From: an uncultured Rhodospirillales bacterium
Lineage (GTDB): Bacteria; Pseudomonadota; Alphaproteobacteria; Azospirillales; Azospirillaceae
NCBI GenBank assembly: GCA_903927615.1
Contig: CAIYNU010000100.1
Coordinates: 1 to 63,408 of the forward strand
DNA length: 63,408 bases
Reading direction: 5' to 3'
Made by a program: the position numbers and the translations under genes. Shown here piece by piece: positions 1 to 63,408 of the stretch; the stretch's first letter is position 1; each line of letters starts with the position of its first letter. The notes beneath the pieces were generated by a model. It ran no database searches. It saw only the letters and a list, made by a program, of their open reading frames with translations, and was not told the DNA's origin.

Positions 1-383
<383 letters not shown>

Positions 384-458
384 TTACCTTTTTTCTCGGG
401 ACAGAATCGACAGGCGAAATTTAAGTGCCGGATAACGAAAGAATAACCGCAGTACCGA

Positions 459-749
459 TCACTTCTCGATGACGCCCATGATGTCCGATTCTTTCATGAC
501 CAGCAGTTCCTCGCCGTCGATCTTGACCTCGGTACCGGACCACTTGCCGAACAGGATGCGATCACCGGCTTTGACATCAAGCGCAACGACCTTGCCGCTG
601 TCGTCCCGGGCGCCCGGTCCGACCGCAATGACCTCACCCTCCTGAGGCTTTTCCTTGGCGGTATCGGGGATGATGATCCCCCCCTTGGTCTTTTGGTCGG
701 ATTCCAGGCGCTTGACCACCACGCGGTCGTGCAGCGGACGGAACTTCAT
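459..749 (-). CDS. groS: Co-chaperonin GroES (10 kDa)
   Basis: GroES caps the GroEL ring. The protein is 96 aa, the usual length. It starts [14 protein letters not shown] and ends with the conserved [14 protein letters not shown] stretch; the mobile-loop region [16 protein letters not shown] is intact. The open frame extends 18 codons further upstream, but that extension has no family similarity and would run into the promoter and CIRCE region. The ATG at 749 has a GGGAGA ribosome-binding site and fits the family length exactly. It is the first gene of groS-groL. Confidence 0.97.
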
Positions 750-796
750 CGCGCGTCTCCCACAACAGGCTGTAAAATAATGGAAACCGAGGGTCG

Positions 797-823
797 TTAG
801 CACTCCCCATCGGTGAGTGCCAG
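797..823. promoter_or_regulatory. CIRCE operator (HrcA-binding inverted repeat)
   Basis: The inverted repeat TTAGCACTC-N9-GAGTGCCAG matches the CIRCE consensus TTAGCACTC-N9-GAGTGCTAA at all but two positions, both at the outer right end. CIRCE binds the HrcA heat-shock repressor in many bacteria. It sits between the predicted -10 and the groS start, the usual location for repressing groESL. Confidence 0.93.
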
Positions 824-824
824 A

Positions 825-853
825 TACCTAGTCGGTGCGTCGCGCGGATTCAA
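825..853 (-). promoter_or_regulatory. groESL promoter
   Basis: On the minus strand TTGAAT (853-848) is followed by a 17-bp spacer and TAGGTA (830-825). CIRCE begins immediately downstream and would overlap the transcription start. The CTTGAA core of the -35 also resembles sigma-32 promoters of alphaproteobacteria, so both housekeeping and heat-shock forms of polymerase are possible. The call is by pattern and position only. Confidence 0.65.
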
Positions 854-909
854 GAGCGTTTTTTGGGGGGCCGGCGTCAGAAGCCTTGAACCGTCGGATA
901 AGTTGGTAG

Positions 910-921
910 ATATTCGAATAT
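910..921. promoter_or_regulatory. Perfect 12-bp palindrome upstream of the AhpD-like gene
   Basis: ATATTCGAATAT is a perfect palindrome 46 bp upstream of the AhpD-like start. The AT-rich inverted repeat resembles operators of ArsR-family redox/sulfide sensors, which often control YeeE/YedE sulfur genes such as those that follow. The regulator is not in the window, so this is inference from position and symmetry. Confidence 0.4.
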
Positions 922-967
922 ACGAAGTTAATAGTCGTAAGACGCCACGATCCCAGGAGACTCCGTG

Positions 968-1321
968 ATGCATAAGGATTGGCCCAAAATCGCCCGGGAA
1001 TTATCACCCCTGATGGCCGCCGCCCGTCAGGGGGCGCCCGAAACCTGGGCGGCTTTTTCCGCGTTGGGCAAGGCGGCGACGGCCCCGGGCGCGCTGGACG
1101 CCAAGACCAAGGAACTGATCGCGCTGGCGCTTGGCATCGCGGCGCGGTGCGACGGTTGCCTGGCCTTCCATGCCAAGGCGGTGGCGCAGCTTGGCGGCAG
1201 CCGGGCCGAGGTCCTTGATGTGGTCGGCATGGCGGTCTACATGGGCGGCGGTCCGTCGGCGATCTACGGCGCCCAGGCCCTCGAGGCGTTCGACCAGTTC
1301 AGCCCCACGGCGGCGGTTTGA
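968..1321 (+). CDS. AhpD-like carboxymuconolactone decarboxylase-family protein
   Basis: A 117-residue single-domain member of the AhpD/CMD family. The redox motif CDGCLAFH (CxxC plus His three residues on) is the peroxidase/disulfide-reductase signature of AhpD, so a thiol-dependent antioxidant role in the cytosol is likely rather than true decarboxylation. The ATG at 968 follows an AGGAGA ribosome-binding site (955-960) at 7-bp spacing; a GTG three bases earlier is less likely. It is followed 88 bp downstream by two YeeE/YedE-type genes, suggesting a small sulfur/redox cluster. The exact substrate cannot be told from sequence. Confidence 0.85.
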   Translation: MHKDWPKIARELSPLMAAARQGAPETWAAFSALGKAATAPGALDAKTKELIALALGIAARCDGCLAFHAKAVAQLGGSRAEVLDVVGMAVYMGGGPSAIYGAQALEAFDQFSPTAAV

Positions 1322-1409
1322 CCGGCGGTCGGTCCGAACCCAGGTCCCCGACGGCGCCCACCGTGGTCCAGAGCCCAAGCATCAAGAGCATCAAGAGGAG
1401 TTGCGCCCC

Positions 1410-1820
1410 ATGACGTGGATTCAGGCTGTCGTCGGCGGTGCCCTGATCGGATCGGCGGCCGTGCTGCTGATGGTGTTCAGCGGTCGCATTGCCGGGATCA
1501 GCGGCATCCTGGCCTCGGTTCTGTCTCCGGCGGTCCGGGCCGAACCCTGGCGACTGGCTTTCCTGGCGGGTCTGGTGGTGGCGCCGCCCCTGGTGACGTT
1601 TGGTCTCGGTCTTGGTCCGCTGCCGTCACCCTCCGGTTCGCTGCCGTTGCTGGCGGTGGCGGGCCTGCTGGTGGGGCTCGGGGCCGGGTTCGGCGGTGGC
1701 TGTACCAGCGGCCATGGCGTTTGCGGGTTGGCCCGGCTGTCGCGGCGCTCGGTGGTCGCCACCGGAACGTTCATGGCCACGGCCTTCGTGACGGTGTTCG
1801 TCGTTCGGCATGTGCTATGA
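1410..1820 (+). CDS. YeeE/YedE-family half-transporter, first half
   Basis: A 136-aa hydrophobic protein with about four membrane segments. It contains GAGFGGGCTSGHGVCG, the signature Cys-containing loop of the YeeE/YedE (DUF395) family that moves sulfur compounds such as thiosulfate across the inner membrane. It represents only one half of the full-length transporter; the other half is the next gene. The ATG at 1410 is preceded by AAGAGGAG at good spacing. Its stop overlaps an upstream in-frame ATG of the next gene (ATGA), so the two are translationally linked. Confidence 0.85.
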   Translation: MTWIQAVVGGALIGSAAVLLMVFSGRIAGISGILASVLSPAVRAEPWRLAFLAGLVVAPPLVTFGLGLGPLPSPSGSLPLLAVAGLLVGLGAGFGGGCTSGHGVCGLARLSRRSVVATGTFMATAFVTVFVVRHVL

Positions 1821-1834
1821 TCCAGGAGAGTGCC

Positions 1835-2302
1835 ATGGGGTTTGTGATGCGCTCGACCGCCGTCGGTCTGGTGGCGGGGTTGCTGTTCGGTGCCGGTCTC
1901 GCTGTTTCGGGAATGACCGATCCCAACGTCGTCCTCGGGTTCCTGGATCCCGCCGGAACCTGGAATCCGGCATTGGCCCTGGTGATGGCGGGCGCGCTGG
2001 CCGTCACCGGACCGGGCTACCGGCTGGCCTTTCGCCGGGGGCGGCCGTTATGGGCGGAGCGATTCAGTGTGCCGACGGCCCGGCGGACGGATGTCCGGCT
2101 GATCGGGGGGGCCGCTTTGTTCGGCATCGGCTGGGGGCTGGCGGGCTATTGTCCGGGACCGGCCCTGGCGGTGCTGTCGGCGGCCTGGCCCGGAACCTTG
2201 GTGTTTGTCGCCGCGACGGTCGGGGGGTTGGCGGTATCCCGGACCTTGAGCCCGGCCCCCAGCGACCCCAACCCCAACCCCAACCCCGGGCCAACTGCGT
2301 AA
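1835..2302 (+). CDS. YeeE/YedE-family half-transporter, second half (DUF6691 type)
   Basis: A 155-aa membrane protein carrying GWGLAGYCPGPA, the second conserved cysteine loop of split YeeE/YedE transporters. The ATG at 1835 has AGGAGAG immediately upstream; an alternative ATG at 1817 overlaps the previous stop codon. Together with the preceding gene it should form a two-subunit sulfur-compound channel. The C-terminus is a short low-complexity tail (PNPNPNPGP) encoded by a CCCCAA-type hexamer repeat (about 2266-2287) that is probably a recent expansion. Confidence 0.83.
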   Translation: MGFVMRSTAVGLVAGLLFGAGLAVSGMTDPNVVLGFLDPAGTWNPALALVMAGALAVTGPGYRLAFRRGRPLWAERFSVPTARRTDVRLIGGAALFGIGWGLAGYCPGPALAVLSAAWPGTLVFVAATVGGLAVSRTLSPAPSDPNPNPNPGPTA

Positions 2303-2453
2303 TCGGGTATGCTCAACGGCCCCGGAGCTTGCATGCAGCCTTGGTCGTAGCTTATACAGCCTTTTTGATGGTTGGCGGTCGGTCTTGACCACGCCGGGCA
2401 CCGACGCCGTTCGTGCCGGCGGGCGGTGGTGCCGATGATCTTAAGGGTAGGCC

Positions 2454-3929
2454 ATGGCCCAACAGAGCGAACTGGAAATCTCCGAGATCAACGCCGAACT
2501 GGTCCTTCACGGGAAATGGGTGAAGGGGGTCGGCGGGCGGCGGGCGGACCTGTCCTTTCGCGACCTGTCGGGTCTGACCTTACGCAAGCTTCGCCTGGAT
2601 CGCGCGAAGTTGACCGGCGCCAGCCTGTCCCACGCCAATCTCAGCGAAAGCGACCTAAGCGGCGCCGATCTGTTCGGGGCCGACATGGAAGGCGCCAACC
2701 TGACCGGCGCCAACCTGACCGGGGCTGATCTGCGCGGCGCCAATTTGCACAAGGCGATCTTAAGCCATTGCACCTTGCGCGGGGCCGATTTTCGGGTCGG
2801 CCGGACCGCCGCCGGCGGCGAATCCTCGGCCCGGCTGACCGAAGCCCAGATGAACCGCGCCGTGTTGTGCGAGGCCAATCTTTCGGGCTGCGACATGTCG
2901 GGAGCCGACCTGAACGACGCCGATCTGGCTGGTGCCGACCTCAGCCGGACGGTGCTGGTAGGCGCCGAGTTGGGCGGCGCCAATCTCGACAATGCCCGGT
3001 TCGGCGGCACCGTGATTGATACGTCGCGCCTGTCGCCCTCGCAATACGCCATGGTCACGGCCGCCGGCGGTGCCACCGAGCCGACCTATCGGGAGTTGCC
3101 AGCGGATCAGCTTCGGGTCCTGGTCGATGCCCACGGCGCCTGGATGGCGAGTGATGCCCGGCAGGGCAAGCGGCTTGATATTGAAGGCTTGCGGCTCACG
3201 GGATCTGCCCTGGCCGGACGGGACATCTCGGGGGCGCGTCTGCGGCGGTGTGCGTTGGCGGGCCTGTCGCTCATGCGCACCCGGATGGACATGGCCGATC
3301 TCTCGTACAGCGATCTTCGGGGCGCGCTGCTGGAAGAGGCCTCGCTTCGCGGGACCAATCTGCGCCGCACCAATCTGGCTGGGGCCTATCTGGCCGGGGC
3401 CTGTTTTGACGCCATGGCCTTGGGCAGCGGCCGGACTTGGCCCGCCAATCTCGACGGTGCCATTCTTCACGATGCCGACCTGACCAACGCCTCGTTGGCC
3501 GGTGCGATCATGTCCAATGCCGATGTCGGCGGCTGCATCCTGCAAGGCACCAGCCTGCGCGGCGTCGACCTCGGCTCGGTCAAGCGGTCCCCCTGGACTC
3601 CGGAAGGCCCCGGTCCCAAGGAACGCCGCAAAATGCGGCGTTTCACCACGCCGCCGCTGGATTTCGTGTTCGGCGCCCAGCGATACGTCACCGTGGATTG
3701 GTCATTTGGCGGTCTGTGCGTGCGCTGGCCGCAACAGCCGCAACCCAAGCGCGGCGAGACCCTGTCGGTTCGGTTGGTGGTTGGCGAGGCCTACGGTCCG
3801 CAAGTCGGGTTGATCGTCACGGCGACCAACCAGCAGCGAGGGACCGTTTCCTGCCGCTTTCTGTCGCTGGAAGAGGACCTTAAGACTCATCTCAATAGCC
3901 TGTTGCCGGCACGCTATCAGAAAAAATAA
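2454..3929 (+). CDS. Pentapeptide-repeat protein fused to a PilZ-like domain
   Basis: A 491-aa protein. Residues ~30-200 and ~250-375 consist of A(D/N)LxG-type pentapeptide repeats, expected to fold as two right-handed quadrilateral beta-helices separated by a non-repeat linker (~205-250). The last ~105 residues carry an ERRKMRRF basic stretch followed about 25 residues later by DWSFGG. These match the RxxxR and (D/N)xSxxG motifs with which PilZ domains bind cyclic di-GMP. No signal peptide is seen, so it is probably cytosolic. The ATG at 2454 follows a GGGTAGG element. The likely role is a c-di-GMP-responsive scaffold; the target is unknown. The repeat call is certain and the PilZ call fairly strong. 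Confidence 0.85.
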   Translation: MAQQSELEISEINAELVLHGKWVKGVGGRRADLSFRDLSGLTLRKLRLDRAKLTGASLSHANLSESDLSGADLFGADMEGANLTGANLTGADLRGANLHKAILSHCTLRGADFRVGRTAAGGESSARLTEAQMNRAVLCEANLSGCDMSGADLNDADLAGADLSRTVLVGAELGGANLDNARFGGTVIDTSRLSPSQYAMVTAAGGATEPTYRELPADQLRVLVDAHGAWMASDARQGKRLDIEGLRLTGSALAGRDISGARLRRCALAGLSLMRTRMDMADLSYSDLRGALLEEASLRGTNLRRTNLAGAYLAGACFDAMALGSGRTWPANLDGAILHDADLTNASLAGAIMSNADVGGCILQGTSLRGVDLGSVKRSPWTPEGPGPKERRKMRRFTTPPLDFVFGAQRYVTVDWSFGGLCVRWPQQPQPKRGETLSVRLVVGEAYGPQVGLIVTATNQQRGTVSCRFLSLEEDLKTHLNSLLPARYQKK

Positions 3930-4040
3930 TCGTCATAAGGGTAGTGGATGGCTGCGGGCCTGTGGTACGATCGGACACTCCCCGCACCGCGCGAGGTGTC
4001 CTGGCCCTGCCATCCGTCCCCAGCCGAATGGGTTGACCTT

Positions 4041-4442
4041 ATGACCGCTGTTCGCAAACCGGCCCCGGCCGAAGCCACCTTCGAAGCCTTATCCGTGTTG
4101 GCCGTCAAGATCGACGCCATGGATCGCAGGGTCGATCAACGGCTCTCTGCCCTGGAGTCCGGGCAGGCCGAGTTGCGGACGAGTGTCTCCCAGTTGCAGA
4201 CCGGGCAGGCCGAGTTGCAGACCGGGCAGGCTGAGTTGCAGACCGGGCAGGCTGAGCTGCGGACGAGTGTCGCCGAGTTGCAGACCGGGCAGGCTGAGCT
4301 GCGGACGAGTGTCGCCGAGTTGCAGACCGGGCAGGCGGCGTTGCAGACCGGGATGGCCATCCTCAACGAGAATCAACTCCACACCAATCGGGCTTTGGCG
4401 GCGATCCTGGCTCATCTGGGCGTTCCGAAGTCGGACGGGTAG
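4041..4442 (+). CDS. Small coiled-coil protein with heptad (LQTGQAE) repeats
   Basis: A 133-aa hypothetical protein. After an Ala-rich start (MTAVRKPAPAEATFEAL) come near-identical heptads LQTGQAE / LRTSVAE (about residues 40-105). These predict a long parallel coiled coil, followed by a short C-terminal helix. The DNA repeats as ~21-bp units, so the repeat number probably varies between strains. The frame is open from 3948, but the first 31 codons do not look coding; the ATG at 4041 is the more natural start though its ribosome-binding site is weak. It sits 154 bp upstream of ppk1. Similar proteins occur as unnamed coiled-coil proteins in Rhodospirillales; no function can be given. Confidence 0.6.
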   Translation: MTAVRKPAPAEATFEALSVLAVKIDAMDRRVDQRLSALESGQAELRTSVSQLQTGQAELQTGQAELQTGQAELRTSVAELQTGQAELRTSVAELQTGQAALQTGMAILNENQLHTNRALAAILAHLGVPKSDG

Positions 4443-4596
4443 CGCGCCGGCGCCATCGGCTGTTGCCGGTCTGGGAGCCGAGGACGCGGCTGGCTCCAGG
4501 GTACGGTTGCGGGAATGACTGTGGTATGATCGCGTCGGCTCCGGCAGCCGTTGCGACGCCGGGGCTTCACCCCCGGACCTGGAGGGCAACGCGCCC

Positions 4597-6765
4597 ATGA
4601 CCAGCCTTCATGAAGTCAAGTCGCTGCCGTCGGCACCGGTTCAGGTCCCGCACGAAGAAGGGCTTCCCAGCCGCTTCATCAATCGAGAGTTGTCGTGGCT
4701 GGAGTTCAATCAGAGAGTCCTCGACGAGGTGATGAACGATAGTCACCCGTTGCTGGAACGACTGCGTTTTTTGTCCATTAGCGCCAGCAACCTCGATGAA
4801 TTTTACATCGTGCGGGTTGCGGGTCTGAAAGGCCAGGTCTCACGCGGCATCCTGACCGCGAGTCCCGATAACCTGACGCCGTCCCAGCAACTGGCCGCCA
4901 TTAACCGCCGGGGTGGTGCGCTGCTGCATGACCAGCAAAGCTGCTGGATTGCGTTGCGCCAGGAACTGCGTGAGGCCGGGGTGTCGCTGGTTGACACCGG
5001 TGAACTCACCGATTCGGAACACGAATGGCTGGAACAGCGGTTTCTCACCGAGATCTTTCCGCTGCTGACGCCCTTGGCGGTGGATCCGGCGCATCCGTTT
5101 CCGTTCATTCCCAACATGGGCTTTGCGCTGGCTCTCCGGTTGTTTGACCCGGTCAAGGGCAAGGCGCTGGACGCGCTGGTGCCGTTGCCGGCCCAACTCG
5201 AACGATTCATCCGGCTTCCGGGTTCGGACCTGCGGTTCGTCCAGTTGGAACGGGTGGTGTTGCTGTTTCTCAACCGGCTGTTTCCGCCCTTTACCCCGAC
5301 GGCGCATGGGGTGTTCCGCATTCTGCGCGATAGCGAACTGGAAATTGACGAAGAAGCCGAGGATCTGGTTCGAACCTTTGAAAGCGCCCTGAAACAACGT
5401 CGCCGTGGCAGCGTGATCTGGCTTGCCGTCAATGCCGGTATGAACAATGAATTGCGCGAATTTCTTCGTCAGCAGTTCCGGGTTGCTTCAGAAGATGTCT
5501 GGCTGCTGGAAGGCTTGATCGGACTGGCCGATACCCGGCAAATGATTGTGGACGAACGGCCGGATCTGGTGTTCAGACCGCACAACGCCCGGTTTCCCGA
5601 ACGCATCCGTGACTTCGGGGGGGATTGCTTTGCGGCGATCAGTCACAAGGACATCGTTGTTCATCACCCCTACGAAAGCTTTGATGTGGTGGTGCAGTTT
5701 TTGCGCCAGGCCGCCCGGGATCCGGCGGTGGTCGCGATCAAGCAAACCCTGTACCGGACGTCCAAGAATTCACCGATTGTTCAGGCTTTGGTGGAGGCCG
5801 CCGAAGCCGGCAAGTCGGTGACGGCGATGGTGGAACTCAAGGCCCGGTTCGACGAGGAAGCGAACATCCGGTGGGCCCGAGACCTGGAGCGGGCCGGCGC
5901 GCAGGTGGTTTATGGCTTCGTCGACCTCAAGACCCACGCCAAGGTGTCGCTGGTGGTCCGGCGCGAAAGCGGCGGATTGCGCTCCTATGTTCATTTCGGC
6001 ACCGGGAATTACCACCCGATCACCGCCCGCAGTTACACCGACCTGTCGTTCTTCACCTGCGACCGGGCCTTGTGCCACGATGCCGCGGTGATGTTCAATT
6101 ACATGACCGGCTACGCCACGCCCAAGGTGCTGGAAAAGCTGGCGGTGGCGCCGATCAGCCTGCGCCCCCGGCTCAACCAGCTCATTGATGCCGAGATCGC
6201 CCATGCCCAGGCTGGCCGGCCGGCGCAGATCTGGCTCAAATTGAATTCGCTGGTGGATCCCGAAATCATCGACCGGCTCTACGAAGCGTCCCAGGCCGGC
6301 GTGAAAATCGATATGGTGATTCGCGGCATCTGCTGTTTGCGCCCGGGCATCCGGGGACTGTCGGACAACATCCGGGTTAAGAGCATCGTCGGCCGGTTTC
6401 TCGAGCACACACGCATCGTTTGCTTCGGCAATGGTCATGGTTTGCCGTCGGATCACGCCCTGGTGTTCCTGTCTTCGGCCGACCTGATGCCGCGCAACCT
6501 CGACCGTCGGATCGAGACCCTGGTGCCGGTGGACAACCCGACGGTCCACCAGCAGGTGGTGGACCAGATCATGGTGGCGAACCTTAAGGATGAAACCAAT
6601 AGCTGGCTGCTGGCCGGCGATGGCAATTACCGTCGGGTGGTCCCCAGTGCCGAATGCTTTAGCGCCCATACCTATTTCATGACCAACCCCAGCCTTTCGG
6701 GTCGGGGCAGCGCGCTGACCACAGCCCGGATTCCGCCGCGACTGGTCCTCAAGTCGGTGATCTGA
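4597..6765 (+). CDS. ppk1: Polyphosphate kinase (PPK1)
   Basis: This 722-aa enzyme reversibly polymerises the gamma-phosphate of ATP into inorganic polyphosphate. The N-terminal domain ([16 protein letters not shown]) and head domain are followed by two phospholipase-D-like catalytic domains. The autophosphorylated histidine lies in the [11 protein letters not shown] motif, and the nearby [14 protein letters not shown] stretch is typical. The length is standard. The ATG at 4597 follows CTGGAGGGCAACGCGCCC. Only 3 bp separate it from ppx, so the two are cotranscribed and synthesis and breakdown of polyP are coupled. No clear Pho box is visible upstream. Confidence 0.97.
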
Positions 6766-6768
6766 GCC

Positions 6769-8268
6769 ATGCCGTTACCCTTTGCCCGTGACTGGACCGA
6801 GGCCCCGCGGCAGACTGCCCGGGTTGGTGTCCTCGACATCGGCTCCAACTCGATCCGGCTGGTGGTCTATGACCGCAACTGCCGGGCGCCGGTGCCGATC
6901 TACAATGAAAAGGTGATGTGCGGGATCGGCCGCGGCGTCGAGCAGGCCGGCCGGCTGAATGGCGAGGGGGTGGCCCAGGCCTTGGTCAACCTTTGCCGGT
7001 TCAAGGCACTGGCGGATGCGATGGGGGTGGCGCGGCTTGACGTGCTGGCCACCGCCGCGGTGCGCGATGCCAAGGATGGCCACGATTTTGTGGTCACGTT
7101 GCGCGAGCGGTTGGGTCTTGAGGTGCAGGTGATCAGCGGCGAAGAGGAAGCCCGACTCTCGGCGCTCGGCGTTCTGTCGGCCATTCCCGAGGCCGACGGG
7201 CTCTCTGCCGACCTTGGGGGCGGTAGCCTGGAACTGGCCGGCCTGGAGCGGGGCAGCCTGGGTCAGCGCGTCACCTTGCCGTTGGGACCGCTGCGGCTGA
7301 TGGAGGCCAGCGGCGAGCGGCCCGCCCTGGCCACCCGGATGATTGATCAGGCTCTGGAAAAGATTGCCTGGCTGAAGGGCTTCCGGCGCCGCCGGTTGTA
7401 CGTGGTCGGCGGCAGTTGGCGGGCCGTTGCCAAGTTGCACATGGCCCAGAGCAATTATCCGTTACGGGTGATCCACCACTACACCGTGGCCGGCCCCCAG
7501 GCCGCCGACTTTGCCAATCAGGTGGGGCGCCAGACCAAAGCCGCCTTCGACCGGGTGCCGGCGGTGTCGCGGCGGCGGGGCGACACGTTGCCCTATGCCG
7601 CGCTGGTGTTGGAGGGACTGATTCGCGCCATCGATGCACAATCGGTGGTATTTTCGTCGTATGGCTTGCGCGAGGGGCATTTTTATAACCTTCTTCCTGC
7701 CGAAGAGCAGCGGCTCGATCCGTTGGTCAGTGCCTGCGCCGACCTTGCCGCGCACCAGGGGCGGTTCGGCTCGGGGGAGATTCTGACCGCCTGGACCGAT
7801 GGCCTGTTCGCCGGGGAAGATCTGTCGGCCTTGCGGCTGCGCCGGGTGGCGTGTCTGCTCAGCGACTTGTGCTGGGCCGAACATCCCGATTATCGGGCGG
7901 AACATGCCTTCGAGCGGGTGCTGCGCCTGCCGGTGGTGGGCGTCGAACATCACGAGCGCGCCCAACTCGCCGTCACCAGTCTGGTCCGCTATGGGGGGCG
8001 GCTGGATGACCTGTTGCTGCGTCCGTTGCGACCGTTGCTCAGCGACGGTCAGGTGATGCGCGCCGAGGTGTTGGGGTTGGCGCTGCGGCTGGCCCACAGC
8101 CTGACCGGCGGCCTGACCGGCCTGCTCAACCGCATCGGCCTGCGGCTGGCCGCCGACCGGCTGGAATTGTTGCTACCGGCCGACCTTTCCAACCTGCGCG
8201 GCGACGTGGTCGACCGGCGGCTGGAAGCCCTGGCCAGGGCGCTCAATCGCGAGTGGCATATTCCCTGA
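6769..8268 (+). CDS. ppx: Exopolyphosphatase (Ppx/GppA family)
   Basis: A 499-aa protein of the ASKHA phosphatase superfamily that releases terminal phosphate from polyphosphate or pppGpp. The N-terminal actin-like P-loop GVLDIGSNSIRLVVYD and the second signature LSADLGGGSLELAG are intact, and a C-terminal helical HD-like region follows. It lies 3 bp behind ppk1. A strong intrinsic terminator follows at 8347. Whether it prefers polyP or pppGpp is not decidable from sequence, but the ppk1 linkage favours polyP. Confidence 0.93.
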   Translation: MPLPFARDWTEAPRQTARVGVLDIGSNSIRLVVYDRNCRAPVPIYNEKVMCGIGRGVEQAGRLNGEGVAQALVNLCRFKALADAMGVARLDVLATAAVRDAKDGHDFVVTLRERLGLEVQVISGEEEARLSALGVLSAIPEADGLSADLGGGSLELAGLERGSLGQRVTLPLGPLRLMEASGERPALATRMIDQALEKIAWLKGFRRRRLYVVGGSWRAVAKLHMAQSNYPLRVIHHYTVAGPQAADFANQVGRQTKAAFDRVPAVSRRRGDTLPYAALVLEGLIRAIDAQSVVFSSYGLREGHFYNLLPAEEQRLDPLVSACADLAAHQGRFGSGEILTAWTDGLFAGEDLSALRLRRVACLLSDLCWAEHPDYRAEHAFERVLRLPVVGVEHHERAQLAVTSLVRYGGRLDDLLLRPLRPLLSDGQVMRAEVLGLALRLAHSLTGGLTGLLNRIGLRLAADRLELLLPADLSNLRGDVVDRRLEALARALNREWHIP

Positions 8269-8346
8269 GCAAGCCGGCCGCTGCATCCGAACCCGGCGCC
8301 AAGCCGTGGCACCATGCCCGATCGGTGTCCGCAGTGCTTCTGCTGG

Positions 8347-8375
8347 AACGGCGGGCCTTGTGCCCGCCGTTTTCT
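8347..8375 (+). terminator. Rho-independent terminator after ppk1-ppx
   Basis: AACGGCGGGC (8347-8356), loop CTTGT, GCCCGCCGTT (8362-8371), then TTCTT. A 10-bp GC-rich stem with a T-rich tail on the plus strand. It may also serve the convergent phoH gene that ends at 8386. Confidence 0.85.
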
Positions 8376-8385
8376 TGACGCCGTC

Positions 8386-9132
8386 CTACAGCACGGCCAG
8401 CATGCAGGCCACCAGCGGGTGGCGGACGATGTCGCGTTCGTCCAGGTGAACCACCGCGACGCCGGAGACCGCTTCCAGTCGTCGGGCGATGTCGGCCAGC
8501 CCCGACAGACCGTCGAGAAGGTCGGACTGATCGGGGTCGCCGGTCAGCACCATGGTGGAATGCCAGCCCAACCGGGTCAAAAGCATCTTGATCTGGACAT
8601 AAGTGCAGTTTTGGGCCTCGTCGATGACCACGAAGGCGTTATTCAGCGTGCGCCCGCGCATGTAGCCCACCGGCGCAATTTCGATGGTGCCGTCGCCGAT
8701 CAGGGCCCGCAGGCGTTTGCCGCCCAGCCGGTCGGCCAGGGCGTCATAAAGCGGCCGCAGGAACGGCGCCATCTTCTCGGCCATGTCGCCCGGCAGATAG
8801 CCGATGCTTTCCCCGGCTTCGATGGCCGGCCGGGTCAGCACGATGCGGTCCACCCGGTTTTCTTCCAGCGCCTCGACCGCCGAGCTGATGGCCAAATAGG
8901 TCTTGCCGGTCCCGGCCGGTCCCAACGCCACCGTCAGGTGGTGGGCGGCGATCGCTTCGATCAGCCGCTTTTGATTGGCGCCTTGAGGACGGACCCGGCG
9001 AACGTAGCTCTGGTCGCGATGGTCCGGTCCCTCTTGCAGAGGATCCCAGCCGCCACCGTGGGGAAACAGCGGCATGATCTTGGGATCATCCGGCGGATCA
9101 GTCGGCAGGGCTCGGGTCGGGCGCTTGGCCAT
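8386..9132 (-). CDS. phoH: PhoH-family P-loop ATPase
   Basis: A 248-aa cytosolic ATPase with Walker A GPAGTGKT and Walker B VVIDEAQN, related to the helicase domain of RNA-processing PhoH proteins. The open frame extends 67 codons upstream, but the ATG at 9132 (MAKRPTRALPTDPPDD) has an AGGAGG ribosome-binding site at 5-bp spacing and gives the normal length. It lacks the N-terminal KH-like part of YbeZ-type PhoH. It is monocistronic and convergent with ppx. The presumed role is RNA metabolism under stress; the link to phosphate is historical. Confidence 0.9.
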   Translation of the reverse strand: MAKRPTRALPTDPPDDPKIMPLFPHGGGWDPLQEGPDHRDQSYVRRVRPQGANQKRLIEAIAAHHLTVALGPAGTGKTYLAISSAVEALEENRVDRIVLTRPAIEAGESIGYLPGDMAEKMAPFLRPLYDALADRLGGKRLRALIGDGTIEIAPVGYMRGRTLNNAFVVIDEAQNCTYVQIKMLLTRLGWHSTMVLTGDPDQSDLLDGLSGLADIARRLEAVSGVAVVHLDERDIVRHPLVACMLAVL

Positions 9133-9569
9133 GGGTCCTCCTGGCGGTGACGACGTGCGCCACGAACGACCAAGCCCCTCACCGGAGTGAGGGGCTTGGT
9201 CGGGTGGAGCGGTGGTGGTGACGGATCGTGCGGCGCGGAGAGCGGTTCGGAGGCTGAGGCGACGTCCGGACTCCGCCAAGCCCGGCGGTGATGCGGACGG
9301 CCCCAAGGGCCTTGGTGGGTGACCGAGAGACAATAGGGCGTCTTCCCCAATCAGGACCGAACCAAGGGGTTTGATATCGCATGCGCAACGGTCCTGTCAT
9401 CGGGTTTCAAGCCCATTAACAAAACTTTAGCAACGCCGCGCCGGCACCGGGCGCTTTCTTGGGTGTGGTGGCGCCCTTTTCGCTCGACGGGACGGGGGCG
9501 ATCGCGCAACAGTTCCTGATCCCGGCGGGGCTTGAGGTCGCGCGGGTTCTTAAGACGGAGTGGGTATCC
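9133..9569. other. Intergenic region with a long perfect hairpin (9168-9201)
   Basis: This 437-bp divergent gap separates phoH from the pseudouridine synthase. At 9168-9201 there is a perfect 15-bp inverted repeat with a CGGA loop and no T-run, lying 36 bp upstream of the phoH start and so possibly in its 5' leader. The remaining sequence shows open frames but none with family similarity or a good ribosome-binding site. Confidence 0.6.
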
Positions 9570-10565
9570 ATGAGCGCGGTGACGACCAGAAGCGTGGCCG
9601 AGGACGAGGCCGGGCTACGGCTCGACCGCTGGTTCAAGCGGCATTTCCCCGATCTCGGCCATGGTCGCCTGGAGCGACTGTTGCGCACCGGTCAGGTGCG
9701 GCTTGATGGCCGGCGGGTCAAGGCGGGCGATCGGGTCGAACCCGGCCAGGTGGTGCGGGTGCCGCCCTTGGCCGCAAAAGATGCCGAAGACGGGACCGGC
9801 GGCAACGAGCGGCCGCGGCCGCCGGTCAGTCGAAGCGATGCCGAAGCCTTGCAGGCCCGGGTGATTCACCGGGATGACGAGGTTCTGGTCATCGACAAGC
9901 CGGCCGGCCTGGCGGTTCAGGGCGGCACCAACACCACCCGCCACCTGGACGGCTTGCTCGACGCCCTGCGTTTCGATGCCGTCGAGCGGCCCCGGTTGGT
10001 TCACCGTCTGGATAAGGACACCAGCGGCGTCCTGGTGCTGGCGCGCACGGCCTTTGCCGCCGGACGCCTGACCGAGGCGTTTCGCGGGCGCGAGGTCCGC
10101 AAGCTGTATGCCGCGGTCATCGTCGGCGTTCCCGATCCCCTGGGGGGGCGCATCGACCTGGCCCTGGCCAAGGAGGCCGGACCGTACGGCGAACGGGTGG
10201 CGGTGGCCGGCGAGGATGGCCTGAAGGCCTCGACCCTGTATCAGGTCCTTGATACCGTGGGCGATCGGGCCGCGTATGTTCACCTGTCGCCGCTCACCGG
10301 GCGAACGCACCAGTTGCGCGTCCATATGGCGGCACTGGGCACCCCGATTCTGGGAGACCGCAAATATGGCGGTGCCGGATCGGCGCTGCCCGGAATGGAC
10401 GAAGTCTCGCCGTTGCACCTGCATGCCCGTCGGGTGGTGTTGCCTCATCCCCGGCTGGGCGTGGTCGATGTCGCGGCGCCGCTGCCGCCGCACATGGCCG
10501 ACACCTGCTCGTGGCTCGGGATCGATCCGCCCCCGGCCAGCGGCCCTTTCCCCGGTGATGTCTAA
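9570..10565 (+). CDS. RluA/RluC-family 23S rRNA pseudouridine synthase
   Basis: A 331-aa enzyme that isomerises uridine to pseudouridine in rRNA. The N-terminal S4 RNA-binding domain (~residues 15-75) is followed by the catalytic domain with the HRLDKDTSGVLVLAR motif that holds the nucleophilic aspartate, and the RTHQLRVHMA motif. The ATG at 9570 follows GGAG at 9-bp spacing; an upstream in-frame stretch of 37 codons lacks similarity. Length and domain order fit RluC, but RluA/RluD relatives cannot be excluded. The following gene begins 43 bp downstream. Confidence 0.9.
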   Translation: MSAVTTRSVAEDEAGLRLDRWFKRHFPDLGHGRLERLLRTGQVRLDGRRVKAGDRVEPGQVVRVPPLAAKDAEDGTGGNERPRPPVSRSDAEALQARVIHRDDEVLVIDKPAGLAVQGGTNTTRHLDGLLDALRFDAVERPRLVHRLDKDTSGVLVLARTAFAAGRLTEAFRGREVRKLYAAVIVGVPDPLGGRIDLALAKEAGPYGERVAVAGEDGLKASTLYQVLDTVGDRAAYVHLSPLTGRTHQLRVHMAALGTPILGDRKYGGAGSALPGMDEVSPLHLHARRVVLPHPRLGVVDVAAPLPPHMADTCSWLGIDPPPASGPFPGDV

Positions 10566-10608
10566 GACTACCCTTCACGTCCTGCCCAACTCGAAGAAAG
10601 GTTTTTCC

Positions 10609-11013
10609 ATGACCATGTTTCGCGTCATTCCCCTTCAGACTTTGGTGGTGCTTGCCTACTTCGTCGTCGCTTTCGCCGCCCCGTCGGCGGTCGATGGGAT
10701 CCTTCTCGGTTTTACCCTGCCGTCGGGCGCGTCCTGGACGCTGACCACCGGCGGCCTGTTGGTGGCCATCGGGTTGTTCCTATTATATGTGGAGATTCTC
10801 AAGTCGGCCCGCACCACCATGACGTCCCTGATCGACCATGGGTTGTCGCTGATGCTGTTCTGCCTCTGCCTGGTTCTGTTCATCGTCCTGCGCCAAGCCG
10901 GAACCGGGACCTTCTTCCTGATCATGGTCATGTGTCTGATCGACGTCATCGCCGGTTTCACCGTCAGCCTGGCGGCGTCGCGTCGGTCGGTGGACATCGG
11001 CAACGGCATGTAA
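10609..11013 (+). CDS. Small four-helix membrane protein, unknown function
   Basis: A 134-aa protein with four predicted membrane segments (about residues 10-27, 45-63, 75-96 and 100-122) separated by short loops and a short C-terminal SRRSVDIGNGM tail. The ATG at 10609 has AAAGG upstream. It follows the pseudouridine synthase by 43 bp and may be cotranscribed. A hairpin terminator stands 24 bp after its stop. Similar unnamed inner-membrane proteins are common in Rhodospirillales; no catalytic residues are visible. Confidence 0.75.
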   Translation: MTMFRVIPLQTLVVLAYFVVAFAAPSAVDGILLGFTLPSGASWTLTTGGLLVAIGLFLLYVEILKSARTTMTSLIDHGLSLMLFCLCLVLFIVLRQAGTGTFFLIMVMCLIDVIAGFTVSLAASRRSVDIGNGM

Positions 11014-11037
11014 CGGGGCCTTCGGGCCTGTGGTGAT

Positions 11038-11066
11038 GGTATCCAGGGGCAACACCCCTGGATACC
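11038..11066 (+). terminator. Hairpin terminator, GGGGCAA family
   Basis: GGTATCCAGGGG (11038-11049), loop CAACA, CCCCTGGATACC (11055-11066): a perfect 12-bp stem. The tail is AAAGCTTTT, only weakly T-rich. It belongs to a recurring hairpin family in this window (see findings). Confidence 0.7.
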
Positions 11067-11092
11067 AAAGCTTTTAACTGTGGAGATGCGCG

Positions 11093-11875
11093 ATGGTTGA
11101 CCATCTGCTGGACCGTCCGGAGATCGGTCGTATCCTCTTCCACCCCCGCCGGGAAGGTCTGCACCCGACCGAAGACGCCAGAGCCAAGACCGTTCGCTTT
11201 ACGGTGGCAGAGGGTGTCACGCTCGGCGGGCGGCTTTATCCCGCTGGCCAGAACGCCCCGGTGATCCTGTATTTTCATGGCAACGGCGAGATCGCCTCGG
11301 ACTATGACGATCTGGCGCCGCTCTATGGTCGCCTGGGGCTGACGCTGCTGGTGGTGGACTATCGCGGCTATGGCATCAGCACCGGGACGCCCCTCGCCTC
11401 AACCTTGCTGACCGACGCGATGTCGGTGTTCGAGCAGACACCGGCCCTGTTGGCCGGCCACGACCTGACGCCGGTCCGGCTGCTGGTGATGGGCCGATCG
11501 CTGGGCAGTGCGCCGGCGCTGGCGGTGGCGGCCCAGGGTGGGGCCAAGCTCTCGGGTCTGGTCATCGAGAGTGGTTTCGCCAACACCCTGGCACTGGTGG
11601 AGCGTTTGGGCGGTGTGCTGCCGATGGGTGCCGATGAAGCCCGGGATGGCGCCGGCAATCTGGAGCATATCAAGGCCGTGACCGTGCCCACGCTGGTGAT
11701 TCACGGTGAATGGGACCAGATTATCCCGATCCGCGAAGGCCGGCAGTTGTTCGAGACGGCGGGTGCCACCGACAAACGCTGGTTGCCGATTTCCGGCGCC
11801 GGGCACAATGACCTGATGATGGTTGGAGTCGACCGCTATTTCCCGGCGGTGGCGGCGCTGGCCGGGGCGCGTTAG
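11093..11875 (+). CDS. Alpha/beta hydrolase (YfhR/BEM46-like)
   Basis: A 260-aa cytosolic alpha/beta-hydrolase. The oxyanion strand VILYFHGNGE, the nucleophile elbow GRSLGS (Ser), the acidic residue in HGEWDQIIP and the final His in SGAGHNDLM make a complete catalytic triad. This pattern matches the BEM46/YfhR serine hydrolases; the substrate is unknown. The ATG at 11093 follows GTGGAGATGCGCG. It stands alone between a terminator and the convergent phaC. Confidence 0.85.
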   Translation: MVDHLLDRPEIGRILFHPRREGLHPTEDARAKTVRFTVAEGVTLGGRLYPAGQNAPVILYFHGNGEIASDYDDLAPLYGRLGLTLLVVDYRGYGISTGTPLASTLLTDAMSVFEQTPALLAGHDLTPVRLLVMGRSLGSAPALAVAAQGGAKLSGLVIESGFANTLALVERLGGVLPMGADEARDGAGNLEHIKAVTVPTLVIHGEWDQIIPIREGRQLFETAGATDKRWLPISGAGHNDLMMVGVDRYFPAVAALAGAR

Positions 11876-12263
11876 GGCGCCGCCGTCGAGTCGACCCGCG
11901 AACGGTACCCGGCTGATGCCGACGCCGTTGCAAAGCGGCCACTGCGACTCCCCGATCCAGAGCGTGATGCGGGCCGGGGCCGCGGCATTGGCGTTGATCT
12001 TTTGTCCTTTTGCCATCCTCAGGGTGATGCGCGGGACATCGGGCGGCAAGTCCTGGTCGCGCCCGGTGGTCAGCACCCCAAGATCAAAAACCTTCTGGCA
12101 CAGTAAAGATTGATACAAAAAGGGTCCTGAACCCCGGCCGGGTTCCGGCCCCGGGCCGCGCCCGAGTCGCTCACGACCCCCAATCCGCCGGTGCGGCCGG
12201 GTGGACGGGGCATGCCGAACGCTCGATGGTCTGAGACCGGTGCCCCCGGTTGGTTTCGCGCAC
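11876..12263. other. Intergenic region, nothing convincing
   Basis: About 390 bp between the alpha/beta hydrolase and the phaC terminator. Short open frames exist on both strands, but none has a believable start, ribosome-binding site or recognisable motif. Confidence 0.5.
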
Positions 12264-12296
12264 AGAAAAAAAAGGGCGGGATTGCTCCCGCCCTTT
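12264..12296 (-). terminator. Rho-independent terminator of phaC
   Basis: Read on the minus strand: GGGCGGGAG, CAA, TCCCGCCC followed by eight T residues (8-bp stem GGGCGGGA/TCCCGCCC). It lies 30 bp after the phaC stop codon and is a textbook intrinsic terminator. Confidence 0.9.
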
Positions 12297-12326
12297 CGTC
12301 TTTCACCACCCTGCAACCGGGCTTGC

Positions 12327-14123
12327 TCAGGTAATACGGACCTGGGCGTAGCTTCCGGGCGCGTCCTCGATGGCCGGCAGCGCGCCGGTGCCGGGGACGC
12401 GTGCGGCGACCTTGTCCGCAGCCGGCTTGATCGCCCACTTGGACCAATCGGTCCACCACGAACCAGGATTTTGAGTCGCACCCTGAAGGAAGGCGTCGGG
12501 GCTCTTCGGGGTCTTGGGGTTGGTCCAGTAGCAATACTTATTCGCCGCCGGCGGATTGATGATGCCCGCGATATGACCGGAGGCCGAGAGCACGAACTTC
12601 ACCGGACCCGAGAAAATTTGGGTCGCGGCATAAGTCGAAATCCACGGCGCAATGTGATCTTCGCGCGCCGACACGAAATAGGACGGCGTCTTGATGCTGG
12701 TGAGGTCGATCGGCACCCCATTGAGGGTGATCCCACCGGCCTTGATCAGCAAGTTCTTCTGGTACATGTTCCGCAGATAGAAGCTGTGCATGGCCGCCGG
12801 CATCCGCGTGGAGTCCGAGTTCCAGTACAGCAGATCAAATGGGAACGGATCTTTGCCCAGCAAATAGTTGTTGACCACGAACGACCAGATCAGGTCATTG
12901 GCCCGCAACAGATTGAAGGTTGTGGCCATTTGGCTGCCATCCAGGTAGCCAGTCTTGTTCATCTTCTCCTCGAGCATCGAAATCTGCTCTTCATCGATGA
13001 ACACGGACAGCTCACCGGCTTCGGTGAAGTCGGTCATCGTGGTGAAGAAGGTCGCACTCTTGATCCGGTCATCGCCCTTGTTGGCCATGTACGCCAGAGT
13101 CGACGCCAGCAGGGTGCCGCCCAGACAGTAACCGATGGCCGAGACTTCGTCTTCGCCGGTCGCCTTCTTGATGACATCAAGGGTCGCGAGCGGCCCTTCC
13201 AGCATGTAATCTTCGAAAGTCTTGGCGGCCAGTCGCTCGTCGGGGTTAACCCACGACATCACGAACACCGTGAAGCCTTGATCAACCGCCCACTTCAGGA
13301 ACGAATTCTTTTCGCGCAGGTCCAGGATGTAGAACTTGTTGATCCAGGGCGGCACGATCATCAGCGGCCGCTTGTAGACCTGTTCGGTGGTCGGGTTATA
13401 CTGGATCACTTGGATCAGATCATTTTGATAAATGACCTTGCCGGGCGTGACCGCAATGTTCTTGCCGACCTTGAAGGCGTCGTAATCGGTCATGCTGATC
13501 CGGAGCTGGCCCTTGCCACGCTCCAGGTCCTTCAGCATGTTCTCCAGCCCCTTGACCAGATTCTCGCCGCCTGATTCCACGGTCGTCCGCAAAACCTCGG
13601 GATTGGTGACCACGAAGTTGCTGGGCGCCATGGCGTCGACAAACTGCCGAGTGTAGAAATCGACCTTTTTCGCGCTCTTTTCGTCAAGACCATCGACGCT
13701 CTTCACAGTGCCCTGAAGCCAGCGAGCGGTTAACAGGTAGGACTGCTTGATATAATCGAAAAGGGTGTTCTCGTCCCAGGCGGCGTCCTTGAACCGTTTG
13801 TCGTCCTTGGCCGGAGCGATCATCGGGTCGGATTCCTGGCCGAGCAGGCGCTGGGTCGTCCGCTGCCACAGGGTCATGTAGTCATGCCACAGTGACATCT
13901 GCGCCTGGACCATCTTGGTCGGGTCGGTCATCATCTTTGCCGTCATTTCCAGGAAAGCCTGGCCAATGTTGAACGGGTCAGATGGACCGCGCATGCCGTC
14001 GGTCGCCTGCTGGCTGAGGAACTCGGTAACGAGCCGTTGGCTTCTTTCAGCAATTCGGGCCATTGCCCGGGACATTTCGACCGGATCTGGTAGCTTTACC
14101 TCGGGGCCCTGCGTTTCGGCCAT
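12327..14123 (-). CDS. phaC: Class I poly(3-hydroxyalkanoate) synthase PhaC
   Basis: PhaC polymerises 3-hydroxyacyl-CoA into PHA granules. The protein is 598 aa, standard for class I. The N-terminal PhaC_N domain is followed by an alpha/beta-hydrolase core with the lipase-like box GYCLGG (Cys333), the catalytic Asp489 in SAREDH and His517 in SASGHIAG; all three residues are present. The ATG is at 14123 (MAETQGPEVKLPDPVE). No phaA/phaB/phaR genes adjoin it, so the pathway is dispersed. A secreted PHB-depolymerase-like esterase lies 32 kb away at 46385. Confidence 0.96.
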   Translation of the reverse strand: MAETQGPEVKLPDPVEMSRAMARIAERSQRLVTEFLSQQATDGMRGPSDPFNIGQAFLEMTAKMMTDPTKMVQAQMSLWHDYMTLWQRTTQRLLGQESDPMIAPAKDDKRFKDAAWDENTLFDYIKQSYLLTARWLQGTVKSVDGLDEKSAKKVDFYTRQFVDAMAPSNFVVTNPEVLRTTVESGGENLVKGLENMLKDLERGKGQLRISMTDYDAFKVGKNIAVTPGKVIYQNDLIQVIQYNPTTEQVYKRPLMIVPPWINKFYILDLREKNSFLKWAVDQGFTVFVMSWVNPDERLAAKTFEDYMLEGPLATLDVIKKATGEDEVSAIGYCLGGTLLASTLAYMANKGDDRIKSATFFTTMTDFTEAGELSVFIDEEQISMLEEKMNKTGYLDGSQMATTFNLLRANDLIWSFVVNNYLLGKDPFPFDLLYWNSDSTRMPAAMHSFYLRNMYQKNLLIKAGGITLNGVPIDLTSIKTPSYFVSAREDHIAPWISTYAATQIFSGPVKFVLSASGHIAGIINPPAANKYCYWTNPKTPKSPDAFLQGATQNPGSWWTDWSKWAIKPAADKVAARVPGTGALPAIEDAPGSYAQVRIT

Positions 14124-14355
14124 GGGATTGTCCTTTTTTCCTTCGATTGCACTACGATCGGATCACGAAGCGGGTTGCGTGGGCGTCCCTCGCGGCCCCG
14201 GTAGCGGAGTCGAGCTTGATGTGTCGAGGCTTTTCATACAACATCCCGACAGAATTTTCACTGCCCGGATTCACAATGTTTTTCCAGAAACATCACGAAG
14301 ACCGCTGGGGCGGAAACATCACGAGGACCGCCGGGGCGGTCAGGGAGGCCGCGTA

Positions 14356-14838
14356 ATGCCGGGTTTCAGGAAATGCCGGCCGGGGTCCAGGCTTCGGCTG
14401 ATGATGACGGCCATGGCCGGGTTGTCGCTGGCCGGGGCGGTGCTCGGCACCACCGGCTGCGACGATCGGGTGCTCAAAACGGGTCTGAGCTATGACTATT
14501 TTGAGGGCTTTTTGGTCGATCAGCCGGCCCCGGAAACGTCTTCGCCGATCCGGCCGCTGAGCGGCCGCAATCCCGACTACCCGTCGCTCGACACGGTCCC
14601 GATGCGGCCGGCGCCGGTCCCGACCGTGTCCGAGCGCAAGGCGGCGTTGAACGACCAGCAAAAGGCGATTGATGCCCTGGATGCCGATCGGCGCGCCGGG
14701 CACTCGATCGACGAACAGTTGCAGGAAGTGGCGCCGCCGCCGCTCCCGGTCCCGCCGGCGCCCCCGGGGGTGGGCGCACCCGGTCCGGCCGGGGCCCAGA
14801 CGGCGACCAAGCCGGCCAAGCCGCCGGCGGGTCCGTAA
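14356..14838 (+). CDS. Lipoprotein of unknown function, proline-rich tail
   Basis: A 160-aa protein with a basic N-terminus, a hydrophobic stretch and a lipobox LGTTGC at about residue 35, indicating SPII cleavage and lipidation. The C-terminal third is Pro/Ala-rich (PPPLPVPPAPPG). The ATG at 14356 follows AGGGAGG at 8 bp; a later ATG at 14401 would also keep the signal peptide. Upstream (about 14280-14335) lies an imperfect direct repeat of ~25 bp (ACATCACGAAGACCGC / ACATCACGAGGACCGC). No family is recognised. Confidence 0.7.
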   Translation: MPGFRKCRPGSRLRLMMTAMAGLSLAGAVLGTTGCDDRVLKTGLSYDYFEGFLVDQPAPETSSPIRPLSGRNPDYPSLDTVPMRPAPVPTVSERKAALNDQQKAIDALDADRRAGHSIDEQLQEVAPPPLPVPPAPPGVGAPGPAGAQTATKPAKPPAGP

Positions 14839-14842
14839 CGGA

Positions 14843-14878
14843 CCGCGAGCGTCCGCGGTCCCTTTCGGACGCTCGCGG
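14843..14878 (+). terminator. Inverted repeat after the lipoprotein gene
   Basis: CCGCGAGCGTCC (14843-14854) and GGACGCTCGCGG (14867-14878) form a 12-bp stem with a 12-base loop, starting 4 bp after the lipoprotein stop. There is no T-run, so termination is plausible rather than certain. Confidence 0.55.
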
Positions 14879-15002
14879 AATGTGACATGAAGGGAGCGGT
14901 GACGGGGTTCCCGGCTCCCCGGGTTTCCGGGGGCAGGCGGGGACGTCGTCTCCGGTCAATCCGCCCGGCAGGCCGTGTCGGGCCGCAGGTTCCGGAGCAG
15001 GT

Positions 15003-16312
<1,310 letters not shown>

Positions 16313-16316
<4 letters not shown>

Positions 16317-17605
16317 CCGAGCCGCTGAAAGTCGCGATCGCCGGCCTCGGCACCGTCGGTGGCGGTACCGTCCGTTTGCTCCGGCAACAGGGTGAGCTGA
16401 TTCGCCGGCGGTGCGGTCGCGCCATCGAACTGGTGGCGGCCAGCGCCCTGGTCCGTCCCCGGGAACTGGACGCCGCGTTGGCCGGCGTGGTGTGGTTCGA
16501 CGGCGCCGAGACCATGGCCCGGGAAGCCGCCGCCGACGTGGTGGTGGAGTTGATCGGGGGCGCTCACGGGGTGGCGCTGCGGGTGTGCGAGACCGCACTG
16601 GCGCACGGCCGCCATGTGGTCACGGCCAACAAGGCGATGCTCGCCCATCACGGCACGGCCCTGGCCGCCCAGGCCGGGAGTCGCGGCCTGTCGCTGGGCT
16701 TCGAGGCGGCGGTGGCCGGGGGCATCCCGGTGATCAAGGCCCTGCGCGAGGGCCTGGCCGCCAATCGGATCATCGAGGTTCACGGCATCCTGAACGGCAC
16801 CTGCAACTACATTTTGTCGCGGATGCGTCGGGAAGGCCTGGAATTTGACGCGGTACTGGCCGACGCCCAGCGATTGGGCTACGCCGAGGCCGACCCCTCA
16901 TTCGATATCGACGGCATCGACGCCGCCCACAAACTGGCCATCCTGGCCTCGGTGGCCTTCGGCGGCCCGGTCCGGCTGGTGCCCGACAATGTCGAGGGCA
17001 TCCGCCACGTCACCGCCATTGACATCAAGTATGCGGAACAGCTTGGCTACCGGATCAAGCTGCTGGGCATCGCCCGGCGGAGCGGCGACCTGCTGGAACA
17101 GCGGGTTCACCCGTGCCTGGTGCCCCTGGACACGCCGATCGCCTCCGTCGAGGACGTCTTCAATGCGGTGATCATCGTCGGTGACTTCGTCGACCGGGTG
17201 GTGCTGGTCGGGCGGGGCGCCGGCGCCGATCCGACCGCCTCGGCGGTGGTCGCCGACCTGATCGACATCGCCTCGGGCCGGCGTGCCGAGACCTTCGGGG
17301 TGCCGGTGGCCGACCTGGATCCCATCGAGCCGGCGCCGCTGTCGGCCCGAGTCGGCGCCTACTATGTCCGATTGATGGTGCGCGACGAGGTGGGGGTGCT
17401 GGCGGCGGTGGCCGGGGCGCTGGCCGCGGCGGGCGTCTCCATCGCGCAGTTCTTCCAGGACCGGCGCGATCCGGGCGAGAAGGTGCCGGTGGTCCTGACC
17501 ACCCACGATACCGACGAAGCGTCCATGAGGCGCGCCCTGGACCTTATCGCCGGGCTGGGGCCGGTGATGGAGACCCCGCGCCTGATTCGCATCGAGCCGT
17601 TCTGA
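16313..17605 (+). CDS. hom: Homoserine dehydrogenase
   Basis: Reduces aspartate semialdehyde to homoserine in threonine/methionine synthesis. The protein is 430 aa: an N-terminal Rossmann fold (GLGTVGGGTV), a catalytic domain with GILNGTCNYILS, and a C-terminal ACT domain (~350-430) for feedback control. The ATG overlaps the preceding stop (ATGA). glpX follows after 25 bp, a gene order common in alphaproteobacteria. Confidence 0.96.
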
Positions 17606-17630
17606 CGCAGACAACAATCGGGGAAGACGA

Positions 17631-18614
17631 ATGCCGCAAGCCGAAAATCTGAGAATGGACCGCAATCTGGCGCTGGAAGCGGTTCGCGTCACCGAGGCGG
17701 CCGCGTTACGCGCCTCCTTGCTGATGGGTCGGGGCGACGAAAAGCTGGCCGATCAGGCCGCCGTGGATGCCATGCGCCTGGCACTGAACAGCCTGGTGAT
17801 CGACGGAACCGTGGTCATTGGCGAAGGCGAGCGCGACGAAGCGCCGATGCTCTATATCGGCGAAAAGGTCGGTACCGGCAAGGGGCCGAAGGTTGATATT
17901 GCGCTCGACCCGCTGGAAGGCACCACCATTACCGCCAAGGGCGGCCCTAACGCGCTGGCGGTGATCGCGTTCGCCGATCAGGGCGGCTTCCTCAATGCCC
18001 CCGACGTTTACATGGACAAGATCGCGGTGGGCGGCGGCCTGCCCGAGGGCGTGGTCGATATCGACGAGTCGCCGGCGATCAATCTGCGCAACCTGGCCAA
18101 GGCCAAGGGCGCCGAGGTCTCCGACCTGCTGGTGTGTATCCTGGACCGGCCGCGTCATACCGAGTTGATCGCCAAGGTGCGCGAGACCGGGGCCCGGATC
18201 ATGCTGATCACCGACGGCGACGTGAGCGGCGTCATCGCCACCTCACAGCCGGAAAGCGGCGTGGACATGTATGTGGGGTCCGGCGGCGCGCCCGAGGGGG
18301 TGCTGGCGGCGGCGGCGCTTCAGTGCATCGGCGGTCAGATGCAGGGCCGGTTGCTGTTCCGCAACGACGATGAAAAAAACCGGGCGGTCCGTTGGGGCGT
18401 CAAGGACCTGAACCGCAAATATGGCATCAACGACTTGGCCCATGGCAATGTGATGTTCGCGGCCACGGGCGTGACCACCGGCAACCTGTTGAAGGGGGTC
18501 CGGCGGTTTGCCGGCGGTGCCTACACCCACTCGGTGGTGATGCGCTCGGCCACCGGCACCGTCCGCTACATCGAGGCTCACCACAACTTCCGCGTGAAGA
18601 CCAGCGGCCTGTAA
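17631..18614 (+). CDS. glpX: Class II fructose-1,6-bisphosphatase
   Basis: A 327-aa metal-dependent phosphatase converting fructose-1,6-bisphosphate to fructose-6-phosphate for gluconeogenesis or the Calvin cycle. The GEGERDEAPMLYIGEKVG metal site, DPLEGTT and the late GGAYTHSVVMRS stretch are characteristic of GlpX. The ATG at 17631 follows GGGGAAG. It is the last gene of the aminotransferase-hom-glpX operon, closed by the terminator at 18653. Confidence 0.96.
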   Translation: MPQAENLRMDRNLALEAVRVTEAAALRASLLMGRGDEKLADQAAVDAMRLALNSLVIDGTVVIGEGERDEAPMLYIGEKVGTGKGPKVDIALDPLEGTTITAKGGPNALAVIAFADQGGFLNAPDVYMDKIAVGGGLPEGVVDIDESPAINLRNLAKAKGAEVSDLLVCILDRPRHTELIAKVRETGARIMLITDGDVSGVIATSQPESGVDMYVGSGGAPEGVLAAAALQCIGGQMQGRLLFRNDDEKNRAVRWGVKDLNRKYGINDLAHGNVMFAATGVTTGNLLKGVRRFAGGAYTHSVVMRSATGTVRYIEAHHNFRVKTSGL

Positions 18615-18652
18615 GTCACGGGTTCGAAGGCCCGTCCGATCTTGGTGCCGTC

Positions 18653-18683
18653 AAAAGGCCAGGGGCAAACCCCCTGGCCTTTT
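18653..18683 (+). terminator. Terminator after glpX, GGGGCAA hairpin family
   Basis: AAAAGGCCAGGGG (18653-18665), loop CAAAC, CCCCTGGCCTTTT (18671-18683): a perfect 13-bp stem whose right arm ends in four T residues, so it works in either direction. Confidence 0.85.
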
Positions 18684-19040
18684 GCCGTATCGCGTTCAGA
18701 GGGGCTTCGCCCCATGTGGGCTAAGTACTACAGGGGTGCTTTTTTAATTGAGGCGATTTTTCGCCTGATATAATATTTGCGAGCAATGGCTTTTTTTTGC
18801 GGAAGTGCATCTGTCGTAATAAATGAGCGACGCGCATCTTCCGCAGTGTGTGTATCGCAAAAACTTGTCGCAATTCAACCCATGCGTTGGATGCAAAACT
18901 TAAGACTTTTGCAGTGCGCCAGAGCTATTGATCTGATTGGAATTTTTCCGCCTTTATCACCCAAACACAGGCTGACACCGCTGGACAGGAACGCTACCTT
19001 TAGCGGTTCTCGTGATCACCGTGCTGCGAACTCGGTCGTT
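18684..19040. other. AT-rich intergenic patch, probably foreign DNA
   Basis: Between the glpX terminator and the transposase remnant the sequence is distinctly richer in A/T than the surrounding genes (for example 18720-18950). A long open frame on the plus strand has no family similarity and its 3' part is antisense to the transposase remnant. No gene is supported. Confidence 0.55.
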
Positions 19041-19154
19041 GAACCCCTCGGCGGAGTTGGAGTGGACGATCCCTCGGACATATTCGTACGCGCTATGATT
19101 GACGGTATCATGAGCGATGTTATCCGATGCGGCACGGGCGATGGTGGGAGCCAT
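19041..19154 (-). pseudogene. Remnant of IS1595-family transposase (C-terminal part)
   Basis: Read on the minus strand, about 38 residues match the C-terminal catalytic region of ISXO2/IS1595 transposases: HDTVNHSAYEYVRG followed by VHSNSAEGF (the family reads H.TVNHS.GEYVRG.VHTN..EGF). Similarity stops abruptly at both ends, there is no proper start, and the following residues are unrelated. It is an inactive fragment. A second fragment of the same family, in the opposite orientation, lies at 20011-20190. Confidence 0.8.
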
Positions 19155-19280
19155 GGGAGCCCAGGTAAAATCCGGTCAGGCGCCGAACGGAGCGCCCTTT
19201 CCGTGTTTGGGTGACAAGGGCGGATTTTTTGGTGCAGAAGTCTGGTGCGAAATTCCACGATCGCACTGGCCGAGGCTTCC

Positions 19281-19310
19281 TTGACATGCGGCTCAATAGT
19301 AGCTACTATT
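19281..19310 (+). promoter_or_regulatory. brnT promoter with overlapping 16-bp palindromic operator
   Basis: TTGACA (19281-19286), a 17-bp spacer and TACTAT (19304-19309) form a near-consensus housekeeping promoter. The perfect palindrome AATAGTAGCTACTATT (19295-19310) covers the -10. BrnA-type antitoxins repress their own operon, so this is the likely BrnT/BrnA operator. AGGAG follows at 19321 and the toxin starts at 19333. Confidence 0.8.
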
Positions 19311-19332
19311 TTGTAGATACAGGAGCGACGCT

Positions 19333-19671
19333 TTGCCTTGGACGTGGGATCCGGATAAGGACGCAGCCAATCGCCGCAAACATGGATTGCCGCTGAGCAT
19401 CGGCGAGGTCGCGCTTTTGGACCCACTGGCCTTGTCCCGACAAGATCCCCATCCTGACGGCGATCGGTGGGGCTCTCTTTGCCAAGCTGGGAATGTGCTT
19501 TTGTACGTTGTCCACACCTGGCCCGACGCTGATGATGTGACAGGTCGCATCATCAGCATCAGAAAAGCAACTCGACAAGAGCGGAAGGCGTACGAAGATG
19601 GCGAACACGAGGAAGCTCACAGCAGAAGAACGAGCCGCCTTGGACGCAGTAGCCGCCATGCCAGACGGTGA
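19333..19671 (+). CDS. brnT: BrnT-family toxin (ribonuclease)
   Basis: A 112-aa toxin of a type II toxin-antitoxin system; BrnT cleaves RNA and stops growth. The family signature is clear: FxWDxxKxxxNxxKHG appears here as WTWDPDKDAANRRKHGLPL, with IISIRKATRQERKAYE near the end. The start is TTG at 19333 (MPWTWDP) with AGGAG 8 bp upstream. The C-terminus is longer than usual, extending ~25 residues beyond the conserved KxYE and overlapping brnA by 74 bp. The pair sits between two IS1595 remnants, in a small accessory patch. Confidence 0.88.
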   Translation: MPWTWDPDKDAANRRKHGLPLSIGEVALLDPLALSRQDPHPDGDRWGSLCQAGNVLLYVVHTWPDADDVTGRIISIRKATRQERKAYEDGEHEEAHSRRTSRLGRSSRHARR

Positions 19672-19876
19672 GATTGATACCTCGGACATGCCCGAGGTCA
19701 CCGATTGGAGCGGGGCGGTTCGCGGCGCACTCTATCGCCCGGTGAAGCGCCTGACATCTCTGCGGCTGGACGCGGACTTACTGGAATGGTTCAAGGCTCG
19801 TGGGGACGGATACCAGACGCGAATCAACGCCGCTCTCCGTGAGTACGTCGAGCGGCACCAGCACGATCGCGCCTGA
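19598..19876 (+). CDS. brnA: BrnA-family antitoxin
   Basis: A 92-aa antitoxin that neutralises BrnT and autoregulates the operon. The C-terminal ribbon-helix-helix-like part (VKRLTSLRLDADLLEWFKA, then GYQTRINAALREYVE) is the BrnA/CopG-like DNA-binding domain; the N-terminal half should wrap the toxin. The ATG at 19598 lies inside the toxin gene (74-bp overlap), which couples their translation. Confidence 0.88.
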   Translation: MANTRKLTAEERAALDAVAAMPDGEIDTSDMPEVTDWSGAVRGALYRPVKRLTSLRLDADLLEWFKARGDGYQTRINAALREYVERHQHDRA

Positions 19877-20010
19877 AATCAACCTTTTCGGGACACTGGG
19901 CTGCCGATTCCCAGCTGCGGGCTTTAGCTGGAGCTTGAAGAGGTTCTGGCAGGACGGCCCCCGCGCGCGGCGGTAGCGGCGGTCATTGAGGCCAACCTGA
20001 ACGCTGTGAA

Positions 20011-20190
20011 GTGGCGGTCAGCACCGCCTTTCGCTGGCGACACCGCTTTCTGACGGAGCACGAGGGCAACCCGGTGTCGACGTGCCGGATCGCGAAGCCC
20101 GTAAGCGCGGGGGCAAGGCTACGAAGCGGGGGCTCTCCCATGAGCAGGTGCCGATCGTCGTAGCCGCCGCGCGAGGCGGTGGCGTTATCA
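20011..20190 (+). pseudogene. Remnant of IS1595-family transposase (N-terminal/middle part)
   Basis: Two plus-strand pieces of an ISXO2/IS1595 transposase in different frames: VAVSTAFRWRHRFLTEHEGN (from 20011) and, after an internal deletion, REARKRGGKATKRGLSHEQV (from about 20091). The acidic catalytic stretch expected between them is missing. The element is dead, and its orientation is opposite to the 19041-19154 fragment, so these are not two ends of one interrupted copy. Confidence 0.78.
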
Positions 20191-20193
20191 GTG

Positions 20194-20223
20194 CCCACCA
20201 AGGGGGCAAACCCCCTTGGTGGG
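20194..20223 (-). terminator. Hairpin after icd, GGGGCAA family
   Basis: CCCACCAAGGGGG (20194-20206), loop CAAA, CCCCCTTGGTGGG (20211-20223): a perfect 13-bp stem 22 bp beyond the icd stop codon. There is no T-run. It is another member of the recurring hairpin family. Confidence 0.7.
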
Positions 20224-20245
20224 TCGGTCTTGAGGCGCGTCGGTC

Positions 20246-21463
20246 TTACCCGTTGATTTCCTTCTTGAGGTTCTCATCGAGTCGGTTGAGGAACTGCCGG
20301 GTGGTCAGCCACGGTTGGTCGGGGCCGATCAGGATGGCGAGGTCCTTGGTCATCAGGCCGGCTTCGACGGTATCGACGCAGACCTTCTCCAGGGTGGCGG
20401 CGAATCGCGACACCTCGGGGGTGTTGTCAAACCGGCCGCGGTAGGTCAGGCCCTGAGTCCAGGCGAAGATCGAGGCGATGGGGTTGGTCGACGTCTCCCG
20501 CCCCTTCTGGTACTCGCGATAATGCCGGGTGACCGTGCCGTGCGCCGCTTCCGCCTCGACGGTCTTGCCGTCGGGGGTGATCAGCACCGATGTCATCAGC
20601 CCAAGCGAACCGAAGCCCTGGGCCACCACGTCGGACTGAACGTCGCCATCATAGTTTTTGCACGCCCACACGAAGCCACCTTCCCACTTGATCGCCGACG
20701 CCACCATGTCGTCAATCAACCGATGCTCGTAAACCAGCCGGGCCTGAACAAACCGCTCCTTGTATTCCTGGTCGAACACCTGTTGGAAGATGTCCTTGAA
20801 GCGGCCGTCATAGGCCTTAAGAATGGTATTCTTGGTGGACAGATAAACCGAATACCCGCGGTCCAGACCGTAGAGGAAGCAAGCGTGAGCGAAGCCCGCG
20901 ATCGATTCGTCCAGGTTGTACATGGCCATGGCCACGCCAGCTTCCGGATAGTCGAACACTTCATGCTCGATCGGGGTCCCGCCGTCCTTGGGCGTCCACT
21001 TGATCGTCAGCGTGCCGGGGCCGGGCACCACGAAGTCGGTGGCCTTGTACTGGTCGCCGAAGGCATGGCGGCCGATGATGATCGGCTTGGTCCAACCGGG
21101 AACGTAGCGCGGCACGTTGTGACAGATGATCGGCTCGCGGAACACGGTGCCGCCCAGAATGTTGCGGATGGTGCCGTTGGGCGACTTCCACATCTTCTTG
21201 AGGTTGAATTCCTTGACCCGCGCCTCGTCCGGGGTGATGGTCGCGCATTTGACGCCGACGCCGTACTGCTTGATGGCGTTGGCGGACTCGATGGTGACCT
21301 GATCGGCGGTACGGTCGCGATTCTCGATCCCCAAATCGTAGTACTTCAACTCCACATCAAGGTAGGGAAGGATCAGCTTGTCCTTGATGAACTGCCAGAT
21401 AATACGGGTCATCTCGTCGCCGTCGAGTTCGACGATCGGATTGACCACCTTAATTTTGCTCAT
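20246..21463 (-). CDS. icd: NADP-dependent isocitrate dehydrogenase
   Basis: A 405-aa TCA-cycle enzyme converting isocitrate to 2-oxoglutarate with NADP+. It belongs to the eukaryote-like subfamily usual in alphaproteobacteria: it starts [20 protein letters not shown], has [20 protein letters not shown] in the substrate site, and [18 protein letters not shown] for NADP. The open frame runs 31 codons further upstream; the ATG at 21463 is chosen because family proteins begin exactly there. Monocistronic. Confidence 0.96.
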
Positions 21464-21649
21464 GAGGTGCATGACTCCCGGTAGGAAGGGGCGCGAAGCG
21501 GTGTTCGGGATGTGGCGGGGCCTGTGGCGCGGCAAAAGCGATCGCGACGGTCCCATGATGGGGCGGGGGCGCCACAGGCTGTGCTGGCCTGTATAGCACC
21601 GCCGCGATCGGGAAAGAAGGGGCTGCGATACGCCGGTGACGCCGGACCG

Positions 21650-22528
21650 TCAGGGAAACAGCGAATCGATGTCGTTCTGGCCGAGACTCGGGCCACTCTC
21701 CTGCTCCGCCTCCCTGGGGTGGCCGGTGCCGTGACCGGGCGCGGCAGCCTTGGCCGGCGGCGGGGTCGGTTTGGCGGGGGTGGGCGGGGGGCTCCCGGGC
21801 TCCTCGGCGGCAACCGCCGGAGACCCATTCAGCAACCGATCGATTTCATCCTGATTCACGCCGTCGTCGCTGGGACCGTTCAGCAGATGGGCGTCGGGCC
21901 GCCGGTCGGTCGTTTCCGAACCCAACGGGCGCAGGGTGCCGTCGCTGTCCCAGATCGAAATCATGGCGGTGACGCGCTGTTCGATGTAGCGCAAGGCGTT
22001 GACCACCTTGGTGGTGCGTTGGCCGGTCAGGTCCTGGAAGGAACACGCCGTGAAGATATTGGTGATCTGGTCTTCCAGATCGTGACACAACTCGGTGGCG
22101 GCGCCGGCGCCGCGCAGACGGGTGGTCAGGTCCATGATTCGCTCGGCGGCGGTCAGAATCTCGAAGGAGGCCCGCTCGGTGGACTGAACGATGGCGTCGA
22201 GTTCATTGGTGGCCGTGACGATGCGGTCGTTACCATCGCCCGAGGTGGGTCGCAACGCCGCGATCTCGCGTCGGGCTTGTACGATGGAGGCGCTCATGTC
22301 CATCAGTTCGCGGCGTAACACCTCGACCTGGGTCGCGGTGTTCGCCGCTTGGGCGCTCTGGTGCCAACTGTCGCGCAAATCGCTGACCAGTCGGATGACA
22401 TCGGCGGCGGCCAGCTTTTGCGCCCGACGGCCGTGCTCGTCCAGGAAGGCCTGGCCGCGCGGCGTCAAGCCGATGAAACGCTGAAGCTCGCTGAACTCTT
22501 CTTCGGAAATGGGGGGGGCCTCGGCCAT
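21650..22528 (-). CDS. cheZ: CheZ-like protein phosphatase with FliM-like peptides
   Basis: A 292-aa protein resembling CheZ phosphatases that dephosphorylate CheY-P. A long helical region is followed by ACSFQDLTGQRTTKV with the DxxxQ active-site spacing (Asp166, Gln170), the CheZ/CheX signature. After a Pro-rich linker the tail holds two short motifs: VNQDEIDRLLNG (224-235) and LGQNDIDSLFP (282-292). Both resemble the N-terminal CheY-P-binding peptide of FliM (LSQxEIDALLN). The ATG at 22528 is preferred over an upstream in-frame ATG. It lies 156 bp downstream of a hybrid histidine kinase on the same strand. Confidence 0.8.
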   Translation of the reverse strand: MAEAPPISEEEFSELQRFIGLTPRGQAFLDEHGRRAQKLAAADVIRLVSDLRDSWHQSAQAANTATQVEVLRRELMDMSASIVQARREIAALRPTSGDGNDRIVTATNELDAIVQSTERASFEILTAAERIMDLTTRLRGAGAATELCHDLEDQITNIFTACSFQDLTGQRTTKVVNALRYIEQRVTAMISIWDSDGTLRPLGSETTDRRPDAHLLNGPSDDGVNQDEIDRLLNGSPAVAAEEPGSPPPTPAKPTPPPAKAAAPGHGTGHPREAEQESGPSLGQNDIDSLFP

Positions 22529-22684
22529 GCATCGACTCCGGAAGCGAACCGGGTCCCGATGGCGCCCGCCGGAGACCCTGAAAGCAGCAGGCAATGTATT
22601 AGCCGTTATCCGCCAACCTGCAATGACTTTATCACGTCAGCGACACAGTCCGTTGCGCGCCGAAGGACTCAGCGGCCGATCGGG

Positions 22685-25672
22685 TCAGCCATTCCGGGAC
22701 TCTTCAGGAACGCCATCGCCGGTGTGGGCGGCCAGGGCGGTGTGCAGCGTGGTCCAGTCGATGGGCTTGGCCACCAGATCATTGACCCCGGCGGCCAGGT
22801 AGCGCGTGCAATGCTCGGGCATGGCGTCCGCGGTCAGGGCGATGATCGGCAGCCGGCTTTGGGGCATGGGCAAGGCCCGAATCGCCCTGGTGGCATCCTC
22901 GCCGTCCATTTCCGGCATTTGCATGTCCATCAGCACCACGTCGAACGCCCCGGTCGTCACCGACTCCACGGCCAGGCGACCGTTTTCGACAACAGCGACG
23001 ATGTGACCGGCCTTTTGCAGCATGGTTCGGACCAGCATCTGATTGATGCGGTTGTCTTCGGCCAGCAGGATGCTCAGCGACCGAGTCGCCGACGCCGGCG
23101 AGGCCTTGCCGACGGTCGGGGTGGCCCGATCCGATGCCACCCGGAATGGCAGCCAGAACCAGAATCGAGAGCCCTCACCCGGCCGGCTGCTCACGCCGAT
23201 AGCGCCTCCCATCATCTCGATCAACCGTTGGGTAATGACCAGACCCAGGCCGGTCCCACCGAACCGGCGCGCGGTGGATGTCCCCAGTTGGGTGAACGGC
23301 TGGAACAACAACGACATCTGATCCGGTGCGATGCCGATGCCGGTGTCCTCCACATCCACCCTCACCGTGAGTGCCGACCCGTCGCGGGCCGTCACCGACA
23401 GCCGGAGATCGACTCCGCCCCGTTCGGTGAATTTGATGGCGTTGCTGGTCAGGTTGAACAGAAGTTGTTTGAAGCGCGCAGGGTCGCCGATGACCCGAGG
23501 CGGCAGGTCGTCGGCAAGATGAGGGGCAAGCGTCAGGGCCTTCGAGCTCGCCGCGCCCTTGAACAAGGCGATGGTATCGAGCACCGCGTCGTGGAGGGGG
23601 AACGCGACCGCTTCGAACACCACCTTGCCGGCCTCGATCTTGGAGATGTCGAGAACGTCGTTCAGAATGGTCAGCAGGGTGTTGGTGGAAGCGGCCAGGG
23701 TGTCGAGATAGCCGGCTTGCTCCCCGGTCAAGGGCGTCTGCCGCAACAGGTCGGCCATGCCCAGGACGCCGGTAATCGGCGTGCGAATCTCGTGGCTCAT
23801 CATGGCCAGAAAGGCCGATTTGGCGTGGTTGGCGGCATCGGCCCGATCCCGGGCGGCCATCAGTTGTTCGTTGGTCTCCTTGAGGCGCAGTTCGGTCTGC
23901 TTGATCGCGGTGATGTCGGTGACCAGAACAAAGAACCCCTTAACCCGCCCCTGTTGGTCCTTATCCGGAATATACTGGGCCCACGTGTAGCCGATACTGC
24001 CATCGGTCTTGATCAGCGTCCGCTCGAAATACTGGTGTTGCCCCTGTAAGGCGCCTTGAATATAGGGTTCGTTCAGCGCAAATAACGCTGGCCCCTGGAT
24101 TTCCGGCAGCGATAGCCCGATCATCTGCTCGGATGTCCGGCCAAACCACTCGACATAGTGCCGGTTCGCGAACCGGCAGCGGAGGTTGATATCCCAGTAA
24201 CCGACCATTCCGGGCAGATTGTCGGCCACCGCCCTGGTAAAATGCTCGCTTTCCGTCAAGGATCGGGCCATGGCCTCGGCCTGGTCCTTGGCCTCCTTCA
24301 GCGCCAGTTCGAATTGTTTGCTCTCGGTGATGTCGAAGTTGAGGCCGACCATCCGGATCGGCCGATTCGCCGGATCCCGGTAGACTTGCGCCACCGACTT
24401 GAGGTGGCGAACCGTGCCGTCGGGCCGAACGATGCGGAACTCGGTGTCCAGCGATCGCTCCCCCCCGGCAGCGCTGCGAACCTCCGCACTGGCCCGCTCC
24501 CGATCCCCGGCATGAACACTGGTTTGCCAATCGTCGAAGGTCATACGGCTGCCATCACCCTGGAGGCCGTAGAGCCTGAGCATTTCCGCGTTATAGACGC
24601 AAAAGCCGGTCTCCAGATCGTAATCCCAAACGCCGACATGGGCGCCGGCGGTCGCAAGTTCCAACCGTTCATCGCTGGTCCGGCGGGCGTCCTGGGCCAG
24701 GGCGGTCAAAGCGTTGGCGCGGGTCTCCCGGCGATGGTGGCGAATGGCCAGCCCGGTCAGCGCGAACACGGCGGCGGCCAGCACGAAAAAGCCGATGCCC
24801 TGGTTGATCGCCTGACCGCGCCAGGGGGCCAGCGCCTCGCTGACCGGCTTGGTGACCATCACCGTGAACGAACCGTTGGCTACGGTTCTGACCGCGCCGA
24901 TCTTATCGATGCCTTCGGTCAGGGTAGGTAGGCGGTGGAAGGAGAGCTTCTGCCCGGTGGCCCGATGGCCTTCCAGAAAACCACCCTGGGACAGGTCGAA
25001 TCCGACATACCGCTCGGAATCGGGTTGCCGGCTGATGATCCGGCTCTCTTGATCGACCAGGGCGATGACCGTGCTGGAGCCGGTCGGAACAATCGAGGCC
25101 AACAACGCCTGGAACATCTTGATTTCCAGCGTGGCCGAGACGATTCCGGTCCACTGTCCGTGGTGTGCCGGCAGGTTTCGGGTCGCGAAGATGACCTGAA
25201 CATCCGTGGGCTTGGCCAGCGTCAGCGGCGAAAACAGGGTGCGATCCGGGGCGGCGGCCTGTCGGGCCTGGACATAATAGGGCCGGTCATGGATGTTCCA
25301 GCCTTGAATCTCCGGTCGGGTGGTGGCGGTGATGACGCCCTCGGCGTCGGTGAGCACCACGGTTCGGAGTTCGGGCATCGCCCGGGCGCGGGTCACCATG
25401 AATTCGGCCATGGCCACGGGGTCGGTGCCGTGCCGATCATGCTCTGCCGCCACGTCCCGGAGCAGCAAGTCGATGGCGCGCAGGCTGCCGCTGATGCTTT
25501 CATCGGCAATGCGGGCGGCATCGGCCAAGCGGGCGTACTCGGTGTCCAGGACGTGACCATACTCGCGTTCCAGGTTCCAGGCGAACAAGGCGGCCTGCGC
25601 AACCACCAAACCCGCCGCGAACAACCACGCCCGATGTCCGAACCCCGTGCCCCCTTTTGCCGTGTCGGTCAT
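22685..25672 (-). CDS. Hybrid sensor histidine kinase (dCache-PAS-PAS-HisKA-HATPase-REC)
   Basis: A 995-aa membrane kinase. A first membrane helix (~15-33), a large periplasmic double-Cache sensor (~40-290), and a second helix (~295-315) lead to two PAS domains (~345-470, ~490-615). These are followed by a HisKA helix with MMSHEIRTPITGVLG (phospho-His), a HATPase_c domain (DPARFKQLLFNLTSNAIKFT, DTGIGI, GTGLGL) and a C-terminal receiver (LLAEDNRINQ, phospho-acceptor in VVLMDMQMPEMDG). No Hpt domain is present. The signal ligand is unknown. It is upstream of the cheZ-like gene and close to an MCP, suggesting a taxis or biofilm role. Confidence 0.93.
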   Translation of the reverse strand: MTDTAKGGTGFGHRAWLFAAGLVVAQAALFAWNLEREYGHVLDTEYARLADAARIADESISGSLRAIDLLLRDVAAEHDRHGTDPVAMAEFMVTRARAMPELRTVVLTDAEGVITATTRPEIQGWNIHDRPYYVQARQAAAPDRTLFSPLTLAKPTDVQVIFATRNLPAHHGQWTGIVSATLEIKMFQALLASIVPTGSSTVIALVDQESRIISRQPDSERYVGFDLSQGGFLEGHRATGQKLSFHRLPTLTEGIDKIGAVRTVANGSFTVMVTKPVSEALAPWRGQAINQGIGFFVLAAAVFALTGLAIRHHRRETRANALTALAQDARRTSDERLELATAGAHVGVWDYDLETGFCVYNAEMLRLYGLQGDGSRMTFDDWQTSVHAGDRERASAEVRSAAGGERSLDTEFRIVRPDGTVRHLKSVAQVYRDPANRPIRMVGLNFDITESKQFELALKEAKDQAEAMARSLTESEHFTRAVADNLPGMVGYWDINLRCRFANRHYVEWFGRTSEQMIGLSLPEIQGPALFALNEPYIQGALQGQHQYFERTLIKTDGSIGYTWAQYIPDKDQQGRVKGFFVLVTDITAIKQTELRLKETNEQLMAARDRADAANHAKSAFLAMMSHEIRTPITGVLGMADLLRQTPLTGEQAGYLDTLAASTNTLLTILNDVLDISKIEAGKVVFEAVAFPLHDAVLDTIALFKGAASSKALTLAPHLADDLPPRVIGDPARFKQLLFNLTSNAIKFTERGGVDLRLSVTARDGSALTVRVDVEDTGIGIAPDQMSLLFQPFTQLGTSTARRFGGTGLGLVITQRLIEMMGGAIGVSSRPGEGSRFWFWLPFRVASDRATPTVGKASPASATRSLSILLAEDNRINQMLVRTMLQKAGHIVAVVENGRLAVESVTTGAFDVVLMDMQMPEMDGEDATRAIRALPMPQSRLPIIALTADAMPEHCTRYLAAGVNDLVAKPIDWTTLHTALAAHTGDGVPEESRNG

Positions 25673-25807
25673 GCCCGCGCCACCTCTGGCTTGAAACGCC
25701 GCCGTTAATGCTCCAGGTTAGAAGACTATAATATCTCTCGGGACCATGACAAGCCTTTTTGCAATCAGAGGTGTTGCTCCTGACTCCTGCCGGTGCGTTG
25801 GCTGCGG

Positions 25808-27523
25808 TTACGGCCGGGTGGCCAGAATGACCAGATTGGGCGACGGGTGGCCGTCTTCGTTCCGCAGATTGGCGACGGACCGATGGGCCACCACCAGGCC
25901 GTGGCGGGTCAGCAGGCTGACCAGGGCCGTTTCGCCGTGCAAATAGCGACCGTGGGCGGCCAGACGGAACGGCTCGGCCGCATCCGGGGCCTGTTCGACG
26001 GTGAAGGCCAGGGCGCCTTGCCGGCGGAGCGCCGTCGCCAGCCCTGCCACCATCGGTTCCAGATCGCCGGCGTAACACAAGACATCGGCGGCCGCGATCA
26101 GGTCGAAAGCCGCGCCGTGAGAGGTGAGGTACCCGGTCAACTCCGCCACCACCAGGGTATCGTAAAGACCGCGCCGGCGGGCATGGTCCAACATCCGGGG
26201 TGAAAGATCGACACCGATGAGCGTCCGTGCCCATGGCCGCAGCACCGGCGCGCACAGGCCGGTGCCGCAGCCGGCATCCAGCACCAGCCGATCGGCCCGG
26301 GGCACCGGCAGCAGTCGGGCGAAGGCCTCGGCCATCAGTCGCGGCCCGCAATAGCCGATGCCCAGCAGTTCCCGCTCGAAGCTGTCGGCAAAGCCGTCGA
26401 ACAGCGTCTGGACATAGGTCGCGGGCGGTTGAGGCGGCGGCGCCCCGGTGCCGGTCAACGCCCGGGCCATGTGGCGGGCAATGGGCTGGTCGGGGTGGGC
26501 GGCCAGCCAGCCGGCGACCTCGGCGCGTGCCGTCGCGGGCTCCCGCCGGTGGAGCAGATAGAGGGCGCAGGCCAGGTTGTTGTGGAACGCCACCTGATCG
26601 GGCCGTAGCGCGCAGGCGCGGCGGTGGGCCGCGACCGCGCCGGCGAGCTGGCCCTGGGCTTCGAGACACTGGCCGAGGTTGTTGTGGGCCTCGGCATAAT
26701 CCGGGGCCAGCGTGCAGGCGTCCCGGTAGCACCGCACCGCCTCGTCAAGCCAGCCCACCGCCTGCACGGCGGTGCCCAAGTTGAAGTGAGCGGTGGCATC
26801 GGCCGGGGTCAGGGTCAGCGCCCGGCGATAGCAGGTCACCGCGTCGAACAGCCGGCCTTGGGCCTGAAGCACGGTGCCCAGATTGAGATGGGCCGAGGCG
26901 AAGCCCGGCTCCAGCACCGCGGCCCGGCGGTGGCAGGTCGCGGCCTGATCGAGCCGACCCCGGGCGTGCAGTACGGTGCCCAAATTGACCAAGGTCGGCG
27001 CATGGTCCGGGCGATGATCCAGGGCCCGCCGGTAGCTCTCTTCGGCATCCTCCAACCGGCCTTGGGCCTGAAACACGCTGCCCAGCGCAAAGGCCACCGC
27101 CCCATCGCCGGGGGTCAGCGCCAGCACCGCCCGATAGGCCGTCGCCGCCTCGTCCAGGCGGTTCAGTCGATGCAGACCTTGCGCCAGCGCCAGCCCCACC
27201 GCCGCCACCCCAGGCGCCAGGGCCGCCGCCCTCCGATAACCGGCCACCGCCTCGTCCAGCCGGCCCAGGGCCTGGAGCGCCGCCGCCCGATTGTAGTGGT
27301 ATTTGTACTGGTCACCCCGGGTGGCGATGGCCCGATCGATGATCGTCTCGGCCCCGGCATGATCGCCCCGTTGATGCCGGATGACGCCCAGCAGATGCAG
27401 TGCCTCGGGATGATCGGGGTGGATCGCGAGCCAACGGCGATAGCCGTCTTCGGCCTGGTCCAGGCGTCCCGCCTGATGGGCGGCCTGGGCCGCGGTCAAC
27501 GCTTCGGTCGGGTGCATCACCAC
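25808..27523 (-). CDS. TPR-repeat protein with C-terminal SAM methyltransferase
   Basis: A 571-aa fusion. About ten TPR repeats (to residue ~350; GRLDEAVAGYRRAAAL and similar units) precede a class I methyltransferase domain (~385-571). That domain has the SAM-binding motif VLDAGCGTGLCAPVL, LIGVDLSPRMLDHAR and FDLIAAADVLCYAGD. The TPR arm probably recruits a protein substrate or glycosylation partner. Similar TPR-methyltransferases occur widely in Rhodospirillales, often unassigned. The start codon at 27523 is an ambiguous choice with a second ATG at 27517. Confidence 0.85.
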   Translation of the reverse strand: MVMHPTEALTAAQAAHQAGRLDQAEDGYRRWLAIHPDHPEALHLLGVIRHQRGDHAGAETIIDRAIATRGDQYKYHYNRAAALQALGRLDEAVAGYRRAAALAPGVAAVGLALAQGLHRLNRLDEAATAYRAVLALTPGDGAVAFALGSVFQAQGRLEDAEESYRRALDHRPDHAPTLVNLGTVLHARGRLDQAATCHRRAAVLEPGFASAHLNLGTVLQAQGRLFDAVTCYRRALTLTPADATAHFNLGTAVQAVGWLDEAVRCYRDACTLAPDYAEAHNNLGQCLEAQGQLAGAVAAHRRACALRPDQVAFHNNLACALYLLHRREPATARAEVAGWLAAHPDQPIARHMARALTGTGAPPPQPPATYVQTLFDGFADSFERELLGIGYCGPRLMAEAFARLLPVPRADRLVLDAGCGTGLCAPVLRPWARTLIGVDLSPRMLDHARRRGLYDTLVVAELTGYLTSHGAAFDLIAAADVLCYAGDLEPMVAGLATALRRQGALAFTVEQAPDAAEPFRLAAHGRYLHGETALVSLLTRHGLVVAHRSVANLRNEDGHPSPNLVILATRP

Positions 27524-27782
27524 CGCCTATGCAACCGGACGGCACCCGACGGTCGACTCGACCATGGCATGCCCCCGGTGCTTCCCTCGCTGGTCCGGCC
27601 CCGCTATTTTTTCGGCCCGGTCCCTTCCCCGAAGGATAGCGCAGGCGCCGTCGGCGGGCCAGAGCCCGGTGGCCGGCCCGGTGGCCGGTGTTGAATCGCC
27701 GTTAGGAGCGCGGGCGTCTCGCCCGCTGCTTTGCGGCCGGGCCAGCCGCGTTCCAGACTCTGCACCCTGATCGGAAACCGTT

Positions 27783-29228
27783 CTAACCGGCCCGGACATG
27801 GGTGACAAAGCCATCCACGACCTTGCCCAAGGCTTCCGATTCCTTGGACAATTGTCGGGCGGCGGCGAGGACGTGGCCTGCCGCCGATCCGGTTTCCGAG
27901 GCGGACCGGTTGACTCCCGAGATGTTTTGCGTGACCTCACTGGTGCCGAGGGAGGCTTGCTGGACATTGCGCGCAATTTCGCGGGTTGCGGCGCCTTGCT
28001 CCTCGACGGCCGATGCGATCGCCGTGGAGATTTCGTTGACCCGCTTGATGGTGCCGGTGATGCCGGCGATCACTTCGCCGGCTTTTTTGGCCTGGCTCTG
28101 AACCTCGCCGATTTGCCTGGTAATGTCCTTGGCGGCATTGCCCGCTTGATTGGCCAGGTTCTTGACTTCACCGGCAACCACGGCGAAGCCCTTGCCGGCG
28201 TCGCCGGCTCGTGCCGCCTCGATGGTCGCATTCAGCGCCAGCAGATTGACCTGATGGGCGATGCCCTCGATCAGCTTGACCACCTGACCGATTTCCTCGG
28301 TCGCTTTGTTCAGCCCTTGCATCACCGTGCTGGTCTTATCGGCTTCGTCGGAGCACGTGGTGGCGACCTGAACCGAGTCCTCGATCTGCCGATTGATCTC
28401 GACGATCGAAGCGTTCAATTCCTCGGCCGCCGCCGCGACGGTCTGGACGTTGCCGGCGGCTGCTTCGGCCGCCGCCGCGACGATGGTCGCCTGTTGGTTG
28501 GTGCGCTCGGCCATTGCGGCCATGGATTGAGCATCGGACTGCATTGCCGCCGCGGCTGACGACAAGGTTGACGCCACGCTCTTGACGCTCTGCTCGAAAT
28601 CATCGGCCAGCTTCAGCATGGCGGCGCGCCGGGCCGCCACTGCCGCATGTTCGGCCGCGCGCGTCGCCACCAGTTCATTGTTGTCCCACCAGTGGGAGAT
28701 CAGGATCGGCCGGCGTCGGATCGTCAAGGGAATCAAGGTGACTTGGGAATGGGTTTCCTCGCCGTTGAGCCGCCGGTGGCACCATTCGAACCGGTGGGTG
28801 CCGTTCTTGTGCGCCAGCGCCATCATCTCGCGAGCTTTCTCGTCCGAACGCCGGCCGTCGGGCTGGTATTCCGGCGAGGTATCGGCAGGCCGAAGATTGG
28901 CAATTTGTTCGCGATGTTCAGCCCCTAGTTTTTTCAGAGCGGCAGCGTTGAAGCCGATGAATTTTCCATTTTCAATAACCGAAAAGCTATCGATGCCTCG
29001 GTTATAAATGGCAAAGCCGACCTCACGCAGGAATGATTCGCCGGACAGAAAATATTTTATTTCCAATATTGCACTATATAAAAATATTATCGTTATTATG
29101 ATCAGGGCCACCCCAGCAAGAGGCGAAAGCGGAGAGATGACGCCGGCCTGCCAAAGAAAGAGGTAGGCCATCGGTCCGAATAACGACGCCAAAAACTTGG
29201 ATAGCAAGTTTATGGTCTGCATGCTCAT
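27783..29228 (-). CDS. Methyl-accepting chemotaxis protein with cytosolic PAS
   Basis: A 481-aa chemoreceptor. Two closely spaced membrane helices (~12-32, ~35-58) with almost no periplasmic loop are followed by a PAS domain (~75-190). The MCP signalling domain follows, with the invariant hairpin tip [18 protein letters not shown] and [13 protein letters not shown]. No HAMP domain is seen. This layout indicates an intracellular redox/energy sensor of the Aer type, but heme or FAD binding cannot be judged. The ATG at 29228 sits inside a small palindrome TTCTCCGGAGAA that also holds the ribosome-binding site. Confidence 0.92.
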
Positions 29229-29566
29229 TCTCCGGAGAAATATTACGACCTATTTATTGGCGACTGACGTTGGAGTCGGTGGGTGATGGTTTTTTAATGA
29301 ACTGTAAATACCCTGTCTCCGCCGTCATGCTACCGAAAACAAACGGCAGATACAACCATGATAAGTCCTAACAGTTGGTTATTGGTATGCCCGGGTGACG
29401 CGTCCGGGTGGAGCAGCAACGGTGTCGCCGACGATTATGGGGCAAGGGGGCGCGGGGGCATCGGACGTTTGCCGGGAGTCAAGACCGGCCTGTCAAGACC
29501 GGCCTTGACGTGCCGTCACCGATGCGGTCACGATTCGGCAGTCGTCATTGCGGGGGCATCACCGCC
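29229..29566. other. Divergent intergenic region, no gene seen
   Basis: About 340 bp between the MCP gene and the YciI-like gene. The MCP-proximal part is AT-richer and should hold its promoter, but no consensus element is convincing. The open frame that precedes the YciI start (from 29408) lacks similarity. Confidence 0.5.
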
Positions 29567-29854
29567 ATGTTCATTGTTCGCCTCACCTATACCGCACCCC
29601 TGGAAGAGATCGACCGGGAGGTTGAGGCCCATCGCGCCTGGGTTGAAGCGGGGCTGGCCGAAGGGGTTTTCGTTGCGGCGGGCCCCTTGGTGCCGCGGAC
29701 TGGCGGGGTGATACTGGCCCACGGCGTGACTCGAGAGGCTCTGGACGCCCGTCTCGCCGAAGATCCGTTCGCCCGGGCCGGACTGGTGCAGGTCGAGGTT
29801 GTTGACTACGCCATCCGGGTTGCCGATCCCCGGCTGGCCTTTCTTAAGACGTGA
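29567..29854 (+). CDS. YciI-family protein
   Basis: A 95-aa ferredoxin-fold protein of the YciI/YCII family (MFIVRLTYTAPLEEID, AAGPLVPRTGGVILA). Members carry a conserved His and Asp and act as small enzymes or domains of unclear substrate. Here HRAWVEAGLAEG supplies the conserved His. Start ATG 29567 matches the family N-terminus; the ribosome-binding site is weak. Convergent with phoR. Confidence 0.85.
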   Translation: MFIVRLTYTAPLEEIDREVEAHRAWVEAGLAEGVFVAAGPLVPRTGGVILAHGVTREALDARLAEDPFARAGLVQVEVVDYAIRVADPRLAFLKT

Positions 29855-29929
29855 TGGCTGCGGCGTTGCCGGCATCATCACGTCAACCTCGATCCCCAGC
29901 CTGGCGCCTTTGGGGACCGCACCGCCGGT

Positions 29930-31405
29930 CTACGGCGCCACCGGCAGCCAGACCGTAAACGTACTTCCCCGGCCCACTTCGCTCTCGATGGTCAGTCGCC
30001 CCCGGTGGCGGTTGAGGATGTGTTTGACGATGGCCAGGCCCAGGCCGGTGCCGCCCAAGGCACGGGAGCGCGCCGGGTCGACCCGGTAGAAGCGTTCGGT
30101 CAGGCGGGGCAAATGAGTCCGGGGGATGCCTTCGCCCTGGTCGGTGATGGCCACCGAGATCATTTGGGGGACCGGTCGGGGCGGCCGGCGGCCGGCGGTT
30201 CCGGCCGCGGCCAGGACCGGAGCGGTGGTGCCGCCGACCGCGGTGGCATCGGTCAGCGCGATGGTCACGGTGACCTCGGTCTGTTCATGGGTATACTTGA
30301 TGCCGTTGCTGATCAGATTGTGCATGACTTGGGACAATTGATCGGCATCGCCCACCACCATCGGCAGATTCTCGGCGGCGGACACCCGCAGGCGCACCCG
30401 CCGGGCCGCCGCCTTGAGTTCAAAGGCCGCGATGGCGGCGCCGACCGACCGCACCACATCGACCCGGCCGGTCGGCCGGGTGTGTTCGTCCAACTCGATG
30501 CGCGACAAGGACAGCAGGTCGTCCACCAACCGGGCCATGCGGGTCGACTGGTCGTGCATGATGCCCAAAAAGCGTTCCCGTGCCGGTTGGTCGTCCCGGG
30601 CCGGTCCCCGCAAGGTTTCGATGAAGCCGATCAGGGTGGCGAGCGGGGTGCGTAACTCGTGGCTGGCATTGGCGACAAAATCCGCCCGGGATTGTTCCGA
30701 CCGCTTGATGGTGGTGATATCATGCAGCGACAACAGCACCATCGGTGGGACCGGCTGGCTGTCGTGGCCGTTCGACAGCCCGGCCGGCCGGTGCAGGAAC
30801 GGCTTGATCCGCGCCTGATAGATGCATTCCACCGGTCCCGGCAGCGGGAATTCCACGGTGCGGGAGGCGCTGCCGCCCAGCACGGCATCCACCGCCCCGA
30901 CCACCTCGGGGTGCCGCAGGCTGAGAGTCAGGTCGACATCGACCATCCGGTTGCCGAACAGCGTCCGGGCCGCCTGGTTGGCATGCCGGACCCGCCGTTC
31001 GCCGCCAATCAGGATCAGCGGATCCGGCAACGCCTCCAGAATGGCTTCGTTGATCTCCACGCGCGTTGCGAACTGGTTGATTCTCTGGGCATTGGCCCGA
31101 TCCAGGCGGGCAATTCGGGTGATCAGGTCGTGGGCGATGCCGTCGCCCTCGTCCGGACCGGGTTCCGTCGCGGTTCCCGGCGCTTCCGCCAATTTGCCAA
31201 GGTAAATCGAGACGATCAGCACCTCACGGCGGTAGATCATCGCGACCCAGCCGGCGCCCGCCGGTGGCAGCACCGCCGCCGCCGCCAGTGCCCAAGGGGC
31301 CACGGACCCCTCGAACAGCAGGCAGACCACCACCGTCATGAGCGGTGCCATCATGAGCAGAGCGGGGAAAATTAATCGTTCGGCTGGGATCTCAGGTGTT
31401 CTCAT
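29930..31405 (-). CDS. phoR: PhoR-like sensor histidine kinase
   Basis: A 491-aa kinase of the phosphate-starvation type. Two N-terminal membrane helices (~10-55) are followed by a PAS domain (~110-230), HisKA with FVANASHELRTPLATLIGFIETL, and a HATPase_c domain (NLISNGIKYT, DQGEGIP, GGTGLGLAIVKH). This arrangement and the FIETL continuation are typical of PhoR. The usual pst-phoU-phoB genes are not next to it, so assignment to phosphate rests on homology alone. The ATG at 31405 was chosen over a TTG 12 bp upstream. Confidence 0.85.
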   Translation of the reverse strand: MRTPEIPAERLIFPALLMMAPLMTVVVCLLFEGSVAPWALAAAAVLPPAGAGWVAMIYRREVLIVSIYLGKLAEAPGTATEPGPDEGDGIAHDLITRIARLDRANAQRINQFATRVEINEAILEALPDPLILIGGERRVRHANQAARTLFGNRMVDVDLTLSLRHPEVVGAVDAVLGGSASRTVEFPLPGPVECIYQARIKPFLHRPAGLSNGHDSQPVPPMVLLSLHDITTIKRSEQSRADFVANASHELRTPLATLIGFIETLRGPARDDQPARERFLGIMHDQSTRMARLVDDLLSLSRIELDEHTRPTGRVDVVRSVGAAIAAFELKAAARRVRLRVSAAENLPMVVGDADQLSQVMHNLISNGIKYTHEQTEVTVTIALTDATAVGGTTAPVLAAAGTAGRRPPRPVPQMISVAITDQGEGIPRTHLPRLTERFYRVDPARSRALGGTGLGLAIVKHILNRHRGRLTIESEVGRGSTFTVWLPVAP

Positions 31406-31566
31406 GGATATGCACAACCACCGGTAGACTCTGGCGCGTCCCCAAGTCTACACCAACGCCGGGCCGGGCAAAGTCCTTTAGCGGATATTCATGAGTTCTT
31501 CATAAGACGTACCCTTCGGCAGGCGGCATGCGCCGCCTGCCGCGATCCCTGACCGGGCTTACCCGC

Positions 31567-33837
31567 TTACCATTGTAGGGAATCATGTGCCGCCATGGCC
31601 GCCGCCGTCACCAGATCCGAAACGGTGGAGCCCATGGAGACGATCTGCACCGGCCGCTCGAGTCCAATCAGCAGAGGGCCGATGACGGTACCGCCACCAA
31701 GCTTGGCCACCAGCTTGTAGCTGATGTTGGCAGCGTGCAACGCCGGCATGATCAGGACATTGGCGGGTCCGGACAGCCGGCAGAACGGGAACAGCCGCTT
31801 CATCAGGTCGTGGTCAAGCGCCACGTCGACCGCCATCTCGCCGTCATATTCGAAATCGACACGGCTCCGATCCAGAATTTCCACCGCCGCCCGAACATGT
31901 TCGGCCCGACCGTGGGGGTGCTGACCGAAATTGGAAAAGGACAGCATGGCCACCCGTGGCTCGTGTCCCATCTGGCGGGCCTTGGCCGCCGACTGGATCG
32001 CAATTTCCGCGAGCTGGTGGCTGTCTGGTAACTCGTTGATGGTGGTGTCGGCGATCAGCACCGTGCGATCACGCGCCACCAGGACCGCCAGACCGAACAC
32101 CCGTTCGCCGGGGCGCGGATCCAGCACCCGGGCGATCTCGCCATAAGAAACACGGAAGTTGCGAGTCAGGCCGGTGACCATGGCGTCGGCGTCGCCCAGG
32201 GAAACCATCAGCGCGCCGAAGACATTGCGGTCCTGATTGACCATGCGCTGACAGTCGCGATACAGCAATCCCTTGCGCTGCAACCGCTTGTAAAGGTGTT
32301 CGGTGTAGCGGCGGGTATGGCTGGAACGCCGGGCGTTGTGAATTTCCAGGTCCTGGGCGCCGGCCAGGCCCAGGGACTTGATCTGTTCGGCGATGATTTC
32401 TTCCCGGCCGATCAGCACCGGGGTGCCGTAGCCGGCGGCGCGGAAGGCGATGGCGGCGCGGATGGTGCGGTCTTCCTCACCCTCGGCGAACACCACGCGC
32501 CGCGGGTTGGATTTCACCTTCTCGAAAATCAGTTGGAGGGCGTCGGCGGTGGGATCCAGGCGGGTCCGCAGGCGCTGGCGGTAGCCGGACAGGTCGACGA
32601 TCGGCATCCGGGCGACGCCGCTGTCCATGGCCGCCTGAGCAACCGCCACGGGTATGGTGGTGATCAGGCGGGGATCGAAGGGGACCGGGATGATGTAGTC
32701 CGGCCCATAACGCAGATGCCGGCCGGCATAGGCGGCGTCGACCTCGTCGGGCACGTCCTGGCGGGCCAACTCGGCGATGGCCCGGGCCGCGGCGATCTTC
32801 ATGGCGTCGTTGATGGTCGAGGCGCGCACGTCGAGCGCGCCCCGGAAGATGTACGGGAAGCCCAGGACGTTGTTGACCTGATTGGGATAATCCGAACGGC
32901 CGGTGGCCACGATGGCGTCGGAGCGGACGGTCCTGACCGCCTCGGGGGTGATCTCGGGGTCGGGATTGGCGAGGGCGAAGATGATCGGCTTGGCCGCCAT
33001 GGATTCCACCATCGCCGGGGTTACCGCGCCCTTCGCCGAGAGTCCGACCAGAACGTCGGCGCCGACCACCGCCTCGGCCAGAGTCCGGGCCTCGGTGGGG
33101 ACGGCGTGGCCCGACTTCCATTGATTCATGTGCTCGGTGCGACCCTGATAGATCACGCCCTTGGTGTCGCACAGGATCACGTTGTTGTGGGTCACGCCCA
33201 TGGTTTTGAACAGCTCGACACAGGCGATGGCCGCGGCGCCGGCGCCGTTGACCACCATCCGGATGTCTTTCAAGCTGCGCCCGGTGATATGCACGGCGTT
33301 GATCAGTGCCGCCGCCGCGATGATCGCGGTGCCGTGCTGATCGTCATGGAAGACCGGGATGTCCATCAATTCGCGCAGGCGCTGCTCGATGATGAAGCAT
33401 TCCGGCGCCTTGATGTCCTCCAGATTGATGCCGCCGAAGGACGGTCCCAGGAAGCGGACGCAATTGATGAATTCGTCCACGTCGTGGGTATCGACCTCCA
33501 GGTCGATACCGTCCACGTCGGCAAAACGTTTGAACAGCACCGCCTTGCCTTCCATCACCGGTTTGGAGGCCAGTGCGCCCAGATCACCCAGGCCAAGCAC
33601 CGCCGTGCCGTTGGAGATGATGGCAACCAGATTGCCCTTGGCGGTGTAGTCGTAAACCGTGTTGGGGTCGGCGGCGATGCGCAGGCACGGCGCCGCGACA
33701 CCGGGGGAATAGGCCAGCGACAGGTCGCGTTGGGTGGTCAGCGGCTTGGTTGGCGTGATTTCCAGCTTGCCCGGCCGGCCGCTGGAGTGCAACAGCAGGG
33801 CCTCTTCCTCGGTCACCCGTCTGGTGGTATCGGCCAT
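31567..33837 (-). CDS. maeB: NADP-dependent malic enzyme with phosphotransacetylase-like domain
   Basis: A 756-aa bifunctional-looking protein. The N-terminal ~430 residues are malic enzyme (SLAYSPGVAAPC, FHDDQHGTAI, VVNGAGAAAIAC for NADP). The C-terminal ~320 residues resemble phosphate acetyltransferase and are generally regulatory (acetyl-CoA sensing). It decarboxylates malate to pyruvate. The ATG at 33837 (MADTTRRVTEEEAL) with GAGAGGA upstream is preferred to a start 10 codons earlier. It follows pyrD by 86 bp on the same strand. Confidence 0.95.
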   Translation of the reverse strand: MADTTRRVTEEEALLLHSSGRPGKLEITPTKPLTTQRDLSLAYSPGVAAPCLRIAADPNTVYDYTAKGNLVAIISNGTAVLGLGDLGALASKPVMEGKAVLFKRFADVDGIDLEVDTHDVDEFINCVRFLGPSFGGINLEDIKAPECFIIEQRLRELMDIPVFHDDQHGTAIIAAAALINAVHITGRSLKDIRMVVNGAGAAAIACVELFKTMGVTHNNVILCDTKGVIYQGRTEHMNQWKSGHAVPTEARTLAEAVVGADVLVGLSAKGAVTPAMVESMAAKPIIFALANPDPEITPEAVRTVRSDAIVATGRSDYPNQVNNVLGFPYIFRGALDVRASTINDAMKIAAARAIAELARQDVPDEVDAAYAGRHLRYGPDYIIPVPFDPRLITTIPVAVAQAAMDSGVARMPIVDLSGYRQRLRTRLDPTADALQLIFEKVKSNPRRVVFAEGEEDRTIRAAIAFRAAGYGTPVLIGREEIIAEQIKSLGLAGAQDLEIHNARRSSHTRRYTEHLYKRLQRKGLLYRDCQRMVNQDRNVFGALMVSLGDADAMVTGLTRNFRVSYGEIARVLDPRPGERVFGLAVLVARDRTVLIADTTINELPDSHQLAEIAIQSAAKARQMGHEPRVAMLSFSNFGQHPHGRAEHVRAAVEILDRSRVDFEYDGEMAVDVALDHDLMKRLFPFCRLSGPANVLIMPALHAANISYKLVAKLGGGTVIGPLLIGLERPVQIVSMGSTVSDLVTAAAMAAHDSLQW

Positions 33838-33923
33838 CGAATCCTCTCGTTTCGTCCAAGGGCTCAATGGTAGCCGCAGTTTGCCGTAACCGCCAGCATC
33901 TCGATATCCACCGCGGCGACGGT

Positions 33924-34991
33924 TTAGCGGTGATCGGCTCCCACCGCCGCCGTCAGTGTGGCAAAGCCATCACGTTCGAGCAGGGCCGGCAGTCCGCGCC
34001 GGATGTCCCGGACCAGTCGCGGCCCCTGATAAATCAGGGCGGTATACACCTGGACCAGCGAGGCTCCGGCACGGATTTTGGCGTAGGCGTCTTCGGCGCT
34101 GGCGATGCCGCCGACCCCGATCAGGGGCAGGCGGCCGCCGGTCAGCCGATAGATCTCGCTCAGCACCCGGGTCGACGACTCGAACAACGGCCGGCCGGAC
34201 AGGCCGCCGGTTTCCGAGGCGCCGGCGACGCCATCCAGGCCGGGACGGCCGATGGTGGTGTTGGACACGATCAGGCCATCGAGCCCCGCCTCAAGACTCA
34301 CCTCGGCAATCGCCGCGAGGTCATCGGAGGTGAGGTCAGGCGCGATCTTGAGCAAGAGGGCCGGGGTCCGCTTGAGGCACAACTCGGCCCGCGCCGCCAG
34401 CACGGCGGCCAGCAACTCGGCCAGCGGTTCCCGGTCCTGGAGCGCCCGCAGGCCCGGCGTGTTGGGGGACGAGACGTTGATCACCAGATAGTCGGCCAGC
34501 GCCGCCAGGGCATAGACGCCGGCGACATAATCACCGATGGCGTCGACACTGTCCTTGTTCCGGCCGATATTGGCGCCGACCACCCCCCGCCGGTGCCGTC
34601 GCCGCCGGGTCGCCAGCCGCCGGGCCACCGCCTCCAACCCCTGGTTGTTGAAGCCGAAGCGGTTGATCATGGCTTGCTGTCCGGTCAGGCGGAAGCAGCG
34701 GGGGCGAGGATTGCCGGGTTGCGGTTTGGGCGTGACGGTCCCGGCCTCAACAAAGCCGAAGCCCAGGCTCAACAGCGGTCCCACCACCTCGGCGTTCTTG
34801 TCGAAGCCCGCGGCGATGCCGACCGGATTGGGGAAATCCAGGCCCCATAACCGTTGCCGGAGTCGCGGCTCTTCGCGGTCGCACAGACGCGGTGCCAGAC
34901 CGGCCTCCAGGAGCCGCAGGGTCAGGGTATGAGCCACCTCGGGGTCCAGGCTGCGCAGGAGCGGGCCAAACACCGGGAACAGGTCGATCAT
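33924..34991 (-). CDS. pyrD: Dihydroorotate dehydrogenase (quinone), class 2
   Basis: A 355-aa inner-membrane-associated FMN enzyme that oxidises dihydroorotate with quinone in pyrimidine synthesis. The N-terminal helical extension, FPNPVGIAAGFDKNAE, the catalytic serine in NVSSPNTPGLR and the FMN site IGVGGI are all present. It is in a same-strand run with two small membrane-protein genes upstream (gap 31 bp) and maeB downstream. Confidence 0.96.
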   Translation of the reverse strand: MIDLFPVFGPLLRSLDPEVAHTLTLRLLEAGLAPRLCDREEPRLRQRLWGLDFPNPVGIAAGFDKNAEVVGPLLSLGFGFVEAGTVTPKPQPGNPRPRCFRLTGQQAMINRFGFNNQGLEAVARRLATRRRRHRRGVVGANIGRNKDSVDAIGDYVAGVYALAALADYLVINVSSPNTPGLRALQDREPLAELLAAVLAARAELCLKRTPALLLKIAPDLTSDDLAAIAEVSLEAGLDGLIVSNTTIGRPGLDGVAGASETGGLSGRPLFESSTRVLSEIYRLTGGRLPLIGVGGIASAEDAYAKIRAGASLVQVYTALIYQGPRLVRDIRRGLPALLERDGFATLTAAVGADHR

Positions 34992-35022
34992 GTGCCACCT
35001 CTTGAGCCCAAGGGGTCAATCG

Positions 35023-35391
35023 TCAGAACCATTTTCCTATGATCCGCGCCAGCGAATAGGTCCCCGAGGTGGCAACCCCGGCCACCAGGCCATAATAACA
35101 GCCAAGCCCCATTCGCAAGGCCAGGGACCCCAGTTGGGTCGGCCAGCCGGAGTAGGGAATCCAGCCGATCACCGGCGGCAGGCCGGTGAGCAGAGCCCCC
35201 AGCGAGGCGCCGCTGGCGCAGAACAGGAAAACCACATTCTGGTCGATGAAGGGTGGATTGGGCGGCGGTATAACCGGCGCCGGCGGTTCGGTGGTGGTTG
35301 ACTCGCCGGCCATGGCCGGCCCGGCCCGAACCTCGCCGGCCGACAGCGTTAACACCAGCAGCAGGGCGACCAGCACCGACACTCTTCTCAT
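35023..35391 (-). CDS. Small secreted/membrane protein, PPFIDQ family (copy A)
   Basis: A 122-aa protein with a signal peptide (MRRVSVLVALLLVLTLSAG), a Pro-rich linker and a motif PPFIDQ. Two hydrophobic segments follow, containing CASGASLGALLTGLP and RMGLGCYYGLVAG. It is a paralogue of the next gene (35424-35783): PPFIDQ, the C..GAS.GA motif, the LGC.YG motif and a final S.AR..G all align. Two membrane helices with a Gly/Cys-rich face suggest a small integral inner-membrane protein. No function is known. It ends 31 bp before pyrD. Confidence 0.75.
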   Translation of the reverse strand: MRRVSVLVALLLVLTLSAGEVRAGPAMAGESTTTEPPAPVIPPPNPPFIDQNVVFLFCASGASLGALLTGLPPVIGWIPYSGWPTQLGSLALRMGLGCYYGLVAGVATSGTYSLARIIGKWF

Positions 35392-35423
35392 GACCGCCCC
35401 TCCGCGCTGCTGACCATGACGCC

Positions 35424-35783
35424 TCAGTGCCGATTGCTCAAGGCATCACCCACCCTACGGGCGGTGGACTGAATGGCGGAGACCGTGATGCCGCCGAGGA
35501 TGCCGTAGAAACAGCCCAGAGTGGAACGCCATACCACCGTCGCCATGGACGGATAGACCCCCATATAGAAGGTCCAGCGGGTCATGGAGGGCAGCGCCAC
35601 CGAGGCGGCGCCGATGCTGGCCCCGATGCCGCAGCCGTAAAAAGGCAGGGCCTGATCGATAAACGGCGGTGTCGGTGTCGCCTTGGCGGTGTCGGCCCAC
35701 ACGGGCGTGGCCCCGCCGCCTGACGCGGCCAGGGCGAAAACACCGATCGCAAGGCACAGCAACAGGACACGGGCAAGAGTCAT
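35424..35783 (-). CDS. Small secreted/membrane protein, PPFIDQ family (copy B)
   Basis: A 119-aa paralogue of the adjacent gene, with a signal peptide (MTLARVLLLCLAIGVFALA), then PPFIDQ, CGIGASIGAASVALP, RSTLGCFYGILGG and STARRVG. The ATG at 35783 is chosen because the upstream 30 codons (frame open from 35873) would place charged residues before the signal peptide. The tandem pair arose by duplication and precedes pyrD-maeB; a functional link to pyrD is not implied. Confidence 0.73.
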   Translation of the reverse strand: MTLARVLLLCLAIGVFALAASGGGATPVWADTAKATPTPPFIDQALPFYGCGIGASIGAASVALPSMTRWTFYMGVYPSMATVVWRSTLGCFYGILGGITVSAIQSTARRVGDALSNRH

Positions 35784-36001
35784 GGGGCGGTCCGTGGCGA
35801 GGAAGGTTCGGCGGCGCGGCCGAATCAAGATTGGGCGATCAGGCGTGGGACGGTGTACGTCCGTCCCCGACACTATGCGCCCGCGGCCCGGAACCGGTCA
35901 ACCGATACCGTAGAGCCTTGTGGCATAACGGAAGCCGGTCGGCAGCGGGGGGATGGGCGCCGGTATTCCCGAGGGCTCAAGAGGACGATCCTGTCGGGCC
36001 T

Positions 36002-38902
36002 CTATCCCGGCTGCTGCCGCCGGTTGGTTCCCTTTCGCCGTGCCCGCCGTCGCTCGCCTCCCACCGCCTCGGTGGCGGGTCCGGTCGCGGGGGCGCTGCT
36101 TCCCGGCGTTGTGGTGCCGATCAGCGCCTGGAGCAGCCTTTCGCGAATCCGCGTCAGCTTGGTGTCATGGGTGACCTTAAGCCCGTAAACATCACGTACG
36201 TAGAAGACGTCGATGACTTTTTCGCCGTAGGTCGAAATTTTGGCTGAAGAAATCTGGAGGCCGAGATCGGTCAGCGTGCGCGTGACATCATAGAGCAGGC
36301 CTGGCCGATCCTTGCCGTTGACTTCGATCACGGTATGATTGGTGCCGGCGTTGTTGTCGATCAGCACTCGTGGCGGCACCTTGAACATGCGCGTGCGCTG
36401 GGGAATCCCGGGCTTGCGTTTCGCCAGCTCCTGAAGCGGTCGAACCTGGCCAGCCAGCGTCTGTTCGGTGATCACGGCCAGGCGCGCCAGCTTGTCGGGG
36501 GCATCGAAGGCGCCGCCGGAATGAGCGTCCTGGACCGAGAACACATCGAGAGCCTGGCCATTGCGAAGCGTAAAAATCTTCGCATCAACAATATTTGCGC
36601 CGGTAAGCGCCAGGGCACCCGCTAATTGGGAGAATAGGCCAGGATGATCGCCTGTGTAAATGGTAACTTCAGTCACGGCCCGGGCGGCGTCGACCCTGGT
36701 ATCCATAGTCAACAACTGTCCCGATATCTCGGCTCCCCGAATCAATCGGGCGTGGCGGGCGTGGGTATCGGTGTCCAGGGACAGCCAGTAATCCGGCGAA
36801 CCCTGGGTGACCAACCGCTCGAACTGGGCTTCGCCCCAATCGGACAACTGGACGCGCAAGGCCTGATGAGCCTGGCGGATGCGGCGTTCGCGTCCTTCGG
36901 CGGTGACGCCGCCGGCCAGAACCTCCTCGGTGCGGTGGTAGAGTTCGCCGAGCAACGTCGCCTTCCAGGCATTCCAGCGGCCGGTGCCGACGGCGCAAAT
37001 ATCGGCGGTGGTCAGAATCAGGAGAAGTCGCAGCCGCTCGGGCGACTGTACCAGGCTGACGAAGTCCTTGACCGTCCGTTCGTCTTCAAAGTCCCGCTTG
37101 AATGCGGTCAGCGACATGTTCAGATGATGGCGGACCAGCCACGACACGGTTTCGGTTTCTTCGGCAGTCAATCCCAGGCGCGGACACAGCTTGTCGGCGA
37201 TCTTGGCGCCGAGGATCGAATGGTCGCCGCCGCGGCCCTTGGCCACGTCATGCAGGAGCACCGCCATATAAAGAGCGCGTCGCGACGCCAGCTTATGAAT
37301 GACCTGGGTGGCCAAGGGCAACTCGGTGCGGAGTTGGTCGGTTTCGATCTTGTGCAGATTGCCGATGGCCAGCAAGGTATGCTCGTCTACCGTGTAGGCA
37401 TGGTACATATCATACTGCATTTGCGCGACCACACGCCCGAAATCAGGCAGAAAACTGCCAAGGACCCCGGCTTCATTCATCCGGCGCAAGGCCTGCTCCG
37501 GGTCCTTGCGACCGCAGAGCATATCCAGAAACAACCGGTTGGCTTCGGGATCGTTGCGCAGGCGCGAGACGCTGCCCAGCGACCGGGTCAGGGTGCGCAG
37601 GGCGTGGGGGTGGACGTCGAGGCCACGGCTTTGTGCCACGTGAAACAATCGGATCATGTCCACCGGTTGTTCCTTGAACTGCCGCTCGTGGATCAGGTTC
37701 AGCCGTTCGCCGTCGAGCCGGAAGCCCTCCACCTCTTTGGCCCGCCCAAGGCCGATGCCCCACAGGTTAAATCGCGGGGGACGCATGGCGTCGGCTTCCA
37801 GCGCCGCGCAAAAGATGCGCGTCAGGTCGCCGACATCCTTGGCGATCAGGAAATAGTGCTTCATGAAGCGTTCGACGCTGACCGCACCGGCATGGTCGGT
37901 GTATCCCATGCGGCGGCCGATTTCGGTCTGGACATCAAAGGTCAGACGGTCCTCGGGTCGCCCGGTCAAATAATGAAGGTGGCAGCGGACGGTCCAAAGG
38001 AAGTTCTGGGCTTTGGTGAACCGGGTTGCCTCCTCCCGGATCAGTACGCCGCACGACACCAGATCATGCAACGAGTCCGCTTGATACAGGTGCTTGGTGA
38101 TCCAGATCAGCGTTTGGAGATCGCGCAGACCGCCTTTACCCTCTTTGACATTGGGCTCCAGGACATAGCGACTGTCGCCCATCCGGTGATGGCGATCATC
38201 ACGTTCCGACAGCTTGGCCACCACGAAGGCCTGGCCGTTGGGCACGATCACTTCCTTGGCCAGCCGGCGCTTCAACTCGCGCAGCAACTCACCGCTGCCG
38301 GACAGCCGACGGGTCTCCAACAGGTTGGTCCGGATGGTGACGTCAATGCGGGCCTGGCGCAGACAGTCGTCCACCGAGCGTACGGCGTGACCGACCTTCA
38401 ATCCCAGGTCCCAAAGCATATAGAGCATATATTCGACGATTTGCTCTACCCGCACAGCGCGCTTATAGGGAAGCAGAAACAGCAGGTCAATATCCGACTG
38501 CGGGCATAGCTCTCCCCGTCCATAACCTCCGGTGGCGGCGATGTCGTAAGCTTCGCCGGTGGTGGGACCGGCGCTGGGGAAAATGGTGGTTTGGGTAAAC
38601 TCGGCCAGCGCGCGGATGATGACGTCCATCAGGTCGCTGTTGCGACGGACGCAGTCCTCGCCGCCGCCGGTGCTGGCTTCGAACTGACGGCGGATTTCGG
38701 CCCGGCCATCGCTCAGGGCCTGCCGGAGCGCCGCCAACACCAGCGGCCGCAAGGTTTCCACCTGTCCTTCGCCGTGCTGGTCGGCCAGGTCCTTGAGGAC
38801 GGTGCCGAGCATCCGCCGGGTCGGCACCACTGCCGGCGCCGCCGGTTCGGCCGATGCAGACGGATCAACCCTGGCGGTGTCCGCGGCGTCCTGGGTGAGC
38901 AT
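36002..38902 (-). CDS. glnD: [Protein-PII] uridylyltransferase / uridylyl-removing enzyme
   Basis: GlnD (966 aa) senses glutamine and uridylylates or deuridylylates PII proteins to control nitrogen metabolism. Domains in order: nucleotidyltransferase (~130-330, GGYGRGELCPQSDIDLLFLL), GlnE-like helical part, HD domain (~510-640, LLHDVAKGRGGDHS), and two C-terminal ACT domains (~740-950, EVTIYTGDHPGLFSQ and EVNGKDRPGLLYDVT). All catalytic motifs are present. A long AT-rich leader (38,970-39,030) probably holds its promoter. Confidence 0.96.
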   Translation of the reverse strand: MLTQDAADTARVDPSASAEPAAPAVVPTRRMLGTVLKDLADQHGEGQVETLRPLVLAALRQALSDGRAEIRRQFEASTGGGEDCVRRNSDLMDVIIRALAEFTQTTIFPSAGPTTGEAYDIAATGGYGRGELCPQSDIDLLFLLPYKRAVRVEQIVEYMLYMLWDLGLKVGHAVRSVDDCLRQARIDVTIRTNLLETRRLSGSGELLRELKRRLAKEVIVPNGQAFVVAKLSERDDRHHRMGDSRYVLEPNVKEGKGGLRDLQTLIWITKHLYQADSLHDLVSCGVLIREEATRFTKAQNFLWTVRCHLHYLTGRPEDRLTFDVQTEIGRRMGYTDHAGAVSVERFMKHYFLIAKDVGDLTRIFCAALEADAMRPPRFNLWGIGLGRAKEVEGFRLDGERLNLIHERQFKEQPVDMIRLFHVAQSRGLDVHPHALRTLTRSLGSVSRLRNDPEANRLFLDMLCGRKDPEQALRRMNEAGVLGSFLPDFGRVVAQMQYDMYHAYTVDEHTLLAIGNLHKIETDQLRTELPLATQVIHKLASRRALYMAVLLHDVAKGRGGDHSILGAKIADKLCPRLGLTAEETETVSWLVRHHLNMSLTAFKRDFEDERTVKDFVSLVQSPERLRLLLILTTADICAVGTGRWNAWKATLLGELYHRTEEVLAGGVTAEGRERRIRQAHQALRVQLSDWGEAQFERLVTQGSPDYWLSLDTDTHARHARLIRGAEISGQLLTMDTRVDAARAVTEVTIYTGDHPGLFSQLAGALALTGANIVDAKIFTLRNGQALDVFSVQDAHSGGAFDAPDKLARLAVITEQTLAGQVRPLQELAKRKPGIPQRTRMFKVPPRVLIDNNAGTNHTVIEVNGKDRPGLLYDVTRTLTDLGLQISSAKISTYGEKVIDVFYVRDVYGLKVTHDTKLTRIRERLLQALIGTTTPGSSAPATGPATEAVGGERRRARRKGTNRRQQPG

Positions 38903-39066
38903 CTTCGGGGTTTCCTCGGTCTGGAGCGCGTGCCCGGGGGGTCGGGGCTCTTGCGAACCGGTTCCACCCTCTTATGACTCGCCTATTGTATGCCTGCCTA
39001 ATATTAACGAAGCCTAACCTAAGGCCGTCGCCAGGACCGAAAAGGCCCGGGCGGGCAAAAAACCGG

Positions 39067-39930
39067 TCACGGCTTGGCCGGGACCGGTGCCGTGCCGCCG
39101 GTGGCGCCGGGAGGCGCGGCGGGGGCCTGGTCGAGTCGGGACAGGCGCCGGGCGGCGACCTTGCCGTTGGCCGAGTCGGGTTCCGTCCGGATCACCTCGC
39201 GCCAGTCCAGCCGCGCGCCCGTGGCGTCGCCGGACAGCGCGTGGAGCGTGCCGCGCAGCACCAGGGCTTCGCCGTCGCCCGGCTTGAGCGTCAGCACATG
39301 GTCGGTATCGGCCAGGGCCTGGTCAAGCTGATTGAGCGCCTGATAGGCCTGGGCCCGATACAGGTAAATGTCGGCGCGGCGGGGCGTGGTCTTCAACACC
39401 AGGGACAAGTCGTCGATGGCTTCCTGATAGCGTTTGCCTTCGGCCCGGGCCAGGGCCCGGTCGATCAACAGGTCGCTGTCGCCGGGCAAGGTGTCCAAGG
39501 CCGTGGTCATCAGCCGCTCGGCCCGGGCGGCGTCGCCGGCCCGCAGCCAGGACAGACCGGCCCGGTCGTAAAGATTGGCGGTTTGGGCCGCGGTTCGGGT
39601 GCCGCCGCCGGCCGCCAGCGCCGCGAAAGCCTCGCCCGCGGCCGGGAAATCGCCGTGAAGAAACAGCGCCTCGGCCCGGCACAGCCGTGCCGCATCGCCG
39701 CCGCCGTGATCGATCCAGCCTTGGGCCGCCGTCAGGGCCTCGGCCGGGGCCTGTTCGGCCAGGGCCCGGCATGTGGCGAAGTTGGTGACGGTGGCCGCCG
39801 ACACCGGGGTGGTGATCACCAGCGCACCGAGCACGGCGGTGACGCGTCCGGGTGTGCGCCGGGGTCCCGGCCATGGGCCGGCGGCCCCCGGAACCCGGGA
39901 CACTGGTACGGAAACATTGTCTTGGGTCAT
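39067..39930 (-). CDS. Tetratricopeptide-repeat protein, exported
   Basis: A 287-aa protein with an N-terminal hydrophobic segment (VTAVLGALVITTPVSA) compatible with a signal peptide ending at ASA-like cleavage. Four or so TPR units follow (~60-255), for example RYQEAIDDLSLVLKTTPRR and LDQALADTDHVLTLKPGD. It is a periplasmic interaction scaffold without recognised partner. The ATG at 39930 is preferred; the frame is open 15 codons further. It lies 164 bp upstream of glnD on the same strand and is divergent from the SDR gene. Confidence 0.75.
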   Translation of the reverse strand: MTQDNVSVPVSRVPGAAGPWPGPRRTPGRVTAVLGALVITTPVSAATVTNFATCRALAEQAPAEALTAAQGWIDHGGGDAARLCRAEALFLHGDFPAAGEAFAALAAGGGTRTAAQTANLYDRAGLSWLRAGDAARAERLMTTALDTLPGDSDLLIDRALARAEGKRYQEAIDDLSLVLKTTPRRADIYLYRAQAYQALNQLDQALADTDHVLTLKPGDGEALVLRGTLHALSGDATGARLDWREVIRTEPDSANGKVAARRLSRLDQAPAAPPGATGGTAPVPAKP

Positions 39931-39977
39931 AGCCACCCCTACATCGGTCCTGGCTACCATCGCCGAAGGGAACAACC

Positions 39978-40916
39978 ATGTCCACCGCCAACCTGCGTCG
40001 TCGCCTGTTCTGTTTTGGGCTGGGCTATAGCGGTCGGGCGTTGGCCCGTCGTGTGCTGGCCCAGGGTTGGGCCGTGGCCGGGACCGGCCGCAGCGAGGCC
40101 GGGCTCGCCGACCTCGCGGCGCTGGGCGTTGAGGTGTTCCGGTTTGACCGCACCCGGCCGTTGGATTTCGGGCGGGCGCTGGCCGGAACCACCCATCTGC
40201 TGACCAGCGTCCCCCCCGACGAGGCTGGGGATGCCGTGCTGGACATCCATGGCGGTGCCCTGGCGGCGTTGGCGCCCCCGGTGGCCTGGGCCGGCTATTT
40301 GTCCACCACGGGAGTCTATGGCGACACCGGCGGCGCCTGGGTCGACGAAACCGCCCCGGTGCGGCCGTCGGGGGCGCGCCAGCGCCGACGGGCCGAGGCG
40401 GAACGGGCCTGGCTGACCCTGTGGAGCGAACACCGGTTGCCGGTTCACGTCTTCCGGCTGGCCGGCATCTACGGTCCCGGGCGCAGCGCCCTGGATCAGG
40501 TGCGGGCGGGGACGGCCCGCCGCATCGACCAGCCCGGGCAGGTGTTCAGCCGCATTCATGTGGAGGACATTGCGGGGGTGCTGTTGGCCTCCATGGCCCG
40601 GCCGAATCCCGGGACCATCTATAATGTCTGCGACGACCGGCCGGCCCCGGCTGCGACGGTGGTGGCGTACGCCAGCCACCTGCTGGAGGTCACGCCGCCG
40701 CCCCTGACGCCCCTGGCCCAGGCCGGTCTTTCGCCCATGGCCGCCAGTTTTTATCGCGACAACCGGCGGGTGCGGAACGATCGGATCAAACAGGAGCTGG
40801 GCGTGGTTCTGCGCCATCCCGATTTCGAGTCGGGACTGGACGACCAGTTCCGGCAGGCGCAGGCCTCAGCGTCGGTCCGGGAACAAGGCGGCCAGCCCTT
40901 CGGGGGTGGCGGCTGA
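39978..40916 (+). CDS. NAD(P)-dependent sugar-epimerase-like SDR (YeeZ-like)
   Basis: A 312-aa extended short-chain dehydrogenase. [17 protein letters not shown] is the N-terminal Rossmann motif, and [18 protein letters not shown] and [13 protein letters not shown] resemble YeeZ-type epimerases. The canonical YxxxK is not evident, as in many YeeZ proteins, so activity is uncertain. The start ATG is 39978. Its 3' end overlaps the convergent mtnA gene by 51 bp. Confidence 0.82.
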
Positions 40917-41960
40917 GACGCCGCGTTCCGTGATCAGGCCGGTGACGAGCCGGGCCGGTGTCACGTCAAAGGCGTAGTTGCCCACCGGGCTGCCCGCCGG
41001 TGTCACGGTGACGGTGACGAGGCCGCCGTCTTCGGTCCGGCCGGTGATCTCCGAGAGTTCCCGGCCGGACCGCTCCTCGATGGGAATCTCCCGGACGCCG
41101 TCCCGCAGCCGCCAGTCGATGGAGGGCGAGGGCGCCGCCACGTAAAACGGCACGCCGTTATCGAAGGCCGCCAGCGCCTTCAGGTAGGTTCCGATCTTGT
41201 TGCAGACATCGCCGGTGGCGGTGGTGCGGTCGGTGCCGACCAGGCACAGATCAACCATCCCATGCTGCATCAGGTGGCCGCCGACATTGTCGGCGATTAC
41301 CGTATGGGGCACGCCGTGGCGTCCCAGTTCCCAGGCGGTCAGGCTGGCGCCCTGGTTGCGCGGCCGGGTTTCGTCCACCCAGACATGAACCGGCAGCCCG
41401 CGATCGACGGCGACATAGACCGGCGCGAGCGCGGTGCCCCAATCCACCGTGGCCAGCCAGCCGGCGTTGCAATGGGTCAGGATGTTGACCGGCCGTTCGG
41501 GGGTCCGGCCGGCGGCGGCCCGCTGGATCAGCTCGAAGCCATGCTCGCCGATGGCGCGGCACATGGCCACATCCTCGTCGGCGATGGCCGCCGCTTCGGC
41601 GTAAGCGGCGGCGGCGCGATCCGAGGGCGCCAGCGGCGCCAGTGTGGTCGCCATCCGCTCCAGGGCCCAGCGCAGATTCACCGCGGTCGGCCGGGTGGCC
41701 AGCAGCGTGCGTGCGGCTTCCACCAGGGCGCCATCGTCCGCCGCCGCCCGCATGGCCAGCGCCAGGCCATAGGCCGCGGTCGCCCCGATCAGCGGCGCGC
41801 CCCGCACCACCATGCTGCGGATGGCGTCGGCGGCCCCGGCCAGATCGGTCAGCCGGGCCACCGCAAAGGCATGGGGCAACCGGGTTTGATCAATGACCTC
41901 CACCGACCAGCCGTCCTTCGCCAGCCAAATGGTCCGATACCCAATCCCATCGACTTTCAT
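40866..41960 (-). CDS. mtnA: S-methyl-5-thioribose-1-phosphate isomerase
   Basis: A 364-aa enzyme of methionine salvage that isomerises methylthioribose-1-P to methylthioribulose-1-P. Catalytic Cys is in [18 protein letters not shown] and catalytic Asp in [18 protein letters not shown]. The family N-terminus ([13 protein letters not shown]) fixes the ATG at 41960, 58 codons inside a longer frame. No other mtn genes adjoin it. Confidence 0.95.
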
Positions 41961-42122
41961 CCGCCGTCCCCCCGCGTGGTGTCGGGGGGTTCTAGCATTG
42001 CCCGATGGGTGGGGGGATGGGTTTGTTGGCGCCCGGGGCCGGTGACGCCAGGCGAGATGCCGCTGACAGGGAAGCACGGGGTGTGGTAGGTGATCGGCAT
42101 TACCAAACGGAAATCGGATACC

Positions 42123-43484
42123 ATGATGTCGCATACACCCGTATTCGTACCGCCGCCCGACCCTTTTAAACCCGAACCGCCCGAAAAGCCGGCGGTCTTA
42201 AAGGCACTGTTTTGCGGGCGGACGCGGGCCCTTCGCCAGGGCACAGAGACCTTGCGCTCGTACTGGGATTATGACGGATGTCGGGAAGATAGCGATAAAC
42301 GGCCGTGGATCATCCATGGCGAATCCCGCGCCGGCAAGTCTCACTTGGCCCGTCACATTCTGGTCGACCTAAGCGAGCATGCCCCGGAGATCGTCACCCT
42401 GGTCATTCCGGCCCGAAAACGCGACTCGGCGCAAATGGTGCTGGAAACGCTGTTCGGGAAGCTCTGCGACGAATTTTTCAACCGGATTCAGGGCCCGAAC
42501 GTGCCCGGCGCGGTGTTGTTAAATCCGATGGTCCAGAATGCCATTCTTCTGATCGAACGGTTGAAAAGCTTCGGCCACGAGGGAACCCCATCCATCACCA
42601 TCGCCAACAGCAAAGGCTGGAAAACCGGGCTCGACCTTAGCGGGGCGCATGGCCTGTGGGCGATTGTCAAACTCGTTCTCCGTTGGACCGTCGAATCGAG
42701 CGGCAATGCCACCGAAACCGTGACGTTGTCGCGGCCAGGCGTGTCAGATTTGGCTAACTATTGTTGCGTCATGGTCGATACATTATGGCGCGTGAAATTA
42801 GTTAAAGAAGTTGTGATTCTATTTGACGATGTTGATCTGCTGTCGGATTACCAAAGCGCCGAAATCAATGGCCAACGGCAACGCTGCCTTCTTTCAGATG
42901 CGCTGGCAATACTTCATAAGACACCATGTGTTGATGTCCTGGTAACGTCACGCAGTTGGTATGCCATGGCCCATAAGGAATTCGAGGAATTGGTGGACCT
43001 CAACCAAGAGGCTCACGATCTTAGCGAGGGGGATCTCATTGCCATCCACCACCAGCGGCACAACGTTCTCATGCCGACGGCCCCTTGTGAGTTCCTGAAC
43101 GAAATGGCGTTGTTGCAACTGGCCCATGACGTGAAATGTATTCCGGGCGTTTTTCTTCAGCATCTGAGCCAGGCCTATAAGGAGCATAAGAACGAAGATC
43201 AATGGACCCAGCACGATTATGAATGGTTTATTAAGCGGATGTGCGCCACCTTTGAAAGGAATCGAAAGCAGTATCAGTCTGCCGCGGCTGAAATCCTCAG
43301 CGCCGTACACGCCGGCCGGTTCGAATTGAGCGTCAGCGATCAAAACTTTTTTTTAAATACGCCCTTTGAGGATGAATTCGTCTATCAAAGTTATCAGGGT
43401 GAAAAATCCTATTCGATCAGCGGGCTGATGGCTAAGATCGTGCCCCGGCTGGCGGCGCCCAGTGTCGTCCCGACGGCGCCATGA
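42123..43484 (+). CDS. P-loop ATPase (STAND/AAA-like), accessory
   Basis: A 453-aa ATPase with no close named family. After a Pro-rich N-terminus comes GR-containing helix '[11 protein letters not shown]', then Walker A GESRAGKS (66-73), Walker [11 protein letters not shown] (231-240) and a sensor-like LVTSRSWY (273-280). The order resembles the NTPase core of STAND/AAA16 proteins, which couple ATP hydrolysis to recognition of a trigger. The second half is helical, without a known C-terminal domain. The DNA (42,750-43,400) is less GC-rich than its neighbours, suggesting transfer. The ATG at 42123 was chosen over a GTG at 42090. A TPR protein follows after 22 bp, so the two form an operon. Confidence 0.72.
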
Positions 43485-43506
43485 AGGGGCGAGGAGAGGC
43501 AACGCG

Positions 43507-45351
43507 ATGACAGCGACGGCAAGCATGGCTGAACGGGTCCGGCGGATGTTGGCGACCAGCCTGCCGCGGCTTGTCGGTGAGTCCGCCACCCTCGGGGATT
43601 GGCTCGACCATGAGTCGACCGGCCGCTCGCCCGGCCGGATGGACCGGGTGGTGGCGATTCGGGGCATCGAGGGGTTGGCCGCCCTGGCCCCGCTGACCCG
43701 GGAGCAACGGCTCGAGACCTTGGCCCAGGCGCAAATGCCCGAACCCTCCGCGCGCGCGGTGGTGGCCCTGGTTGAGCGGCTCGGCAGCGCCAACGACCCG
43801 GCGTCGCCGGCCGCGGCGCTGATCAACGCCTTTCCGGTCACCGCGGACGCCAGTTGGACCATGGTCGCCGAGGCCGCGGAAAGCGACGAGGAGCGGATGG
43901 CCCGGCTTACCCAGCGGGCCAAAAGCCTTTACGACGGCGGCAAAGCCGCCGAGGCCGCGGAGATCACCCGTCAGATCGTCGCCATCGCACGCCGACTGGC
44001 GGCCACGGATGCCGAACGCCATCAATCGGAATTGGCCAGAAGTCTCAACAACCTTGCCCGGTGCCTGCGCGATGCCGGCGATGGGGCCGGTGCCCTCGAC
44101 GCTGGCAGCGAGGCGGTGAGCCTACGCCGAAGGCTTGCTGAGGCGGATTCTGGTAGCCACCTGCTTCTTTTGGCGGTAAGTCTCGGCGACCATTCTACTA
44201 ATCTCTACACTGCTGGCAAAATCACCGACGCTTTGGAAACCATTTGTGAAGCGGTGGCCATTTACCGACGATGTGCCGAGGTCGACCGGGGTCCGTCAAT
44301 CTTGGCCCAAATCGCCTCAAGCCTCCATAATTTGTCCGGTTATCTCGCCAATGCGGGGGACGCCGGCGGCGCTCTTGACGCCATTCGCGAGGCGGTGGAG
44401 ATTCAGCGCGAACTGAACGATGCCTATCCAGACCAATACCGGCCCAAATTGGCGGATAGTATCAATATCCTCGCCTTTTGTCTCAACGCCACAGGGGACT
44501 TTGTTGGGGCTGTCGACGCCGGTCGGGAGGCGGTCGGGCTTTACCGGGGGCTTGCCGCGGTGAATCCGGATCCATATCAGCAAGGCCTTGCACGAAGCCT
44601 TGGTAACCTGTCGGTGTGGCTCAGCAGCGCGGGCGATGCCGGGGGGGCTGTCGACGCCAGCCGCGAAGCGGTGGAACGGTATCGACCGCTTGCCGAGGTC
44701 AATCCGGCTGCCCACGGGTCAGACTTGGCGGCCGGTCTCAGTAATTTGATAAACTGTCTCCGCACCATCGGCGATACCGCCGGCATCCTTGCTGCCACCC
44801 GGGAAGCCGTGGGTGTTTATCGGCGGCTCACTGCCGCTGATCCCAATCGGTATCAGCCGGACTTGGCACGCTGCCTAGATATGCTGTCTGTAAGCTGTTT
44901 GGAGACGGGCGATGCCGCGGGCGCCCTTGCCGCCGCCGGGGAAGCCGTCAACCTGTACCAGCGGCTGGTCGAGAGCGACCCGAACCGGTATCGGCCCCGC
45001 CTGGCGCACAGCCTGAATATGGTTTCGTTTTGCCTGGGTGCCGTTGGCGATGCCGTTGGTGCCCTCGACGCCGTTCGCGAGGCGGTCGCCATCATTCGGC
45101 AACTTTCGGTCGCCAACCCCGACCGCTACCGCTCCGAACTGGCGCAATCCCTGACCAATCAGGCCATTCAGCAAAACGCGGCGGGTGACGGGGCGGGGGC
45201 GGTCGACGTCATCACCGAAGCGATTCGGGTGATCGAGCCTGCCGTCGCCGGTCAGCCGGACGGCCCGTTGGTCGCGCAACTGGCGGCCATGCGGAAGTTT
45301 CAGGCTTTTGTGATCAAGCGCCACCGGGACGGCGAACACACCCCGGCGTGA
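43507..45351 (+). CDS. TPR-repeat protein paired with the P-loop ATPase
   Basis: A 614-aa protein. Residues 1-~125 form an unrecognised helical domain. From ~130 to ~590 there are about ten ~44-residue TPR units of the type 'LARSLNNL...GDxxGALDAxxEAV', resembling the TPR arms of CHAT- or NB-ARC-linked proteins. A GAGGAGAGG ribosome-binding site precedes the ATG at 43507, only 22 bp after the ATPase stop. ATPase plus TPR in one operon mirrors the split of NTPase and sensor repeats in STAND-like systems, so the TPR arm may sense a ligand. No nuclease or other effector domain is recognised. Function is inferred, not shown. Confidence 0.7.
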   Translation: MTATASMAERVRRMLATSLPRLVGESATLGDWLDHESTGRSPGRMDRVVAIRGIEGLAALAPLTREQRLETLAQAQMPEPSARAVVALVERLGSANDPASPAAALINAFPVTADASWTMVAEAAESDEERMARLTQRAKSLYDGGKAAEAAEITRQIVAIARRLAATDAERHQSELARSLNNLARCLRDAGDGAGALDAGSEAVSLRRRLAEADSGSHLLLLAVSLGDHSTNLYTAGKITDALETICEAVAIYRRCAEVDRGPSILAQIASSLHNLSGYLANAGDAGGALDAIREAVEIQRELNDAYPDQYRPKLADSINILAFCLNATGDFVGAVDAGREAVGLYRGLAAVNPDPYQQGLARSLGNLSVWLSSAGDAGGAVDASREAVERYRPLAEVNPAAHGSDLAAGLSNLINCLRTIGDTAGILAATREAVGVYRRLTAADPNRYQPDLARCLDMLSVSCLETGDAAGALAAAGEAVNLYQRLVESDPNRYRPRLAHSLNMVSFCLGAVGDAVGALDAVREAVAIIRQLSVANPDRYRSELAQSLTNQAIQQNAAGDGAGAVDVITEAIRVIEPAVAGQPDGPLVAQLAAMRKFQAFVIKRHRDGEHTPA

Positions 45352-45460
45352 GGGGCGAAGGCGTTCCCGCGACCGTCAAGCCCAGCCGCGCCGCCGTTGG
45401 TCCCTGTCATCAACGGCGGTTGTGCCAAGGCGTCATTCGCAGGGGCCGGCCGTTGGGGTC

Positions 45461-45805
45461 TCAGTTGTGCAGCAGCCGGGGTGCGGTCGGGCGATCGGCG
45501 TAGACCGCCGTGGCGGCCCGGCCGGGCAGGGCGGTTGCCGCGACGCGACGCGGCCGGTTATCGGGAACGTCTTCAAGAATCAGGGAGCGCAATCGCGTCA
45601 CCAGCAGAGCCATCTCATCCAGCAGCGGACGGCCTTCCAAACGTAAGAAGTCAAAGCCCCTTTTGCGCGCCAGCGCCGTCAGCGCGGCCATTTCGGCTTC
45701 CGCCTCGTCAAGGCGATTCTGTAAACGTGCGATTTCCTGGAAGCGATCTTCAGCAATCGGTTGCAGTTGGACCACCCGGTCCTGCCTGTTGCTCAACGCA
45801 GTCAT
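45461..45805 (-). CDS. Short coiled-coil hypothetical protein
   Basis: A 114-aa protein: residues 1-60 predict an amphipathic coiled coil (ARLQNRLDEAEAEMAALTALA) and the C-terminal third is basic and unstructured. The ATG at 45805 follows GGGAGAGGGACAGC, a good ribosome-binding site. No family match is recognised. Confidence 0.5.
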   Translation of the reverse strand: MTALSNRQDRVVQLQPIAEDRFQEIARLQNRLDEAEAEMAALTALARKRGFDFLRLEGRPLLDEMALLVTRLRSLILEDVPDNRPRRVAATALPGRAATAVYADRPTAPRLLHN

Positions 45806-46384
45806 GCTGTCCCTCTCCCATCCGGTTTCCGGTTGACGCTCGGCGTTGGGCCTTACTTTCCCCCGCCTCCTTCTGGTGACGGGTGTAACTGAGGTCGCCG
45901 TAGCGCACTGTGTCGGCTATCACACTGTCGATCATCGTCCTAAAATTTGTCGAAAGAAACCGAATTCGCACGGCGACCGGCCGACAGAATCGAACCCGCG
46001 GTGTTCCGCGGACGCAACCGGCGTGGGTTGCCGGCGTTGCCCCGGAATTGCCGCGGCCCGGTCATGAATGGTTCACTGATGAGCCCCGGCCCGGCCCGAC
46101 TCGGAGGGGGCGAATTCGGCCCAACCTATTGTTTCAATTTAAAGACGGGGCGATTCGGGCACGCCGGCGGCGAGGGCATCGGTGAGCATGAGTCCCGCCC
46201 GCGCCGGGAAGTGCTAGCATACCCTTTTATGTTGGAAGTCCGGTGATGACCAGCGACATAATGTCCTTATTGATCACCTTGCCCCTCGTAATGATACGCC
46301 TTATGGTAACGTGGTGATGGCCATCCGGTCATCGACGGTGAAAAAGTCTCTCACTGGTTATGAAGTCGTGTCGTGGGGGTGCCA
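45806..46384. other. Intergenic region, no supported gene
   Basis: About 580 bp without a convincing gene. Several short open frames overlap each other. A stretch near 46,210-46,225 (GTGCTAGCATACCC) might be part of a promoter for the esterase gene, but the -35 is unclear. A TTCGATT-like element near 45990 lacks tRNA folding. Confidence 0.5.
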
Positions 46385-47449
46385 ATGAAAGTGTACTGGC
46401 GCGCGCTCTTCGCGGTTATCTTAGGCTTGGTCAGCAGCCCGGCCTTTGCCTTGACGGGAACCTTCAAAGAGGTGCCCGCACCGGACGATAATCCGGGCAA
46501 CCTGAGAATGTTCACCTATGTGCCGGCCCATCTGCCGACCGACCGGCAGGTGCCGCTGGTGGTGGCCTTACACGGATGTCTTCAGACCGCAGAGGATTTC
46601 TATAACGCCAGCGGCTGGGCCAGCCTGGCCGACGAGCGCAAATTCATCCTGCTGCTGCCCCAGCAACCGGCCACCAACAACCCCATGAGTTGTTTTGACT
46701 GGTATGAACCGGTCAATCAACAGGCCGATGATGGCGAACCGCTCTCGATCTATAACATGATCCAGGCCGTAAAAGATCATATGTACCGGAACCGGATCGA
46801 CGAACGCGCGATTTACGTCACCGGCCTGTCGGCGGGTGCGGCGATGACCGGCGTTATGCTGGCCACCTATCCCCAACTCTTCACCGCCGGGGCGATTGTC
46901 GCCGGTCCGCCGTATGGTTGCGCCCAAGACGTTCTGAAGGGCACCATTTGCATGGGACCGGGCCATCCGAAAATGACGGCCGAAGACTGGGGTAAACTGG
47001 TGAAGGCGGCAGCCAAGTCGGGCAGCCGGCTCAGCAAGGTGTCGATCTGGATCGGATCCCAAGACACGGTGGTCAACCCGGGCAACCTGATCGAAGACAT
47101 GAAACAATGGACCAATGTCCTCGGAGTTCCCGAGCAACCGAGCGGGACGGAAACGGTCGACAGCGGGGTTAAGATCATCAACCAGATCAGCGGCGAAGAA
47201 ACCGATCAAACTTTCGTCGCGATTCACTCCAGATATGGCAATAGCACCGATAATACGTCGGTCGAGACCTGGCTCATCCAGGGGATGGGGCACGCCGTTC
47301 CAATCGACACCGCCCATAATTGCGGTGCCAATCGTTCTAATGAGGATAAAAGCCTGCCCCAGAATCCCACGACGAACAATTATATGGTTGATGCCGGGTT
47401 TTGTGCGGTAAAACTGATCTACGACTTCTGGAACCCGCCGACGCATTAA
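46385..47449 (+). CDS. Secreted PHB-depolymerase-family esterase
   Basis: A 354-aa secreted hydrolase of the PHB depolymerase (LpqC) family. Signal peptide ends near VSSPAFA (about residue 21). The catalytic domain shows VALHGCLQ (oxyanion), the GLSAGA serine box, IGSQDTVV (Asp region) and the final His in GMGHAVP. It would hydrolyse extracellular short-chain polyesters or aromatic esters. ATG 46385 (MKVYWRALFAVIL) fits the signal peptide. The cell also makes PHA through PhaC at 12327, but a secreted enzyme acts outside, so a direct partnership is unlikely. Confidence 0.85.
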   Translation: MKVYWRALFAVILGLVSSPAFALTGTFKEVPAPDDNPGNLRMFTYVPAHLPTDRQVPLVVALHGCLQTAEDFYNASGWASLADERKFILLLPQQPATNNPMSCFDWYEPVNQQADDGEPLSIYNMIQAVKDHMYRNRIDERAIYVTGLSAGAAMTGVMLATYPQLFTAGAIVAGPPYGCAQDVLKGTICMGPGHPKMTAEDWGKLVKAAAKSGSRLSKVSIWIGSQDTVVNPGNLIEDMKQWTNVLGVPEQPSGTETVDSGVKIINQISGEETDQTFVAIHSRYGNSTDNTSVETWLIQGMGHAVPIDTAHNCGANRSNEDKSLPQNPTTNNYMVDAGFCAVKLIYDFWNPPTH

Positions 47450-47504
47450 TCTCTGGCTCGCACCGGTCAACGATAGTCCCACCCGTCATTGAAGGCTGAT
47501 ATCA

Positions 47505-48305
47505 ATGCGCAGACCCGTCACAACCGCCGCTGCCGTTTTCACCGCCGTCATCCTCTCGGGCACCGCTTTTGCTCATGCTTTTGCTCATGACCACGACCGT
47601 CAGGGCGACCGGTTCTGCGAGGTCCCGGGCATCCCGTGCGGGGTCGGGGGGACCGAATGCTCACCGGAGGTCCGGGCCTACGATCTGTCCATCCTCGAAA
47701 CCTCGGTGTTCCGCAAGGAGGCGGTGCTGCCGCTGAAGCCGCTCAGCTATCCGGTGCAGGCGGTGAACTTCACCACCTACACCGGTTGGGCCGACGGCAA
47801 GGACGGGCAGACCGTGACCCTCAGCCGCGATCTGTGGTTCTCGGTGGAACCCGAGGTGCAAAGCTTTTGCCGCAGCTATCACCAGCACCATCCGCACCGA
47901 GACGTCATCCCGGCCTTGCACAAGCTGCTGGGTCTGAAGCCGGCCACCACCGCCGATACCGGCCGGAAATTCGTGCTGTTCACCATCGCCGGGGCCGGGC
48001 AGACCGGCCCCACCGGCAAGGGGGTGTTCCGCCCCTGCGCCAACCCGGATCCCACCGCAACCCAATGCGACAACGTGATCGCGGGACCCGAGGCTTATCT
48101 CCAGTGGTTTTCGCAAAACATGGTGTCGTCCTATAAGCTCGACGCCAGCATGACCGATACCGGCTATCCCTGGACCCGGCTCGGCTATACCTACAACTGG
48201 GACCCCAGGACCCACAACCACCGGGGTGCCCAGGAATATGTCGCTCCGGCCGGAACCGAGGTTCAGATTCGCGCGGTGGTGACGCCGGAGGCCTATTGCC
48301 GGTAA
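47505..48305 (+). CDS. Secreted hypothetical protein with His-rich patches
   Basis: A 266-aa exported protein with a signal peptide (ATG 47505, cleavage near SGTAFA) and a mature N-terminus rich in His (HAFAHDHDR). A second patch YHQHHPHRD lies near residue 130. There are also six or more cysteines (CEVPGIPCGVGGTEC and later), suitable for disulfides or metal. No family is recognised. It starts 55 bp after the esterase gene and may be cotranscribed. Confidence 0.65.
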   Translation: MRRPVTTAAAVFTAVILSGTAFAHAFAHDHDRQGDRFCEVPGIPCGVGGTECSPEVRAYDLSILETSVFRKEAVLPLKPLSYPVQAVNFTTYTGWADGKDGQTVTLSRDLWFSVEPEVQSFCRSYHQHHPHRDVIPALHKLLGLKPATTADTGRKFVLFTIAGAGQTGPTGKGVFRPCANPDPTATQCDNVIAGPEAYLQWFSQNMVSSYKLDASMTDTGYPWTRLGYTYNWDPRTHNHRGAQEYVAPAGTEVQIRAVVTPEAYCR

Positions 48306-48307
48306 GA

Positions 48308-48331
48308 ACCAAGGGGGCAAAGCCCCCCTGG
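48308..48331 (+). terminator. Hairpin after the His-rich gene, GGGGCAA family
   Basis: ACCAAGGGGGC, loop AAA, GCCCCCCTGGT: an 11-bp stem with one mismatch, directly after the stop codon. Probable terminator without a T-run. Confidence 0.6.
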
Positions 48332-48358
48332 TGTGTCAGTCGTTATGCGTACCGGGGA

Positions 48359-49183
48359 TCACGGGTGCTCGAACGCCCGGTCGTGTCGAAGCGACGGGAC
48401 CATGGCCCGGCACTCGGCGACCCGGTCCAGGTCCAGGGCGGCGGTGATGAACCCGGGTTGATCCCCGGCCTCGGCCAGCACCTCGCCCCAGGGGCCGACG
48501 ATCAGCGAATGACCGTAGGTGCGGCGGCCTTCATCGTGGCTGCCGCACTGGGCCGGGGCCACGATGAAGCAACCGGTCTCGATGGCGCGGGCGCGCAACA
48601 GGACGTGCCAGTGGGCGCGGCCGGTGGGCACGGTGAAGGCGGCCGGAACCGTGATGATCCCGGCACCGGCCTGGGCCAGGGCGCGGAACAGGGCACCAAA
48701 GCGCAGGTCGTAACAGACGGTCAGCCCCAACCGGCCCCACGGCGTGGCGGCCACCACGGCGCGGTCGCCGGGTCGGAATACCGCCGACTCCCGATAGGTT
48801 TCGCCGCCCGGCAGGTCGACATCGAACATGTGAATCTTGTCGTAGCGGGCGACGATGGTCCCTTCGGCATCGATCAAAAAGCTGCGGTTGGCCACCCGGC
48901 CGTCCTCTTCCAGGACGATCCCCAGCGAGCCCACCAGCAGCCAGGCCCCGGTTTCCCGGGCCAGATCCCGGAATACCGGCAAGGCCGGATGGACGGCTTC
49001 CGACCCGATGCGGGCCATCAACCGGGCCCGGCCCTGGATCATCAGGCTGACATTTTCCGGTAGCGTGATGAACGCGGCGCCGGCATCCCGGGCGCGCCGG
49101 ATCTGCTCCGCCGCCGCCTCAAGGTTGGGGCCGATCTCGGGCCCGGCATTGACCTGAACGCAGGCCGTCACCACCGTGGTCAT
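48359..49183 (-). CDS. Carbon-nitrogen hydrolase (nitrilase/Nit2-like amidase)
   Basis: A 274-aa member of the nitrilase superfamily, most like Nit2/YafV omega-amidases. The Glu-Lys-Cys triad is intact: Glu in FITLPENVSL, Lys in YDKIHMFDVD and Cys in LTVCYDLRFGALF. It would hydrolyse small amides such as 2-oxoglutaramate or deaminated glutathione. Its ATG overlaps the grxC stop (ATGA), so the two are translationally coupled. Confidence 0.9.
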   Translation of the reverse strand: MTTVVTACVQVNAGPEIGPNLEAAAEQIRRARDAGAAFITLPENVSLMIQGRARLMARIGSEAVHPALPVFRDLARETGAWLLVGSLGIVLEEDGRVANRSFLIDAEGTIVARYDKIHMFDVDLPGGETYRESAVFRPGDRAVVAATPWGRLGLTVCYDLRFGALFRALAQAGAGIITVPAAFTVPTGRAHWHVLLRARAIETGCFIVAPAQCGSHDEGRRTYGHSLIVGPWGEVLAEAGDQPGFITAALDLDRVAECRAMVPSLRHDRAFEHP

Positions 49184-49443
49184 GGCGTCACCGCCAGCAG
49201 CGGGTCAAGCTTGCCGTCCCGGTCCAGGGCGTGGAGTTCGTCGCACCCGCCGATATGACGACCGTCGATGAAAATCTGTGGCACCGTGGTCCGGCCGCCC
49301 GCGCGCTCGATCATCTCGGGGCGACGGGCGGGTTGGATCCCGAGGTCAATGTCCTGGTAGGTGACGCCCTTGCTGGTCAGCAGCTTCTTGGCGCGCATGC
49401 AATAGCCGCAGAATTCACTGGAATAGATGACGACTTCGGCCAT
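49180..49443 (-). CDS. grxC: Glutaredoxin 3
   Basis: An 87-aa thiol-disulfide oxidoreductase with CGYCMRAKKLL active site and GGRTTVPQIFIDGRHIGGCDEL glutathione-binding loop. It reduces protein disulfides with glutathione in the cytosol. It is immediately upstream of and overlapping the nitrilase gene. Confidence 0.96.
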   Translation of the reverse strand: MAEVVIYSSEFCGYCMRAKKLLTSKGVTYQDIDLGIQPARRPEMIERAGGRTTVPQIFIDGRHIGGCDELHALDRDGKLDPLLAVTP

Positions 49444-49500
49444 GGGGGGACTCCGGTTAAGCCTTAGGCGTCCAGGAGCCGAGCCCCCGGTCGGACAAAA

Positions 49501-50244
49501 TTACCGATCCCGGATCGCCCGCGCCAGCGTCAAGACGTCGACGCTTGCCGCGCCCGCGCGCATCAAGACCTTGGCGCATTCCGCGGCTGTGGCTCCGGTG
49601 GTCAGAACGTCGTCGATCAGGACGATCCGGGCATGGCGGACCCGGCTTTGAAACCGCCTGCGGACCTGGAAGGCACCAATGACGTTGCGGCGCCGGCCCG
49701 CGCGGCCGAGCCCGCCTTGAATCACCGTGGACCGCCGCCGCATCAGCAGGTCGGGCAGGTGGGGCACGCCGGTGACGCGGTGGGCCGCCTGGGCCAGCAG
49801 CGCCGCCTGGTTGTAGCGCCGCCAGAACAGACGCCAGGGATGCAAGGGAACCGGCACCAGCAGATCGGCGCCGGTCAGCACCTCGGCCCCGCAGCGGGCG
49901 AGCCAGGCGCCGTAGGCCTGGGCGGCATCGGTCTGGTCGCCGTATTTCAGTCCCAGCACCAGGCGCCGGCTGGCTTCGTCGTAGACCAGCGCCGCCCGCG
50001 CCCGGTGATAGGGGGGCGGGTGGCCGATGCAGTCGCCGCACAGGGTGCCGGTCAATGCCGCCACCTCGAAGGGCAAACCGCAACAGGTGCAGACCGGGGG
50101 GCCGATGAAGGTCAGCGACCGCCAGCAGGCCGGGCACAAGCTGCCGTGACGATCGACGGTCTCGCGGCAGGACAGGCAGCGCGGCGGCAGCACCGCATCC
50201 AGGAGAAGGCCGAGGATTCGGCCAACCGCCACCCGTCCGGGCAC
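49501..50244 (-). CDS. comF: ComF-family phosphoribosyltransferase-like protein
   Basis: A 247-aa protein. The N-terminus has a Cys4-type zinc finger (CLSCRETVDRHGSLCPAC) and a second CxxC pair; the rest is a PRTase fold with PRPP motif RIVLIDDVLTTGAT. ComF proteins act in DNA uptake or in salvage; no competence genes adjoin it here. The start is a GTG at 50244. grxC follows after 57 bp on the same strand. Confidence 0.9.
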   Translation of the reverse strand: MPGRVAVGRILGLLLDAVLPPRCLSCRETVDRHGSLCPACWRSLTFIGPPVCTCCGLPFEVAALTGTLCGDCIGHPPPYHRARAALVYDEASRRLVLGLKYGDQTDAAQAYGAWLARCGAEVLTGADLLVPVPLHPWRLFWRRYNQAALLAQAAHRVTGVPHLPDLLMRRRSTVIQGGLGRAGRRRNVIGAFQVRRRFQSRVRHARIVLIDDVLTTGATAAECAKVLMRAGAASVDVLTLARAIRDR

Positions 50245-50281
50245 GTCACGGTTTCCAAAGGCGGATCGCCTCTGGTGAGGT

Positions 50282-50300
50282 CCAGGGGCAACGCCCCTGG
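50282..50300. terminator. Hairpin between comF and the DJ-1-like gene, GGGGCAA family
   Basis: CCAGGGGC (50282-50289), loop AAC, GCCCCTGG (50293-50300). An 8-bp perfect stem located 14 bp after the stop of the minus-strand DJ-1-like gene, for which it is the likely terminator. Confidence 0.6.
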
Positions 50301-50313
50301 TGGTCTGCCGGGC

Positions 50314-50877
50314 TCAAGCCGCCTTCTTAAGCTGATTGGCCTCGGCGAACAGCTTCAGCATCTGTTCAATGAAGGCGGGCAGGGATTCGGCATCGCGGGC
50401 GGTCAGCACCGGACCGTCGATGGTCAAGGCCTCTTCGACCCAGACGCCGGCTTCGGCCTCCAGGGTTTCCCGAAGCGCCTCGGGTGCGCTCAACCGCCGG
50501 CCCTTCAGCTTGCGGGCCTGGGCCAGCAAGCCAACGCCCTGGTCAATGGCGGCAATCGGTTTGCCGGCGTCGAGGAAGTGTCCGACAATGCGCCTGGTGT
50601 GGGGATTGGCCTTGAGCTTGGTGATGCTGCGCTCGCCACCAGGCAGCAGCAACATGTCGAAATCGGCGCCCAGGACCTCGCCAATCGCAAGATCAATCGG
50701 AAAAAAATGTCCCCAGCCCTTGCCGTGCCAGCCATTGGCCAGGCCTTGATCGGGCGAAATGGTCTTGAGCTTCGCCCCGGTTTTCAGCAACGCCCGCTGG
50801 GGCTCGGTCAACTCGATTTCTTCAAAGCCGGAGGCCACCATGATGGCAATCGAACATCCGTCAAGCCGCTGATCCAT
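50314..50877 (-). CDS. DJ-1/PfpI-family protein lacking the nucleophilic cysteine
   Basis: A 187-aa class I glutamine-amidotransferase-like fold. The elbow that in PfpI/YhbO/DJ-1 reads AICHG is here IAAIDQGVGLL: Cys is replaced by Asp112 and His by Gln113. The acidic residue in ASGFEEIEL and the fold motif LLLPGGERS are kept. It therefore looks like a pseudo-enzyme or an enzyme with altered chemistry. The ATG at 50877 (MDQRLDGCSIAIMVASG) matches the family N-terminus better than the earlier one at 50931. Confidence 0.85.
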   Translation of the reverse strand: MDQRLDGCSIAIMVASGFEEIELTEPQRALLKTGAKLKTISPDQGLANGWHGKGWGHFFPIDLAIGEVLGADFDMLLLPGGERSITKLKANPHTRRIVGHFLDAGKPIAAIDQGVGLLAQARKLKGRRLSAPEALRETLEAEAGVWVEEALTIDGPVLTARDAESLPAFIEQMLKLFAEANQLKKAA

Positions 50878-51309
50878 TCGTGAGCAATCCCTTCGTTGTC
50901 TATTTTCATTTACGGCTGTTGTCTGCTTCAATCTGCTGCATTCCGCTGTCGCCGATCTACCTCCTCAACAGATCCGGTATCGTGCCGGGCCCGGGGCGGA
51001 CTGTGGTGACGCGAGAAAAAGCGACGCGCCGCTGCGGCCGGTCGCCACGCGAAACAGAACCCGGGCGCCGGGCGACGGCGCCCTGGCGCAGACAGCCGAG
51101 GCGCGAGAGACTCCGGCCCCGTTGGATGCTGCTTGGGAAAGTGGCGGGTTACCCGATCGGTGTCAACCCCACATTTTGCAATGCAGGACAATGCCGGCCC
51201 TAGACGTAGAAGGGCTGGCGTTCAGCTCGGAGTCGCTGTTCTGTGACCGCCCGGGGATCATGCCGGCCTTGTCGTCCGGCTTCCTACGTCCCGGGACGAG
51301 GACACTGGA
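50878..51309. other. Intergenic region, no gene seen
   Basis: About 430 bp. Several overlapping frames have no similarity or ribosome-binding site. A weak GC-rich inverted repeat lies near 51,063-51,083. Confidence 0.5.
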
Positions 51310-51861
51310 ATGCGGATCGAGCCAAAACCGTCCGGCGGCGGGCCGTGGTACCTCCGGCCCTTCTTTTGGAACCAGCGGCGGCGCTATGGCCAGGTGCTGG
51401 ACGCCGCCCGGCTGTGGGCGCGGGTGCCGCCGCTGTTTCTGGCGGTGGCGCTGCTCTATGGGGTGCTGGATCGCCGCCGGTCGCCGATTCCGCCCGCGCT
51501 CCGCTCGCTGCTGACGGTGCGGGTGTCCCAGATCAACCAGTGCGCCTTCTGCATCGATATCAACAGCGCCACCCTGCTTCGCCGCGGGGTTTCCGAAGCC
51601 AAAGTGTTCGCGCTCGAGGACTGGCGCACCAATGCGCTGTTCGAACCGGCCGAGCGGGCGGCCCTGGACTATGCCGAGGCGATCACCCGCAGCGACCGCG
51701 GAGTGGATGACGCCCTGATGGCCGAGGTTCGGCGCTGGTTCGATGACGACGCGGTGGTCGAGCTGACGGCATTGATCGGCTTTCAGAACCTGTCGAGCAA
51801 ATTCAACGCTGCCCTGGCGGTGCCGCCCCAGGGGTTCTGCCGGTTGCCGCCCCGAACCTGA
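51310..51861 (+). CDS. Carboxymuconolactone decarboxylase/AhpD-like protein
   Basis: A 183-aa protein of the CMD/AhpD-like (peroxidase-related) group with the redox motif QINQCAFCIDINSA (CxxC). The upstream GACGAGGACACTGGA provides the ribosome-binding site for the ATG at 51310. The function is likely thiol-based peroxide handling; the partner reductase is not visible. Confidence 0.8.
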   Translation: MRIEPKPSGGGPWYLRPFFWNQRRRYGQVLDAARLWARVPPLFLAVALLYGVLDRRRSPIPPALRSLLTVRVSQINQCAFCIDINSATLLRRGVSEAKVFALEDWRTNALFEPAERAALDYAEAITRSDRGVDDALMAEVRRWFDDDAVVELTALIGFQNLSSKFNAALAVPPQGFCRLPPRT

Positions 51862-52146
51862 GCCGGGCCGCCGGATCGACCGACACCCCGGCGCCAGTCA
51901 GGATCGCCGCCGGCCGGGCTTCAGCGCCATTTTGCAGATTTTGCGGAGCGACCCGGTCCCCGGCCTTGGCGGGGGCGGTTGTCGCGCCGATTTCACAAGA
52001 GACCCGGCGGTGCGGGCAAAACCGGCATGCCACCCTGGGTTCGCGGTGGCGATGGCCGATCCCGCACTGTCCGCTCCTTGTCTCAGACGCCACGGTACCA
52101 CACCAGGGCTTGAGACCGGAGGTGCTTTTGACGACGGGGAGAGGAC

Positions 52147-52611
52147 ATGGATAACGGACTCGCAACCGACTTGCCGCATCCCTGGCTGCGTCATTATCCC
52201 GCCGACGTGGACTGGTGCGCAGATTTGCCCGCCCGACCCATGGGCGCGCTGTTCGACGAGGCGGTGGCGCGATTTGGCGACCGGCCGTTTCTCGACTTCA
52301 TGGACAAACGCACCACCTACCGCGAGGTGGCCCGACAGGTGGATCACCTGGCCTGTGGCCTGCAACGGTTGGGCGTCGGCAAGGGCGTCTCGGTCGGGCT
52401 GTTCCTGCCCAACACGCCCTATTACGTCATCGCCTTTTACGCGGTGCTGAAGACCGGCGCGACCGTGGTCAACTTCAACCCGCTCTATGCCGAGCGCGAG
52501 GTGGCCCACCAGATCGATGACAGCGGCACCGAGATCATGATCACCCTCGATCTGGCGGTGGTCTACGACAAGCTCGGTCGTTTGCTGGGGCAGAGCCGTC
52601 TCCGGCGTATC
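52147..52611 (+). pseudogene. Acyl-CoA ligase, N-terminal fragment cut at the contig join
   Basis: The first ~155 residues of a long-chain-fatty-acid-CoA ligase (family length ~550): GALFDEAVARFGDRPFLDF, FLPNTPYYVIAFYAVLKTGA, NPLYAEREVAHQI. It reads normally to about QSRLRRI, then becomes an Arg-rich, unrelated sequence. The missing ~75% of the protein, including the ATP-binding core, is absent because the DNA changes source at this point. Treat as partial rather than as an evolved pseudogene. Confidence 0.85.
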
Positions 52612-52612
52612 T
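52590..52612. other. Apparent join between two unrelated genomes
   Basis: The acyl-CoA ligase frame holds until about 52,608-52,611, while the M20 peptidase frame is recognisable from about 52,608 (PAYLVSPTSAPAQ). The gene families, codon habits and neighbours differ on each side. No repeat, integrase, tRNA or IS end is present at the join, which favours an assembly chimera over a transfer event. Confidence 0.75.
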
Positions 52613-52874
52613 GGTCTCGCCGACGAGCGCGCCGGCGCAGGCGGCGCTGCGGGCGCTGGAACAGGCGTTTCACGCCAAGCCGATTCTCATGCGCGAGGGC
52701 GGCTCGATTCCCATCGTGAACGAATTCAAGAAAGTCCTCGACGCGGACACGCTGCTGCTCGGCATCGGGCTGCCGGACGACAACGCGCATTCGCCGAACG
52801 AGAAGTTTAATCTGGATTGCTTCGAGAACGGCCAGCGGATGAGCGCATTCCTGTGGCAGGAGCTGGCGCGTTAA
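52612..52874 (+). pseudogene. M20 family peptidase/dipeptidase, C-terminal fragment
   Basis: The last ~88 residues of an M20 metallopeptidase: LMREGGSIPIVNEFKKVL and GLPDDNAHSPNEKFNL, where the histidine in NAHSPNE is a conserved zinc ligand. Family members are about 450 aa, so about 80% is missing at the 5' side, lost at the join. The stop is at 52872-52874, 12 bp before the convergent YhbY-like gene. Confidence 0.85.
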
Positions 52875-52886
52875 AGCGCGGCTGCG

Positions 52887-53186
52887 TCAAACGGCGGCCT
52901 CGGCGGCGGGCGCGGCGGGCTTGGGCCGGTGCAGCACCATGACGTTGCCGACGCGCATGACGAGGTGGCTGGAAGTTTTTTCCGCGAGCAGCGGCGCGAG
53001 AGTTTTCTTCTCGGCCTTGAACTCGGCGAACTTGACCTTGACGAGTTCGTGCCGGGATAATTCCTCCGCAACCGTGCGGACAAAGGCGTCGCTCAAGCCG
53101 GCCTTGCCGACCTTGAGGGAAGCTTCCATGAGTTGCGCGGCCGCCTTGAATTTGCGGAGCTGGGCGTTGGACAAAGGTTCGAGCAT
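52887..53186 (-). CDS. yhbY: YhbY-like CRM-domain RNA-binding protein
   Basis: A 99-aa protein of the CRM/YhbY family that binds ribosomal RNA in pre-50S particles. LSNAQLRKFKAAAQLMEASLKVGKAGL starts the domain, followed by HELVKVKF and VGNVMVLHRP (the family reads G..vvlyR). The stretch LKVGKAGLS corresponds to the conserved GK.Gl loop. The ATG is at 53186; the C-terminus is Ala/Pro-rich. Confidence 0.88.
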   Translation of the reverse strand: MLEPLSNAQLRKFKAAAQLMEASLKVGKAGLSDAFVRTVAEELSRHELVKVKFAEFKAEKKTLAPLLAEKTSSHLVMRVGNVMVLHRPKPAAPAAEAAV

Positions 53187-53361
53187 CAGCCGCCGAGTCT
53201 AAATTTTTCCGGCCAAAACACCAGCGCCAAACGGGCGAGTGACAACCAGACCGGGACGCAAGACGCAAGACGCAAACCTAATTGATATAATTCATTTGAC
53301 AAATAGAGGCGTTCAAACAGTCTTGGCTTGCCGCTAATCAAATAAGAAATGTGAGTGATTT

Positions 53362-54627
53362 ATGCGAATACGATTGATGATTCTCTTTGGGGTGACTTGG
53401 TTGCTGGTTCCGTCATTGCACGCGGATTGGTGCATCGAGGCCTCCCCGGCGGCGGCGGCGCATATTGGCGGTTCAGAGAAATGTGGTTTTGCCACCCAGG
53501 CGGATGCTCAAAACTGGATCAACCAGAACTTGCCCAACATTTCCGGGGTTTGGGTCAAAAACAACGGCAGCCCTGCCACCAGCAGTGGAAATGGCGGGAA
53601 TGGTGGCGGCATTGGTGGTGCCCCTTTCAAGTCCAATGGTGGATTAAACTCGCAACAACAGATGGGCGTGCAGATCGGCACGATGGCGGGAAATTTACTG
53701 GGCAACTTATTCGCCCAACCTCAAGGCGGCATCGCCACTGATTCCTCCCAGCGGCAACTGCAAATCCAGGCGCAACAGCTCAACAACGCCGGCGTCCAGA
53801 ACATGAAGTGGGGGAAATATGACGCGGCCATCGAACAGTTTCAGAAAGCCCTGCTGAAAACCCCCGGCGACCAGACCATCATTGACAATCTCAACCGGGC
53901 GATGAATCACCAGAAGGTTGGCCAGACAAAAAATGCCTTGGCCGACGTTTTGCCGCCCGCGCCGGAGAATCAGGATAGTGGAGGTTATTCAGGCGGCTCA
54001 GGTGCGAACCAGAGTTCACCAGCCTTAAATCAGGTAAATCTGGATGCGAATACAGTGGACTTAAGAAACGCGCCCCAAGAATACATTGACCCGGCGCAGC
54101 TTAAAAATGGCAACCCGTCCGACAACGGCCAACCGATAGCAACAAATGATAAAGAAAAAACATTGCAAGAGATTAACCAACTGCTCGGTTCGGATGGCAA
54201 TCAGCCGGCGAATTGTAGCGTAACCGTAAAAACCGATACATCTGATCCTATTGGTCATACCGCTTTACAAGGGAGTTGCCCCGGACAAGAATATTTAAAC
54301 TTTAGCTATGGTCCCGGCGATAGTTTTTTAGGTCCTGAAACAAGCATTTTTGCAACTTCAACCTATACGCATGATAACTATACAGGTCTATATACATTTC
54401 CTGTTGCCCCAAGCCAATATTCTCAGATGTTGAATCGGGCGCAATCTACTGGCGCTTATTATTCTCTCGTCGGTAACAACTGCACAACCACCGCGCGAGC
54501 CATTCTCAACAGCGGAGGAATATCTGCATCCGATAATAATTACATTATTGATCGCCCATCGGTTATAGACAATCAGCTAAAAAATGGTGGTTTCAACAAT
54601 TCCTCCGACGGCAGTGCGGGCAAGTAG
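53362..54627 (+). CDS. Secreted protein with TPR-like segment and permuted papain-like C-terminus
   Basis: A 421-aa exported protein: signal peptide 1-20, cysteines at 24 and 41, a Gly/Asn-rich linker, a TPR-like unit (~136-180, KWGKYDAAIEQFQKALLK) and a C-terminal domain from ~285. That domain has GHTALQG (His299) followed ~75 residues later by GNNCTTTARAIL (Cys374). His before Cys and the NNCTT motif match permuted papain-like (NlpC/P60-like, DUF4105-like) peptidases or acyltransferases. The DNA of this C-terminal third (about 54,190-54,600) is more AT-rich than the first part, hinting at domain acquisition. It heads a three-gene run with 54659 and 55676. Confidence 0.65.
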   Translation: MRIRLMILFGVTWLLVPSLHADWCIEASPAAAAHIGGSEKCGFATQADAQNWINQNLPNISGVWVKNNGSPATSSGNGGNGGGIGGAPFKSNGGLNSQQQMGVQIGTMAGNLLGNLFAQPQGGIATDSSQRQLQIQAQQLNNAGVQNMKWGKYDAAIEQFQKALLKTPGDQTIIDNLNRAMNHQKVGQTKNALADVLPPAPENQDSGGYSGGSGANQSSPALNQVNLDANTVDLRNAPQEYIDPAQLKNGNPSDNGQPIATNDKEKTLQEINQLLGSDGNQPANCSVTVKTDTSDPIGHTALQGSCPGQEYLNFSYGPGDSFLGPETSIFATSTYTHDNYTGLYTFPVAPSQYSQMLNRAQSTGAYYSLVGNNCTTTARAILNSGGISASDNNYIIDRPSVIDNQLKNGGFNNSSDGSAGK

Positions 54628-54658
54628 ATTCTCAAAAACCCGAAAACTAACCACGACA

Positions 54659-55666
54659 ATGCAACGATTCATCTTCAGCTTGGTGTTGATTTTGGCAAAC
54701 CGAAACATAATAGCGCAAACATCGGAGAGTTCGTATAATTCAGTTTATTACTCCGGCAGCCAGACCGAAAATGCCAGCACCGCAAAGCCAGTAACCCTTT
54801 CCACCGAACCATTCACCGGCCCAAACAAGGTCGCCTACGATGCGCTGATTGATCTGGTGCGGCAGGCGCAACTGGCAACGGATTTGGAGCCGCAGAATAT
54901 ATTGCTCCAACAGTTCCTAGATCAAAGCGGCCCGTTTCTCCAGAGCCATCCGCAGGAGATTCTCCTCTGGCAACTGCGCGCCGTGGCCGCCATCAGCCTG
55001 GAAAATCCGCCCGCCGGCTATGAGGCCGGGCAGAAGCTGCTGGCTTCCGGTCAGGCGGACTCCAATCCCAAAATAGCCCGGCTGCTGGCTCAGCTAAAAG
55101 AGAAAGGCTGGCTGGACAAGGCCAGCGTGGCGGCCATCCAAAGACAAGCGGACTATCTCAAGAGTTACCACTGGCTATTGGGAACGTGGCATGTGTCGGG
55201 CAGTTTCAAGCTGGTGTTGCTGATGCCAAAAGTGAAGATCAACCGGGATGAAAGATTCGTGCTGACCGACTCCGTCATTGAAGGCTATGAAATAAACAAT
55301 CCCAAAGACATCGCGCTGATTGAAAATGCCAGCAGCCGCGGCGGTGCCATGGCCAAGAAATTAGCGTATGCGATGCCGCCGGAAGCCTTGGAAATCATGC
55401 GCGGGACGAGGCCGGACATGCGCGGCACGATTGACGATTCCGGCCAGATCAAATGGGAGATGGCGGCGGGCAATTCCGCCAACTGGACGCCCGTTCTTTC
55501 CTGCGAAACGGACAAGAATCAGGGCAGCATGAAACTGCTGATAGATATGACCGGCAAGGGATCGCCGAAAGATGCCGCGACTTTGTTGTTCACAAAGGGC
55601 GGCGCCATGGATATGTCTGAATCGGGAAATCAAGATGTCCCACAGGCAAAAAAACGGAAAAAATAG
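54659..55666 (+). CDS. Secreted hypothetical protein
   Basis: A 335-aa protein with a signal peptide (MQRFIFSLVLILANRNIIAQ), a helical region (~45-150) and a C-terminal beta-rich part with WLLGTWHVSGSFKLVLL and GTIDDSGQIKW. This second half is reminiscent of lipocalin-like or beta-barrel domains but no family is certain. The ATG at 54659 is chosen over 25 extra codons upstream because it starts the signal peptide. It lies 31 bp after the preceding gene. Confidence 0.6.
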   Translation: MQRFIFSLVLILANRNIIAQTSESSYNSVYYSGSQTENASTAKPVTLSTEPFTGPNKVAYDALIDLVRQAQLATDLEPQNILLQQFLDQSGPFLQSHPQEILLWQLRAVAAISLENPPAGYEAGQKLLASGQADSNPKIARLLAQLKEKGWLDKASVAAIQRQADYLKSYHWLLGTWHVSGSFKLVLLMPKVKINRDERFVLTDSVIEGYEINNPKDIALIENASSRGGAMAKKLAYAMPPEALEIMRGTRPDMRGTIDDSGQIKWEMAAGNSANWTPVLSCETDKNQGSMKLLIDMTGKGSPKDAATLLFTKGGAMDMSESGNQDVPQAKKRKK

Positions 55667-55675
55667 TTTTAGCAA

Positions 55676-56680
55676 ATGTATAAATTTATCATCGGCTTCG
55701 TATTCCTGCAGGCAACCGGCGGCATCTTATCCGCGCAGGACGCCGTTCATGTCCCTGCCCTTCCCGTCGTGGCGATCTCCGCTCCGGCGAGTCAGGCATC
55801 GGAGGCTGCGGTTCAGAAACTTTCGGGACTTATCCATGCCGGCAACTATCCCGAGGCGCAAAAATCCTTGGATTCACTTTTGGCCACCTATCCCAACGAC
55901 CCCCGATTGCCCAAGGTCAAATCCCTGTTGAACAAATTAATCGCGGACAGCACACCGGCTCCGGCTGCCCGCGTCACGCCGGCCAGCAGTTACGCCGCGC
56001 AAAAAGCCGCGCAGGAAGCCTCCGGTGGCAATTCATCTTACAGCCTCGGCGGTTCAGCCGACAATTCCGCGCCCGGCCAGTCCCTCAACCCGTCCGCCGG
56101 AACCGTCGCCCACAGTTACAGCGAATCCGCCCCGATCAACAATTCCAATACCGGCGGTGCGGTGGTTGCCCAGTCGGCGGCGGCGGCGGATGCGGCCGAG
56201 GCGAGCGACCCGAACAGTCCGTTCGCCCAGGGCTTGAAGTATTACAAAGGCGATGGTGCCGAGCAGGATTACGGCACAGCGTTCAAGTATTTCAAAAAGG
56301 CGGAGGAGGCCGGCAGCGTGCGGGCGCTGGATTATATCGGCTTCATGTATGCCCACGGCTACGGCGTCGAGAAAGATTTTGCGAAAGCCATGACGTGGTA
56401 TCACAAGGCGGCAGACAAGGGTTCCAGCGCGGCGCTCACCAACCTCGGCCGGCTCTATCTCAACGGCGACGGCGTGGACACCGACTACGATCAGGCGATC
56501 AGTTATTTTCGCAAGGCGGCGCAACTGGGCAATCCCGCCGGCATGGATCTGCTGGGATATATGTATGCCAACGGTCTCAGCGTCCGCGCGGATATCAATC
56601 AAGCCCGGCAGTGGTATCAGAAAGCCGCCGACGCCGGCAGTGAATCCGCAGTCAAGAATCTAAAAGCCCTCGGACAGTAA
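55676..56680 (+). CDS. Secreted Sel1-repeat protein
   Basis: A 334-aa exported protein. A signal peptide (1-20) is followed by a helical segment and a Ser/Asn/Ala-rich linker (~100-175). Four Sel1-like repeats then follow (~180-330), for example YGVEKDFAKAMTWYHKAADKGS and GDGVDTDYDQAISYFRKAAQLG. Sel1 repeats mediate protein-protein contacts in the periplasm. It follows the previous gene by 9 bp, so the three genes are probably cotranscribed. Confidence 0.85.
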   Translation: MYKFIIGFVFLQATGGILSAQDAVHVPALPVVAISAPASQASEAAVQKLSGLIHAGNYPEAQKSLDSLLATYPNDPRLPKVKSLLNKLIADSTPAPAARVTPASSYAAQKAAQEASGGNSSYSLGGSADNSAPGQSLNPSAGTVAHSYSESAPINNSNTGGAVVAQSAAAADAAEASDPNSPFAQGLKYYKGDGAEQDYGTAFKYFKKAEEAGSVRALDYIGFMYAHGYGVEKDFAKAMTWYHKAADKGSSAALTNLGRLYLNGDGVDTDYDQAISYFRKAAQLGNPAGMDLLGYMYANGLSVRADINQARQWYQKAADAGSESAVKNLKALGQ

Positions 56681-56698
56681 GCCGCCGCCGCCACGCCG

Positions 56699-57265
56699 TC
56701 ACCACGCACAAAGTTCTTCGCGCAGCCGTTCCACTGGCAGGCCGACGACGTTGCTGTAGGAGCCGGAGATTTCCGAGATGATGAGTTCGCCCCGCTCCTG
56801 AATCGCGTAAGCGCCGGCCTTGTCCAGCGGCTGGATGGCGGCGAGATAATCGCGGATCTGCCGCGCGTTGAGCGGATGAAACAACACGTCCGTGCTGACG
56901 GCAAAAATCCGTTCGCGATGGCTGCGCAGGTGCATCAGGCAAACGCCGGTGACCACCTGATGATGTCGGCCTTGCAGCCGCGCGAGCATCCGGCGCGCGT
57001 CGGCGTGGTTGCGCGGCTTACCGAGAATTTCATTGTCGAGAAACACCAGCGTGTCCGCGCCGAGGACGAGCGCATCGGGAATCTGCTTGGCGACGGCGCG
57101 CGTCTTGCGGTGGGCGTTGAGCTGGCAGACTTCCAGCGGGGAAAGATGTTCGTGCGCGACTTCCGGCACGTCGGTGGGCAGCACTTGGAACTTCACCGGC
57201 AGCAGCTTCAGCAGCGCGACGCGGCGCGGTGAGGCCGAAGCCAGAATGAGCGGCGGCAATTTCAC
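56699..57265 (-). CDS. maf: Maf-family nucleoside-triphosphate pyrophosphatase
   Basis: A 188-aa house-cleaning enzyme that hydrolyses modified dTTP/UTP/CTP. LILASASPRRVALLKLL is the signature N-terminus, with KTRAVAKQI, LGADTLVFLDNE and KAGAYAIQERGELII as family motifs. The ATG is at 57265. It is convergent with the Sel1 gene and divergent from aroK. Confidence 0.93.
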   Translation of the reverse strand: MKLPPLILASASPRRVALLKLLPVKFQVLPTDVPEVAHEHLSPLEVCQLNAHRKTRAVAKQIPDALVLGADTLVFLDNEILGKPRNHADARRMLARLQGRHHQVVTGVCLMHLRSHRERIFAVSTDVLFHPLNARQIRDYLAAIQPLDKAGAYAIQERGELIISEISGSYSNVVGLPVERLREELCAW

Positions 57266-57353
57266 GTTGTCATCCTGGCAGAAATCCCCCGCCCTGTCGA
57301 GCGCGGGAAAAATCAGGCGTGCTTCCCGCGCCGATTTCCGCTAATTCATCGCC

Positions 57354-57893
57354 ATGCAAACCGGCCGTCATCCCGTCAATCTCGCGCTCATCGGCTTCAT
57401 GGGCACGGGCAAGACCTCCGTCGGCCGCCACGTCGCGGAGCAGCTCGGCTTCGAGTTTCTCGACACCGACGAGATGATCCAGTCCCGCACCGGACGTTCC
57501 ATCGCCGACATCTTTGCCAAGGACGGTGAACCCGCCTTCCGCGAACTCGAACGCCAGGTTGTCCAGGAACTTTCCGCGCGCGAGAAAACCGTCATCGCCA
57601 CCGGCGGCGGCTTGCCGACCAATCCCGAAAACCTCGCCGCCTTGAAATCCTTCGCCCTCGTCATCTGCCTCTGGGCCTCGCCGGGGAAAATCTGGGAGCG
57701 CGTCCGCAACCAGTCGCATCGTCCCCTGCTCCACGACGCCGACCCGCAGCAGAAAATCCGCGACCTCCTCGCCGCGCGCGAACCCTTCTACAAACAGGCC
57801 GACGTGCTCATCAACACCGACCTCCGCTCCGTCCGCGAGGCTGCGCAGCAGATTGCGCTGCAGTTCAAGCTCGCCACGCGCAAGCAACGATGA
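57354..57893 (+). CDS. aroK: Shikimate kinase
   Basis: A 179-aa enzyme phosphorylating shikimate in the aromatic pathway. P-loop GFMGTGKTSVG, shikimate-binding DTDEMIQSRTGRSI and FRELERQV, and ATGGGLP are intact, as is the lid RPLL. The stop overlaps queG by 4 bp (ATGA). Confidence 0.93.
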   Translation: MQTGRHPVNLALIGFMGTGKTSVGRHVAEQLGFEFLDTDEMIQSRTGRSIADIFAKDGEPAFRELERQVVQELSAREKTVIATGGGLPTNPENLAALKSFALVICLWASPGKIWERVRNQSHRPLLHDADPQQKIRDLLAAREPFYKQADVLINTDLRSVREAAQQIALQFKLATRKQR

Positions 57894-58969
57894 AAGCCGC
57901 CATCCGTCAGCGCGCGGCGGAACTCGGCTTTGACGATTGCCGCTTCACCACCGCCGCGCCGCCCGCCAGCGCGGAGAAATTCCAAGACTGGCTCGCGCAA
58001 CAACAGCACGGCGAAATGGCTTGGCTCGAACGCAACGCCGACAAACGCGTCGAGCCGCAGAAAGTTTTGCCCGGCGCAAAGAGCGTCATCGTCCTCGCCG
58101 TGAGTTATGTGGCGAGTGGCGAGTGGCGAGTGATGAGTGACCAGCAGCCGCCAGCAACTCATAACTCAACACTCATAACTCATAACTTTCCCAGCGTCAT
58201 CGCGCGCTACGCGCAGTTTGCGGACTACCACGATGTGCTGGCGGAAAAGCTGAAGCTGCTGACGGCGTTCGTGGATGCACTCGGCGACGCGAGCACAAAG
58301 TCGCTCTGGTATGTGGACACCGGGCCGGTGTTGGAGCGCGACTTCGCGCAGCGCGCGGGAATGGGCTTCGTCGGCAAGCACACCAACCTCATCAGCCGCC
58401 GGCTCGGCAACTGGATTTTCCTCGCGGAGATTTTGACGACGCTCGAACTCGCCCCCGACGCGCCGGAGAAAAATCATTGCGGCAGTTGCACCCGCTGCCT
58501 CACGGCTTGTCCGACCAACGCCATCACCGCGCCTTTCCAGCTCGACGCGCGCCGGTGCATCTCCTACCTGACGATTGAACTGAAAGGCGCCATCCCCGTC
58601 GAACTGCGCCCGGCCATCGGCCACCGCATCTACGGCTGCGACGACTGTCTGGCCGCCTGTCCGTGGAACAAGTTCGCGCGCGAAGGGCAACTGATGCGGG
58701 CACACGCGCGGAAAGATTTGGCCGCGCCGGATTTGCTGGAACTGCTCGCGCTCGACGCCGCCGGATTCAAGGCGCGTTTTGCCGGCACGCCGATGCTGCG
58801 GACGAAGCGGCGCGGCCTCCTGCGCAACGTCTGTGTGGCGCTCGGCAATGTCGGCGAAGCCACCGCGCTGCCCGCTCTGACGCGGGCGGCGGACGATCCC
58901 GAACCGCTCATCGCCGAGCACGCGCGCTGGGCGGTGGCGCAGATTGAAGCGCGGTGCAAGGGCCACTGA
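57890..58969 (+). CDS. queG: Epoxyqueuosine reductase
   Basis: A 359-aa cobalamin- and Fe-S-dependent enzyme that makes queuosine in tRNA. Two ferredoxin-like clusters CGSCTRCLTACPTNAI and CDDCLAACPW are complete, and a HEAT-like C-terminal part follows (GLLRNVCVALGN). After VIVLAVSYVASGEW there is a ~25-residue insertion encoded by inverted heptamer repeats (58109-58184) where other family members have a short loop. It keeps the frame, so the protein may still be active. Translationally coupled to aroK. Confidence 0.9.
   Translation: MKAAIRQRAAELGFDDCRFTTAAPPASAEKFQDWLAQQQHGEMAWLERNADKRVEPQKVLPGAKSVIVLAVSYVASGEWRVMSDQQPPATHNSTLITHNFPSVIARYAQFADYHDVLAEKLKLLTAFVDALGDASTKSLWYVDTGPVLERDFAQRAGMGFVGKHTNLISRRLGNWIFLAEILTTLELAPDAPEKNHCGSCTRCLTACPTNAITAPFQLDARRCISYLTIELKGAIPVELRPAIGHRIYGCDDCLAACPWNKFAREGQLMRAHARKDLAAPDLLELLALDAAGFKARFAGTPMLRTKRRGLLRNVCVALGNVGEATALPALTRAADDPEPLIAEHARWAVAQIEARCKGH
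58109..58184. repeat. Inverted heptamer-repeat insertion inside queG
   Basis: Left arm: GTGGCGA x3 then GTGATGA (58109-58136). Right arm: ACTCATA, ACTCAAC, ACTCATA x2 (58157-58184). The right arm is roughly the reverse complement of the left (TATGAGT units), so the element could fold into a hairpin. It resembles the short heptamer repeats seen in cyanobacteria and some other bacteria. It lies in frame within the gene. Confidence 0.8.
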
Positions 58970-59080
58970 TGAGGCGCACGAGGTCTGTCCGCAAGGGCGC
59001 GCTCATTGATTGTGGCCCCCTCGGCGGTCACAGACCGCCGCTACAAGTGACCGCGAGGAGTTGCGCGGCCTTCGCGATTG

Positions 59081-59541
59081 GTTTAGCGCCTTCCGCGACG
59101 TGTTGAGCGGCTTCCGCGAACTGTTGAAAGGCTTCCGTGACTCATTGCGTGGCTTCCGCAACCTGTTTAGCAGCTTCCGCGATTAGTTTAGCGCCTTTCC
59201 ATTCCAGTTGAGCACTCCCCCATTTCAGTTTAGCGCCTTCCTTTTTGGGTGGAGCGTCTCTCCATCGGCATTGAGTGGTTTCCGGGTTACGTTGAGCGTC
59301 CAACTGATTGAGTGGAGCGTCTGCCTGCTACCGTAGAGCGCCTTATTTTTCAATGGAGCGCCTTTCTGGCTATGTTCAGCGGCTTTCCATTGCCATTGAG
59401 CGCGACTCCATCTGCGTTGAGCGCAACTCCATCTCAATTCAGTGCGACTCTATTTGCGTTGAGCGCGTTACTTTTTGCGTTGAGCGCCTTCCTTTTTGAG
59501 TGAAGCGTCTTCCTTTTTGAGTGGAGCGCCTCTCTATATCA
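59081..59541. repeat. Array of about 22 degenerate 21-bp tandem units
   Basis: Units begin about every 21 bp (59081, 59102, 59123, 59144, 59165, 59186 ... 59521), with a consensus like RTTGAGCGCCTTCCNTTTNNN. The 5' half (RTTGAGCG) is well kept and the 3' half varies. One unit (59333) is 20 bp long. Stops interrupt all frames over the array, so it is not a single gene. The rest of this gap (58970-59080 and 59542-59775) shows no gene. Confidence 0.9.
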
Positions 59542-59775
59542 ACGATTTAGGTGGATTTTGCCAGTTTTGGCCGTTTGGGACGGGAAAATGGCCAATTGGC
59601 CGGATTGGGAGGTCGTGCGAAGGGCGCGAAGAGGGCGAAGTCGCGGAGCGACGGATGAGCATAGTCCGGCGTCTTAACGCCGCGCTATCGTAATCTTAAT
59701 CGGCTGGAGCCGGGGATTACGATTGGGATTATGATTATGAATAAGACTTCACGGCGCGGCTGGCAGTGCCCCGCC

Positions 59776-60375
59776 TTACTCCGGCAGGTTGAGCAGTTGG
59801 ACGCCGGTGAGCGCGGGCGCGTTCCGGCCCATGTCGGCGCGCACTTTCTTGACGTCGTCGGCGGTGACGGGGCCGGCCTGGTTGCCCCAGGAGGTGCGGA
59901 TGTAGGTCAGCACGGCGGCCACGTCTTCGTCCGGCAACGCCGCGCCCATCGCGGCCATCGAAAGGCTCCAGTCCTTGCCGCAAACTTTGATCGGCCCGTT
60001 GAGGCCGGCGAGCGGGATGTGGGCGAGGCGGCTGACGCCTTTGCAAATCACCATCTCGGAGGCGGCCAACGGCGGCGCCTGTCCGGGTTTGCCCAGTCCG
60101 TCCGCGCCGTGGCAGATGCCGCAGACGCTGTCATAAACAAATTTGCCCCGCGCGATCCGCTGCGTTTCACCGGATTGCGGTTGGAAGGAGTTGAGCTTCT
60201 CGGCATTGGCGTAAGGGGCGTAAACTTTGGCGTTGAACCAGCCGCTGTGCTGGTCAAAGTAATAGCCGCCGAGAAACAGCAGCAACAGCGTGACGACGAT
60301 AATCCACATCGGCGCGGCGGAACGCGGGGCGGCGGATTCGGTGACGGTCGGGGCGGCGGGATTCTCGGCGCTCAT
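59776..60375 (-). CDS. CcoP-like membrane-anchored cytochrome c
   Basis: A 199-aa protein with one N-terminal membrane helix (~22-40) and a single heme c domain with CGICH (Cys85-His89). The tail SMAAMGAALPDEDVAAVLTYIR contains the axial Met region. It resembles the C-terminal cytochrome of CcoP but has only one heme where canonical CcoP has two. It begins at 60375 directly after the CcoO-like stop and is the last gene of the operon. Its role is probably to pass electrons to or from the subunit-I complex on the periplasmic side. Confidence 0.85.
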   Translation of the reverse strand: MSAENPAAPTVTESAAPRSAAPMWIIVVTLLLLFLGGYYFDQHSGWFNAKVYAPYANAEKLNSFQPQSGETQRIARGKFVYDSVCGICHGADGLGKPGQAPPLAASEMVICKGVSRLAHIPLAGLNGPIKVCGKDWSLSMAAMGAALPDEDVAAVLTYIRTSWGNQAGPVTADDVKKVRADMGRNAPALTGVQLLNLPE

Positions 60376-61257
60376 TTACTTGGCAAGAGTGACGGGGGTA
60401 AACGGCGCTTCGTAAAGCGGCACGTTGGCCTTGAGGCTCAAAAGATAGGCGGCCAGCTCTTTGGCCTCGGGCTTGGGCACGACTTCAAAACCGGCGGCGG
60501 GCGCAAACGCGCCGGCGAGCTTCAAGGCGTCGGGCGACGGCGCGGCACCGACGGCGCGGACTTCAAACAGGAACTTGAAGGACGGCATGGTGGAATTAGG
60601 CGTGGTGGATTTCGGCGCGTAGAGATGCTGCCATTGCCAGTTGGCGTCGGGGGCGCGGACGCCGATGTTCGCGAGGTCGGGACCGGCGCGGAGGCTGCCG
60701 AGCTGGACGGGCGCGTCGTAAAGGTAATCCGCCGCGACGCTCTGCCGCGAACCCCAGCCGCGCGCGATGTCCGGCCCGGTGGCAATGATGCGGGTCTCGG
60801 TCTTCACGCCCACGGGCTTGAGATGATCGGCCAAGGCGGAGGCGACATCGCCGTCGTCGCCGCTGTAAAGCGTCTTGGGCAGTTCGCCGTTCCACTTGTC
60901 GAGGCTGCCGACGATGGAATTGGAACTGGTCGCCAAGTCCGGCACGACCATGAGCGATTTGATAAAGTCCTTGAAGTCGGCGGCCTTCTGCGTGCCGAGG
61001 CTGGTCAGGGTCACTTCAAAGGCCGCCCCGGTCTGGCGCACCTGTTCGGTGTGGCACGCGGCGCAGCCGTAGGCGCGATAAACCTGCAAGCCGAGCGTGG
61101 CCTCGCCGGTGCGCTGCTGCGGCCAGTTGTCGGCGGACTGGAGGATGACGGTCTGCTTCGCGCCGCCGAGCTGCAACATCGGCGCGAGGACGAAGCCGCA
61201 CCACGACGCGCCGAGCGCGATGAACGCCGCCATGAAAATACAGATGCCGGTTCTCAC
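60376..61257 (-). CDS. CcoO-like membrane cytochrome c
   Basis: A 293-aa protein, one N-terminal helix and a heme c site CAACH (Cys65-His69). The distal motif GPDLANIG and the axial Met in NSTMPSFKF correspond to CcoO of cbb3 oxidases. The start is a GTG at 61257 that overlaps the subunit-I stop (GTGA). In the chain it would pass electrons between the two cytochrome c subunits and subunit I. Confidence 0.85.
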   Translation of the reverse strand: MRTGICIFMAAFIALGASWCGFVLAPMLQLGGAKQTVILQSADNWPQQRTGEATLGLQVYRAYGCAACHTEQVRQTGAAFEVTLTSLGTQKAADFKDFIKSLMVVPDLATSSNSIVGSLDKWNGELPKTLYSGDDGDVASALADHLKPVGVKTETRIIATGPDIARGWGSRQSVAADYLYDAPVQLGSLRAGPDLANIGVRAPDANWQWQHLYAPKSTTPNSTMPSFKFLFEVRAVGAAPSPDALKLAGAFAPAAGFEVVPKPEAKELAAYLLSLKANVPLYEAPFTPVTLAK

Positions 61258-62705
61258 GATTTCACCTCCGTCGTTGCCGGTGTTTCCGACGCTTCGAGCG
61301 GCGACTTGATGTAGGCGATCACACACTTAATCACGCCGAGCTTCCACTGGATGGCCATGACGAGAAGGTTCGCGGCGAACAGCAGCGCGCCGAGCAGGAC
61401 GAGCAACTGGCCGGTGGTGCTGACGCGGAGAAATTTCAGCGCGACGGCGTTGGCATCGGCGAAGGCGGCACCGGAATGCAGCTTCATCCCCTGCTCCACT
61501 CCGGCAATGAGGAGCGGCACGACGAACAGCAGCACGCCAATCATGGTGATGAAGAAATGCGCCTTGGCAAATTTGGGGAACGGCAGCGGCTTGCCCATGA
61601 CTTGCGGCAGCAGTTCGTAAATCGCGCCAAAGAGAATCATCGCCGCGAAGCCGAGCAGTTGCAGTTGCGTCTGCGCAACGCCGAACCAGGTGAACTCCAG
61701 CACGCGGCTGTATTGCGGGCACGCGGCGGAGATGTAGAGAATTCCCGAAAGGATGAAGCTCATCATGCCGAACTTGACGAAGCAGAACGGCCCGCCTTTG
61801 CAGGACACGCACGCGCCACAGACGGTCTTGATGGTGATGATCAAAATCGCCAGCAGCGGAACAATCGTCAGCGCCGCCGCCGCGCTGCTCAACGCCGGCA
61901 GCCACGCGGGCACCGGCGCGCCGACGGGCACGCCGCACCAGGTTCCGAACAGGATCAGTGTGAGAAAAGCGAACTGCGCGTAGCCGGAATTGGCGAGCGC
62001 GCGGCCGGCGATCTTCGGCAGGAGATAGAACGCGATGCCGACGCCCACGAGCGCGAGCCAGACGAAGACGAGGTTGTTTGCAAACCACCAGCCGATGATG
62101 GATTGCACCACGCCGCGCGGAACTTTGTTGGAATTGAGAAAGAGATTCGCCGTCGAATAAATCCACGGGAACCAGAGCAGCGCCGCGAACATGAACCAAT
62201 GCGACGGATAAAGCGTGCGTTCCTTCCGCCAGCCGAACGTGGCCGCCGCCGAAACCGCGATGAGCATAAACGCCGCGAACAGCAGCACGGCAGCAGCGCG
62301 CGGAAATTCCAGCCACGGGTGGCCGGTGCTTTCGCCGAGCAAAATTCCGCCAAGGCCGACGAGCACGCCAAGATGCCAGAGGTTCGCCGCCACGACCGGA
62401 ACCAGCGGCAGCGCGAGCGGCATCTGGCTCAGGCGCGCAAAAATCCAGAGCATTACGCCGAGCGCGGCGGGGATGCAGAAGCCGTAGAGGATGGCGTCGT
62501 TCGCCGCCGGGGCCACGCGGCCGTAGGTGAGCAGCGGGCAGGCGGAGAGAAATTCCGGCGCGTGAAACTTGATGCCGGCGATGAGGCCGAGCACCAGGCC
62601 GACGACCAGCCACAGCGCCGCGCCGCCGAACAGCGCGAGCAGCGGCACGCGCAGCGAGGCGTCAATCTCGTTCGCGCAAGAGGATTTGTTCTCGGTCGGG
62701 TTCAT
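61254..62705 (-). CDS. CcoN-like heme-copper oxidase subunit I lacking the metal ligands
   Basis: A 483-aa membrane protein with about twelve helices. It aligns to CcoN of cbb3 oxidases by local motifs, including WW at 206-207 and AHFFITMIG late. The six histidines that bind the low-spin heme, CuB and heme b3 in CcoN are all replaced: Ala68 (RVAPAAND), Asn210 (WWFANN), Pro260-Val261 (WCGVPVGAP) and Gln345/Gln347 (VAQTQLQLLGF). A cysteine cluster CX2CX2CX5C (296-308) occupies a loop where CcoN has none. Two cytochrome c genes follow. Alignments were made by eye from remembered CcoN motifs; a structure-based check is needed. Confidence 0.8.
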   Translation of the reverse strand: MNPTENKSSCANEIDASLRVPLLALFGGAALWLVVGLVLGLIAGIKFHAPEFLSACPLLTYGRVAPAANDAILYGFCIPAALGVMLWIFARLSQMPLALPLVPVVAANLWHLGVLVGLGGILLGESTGHPWLEFPRAAAVLLFAAFMLIAVSAAATFGWRKERTLYPSHWFMFAALLWFPWIYSTANLFLNSNKVPRGVVQSIIGWWFANNLVFVWLALVGVGIAFYLLPKIAGRALANSGYAQFAFLTLILFGTWCGVPVGAPVPAWLPALSSAAAALTIVPLLAILIITIKTVCGACVSCKGGPFCFVKFGMMSFILSGILYISAACPQYSRVLEFTWFGVAQTQLQLLGFAAMILFGAIYELLPQVMGKPLPFPKFAKAHFFITMIGVLLFVVPLLIAGVEQGMKLHSGAAFADANAVALKFLRVSTTGQLLVLLGALLFAANLLVMAIQWKLGVIKCVIAYIKSPLEASETPATTEVKS

Positions 62706-63070
62706 TCAAAAGCACTGGGTTTTTCGGGAGCCTTCGGCAGTTCAGCGACGGCCTTTTCCTGGCGCGCGGTCAGTTCGGCGCGGGCGGCGGCGGGATTCTG
62801 CCACTGCTGCGCGGCAAGCTGTAGCGCGGTGTCAATCGGCAGCCGCACGACGCCATGCGGCTGGTCGAGCCACGCAGTCGTGGCCAAAGCTTTTTCCTCG
62901 GTCGCGCGCATTTCCGTCAAAGCCTTGGTGCGTTCGGCGGCGCGGTCTTCGTCAATCGCCGGAACACATAGCGTCAGTTTGATTGCGACGACGGCCGTGG
63001 CAAAAATGCCGCTGACAATAATCAGACCCAGCGCGGCGGCGGTGGCGCGGTTGGCGGTTTGGTAATTCAT
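62702..63070 (-). CDS. Small membrane-anchored protein of the oxidase operon
   Basis: A 122-aa protein with one N-terminal membrane helix (~12-32) followed by a helical domain. It contains TTAWLDQPHGVVRLPID, a motif seen in small periplasmic proteins encoded beside quinol:cytochrome c oxidoreductase genes in PVC and Bacteroidota lineages. It overlaps both neighbours by 4 bp. Role unknown; probably an assembly or accessory subunit. Confidence 0.7.
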   Translation of the reverse strand: MNYQTANRATAAALGLIIVSGIFATAVVAIKLTLCVPAIDEDRAAERTKALTEMRATEEKALATTAWLDQPHGVVRLPIDTALQLAAQQWQNPAAARAELTARQEKAVAELPKAPEKPSAFE

Positions 63071-63408
63071 CGGGCACCTCCGGCGCTGGCTTCAGACAAA
63101 TCGCGGACGACGTTGGCGTTCACGCCCATCGCTTCGAGCAGACGCGGGTCGCGCTGCGGATATGGCGGATGCGCGTTGAACTTCTTCAAGAAGACCGCCG
63201 ACAGAAACCCGCCCATGAACATCAGGCAGCCGAGCGGCAGCCACAGCAGATGCAGCGGAAAGCCGTTTTCAAACTTGGCCGGGAAAATATTGAACGCCAG
63301 ATCCAGCGCGTGCATCAGCCAGATCCACAGGCAGAGCGGGATGATGACTTTGAAATTCATTTTCATCTTTTCCGGCAGCAGCACGAAGAACGGGATGAAG
63401 AATTTGCC
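63067..63408 (-). CDS. ActF-like quinol:cytochrome c oxidoreductase subunit, C-terminal part
   Basis: The final ~113 residues of a larger membrane protein whose 5' part is outside the window. Reading in frame from 63408 gives GKFFIPFFVLLPEKMKMNFK, then membrane helices with IWLMHALDLAFNIFP and a tail NAHPPYPQRDPRLLEA. This resembles the C-terminal end of ActF (NrfD-like quinone-binding subunit of Alternative Complex III). An internal ATG at 63384 is not the true start because the frame continues beyond the edge. It is the first gene of the visible operon. Confidence 0.72.
   Translation of the reverse strand, partial: GKFFIPFFVLLPEKMKMNFKVIIPLCLWIWLMHALDLAFNIFPAKFENGFPLHLLWLPLGCLMFMGGFLSAVFLKKFNAHPPYPQRDPRLLEAMGVNANVVRDLSEASAGGAR

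Follow-up and report, generated by a model that had tools for sequence, protein, structure and literature searches.

The window analysed here, a stretch of 63,408 nucleotides taken as a whole, ends in part of an alternative complex III (ACIII) operon whose C-type oxidase module contains a catalytic subunit, CcoN*, in which all six haem and CuB histidines and the active-site tyrosine are replaced. Judging from gene sequences, an ACIII-linked C-type module with a pseudoenzyme in place of its catalytic subunit is widespread in the Verrucomicrobiota that we sampled, and most of the ACIII-linked copies in our samples are degenerate (131 of 152 in an order sample and 58 of 88 in a phylum sample). 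We propose, with a probability of about 60%, that CcoN* is a pseudo-oxidase that serves as a membrane scaffold for the cytochromes c CcoO and CcoP, which would pass the electrons of ACIII to another acceptor. Haem-copper subunit I is the textbook catalytic core, and a large, selected family with no ligands, or too few of them, implies that the fold can persist for other reasons.

The product of ccoN* (Table 1) scored 122 bits against the Pfam model COX1 (cut-off 34.8) and was aligned by phmmer over residues 30-453 to the cbb3 CcoN of structure 3mk7 (E = 1.2e-22), with 108 bits for the NCBIfam ccoN model, far below its equivalog cut-off of 583. A preliminary description of this DNA had assigned the ligand places by eye and concluded that none of the six histidines is left. 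Both the phmmer alignment to 3mk7 and MAFFT alignments with intact relatives led to the same six places and to the same conclusion. The retention of the helices, also claimed there, agrees with an AlphaFold model computed from a 12-row alignment (pLDDT 79.8, pTM 0.84), which consists nearly entirely of helices, many of them long, and compares to 3mk7 with TM-scores of 0.83/0.86; HMM alignment and structure prediction, the checks that had been suggested, point to a CcoN-like protein by sequence and by predicted fold. Among the features of a C-type (cbb3) oxygen reductase, CcoN* has the fold, as predicted, and adjacent ccoO and ccoP genes, the latter with one CxxCH motif; it has neither the six histidines for haem b, haem b3 and CuB nor the tyrosine of helix VII (G254). 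The haem and FeB histidines of nitric oxide reductases, judged from the CcoN alignments, fall on the same places, which are empty. Since there are no ligands for haem b, haem b3 and CuB, CcoN* should not reduce O2 or NO, in line with the preliminary description, and we infer that O2 is not reduced at this subunit. Electron conduction through CcoN* itself, which had been suggested as an alternative role, is unlikely because the haem ligands are absent, and the conduit would instead be CcoO and CcoP. A search for a displaced conserved histidine in 190 degenerate CcoN proteins found none. The commonest histidine column of these proteins, that of window H48 (154 of 190), is also histidine in 26 of 28 intact proteins, so that no conserved histidine was gained and displaced ligands were ruled out.

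Table 1. Features of the ACIII-linked module in the window, with codons at the former ligand places of CcoN*.
Feature	Position	Strand	Basis
ccoN*, CcoN-like subunit I without haem/CuB ligands, 483 aa	61254..62705	-	open ORF
A68 codon, first low-spin haem His place (RLRPLHTNA)	62502..62504	-	phmmer and MAFFT alignments
N210 codon, first CuB His place (WWYGHN to WWFANN)	62076..62078	-	phmmer and MAFFT alignments
G254 codon, helix VII Tyr place	61944..61946	-	MAFFT alignments with intact relatives
P260-V261 codons, CuB His-His pair place (PHH)	61923..61928	-	phmmer and MAFFT
Q345-T346-Q347 codons, high-spin and second low-spin haem His place (GHVH)	61665..61673	-	phmmer and MAFFT
ccoO, FixO/CcoO-like monohaem cytochrome c, CxxCH and Met-Pro motif kept	60376..61257	-	PF02433, E 1.2e-19; start by homology
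ccoP, monohaem cytochrome c, hydrophobic N-terminal stretch	59776..60375	-	PF00034, E 3.1e-8
Small membrane-protein-like ORF, 122 aa, no family	62702..63070	-	between actF and ccoN* in 12 close relatives
actF (ACIII), C-terminal end, cut by contig end	63067..63408	-	81% identical to actF of locus L042

The window holds only the last four genes of the operon and the end of actF. In relatives, the operon consists of actABCDEF, a gene for a small protein (117-128 aa), ccoN* as the eighth gene, ccoO and ccoP, with the actABCDEF genes of ACIII identified in loci L042 and L043. The relatives' ActA has five CxxCH motifs, ActB has Fe-S domains, ActC is of the NrfD family (PF03916), ActD matches PF11821 (180 bits) and ActE has one CxxCH, while actF, without a Pfam match, was named by its place. 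This gene order is kept in all 12 close loci as far as their contigs reach, with no ccoP match in L044, and actF lies upstream in 38 of 40 further loci of the order, intact and degenerate alike; locus L131 starts inside the small gene, and L150 gave no act match, even at E 10, in the 1.2 kb upstream that reach to its contig end. In two subsets of the phylum sample, actF was found in 72 of 72 and 17 of 20 rows, with both states of CcoN behind act genes. Two intact members (L347 and L348) have no act operon and resemble ordinary CcoN, and a third (L357) lies on a 5.2 kb contig without act genes. The preliminary description had envisaged a new complex. The module does not stand alone, as that would suggest; it sits with CcoO and CcoP at the end of an ACIII operon, a context that had been overlooked, as had the chimeric nature of the contig.

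To the left of about 52.6 kb the window carries alphaproteobacterial-like genes with high GC3, among them a malic enzyme 66-68% identical to those of Shinella and Sinorhizobium (best six listed matches in a plasmid collection), and to the right it is verrucomicrobial, with maf, queG, ccoP, ccoO and ccoN* arranged from the junction onwards as in verrucomicrobial loci. At the junction (52580-52880), an AMP-binding domain breaks off after its first quarter and is continued by the C-terminal end of an M20 peptidase. We favour misassembly over transfer, without certainty, because of the two broken genes and a contig end. In 82 genomes of the order to which the bin is assigned, a search at 1e-40 returned the bin's own genome and two homologues only, both intact, and the ligandless gene is thus absent from the bin's taxonomic relatives at this threshold. 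The four COX1 matches in the bin speak for the bin and not for the true host of ccoN*; given the chimera, searches of the bin say nothing about a second CcoN in that host. Five loci from genomes related to the bin's host (L054-L058) encode intact CcoN-O-P homologues, with no act matches in the 14-16 kb covered at each. By eye, L056 and L058 have NnrS-like ORFs and L056 also has an NsrR-like regulator, which hints at NO chemistry for these neighbourhoods.

To see how far the ligandless state extends, we relied on genomes whose verrucomicrobial assignment comes from the titles of the 12 relatives' assemblies and from sampling within the order and phylum of genome G503. Among the named genomes scanned, these 12 relatives have best-segment identities of 56-81%; their assemblies are mostly titled Verrucomicrobia subdivision 3, Limisphaerales or Verrucomicrobia, and one is titled only 'bacterium'. 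The preliminary description had asked whether all homologues in PVC genomes lack the histidine set; all 12 are without it, save that in L045 the first CuB place falls inside a run of N and is unreadable. Matches at 1e-25 or better occurred in 270 of the 320 genomes of the order, from which we aligned 159 loci (12 close, 20, 40 and 60 further ones and 27 low scorers). After removal of 7 rows shorter than 400 aa, 152 remained, of which 21 have all six histidines and the tyrosine and 131 have 0-2 histidines (none in 96, one in 31, two in 4, and no protein with 3-5), proportions that describe the sample and not the order, since loci were picked mostly by score, best first. A phylum-wide search found matches in 90 of 387 genomes at 1e-30; the 88 loci absent from the order set, with four duplicate rows dropped, comprised 30 intact and 56 degenerate proteins and 2 with the low-spin haem pair only. 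The histidine count is thus bimodal, with 6 or 0-2 in the order sample and 6 or 0-3 in the phylum sample. The helix VII tyrosine follows the same division: it is found in none of the degenerate proteins (0 of 132 in the order, 0 of 58 in the phylum) and in all of the intact ones (28 of 28 and 30 of 30). The two proteins with a low-spin pair, L282 (genome G833) and L283 (G986), are ACIII-linked, have lost the ligands of the high-spin haem and CuB and read His-Asn-Gln-Arg-Tyr-His at the six places, a natural half-way form.

Loss of ligands on this scale raises the question of whether the gene is decaying, or whether assembly or frame errors have produced its appearance. The window's contig is indeed chimeric, some divergent rows have long branches and a few rows contain a stop within the match, but long open frames occur in many separate genomes, including on contigs of more than 2 Mb, and operon position and partners are kept down to about 30% identity. 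Pairs of ligandless genes gave a median dN/dS of 0.142 (n = 81 with dS < 2, highest value 0.544), intact pairs one of 0.112 (n = 105, highest 0.315), and ccoN* of the window compared with six near rows gave 0.10-0.24. These low values indicate that CcoN* is under purifying selection. We rejected decay on the dN/dS of about 0.14 and a sequencing or frame artefact on the agreement of many genomes, and regard explanations of this kind as very improbable.

The number of losses was estimated from three trees. In a tree of 104 sequences with the ligand columns removed, the ligandless proteins formed one clade (SH-aLRT 100), with the intact ACIII-linked form of the same order as its sister; a phylum-wide tree of 114 rows needed three changes, with a complete loss in L306 (genome G992) nested in an intact clade, apparently a separate event. 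Both trees were quick ones with long branches. A careful tree of 39 rows needed five changes, because the big degenerate group splits into three parts there. Rows shorter than 430 or 440 aa were left out of the trees, as were many ligandless rows. Forcing all ligandless rows of the 39-row tree into one clade was rejected (p-AU = 0.0039), and one clade without L306 and with the low-spin-pair rows added was not (p-AU = 0.39), in a test weakened by the fact that the groups were named after the first trees had been seen. Together, these trees support at least two independent losses and possibly four or five.

The partner cytochromes have been kept alongside the ligandless subunit, as the preliminary description had noted for the window, where both haem c motifs are present. 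At least two ORFs with CxxCH follow the ligandless gene in 80 of 81 order loci and 56 of 56 phylum loci with at least 2 kb downstream, and the intact gene in 18 of 18 order loci and 19 of 22 phylum loci. By tblastn in the ligandless order sample, CxxCH is present in 130 of 132 CcoO and in 123 of the 124 CcoP found, and the Met-Pro motif in 120 of 130 CcoO. A first count of CcoP in the phylum sample, taken from the best tblastn match, had missed the motif in 8 of the 56 ligandless loci and in 14 of the 28 intact ones, with two further intact loci without a match; given the frame-by-frame recount, these cases are probably a wrong-frame effect. An assembly factor for CcoO and CcoP or for ACIII, acting without being a stable subunit, would equally be a non-catalytic protein under selection and would share the same operon evidence, but nothing points to it specifically, and since the whole subunit fold has been kept next to CcoO and CcoP, a structural subunit is the better match; we hold such a factor to be quite unlikely.

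The residues lost, gained and kept bear on two further roles. In the first, CcoN* would bind another cofactor, such as a haem with other ligands, a quinone or a metal at cysteines, and would have a new redox role. The degenerate proteins have gained a cysteine at window C56 (62538-62540; 127 of 190, mostly aromatic or aliphatic in intact proteins) and a tyrosine at window Y61 (62523-62525; 155 of 190, phenylalanine in 28 of 28 and 28 of 30 intact proteins), both just before the former haem ligand place A68. Nothing else hints as strongly at a new function specific to the dead form as these gains, which are seen in alignments. Glutamine is frequent at two of the ligand places (71 and 63 of 132), and the low-spin haem pair in L282 and L283 suggests that a one-haem form may exist. 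On the other hand, five ligand places vary like ordinary columns, ranking between the 39th and the 69th percentile of all 473; at the sixth place most proteins have a gap, and the tyrosine place is glycine in 115 of 132. No cysteine occurs among the 40 most conserved columns of 132 degenerate proteins, a second one, C329, is not general (54 of 132) and, as noted above, no conserved histidine was gained, all of which makes a new cofactor doubtful. A cysteine-rich loop, C-x2-C-x2-C-x5-C, lies at residues 296-308 of CcoN* (window 61782-61820); of its cysteines, Cys302 and Cys308 hardly vary within the 12-row alignment, yet only 43 and 53 of 132 proteins of the order sample have them. In the second role, CcoN* would have been retained as a channel for protons or ions, and its old proton pathway would act as an added coupling or leak element of ACIII. 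Several polar or charged places of the intact proteins are still conserved in the 190 degenerate ones (Y74 in 171, R91 in 168, R160 in 178, Y227 in 166, K231 in 157 and Y363 in 169), and the many long helices of the model are compatible with a channel; these residues may, however, merely hold the fold or the contacts to CcoO and CcoP, and CcoN* has lost both the catalytic tyrosine and the redox centre needed to drive pumping, so that we regard a channel as unlikely.

We return to the scaffold as the preferred reading. In Verrucomicrobiota an ACIII operon carries a C-type (cbb3-like) oxidase module, ccoN-ccoO-ccoP. In large lineages the ligands for CuB and for both haems b have disappeared from its catalytic subunit, with the fold, the gene and the cytochrome c partners remaining under selection. 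CcoN* would then act as a transmembrane platform keeping CcoO and CcoP in place against ACIII, and electrons would run from menaquinol through the Fe-S centres of ActB, the haems of ActA and ActE to the haems c of CcoO and CcoP and on to a separate acceptor. This would most likely be an A-type (CuA) oxidase with its genes elsewhere, or else a different periplasmic carrier. Gene order and analogy with the ACIII-oxidase supercomplexes described in the literature (PMC5928083, PMC8552683) suggest both the physical link to ACIII and the route onward from CcoP. All 12 source-like genomes have an A-type coxA with at least three of the four histidine motif groups (the contig end truncates it in L070, and the match in G505 spans an in-frame stop). 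Seven of the 12 also encode a second protein, 592-727 aa long, in which three or four C-type motifs occur and which, by its length, is perhaps a CcoN-CcoO fusion. CuA-domain matches were found in 37 of the 39 ligandless genomes searched and in 17 of the 21 intact ones. A bypass is therefore available in both states, and because a CuA oxidase is nearly as common with intact CcoN, its presence does not explain the loss; we discarded it as a marker of the degenerate state. Against the scaffold it can be said that the gained C56 and Y61 are not predicted for a mere scaffold, and that CcoO and CcoP could have another partner.

The canonical CcoP has two CxxCH motifs, unlike that of the window locus, which has one. 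CcoN* resembles cbb3 CcoN (3mk7, 8smr) in fold, length, CcoO- and CcoP-like partners and 20-21% identity over the predicted structure, but it has neither the ligands for haem b, haem b3 and CuB nor the active-site tyrosine. NorB (4xyd, 3o0r) shares the superfamily fold (TM-scores of 0.75-0.83) and keeps its haem ligands, whereas CcoN* does not.

The adjacency of ACIII and a C-type oxidase is itself already published: one report, in its passage on this arrangement, places it only in verrucomicrobial methanotrophs and Opitutaceae (PMC8498564), and in Methylacidiphilum ACIII genes beside cbb3 genes have been linked to a high affinity for O2 (PMC6688271). These systems share neighbourhood, phylum and subunit types with ours, but the passages concerned describe a cbb3 oxidase and do not mention missing ligands (PMC8498564, PMC6688271). 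The arrangement is not shared by all Verrucomicrobiota: in Verruconatronum, act genes are reported to precede a caa3 oxidase (PMC13274419). ACIII is otherwise described as pairing with A-type oxidases by direct electron hand-over (PMC5928083, PMC8552683), and the ACIII-caa3 and ACIII-aa3 supercomplexes of Rhodothermus and Flavobacterium likewise tie an oxidase to ACIII, with cytochrome c domains passing the electrons; there, however, the oxidase is A-type and active, whereas here it is a C-type module with a catalytic subunit that appears dead (PMC5928083, PMC8552683). We found no prior report of the ligand loss in our searches of open-access papers, and an earlier notice may exist in subscription papers, which fell mostly outside this search. 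Our findings suggest that, in a large verrucomicrobial group, an enzyme of respiration has become a membrane component without catalytic activity. We think it probable that within one phylum the oxidase was repeatedly converted into a non-catalytic subunit of ACIII, which, once a quinol oxidase that included its own terminal oxidase, would now be wired as a quinol:cytochrome c exporter whose cytochrome arm derives from cbb3, and that many 'cbb3 oxidase' genes of Verrucomicrobiota, perhaps including those of the methanotrophs, cannot reduce O2. This would bear on how ACIII hands over its electrons and advises caution where O2 affinity has been inferred from cbb3 genes beside ACIII (PMC6688271); the degenerate family also makes the non-catalytic roles of CcoN testable.

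Several loci depart from the common pattern. Genome G638 has two ACIII operons (L139 and L140), each with its own CcoN without most ligands, and in L048 the operon is followed by ctaA-like and ctaB-like genes, recognised by eye, and coxA (PF00115). The best ccoP match lies before ccoN, and not after ccoO, in 8 of 72 phylum rows (L321, L323-L325, L327, L333, L339 and L341), which reflects either a rearranged operon or an extra cytochrome. In the CcoO of many ligandless order members, a long insert separates CxxCH from the RGWG segment (window 60376-61257; L042:11443-12237), and the spacing from CxxCH to the Met-Pro motif is longer (median 155 versus 85). We do not take this greater length to mark the dead form, because the spacing is short in other ligandless members and across the phylum sample, and 88 of 255 loci did not follow the pattern. 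Finally, genome G1085 (L344), the only one with pmoA-type genes among 38 searched, has two of them together with an ACIII-adjacent CcoN that reads A, D, A, H, Q and T at the ligand places, with five of six histidines replaced and no tyrosine.
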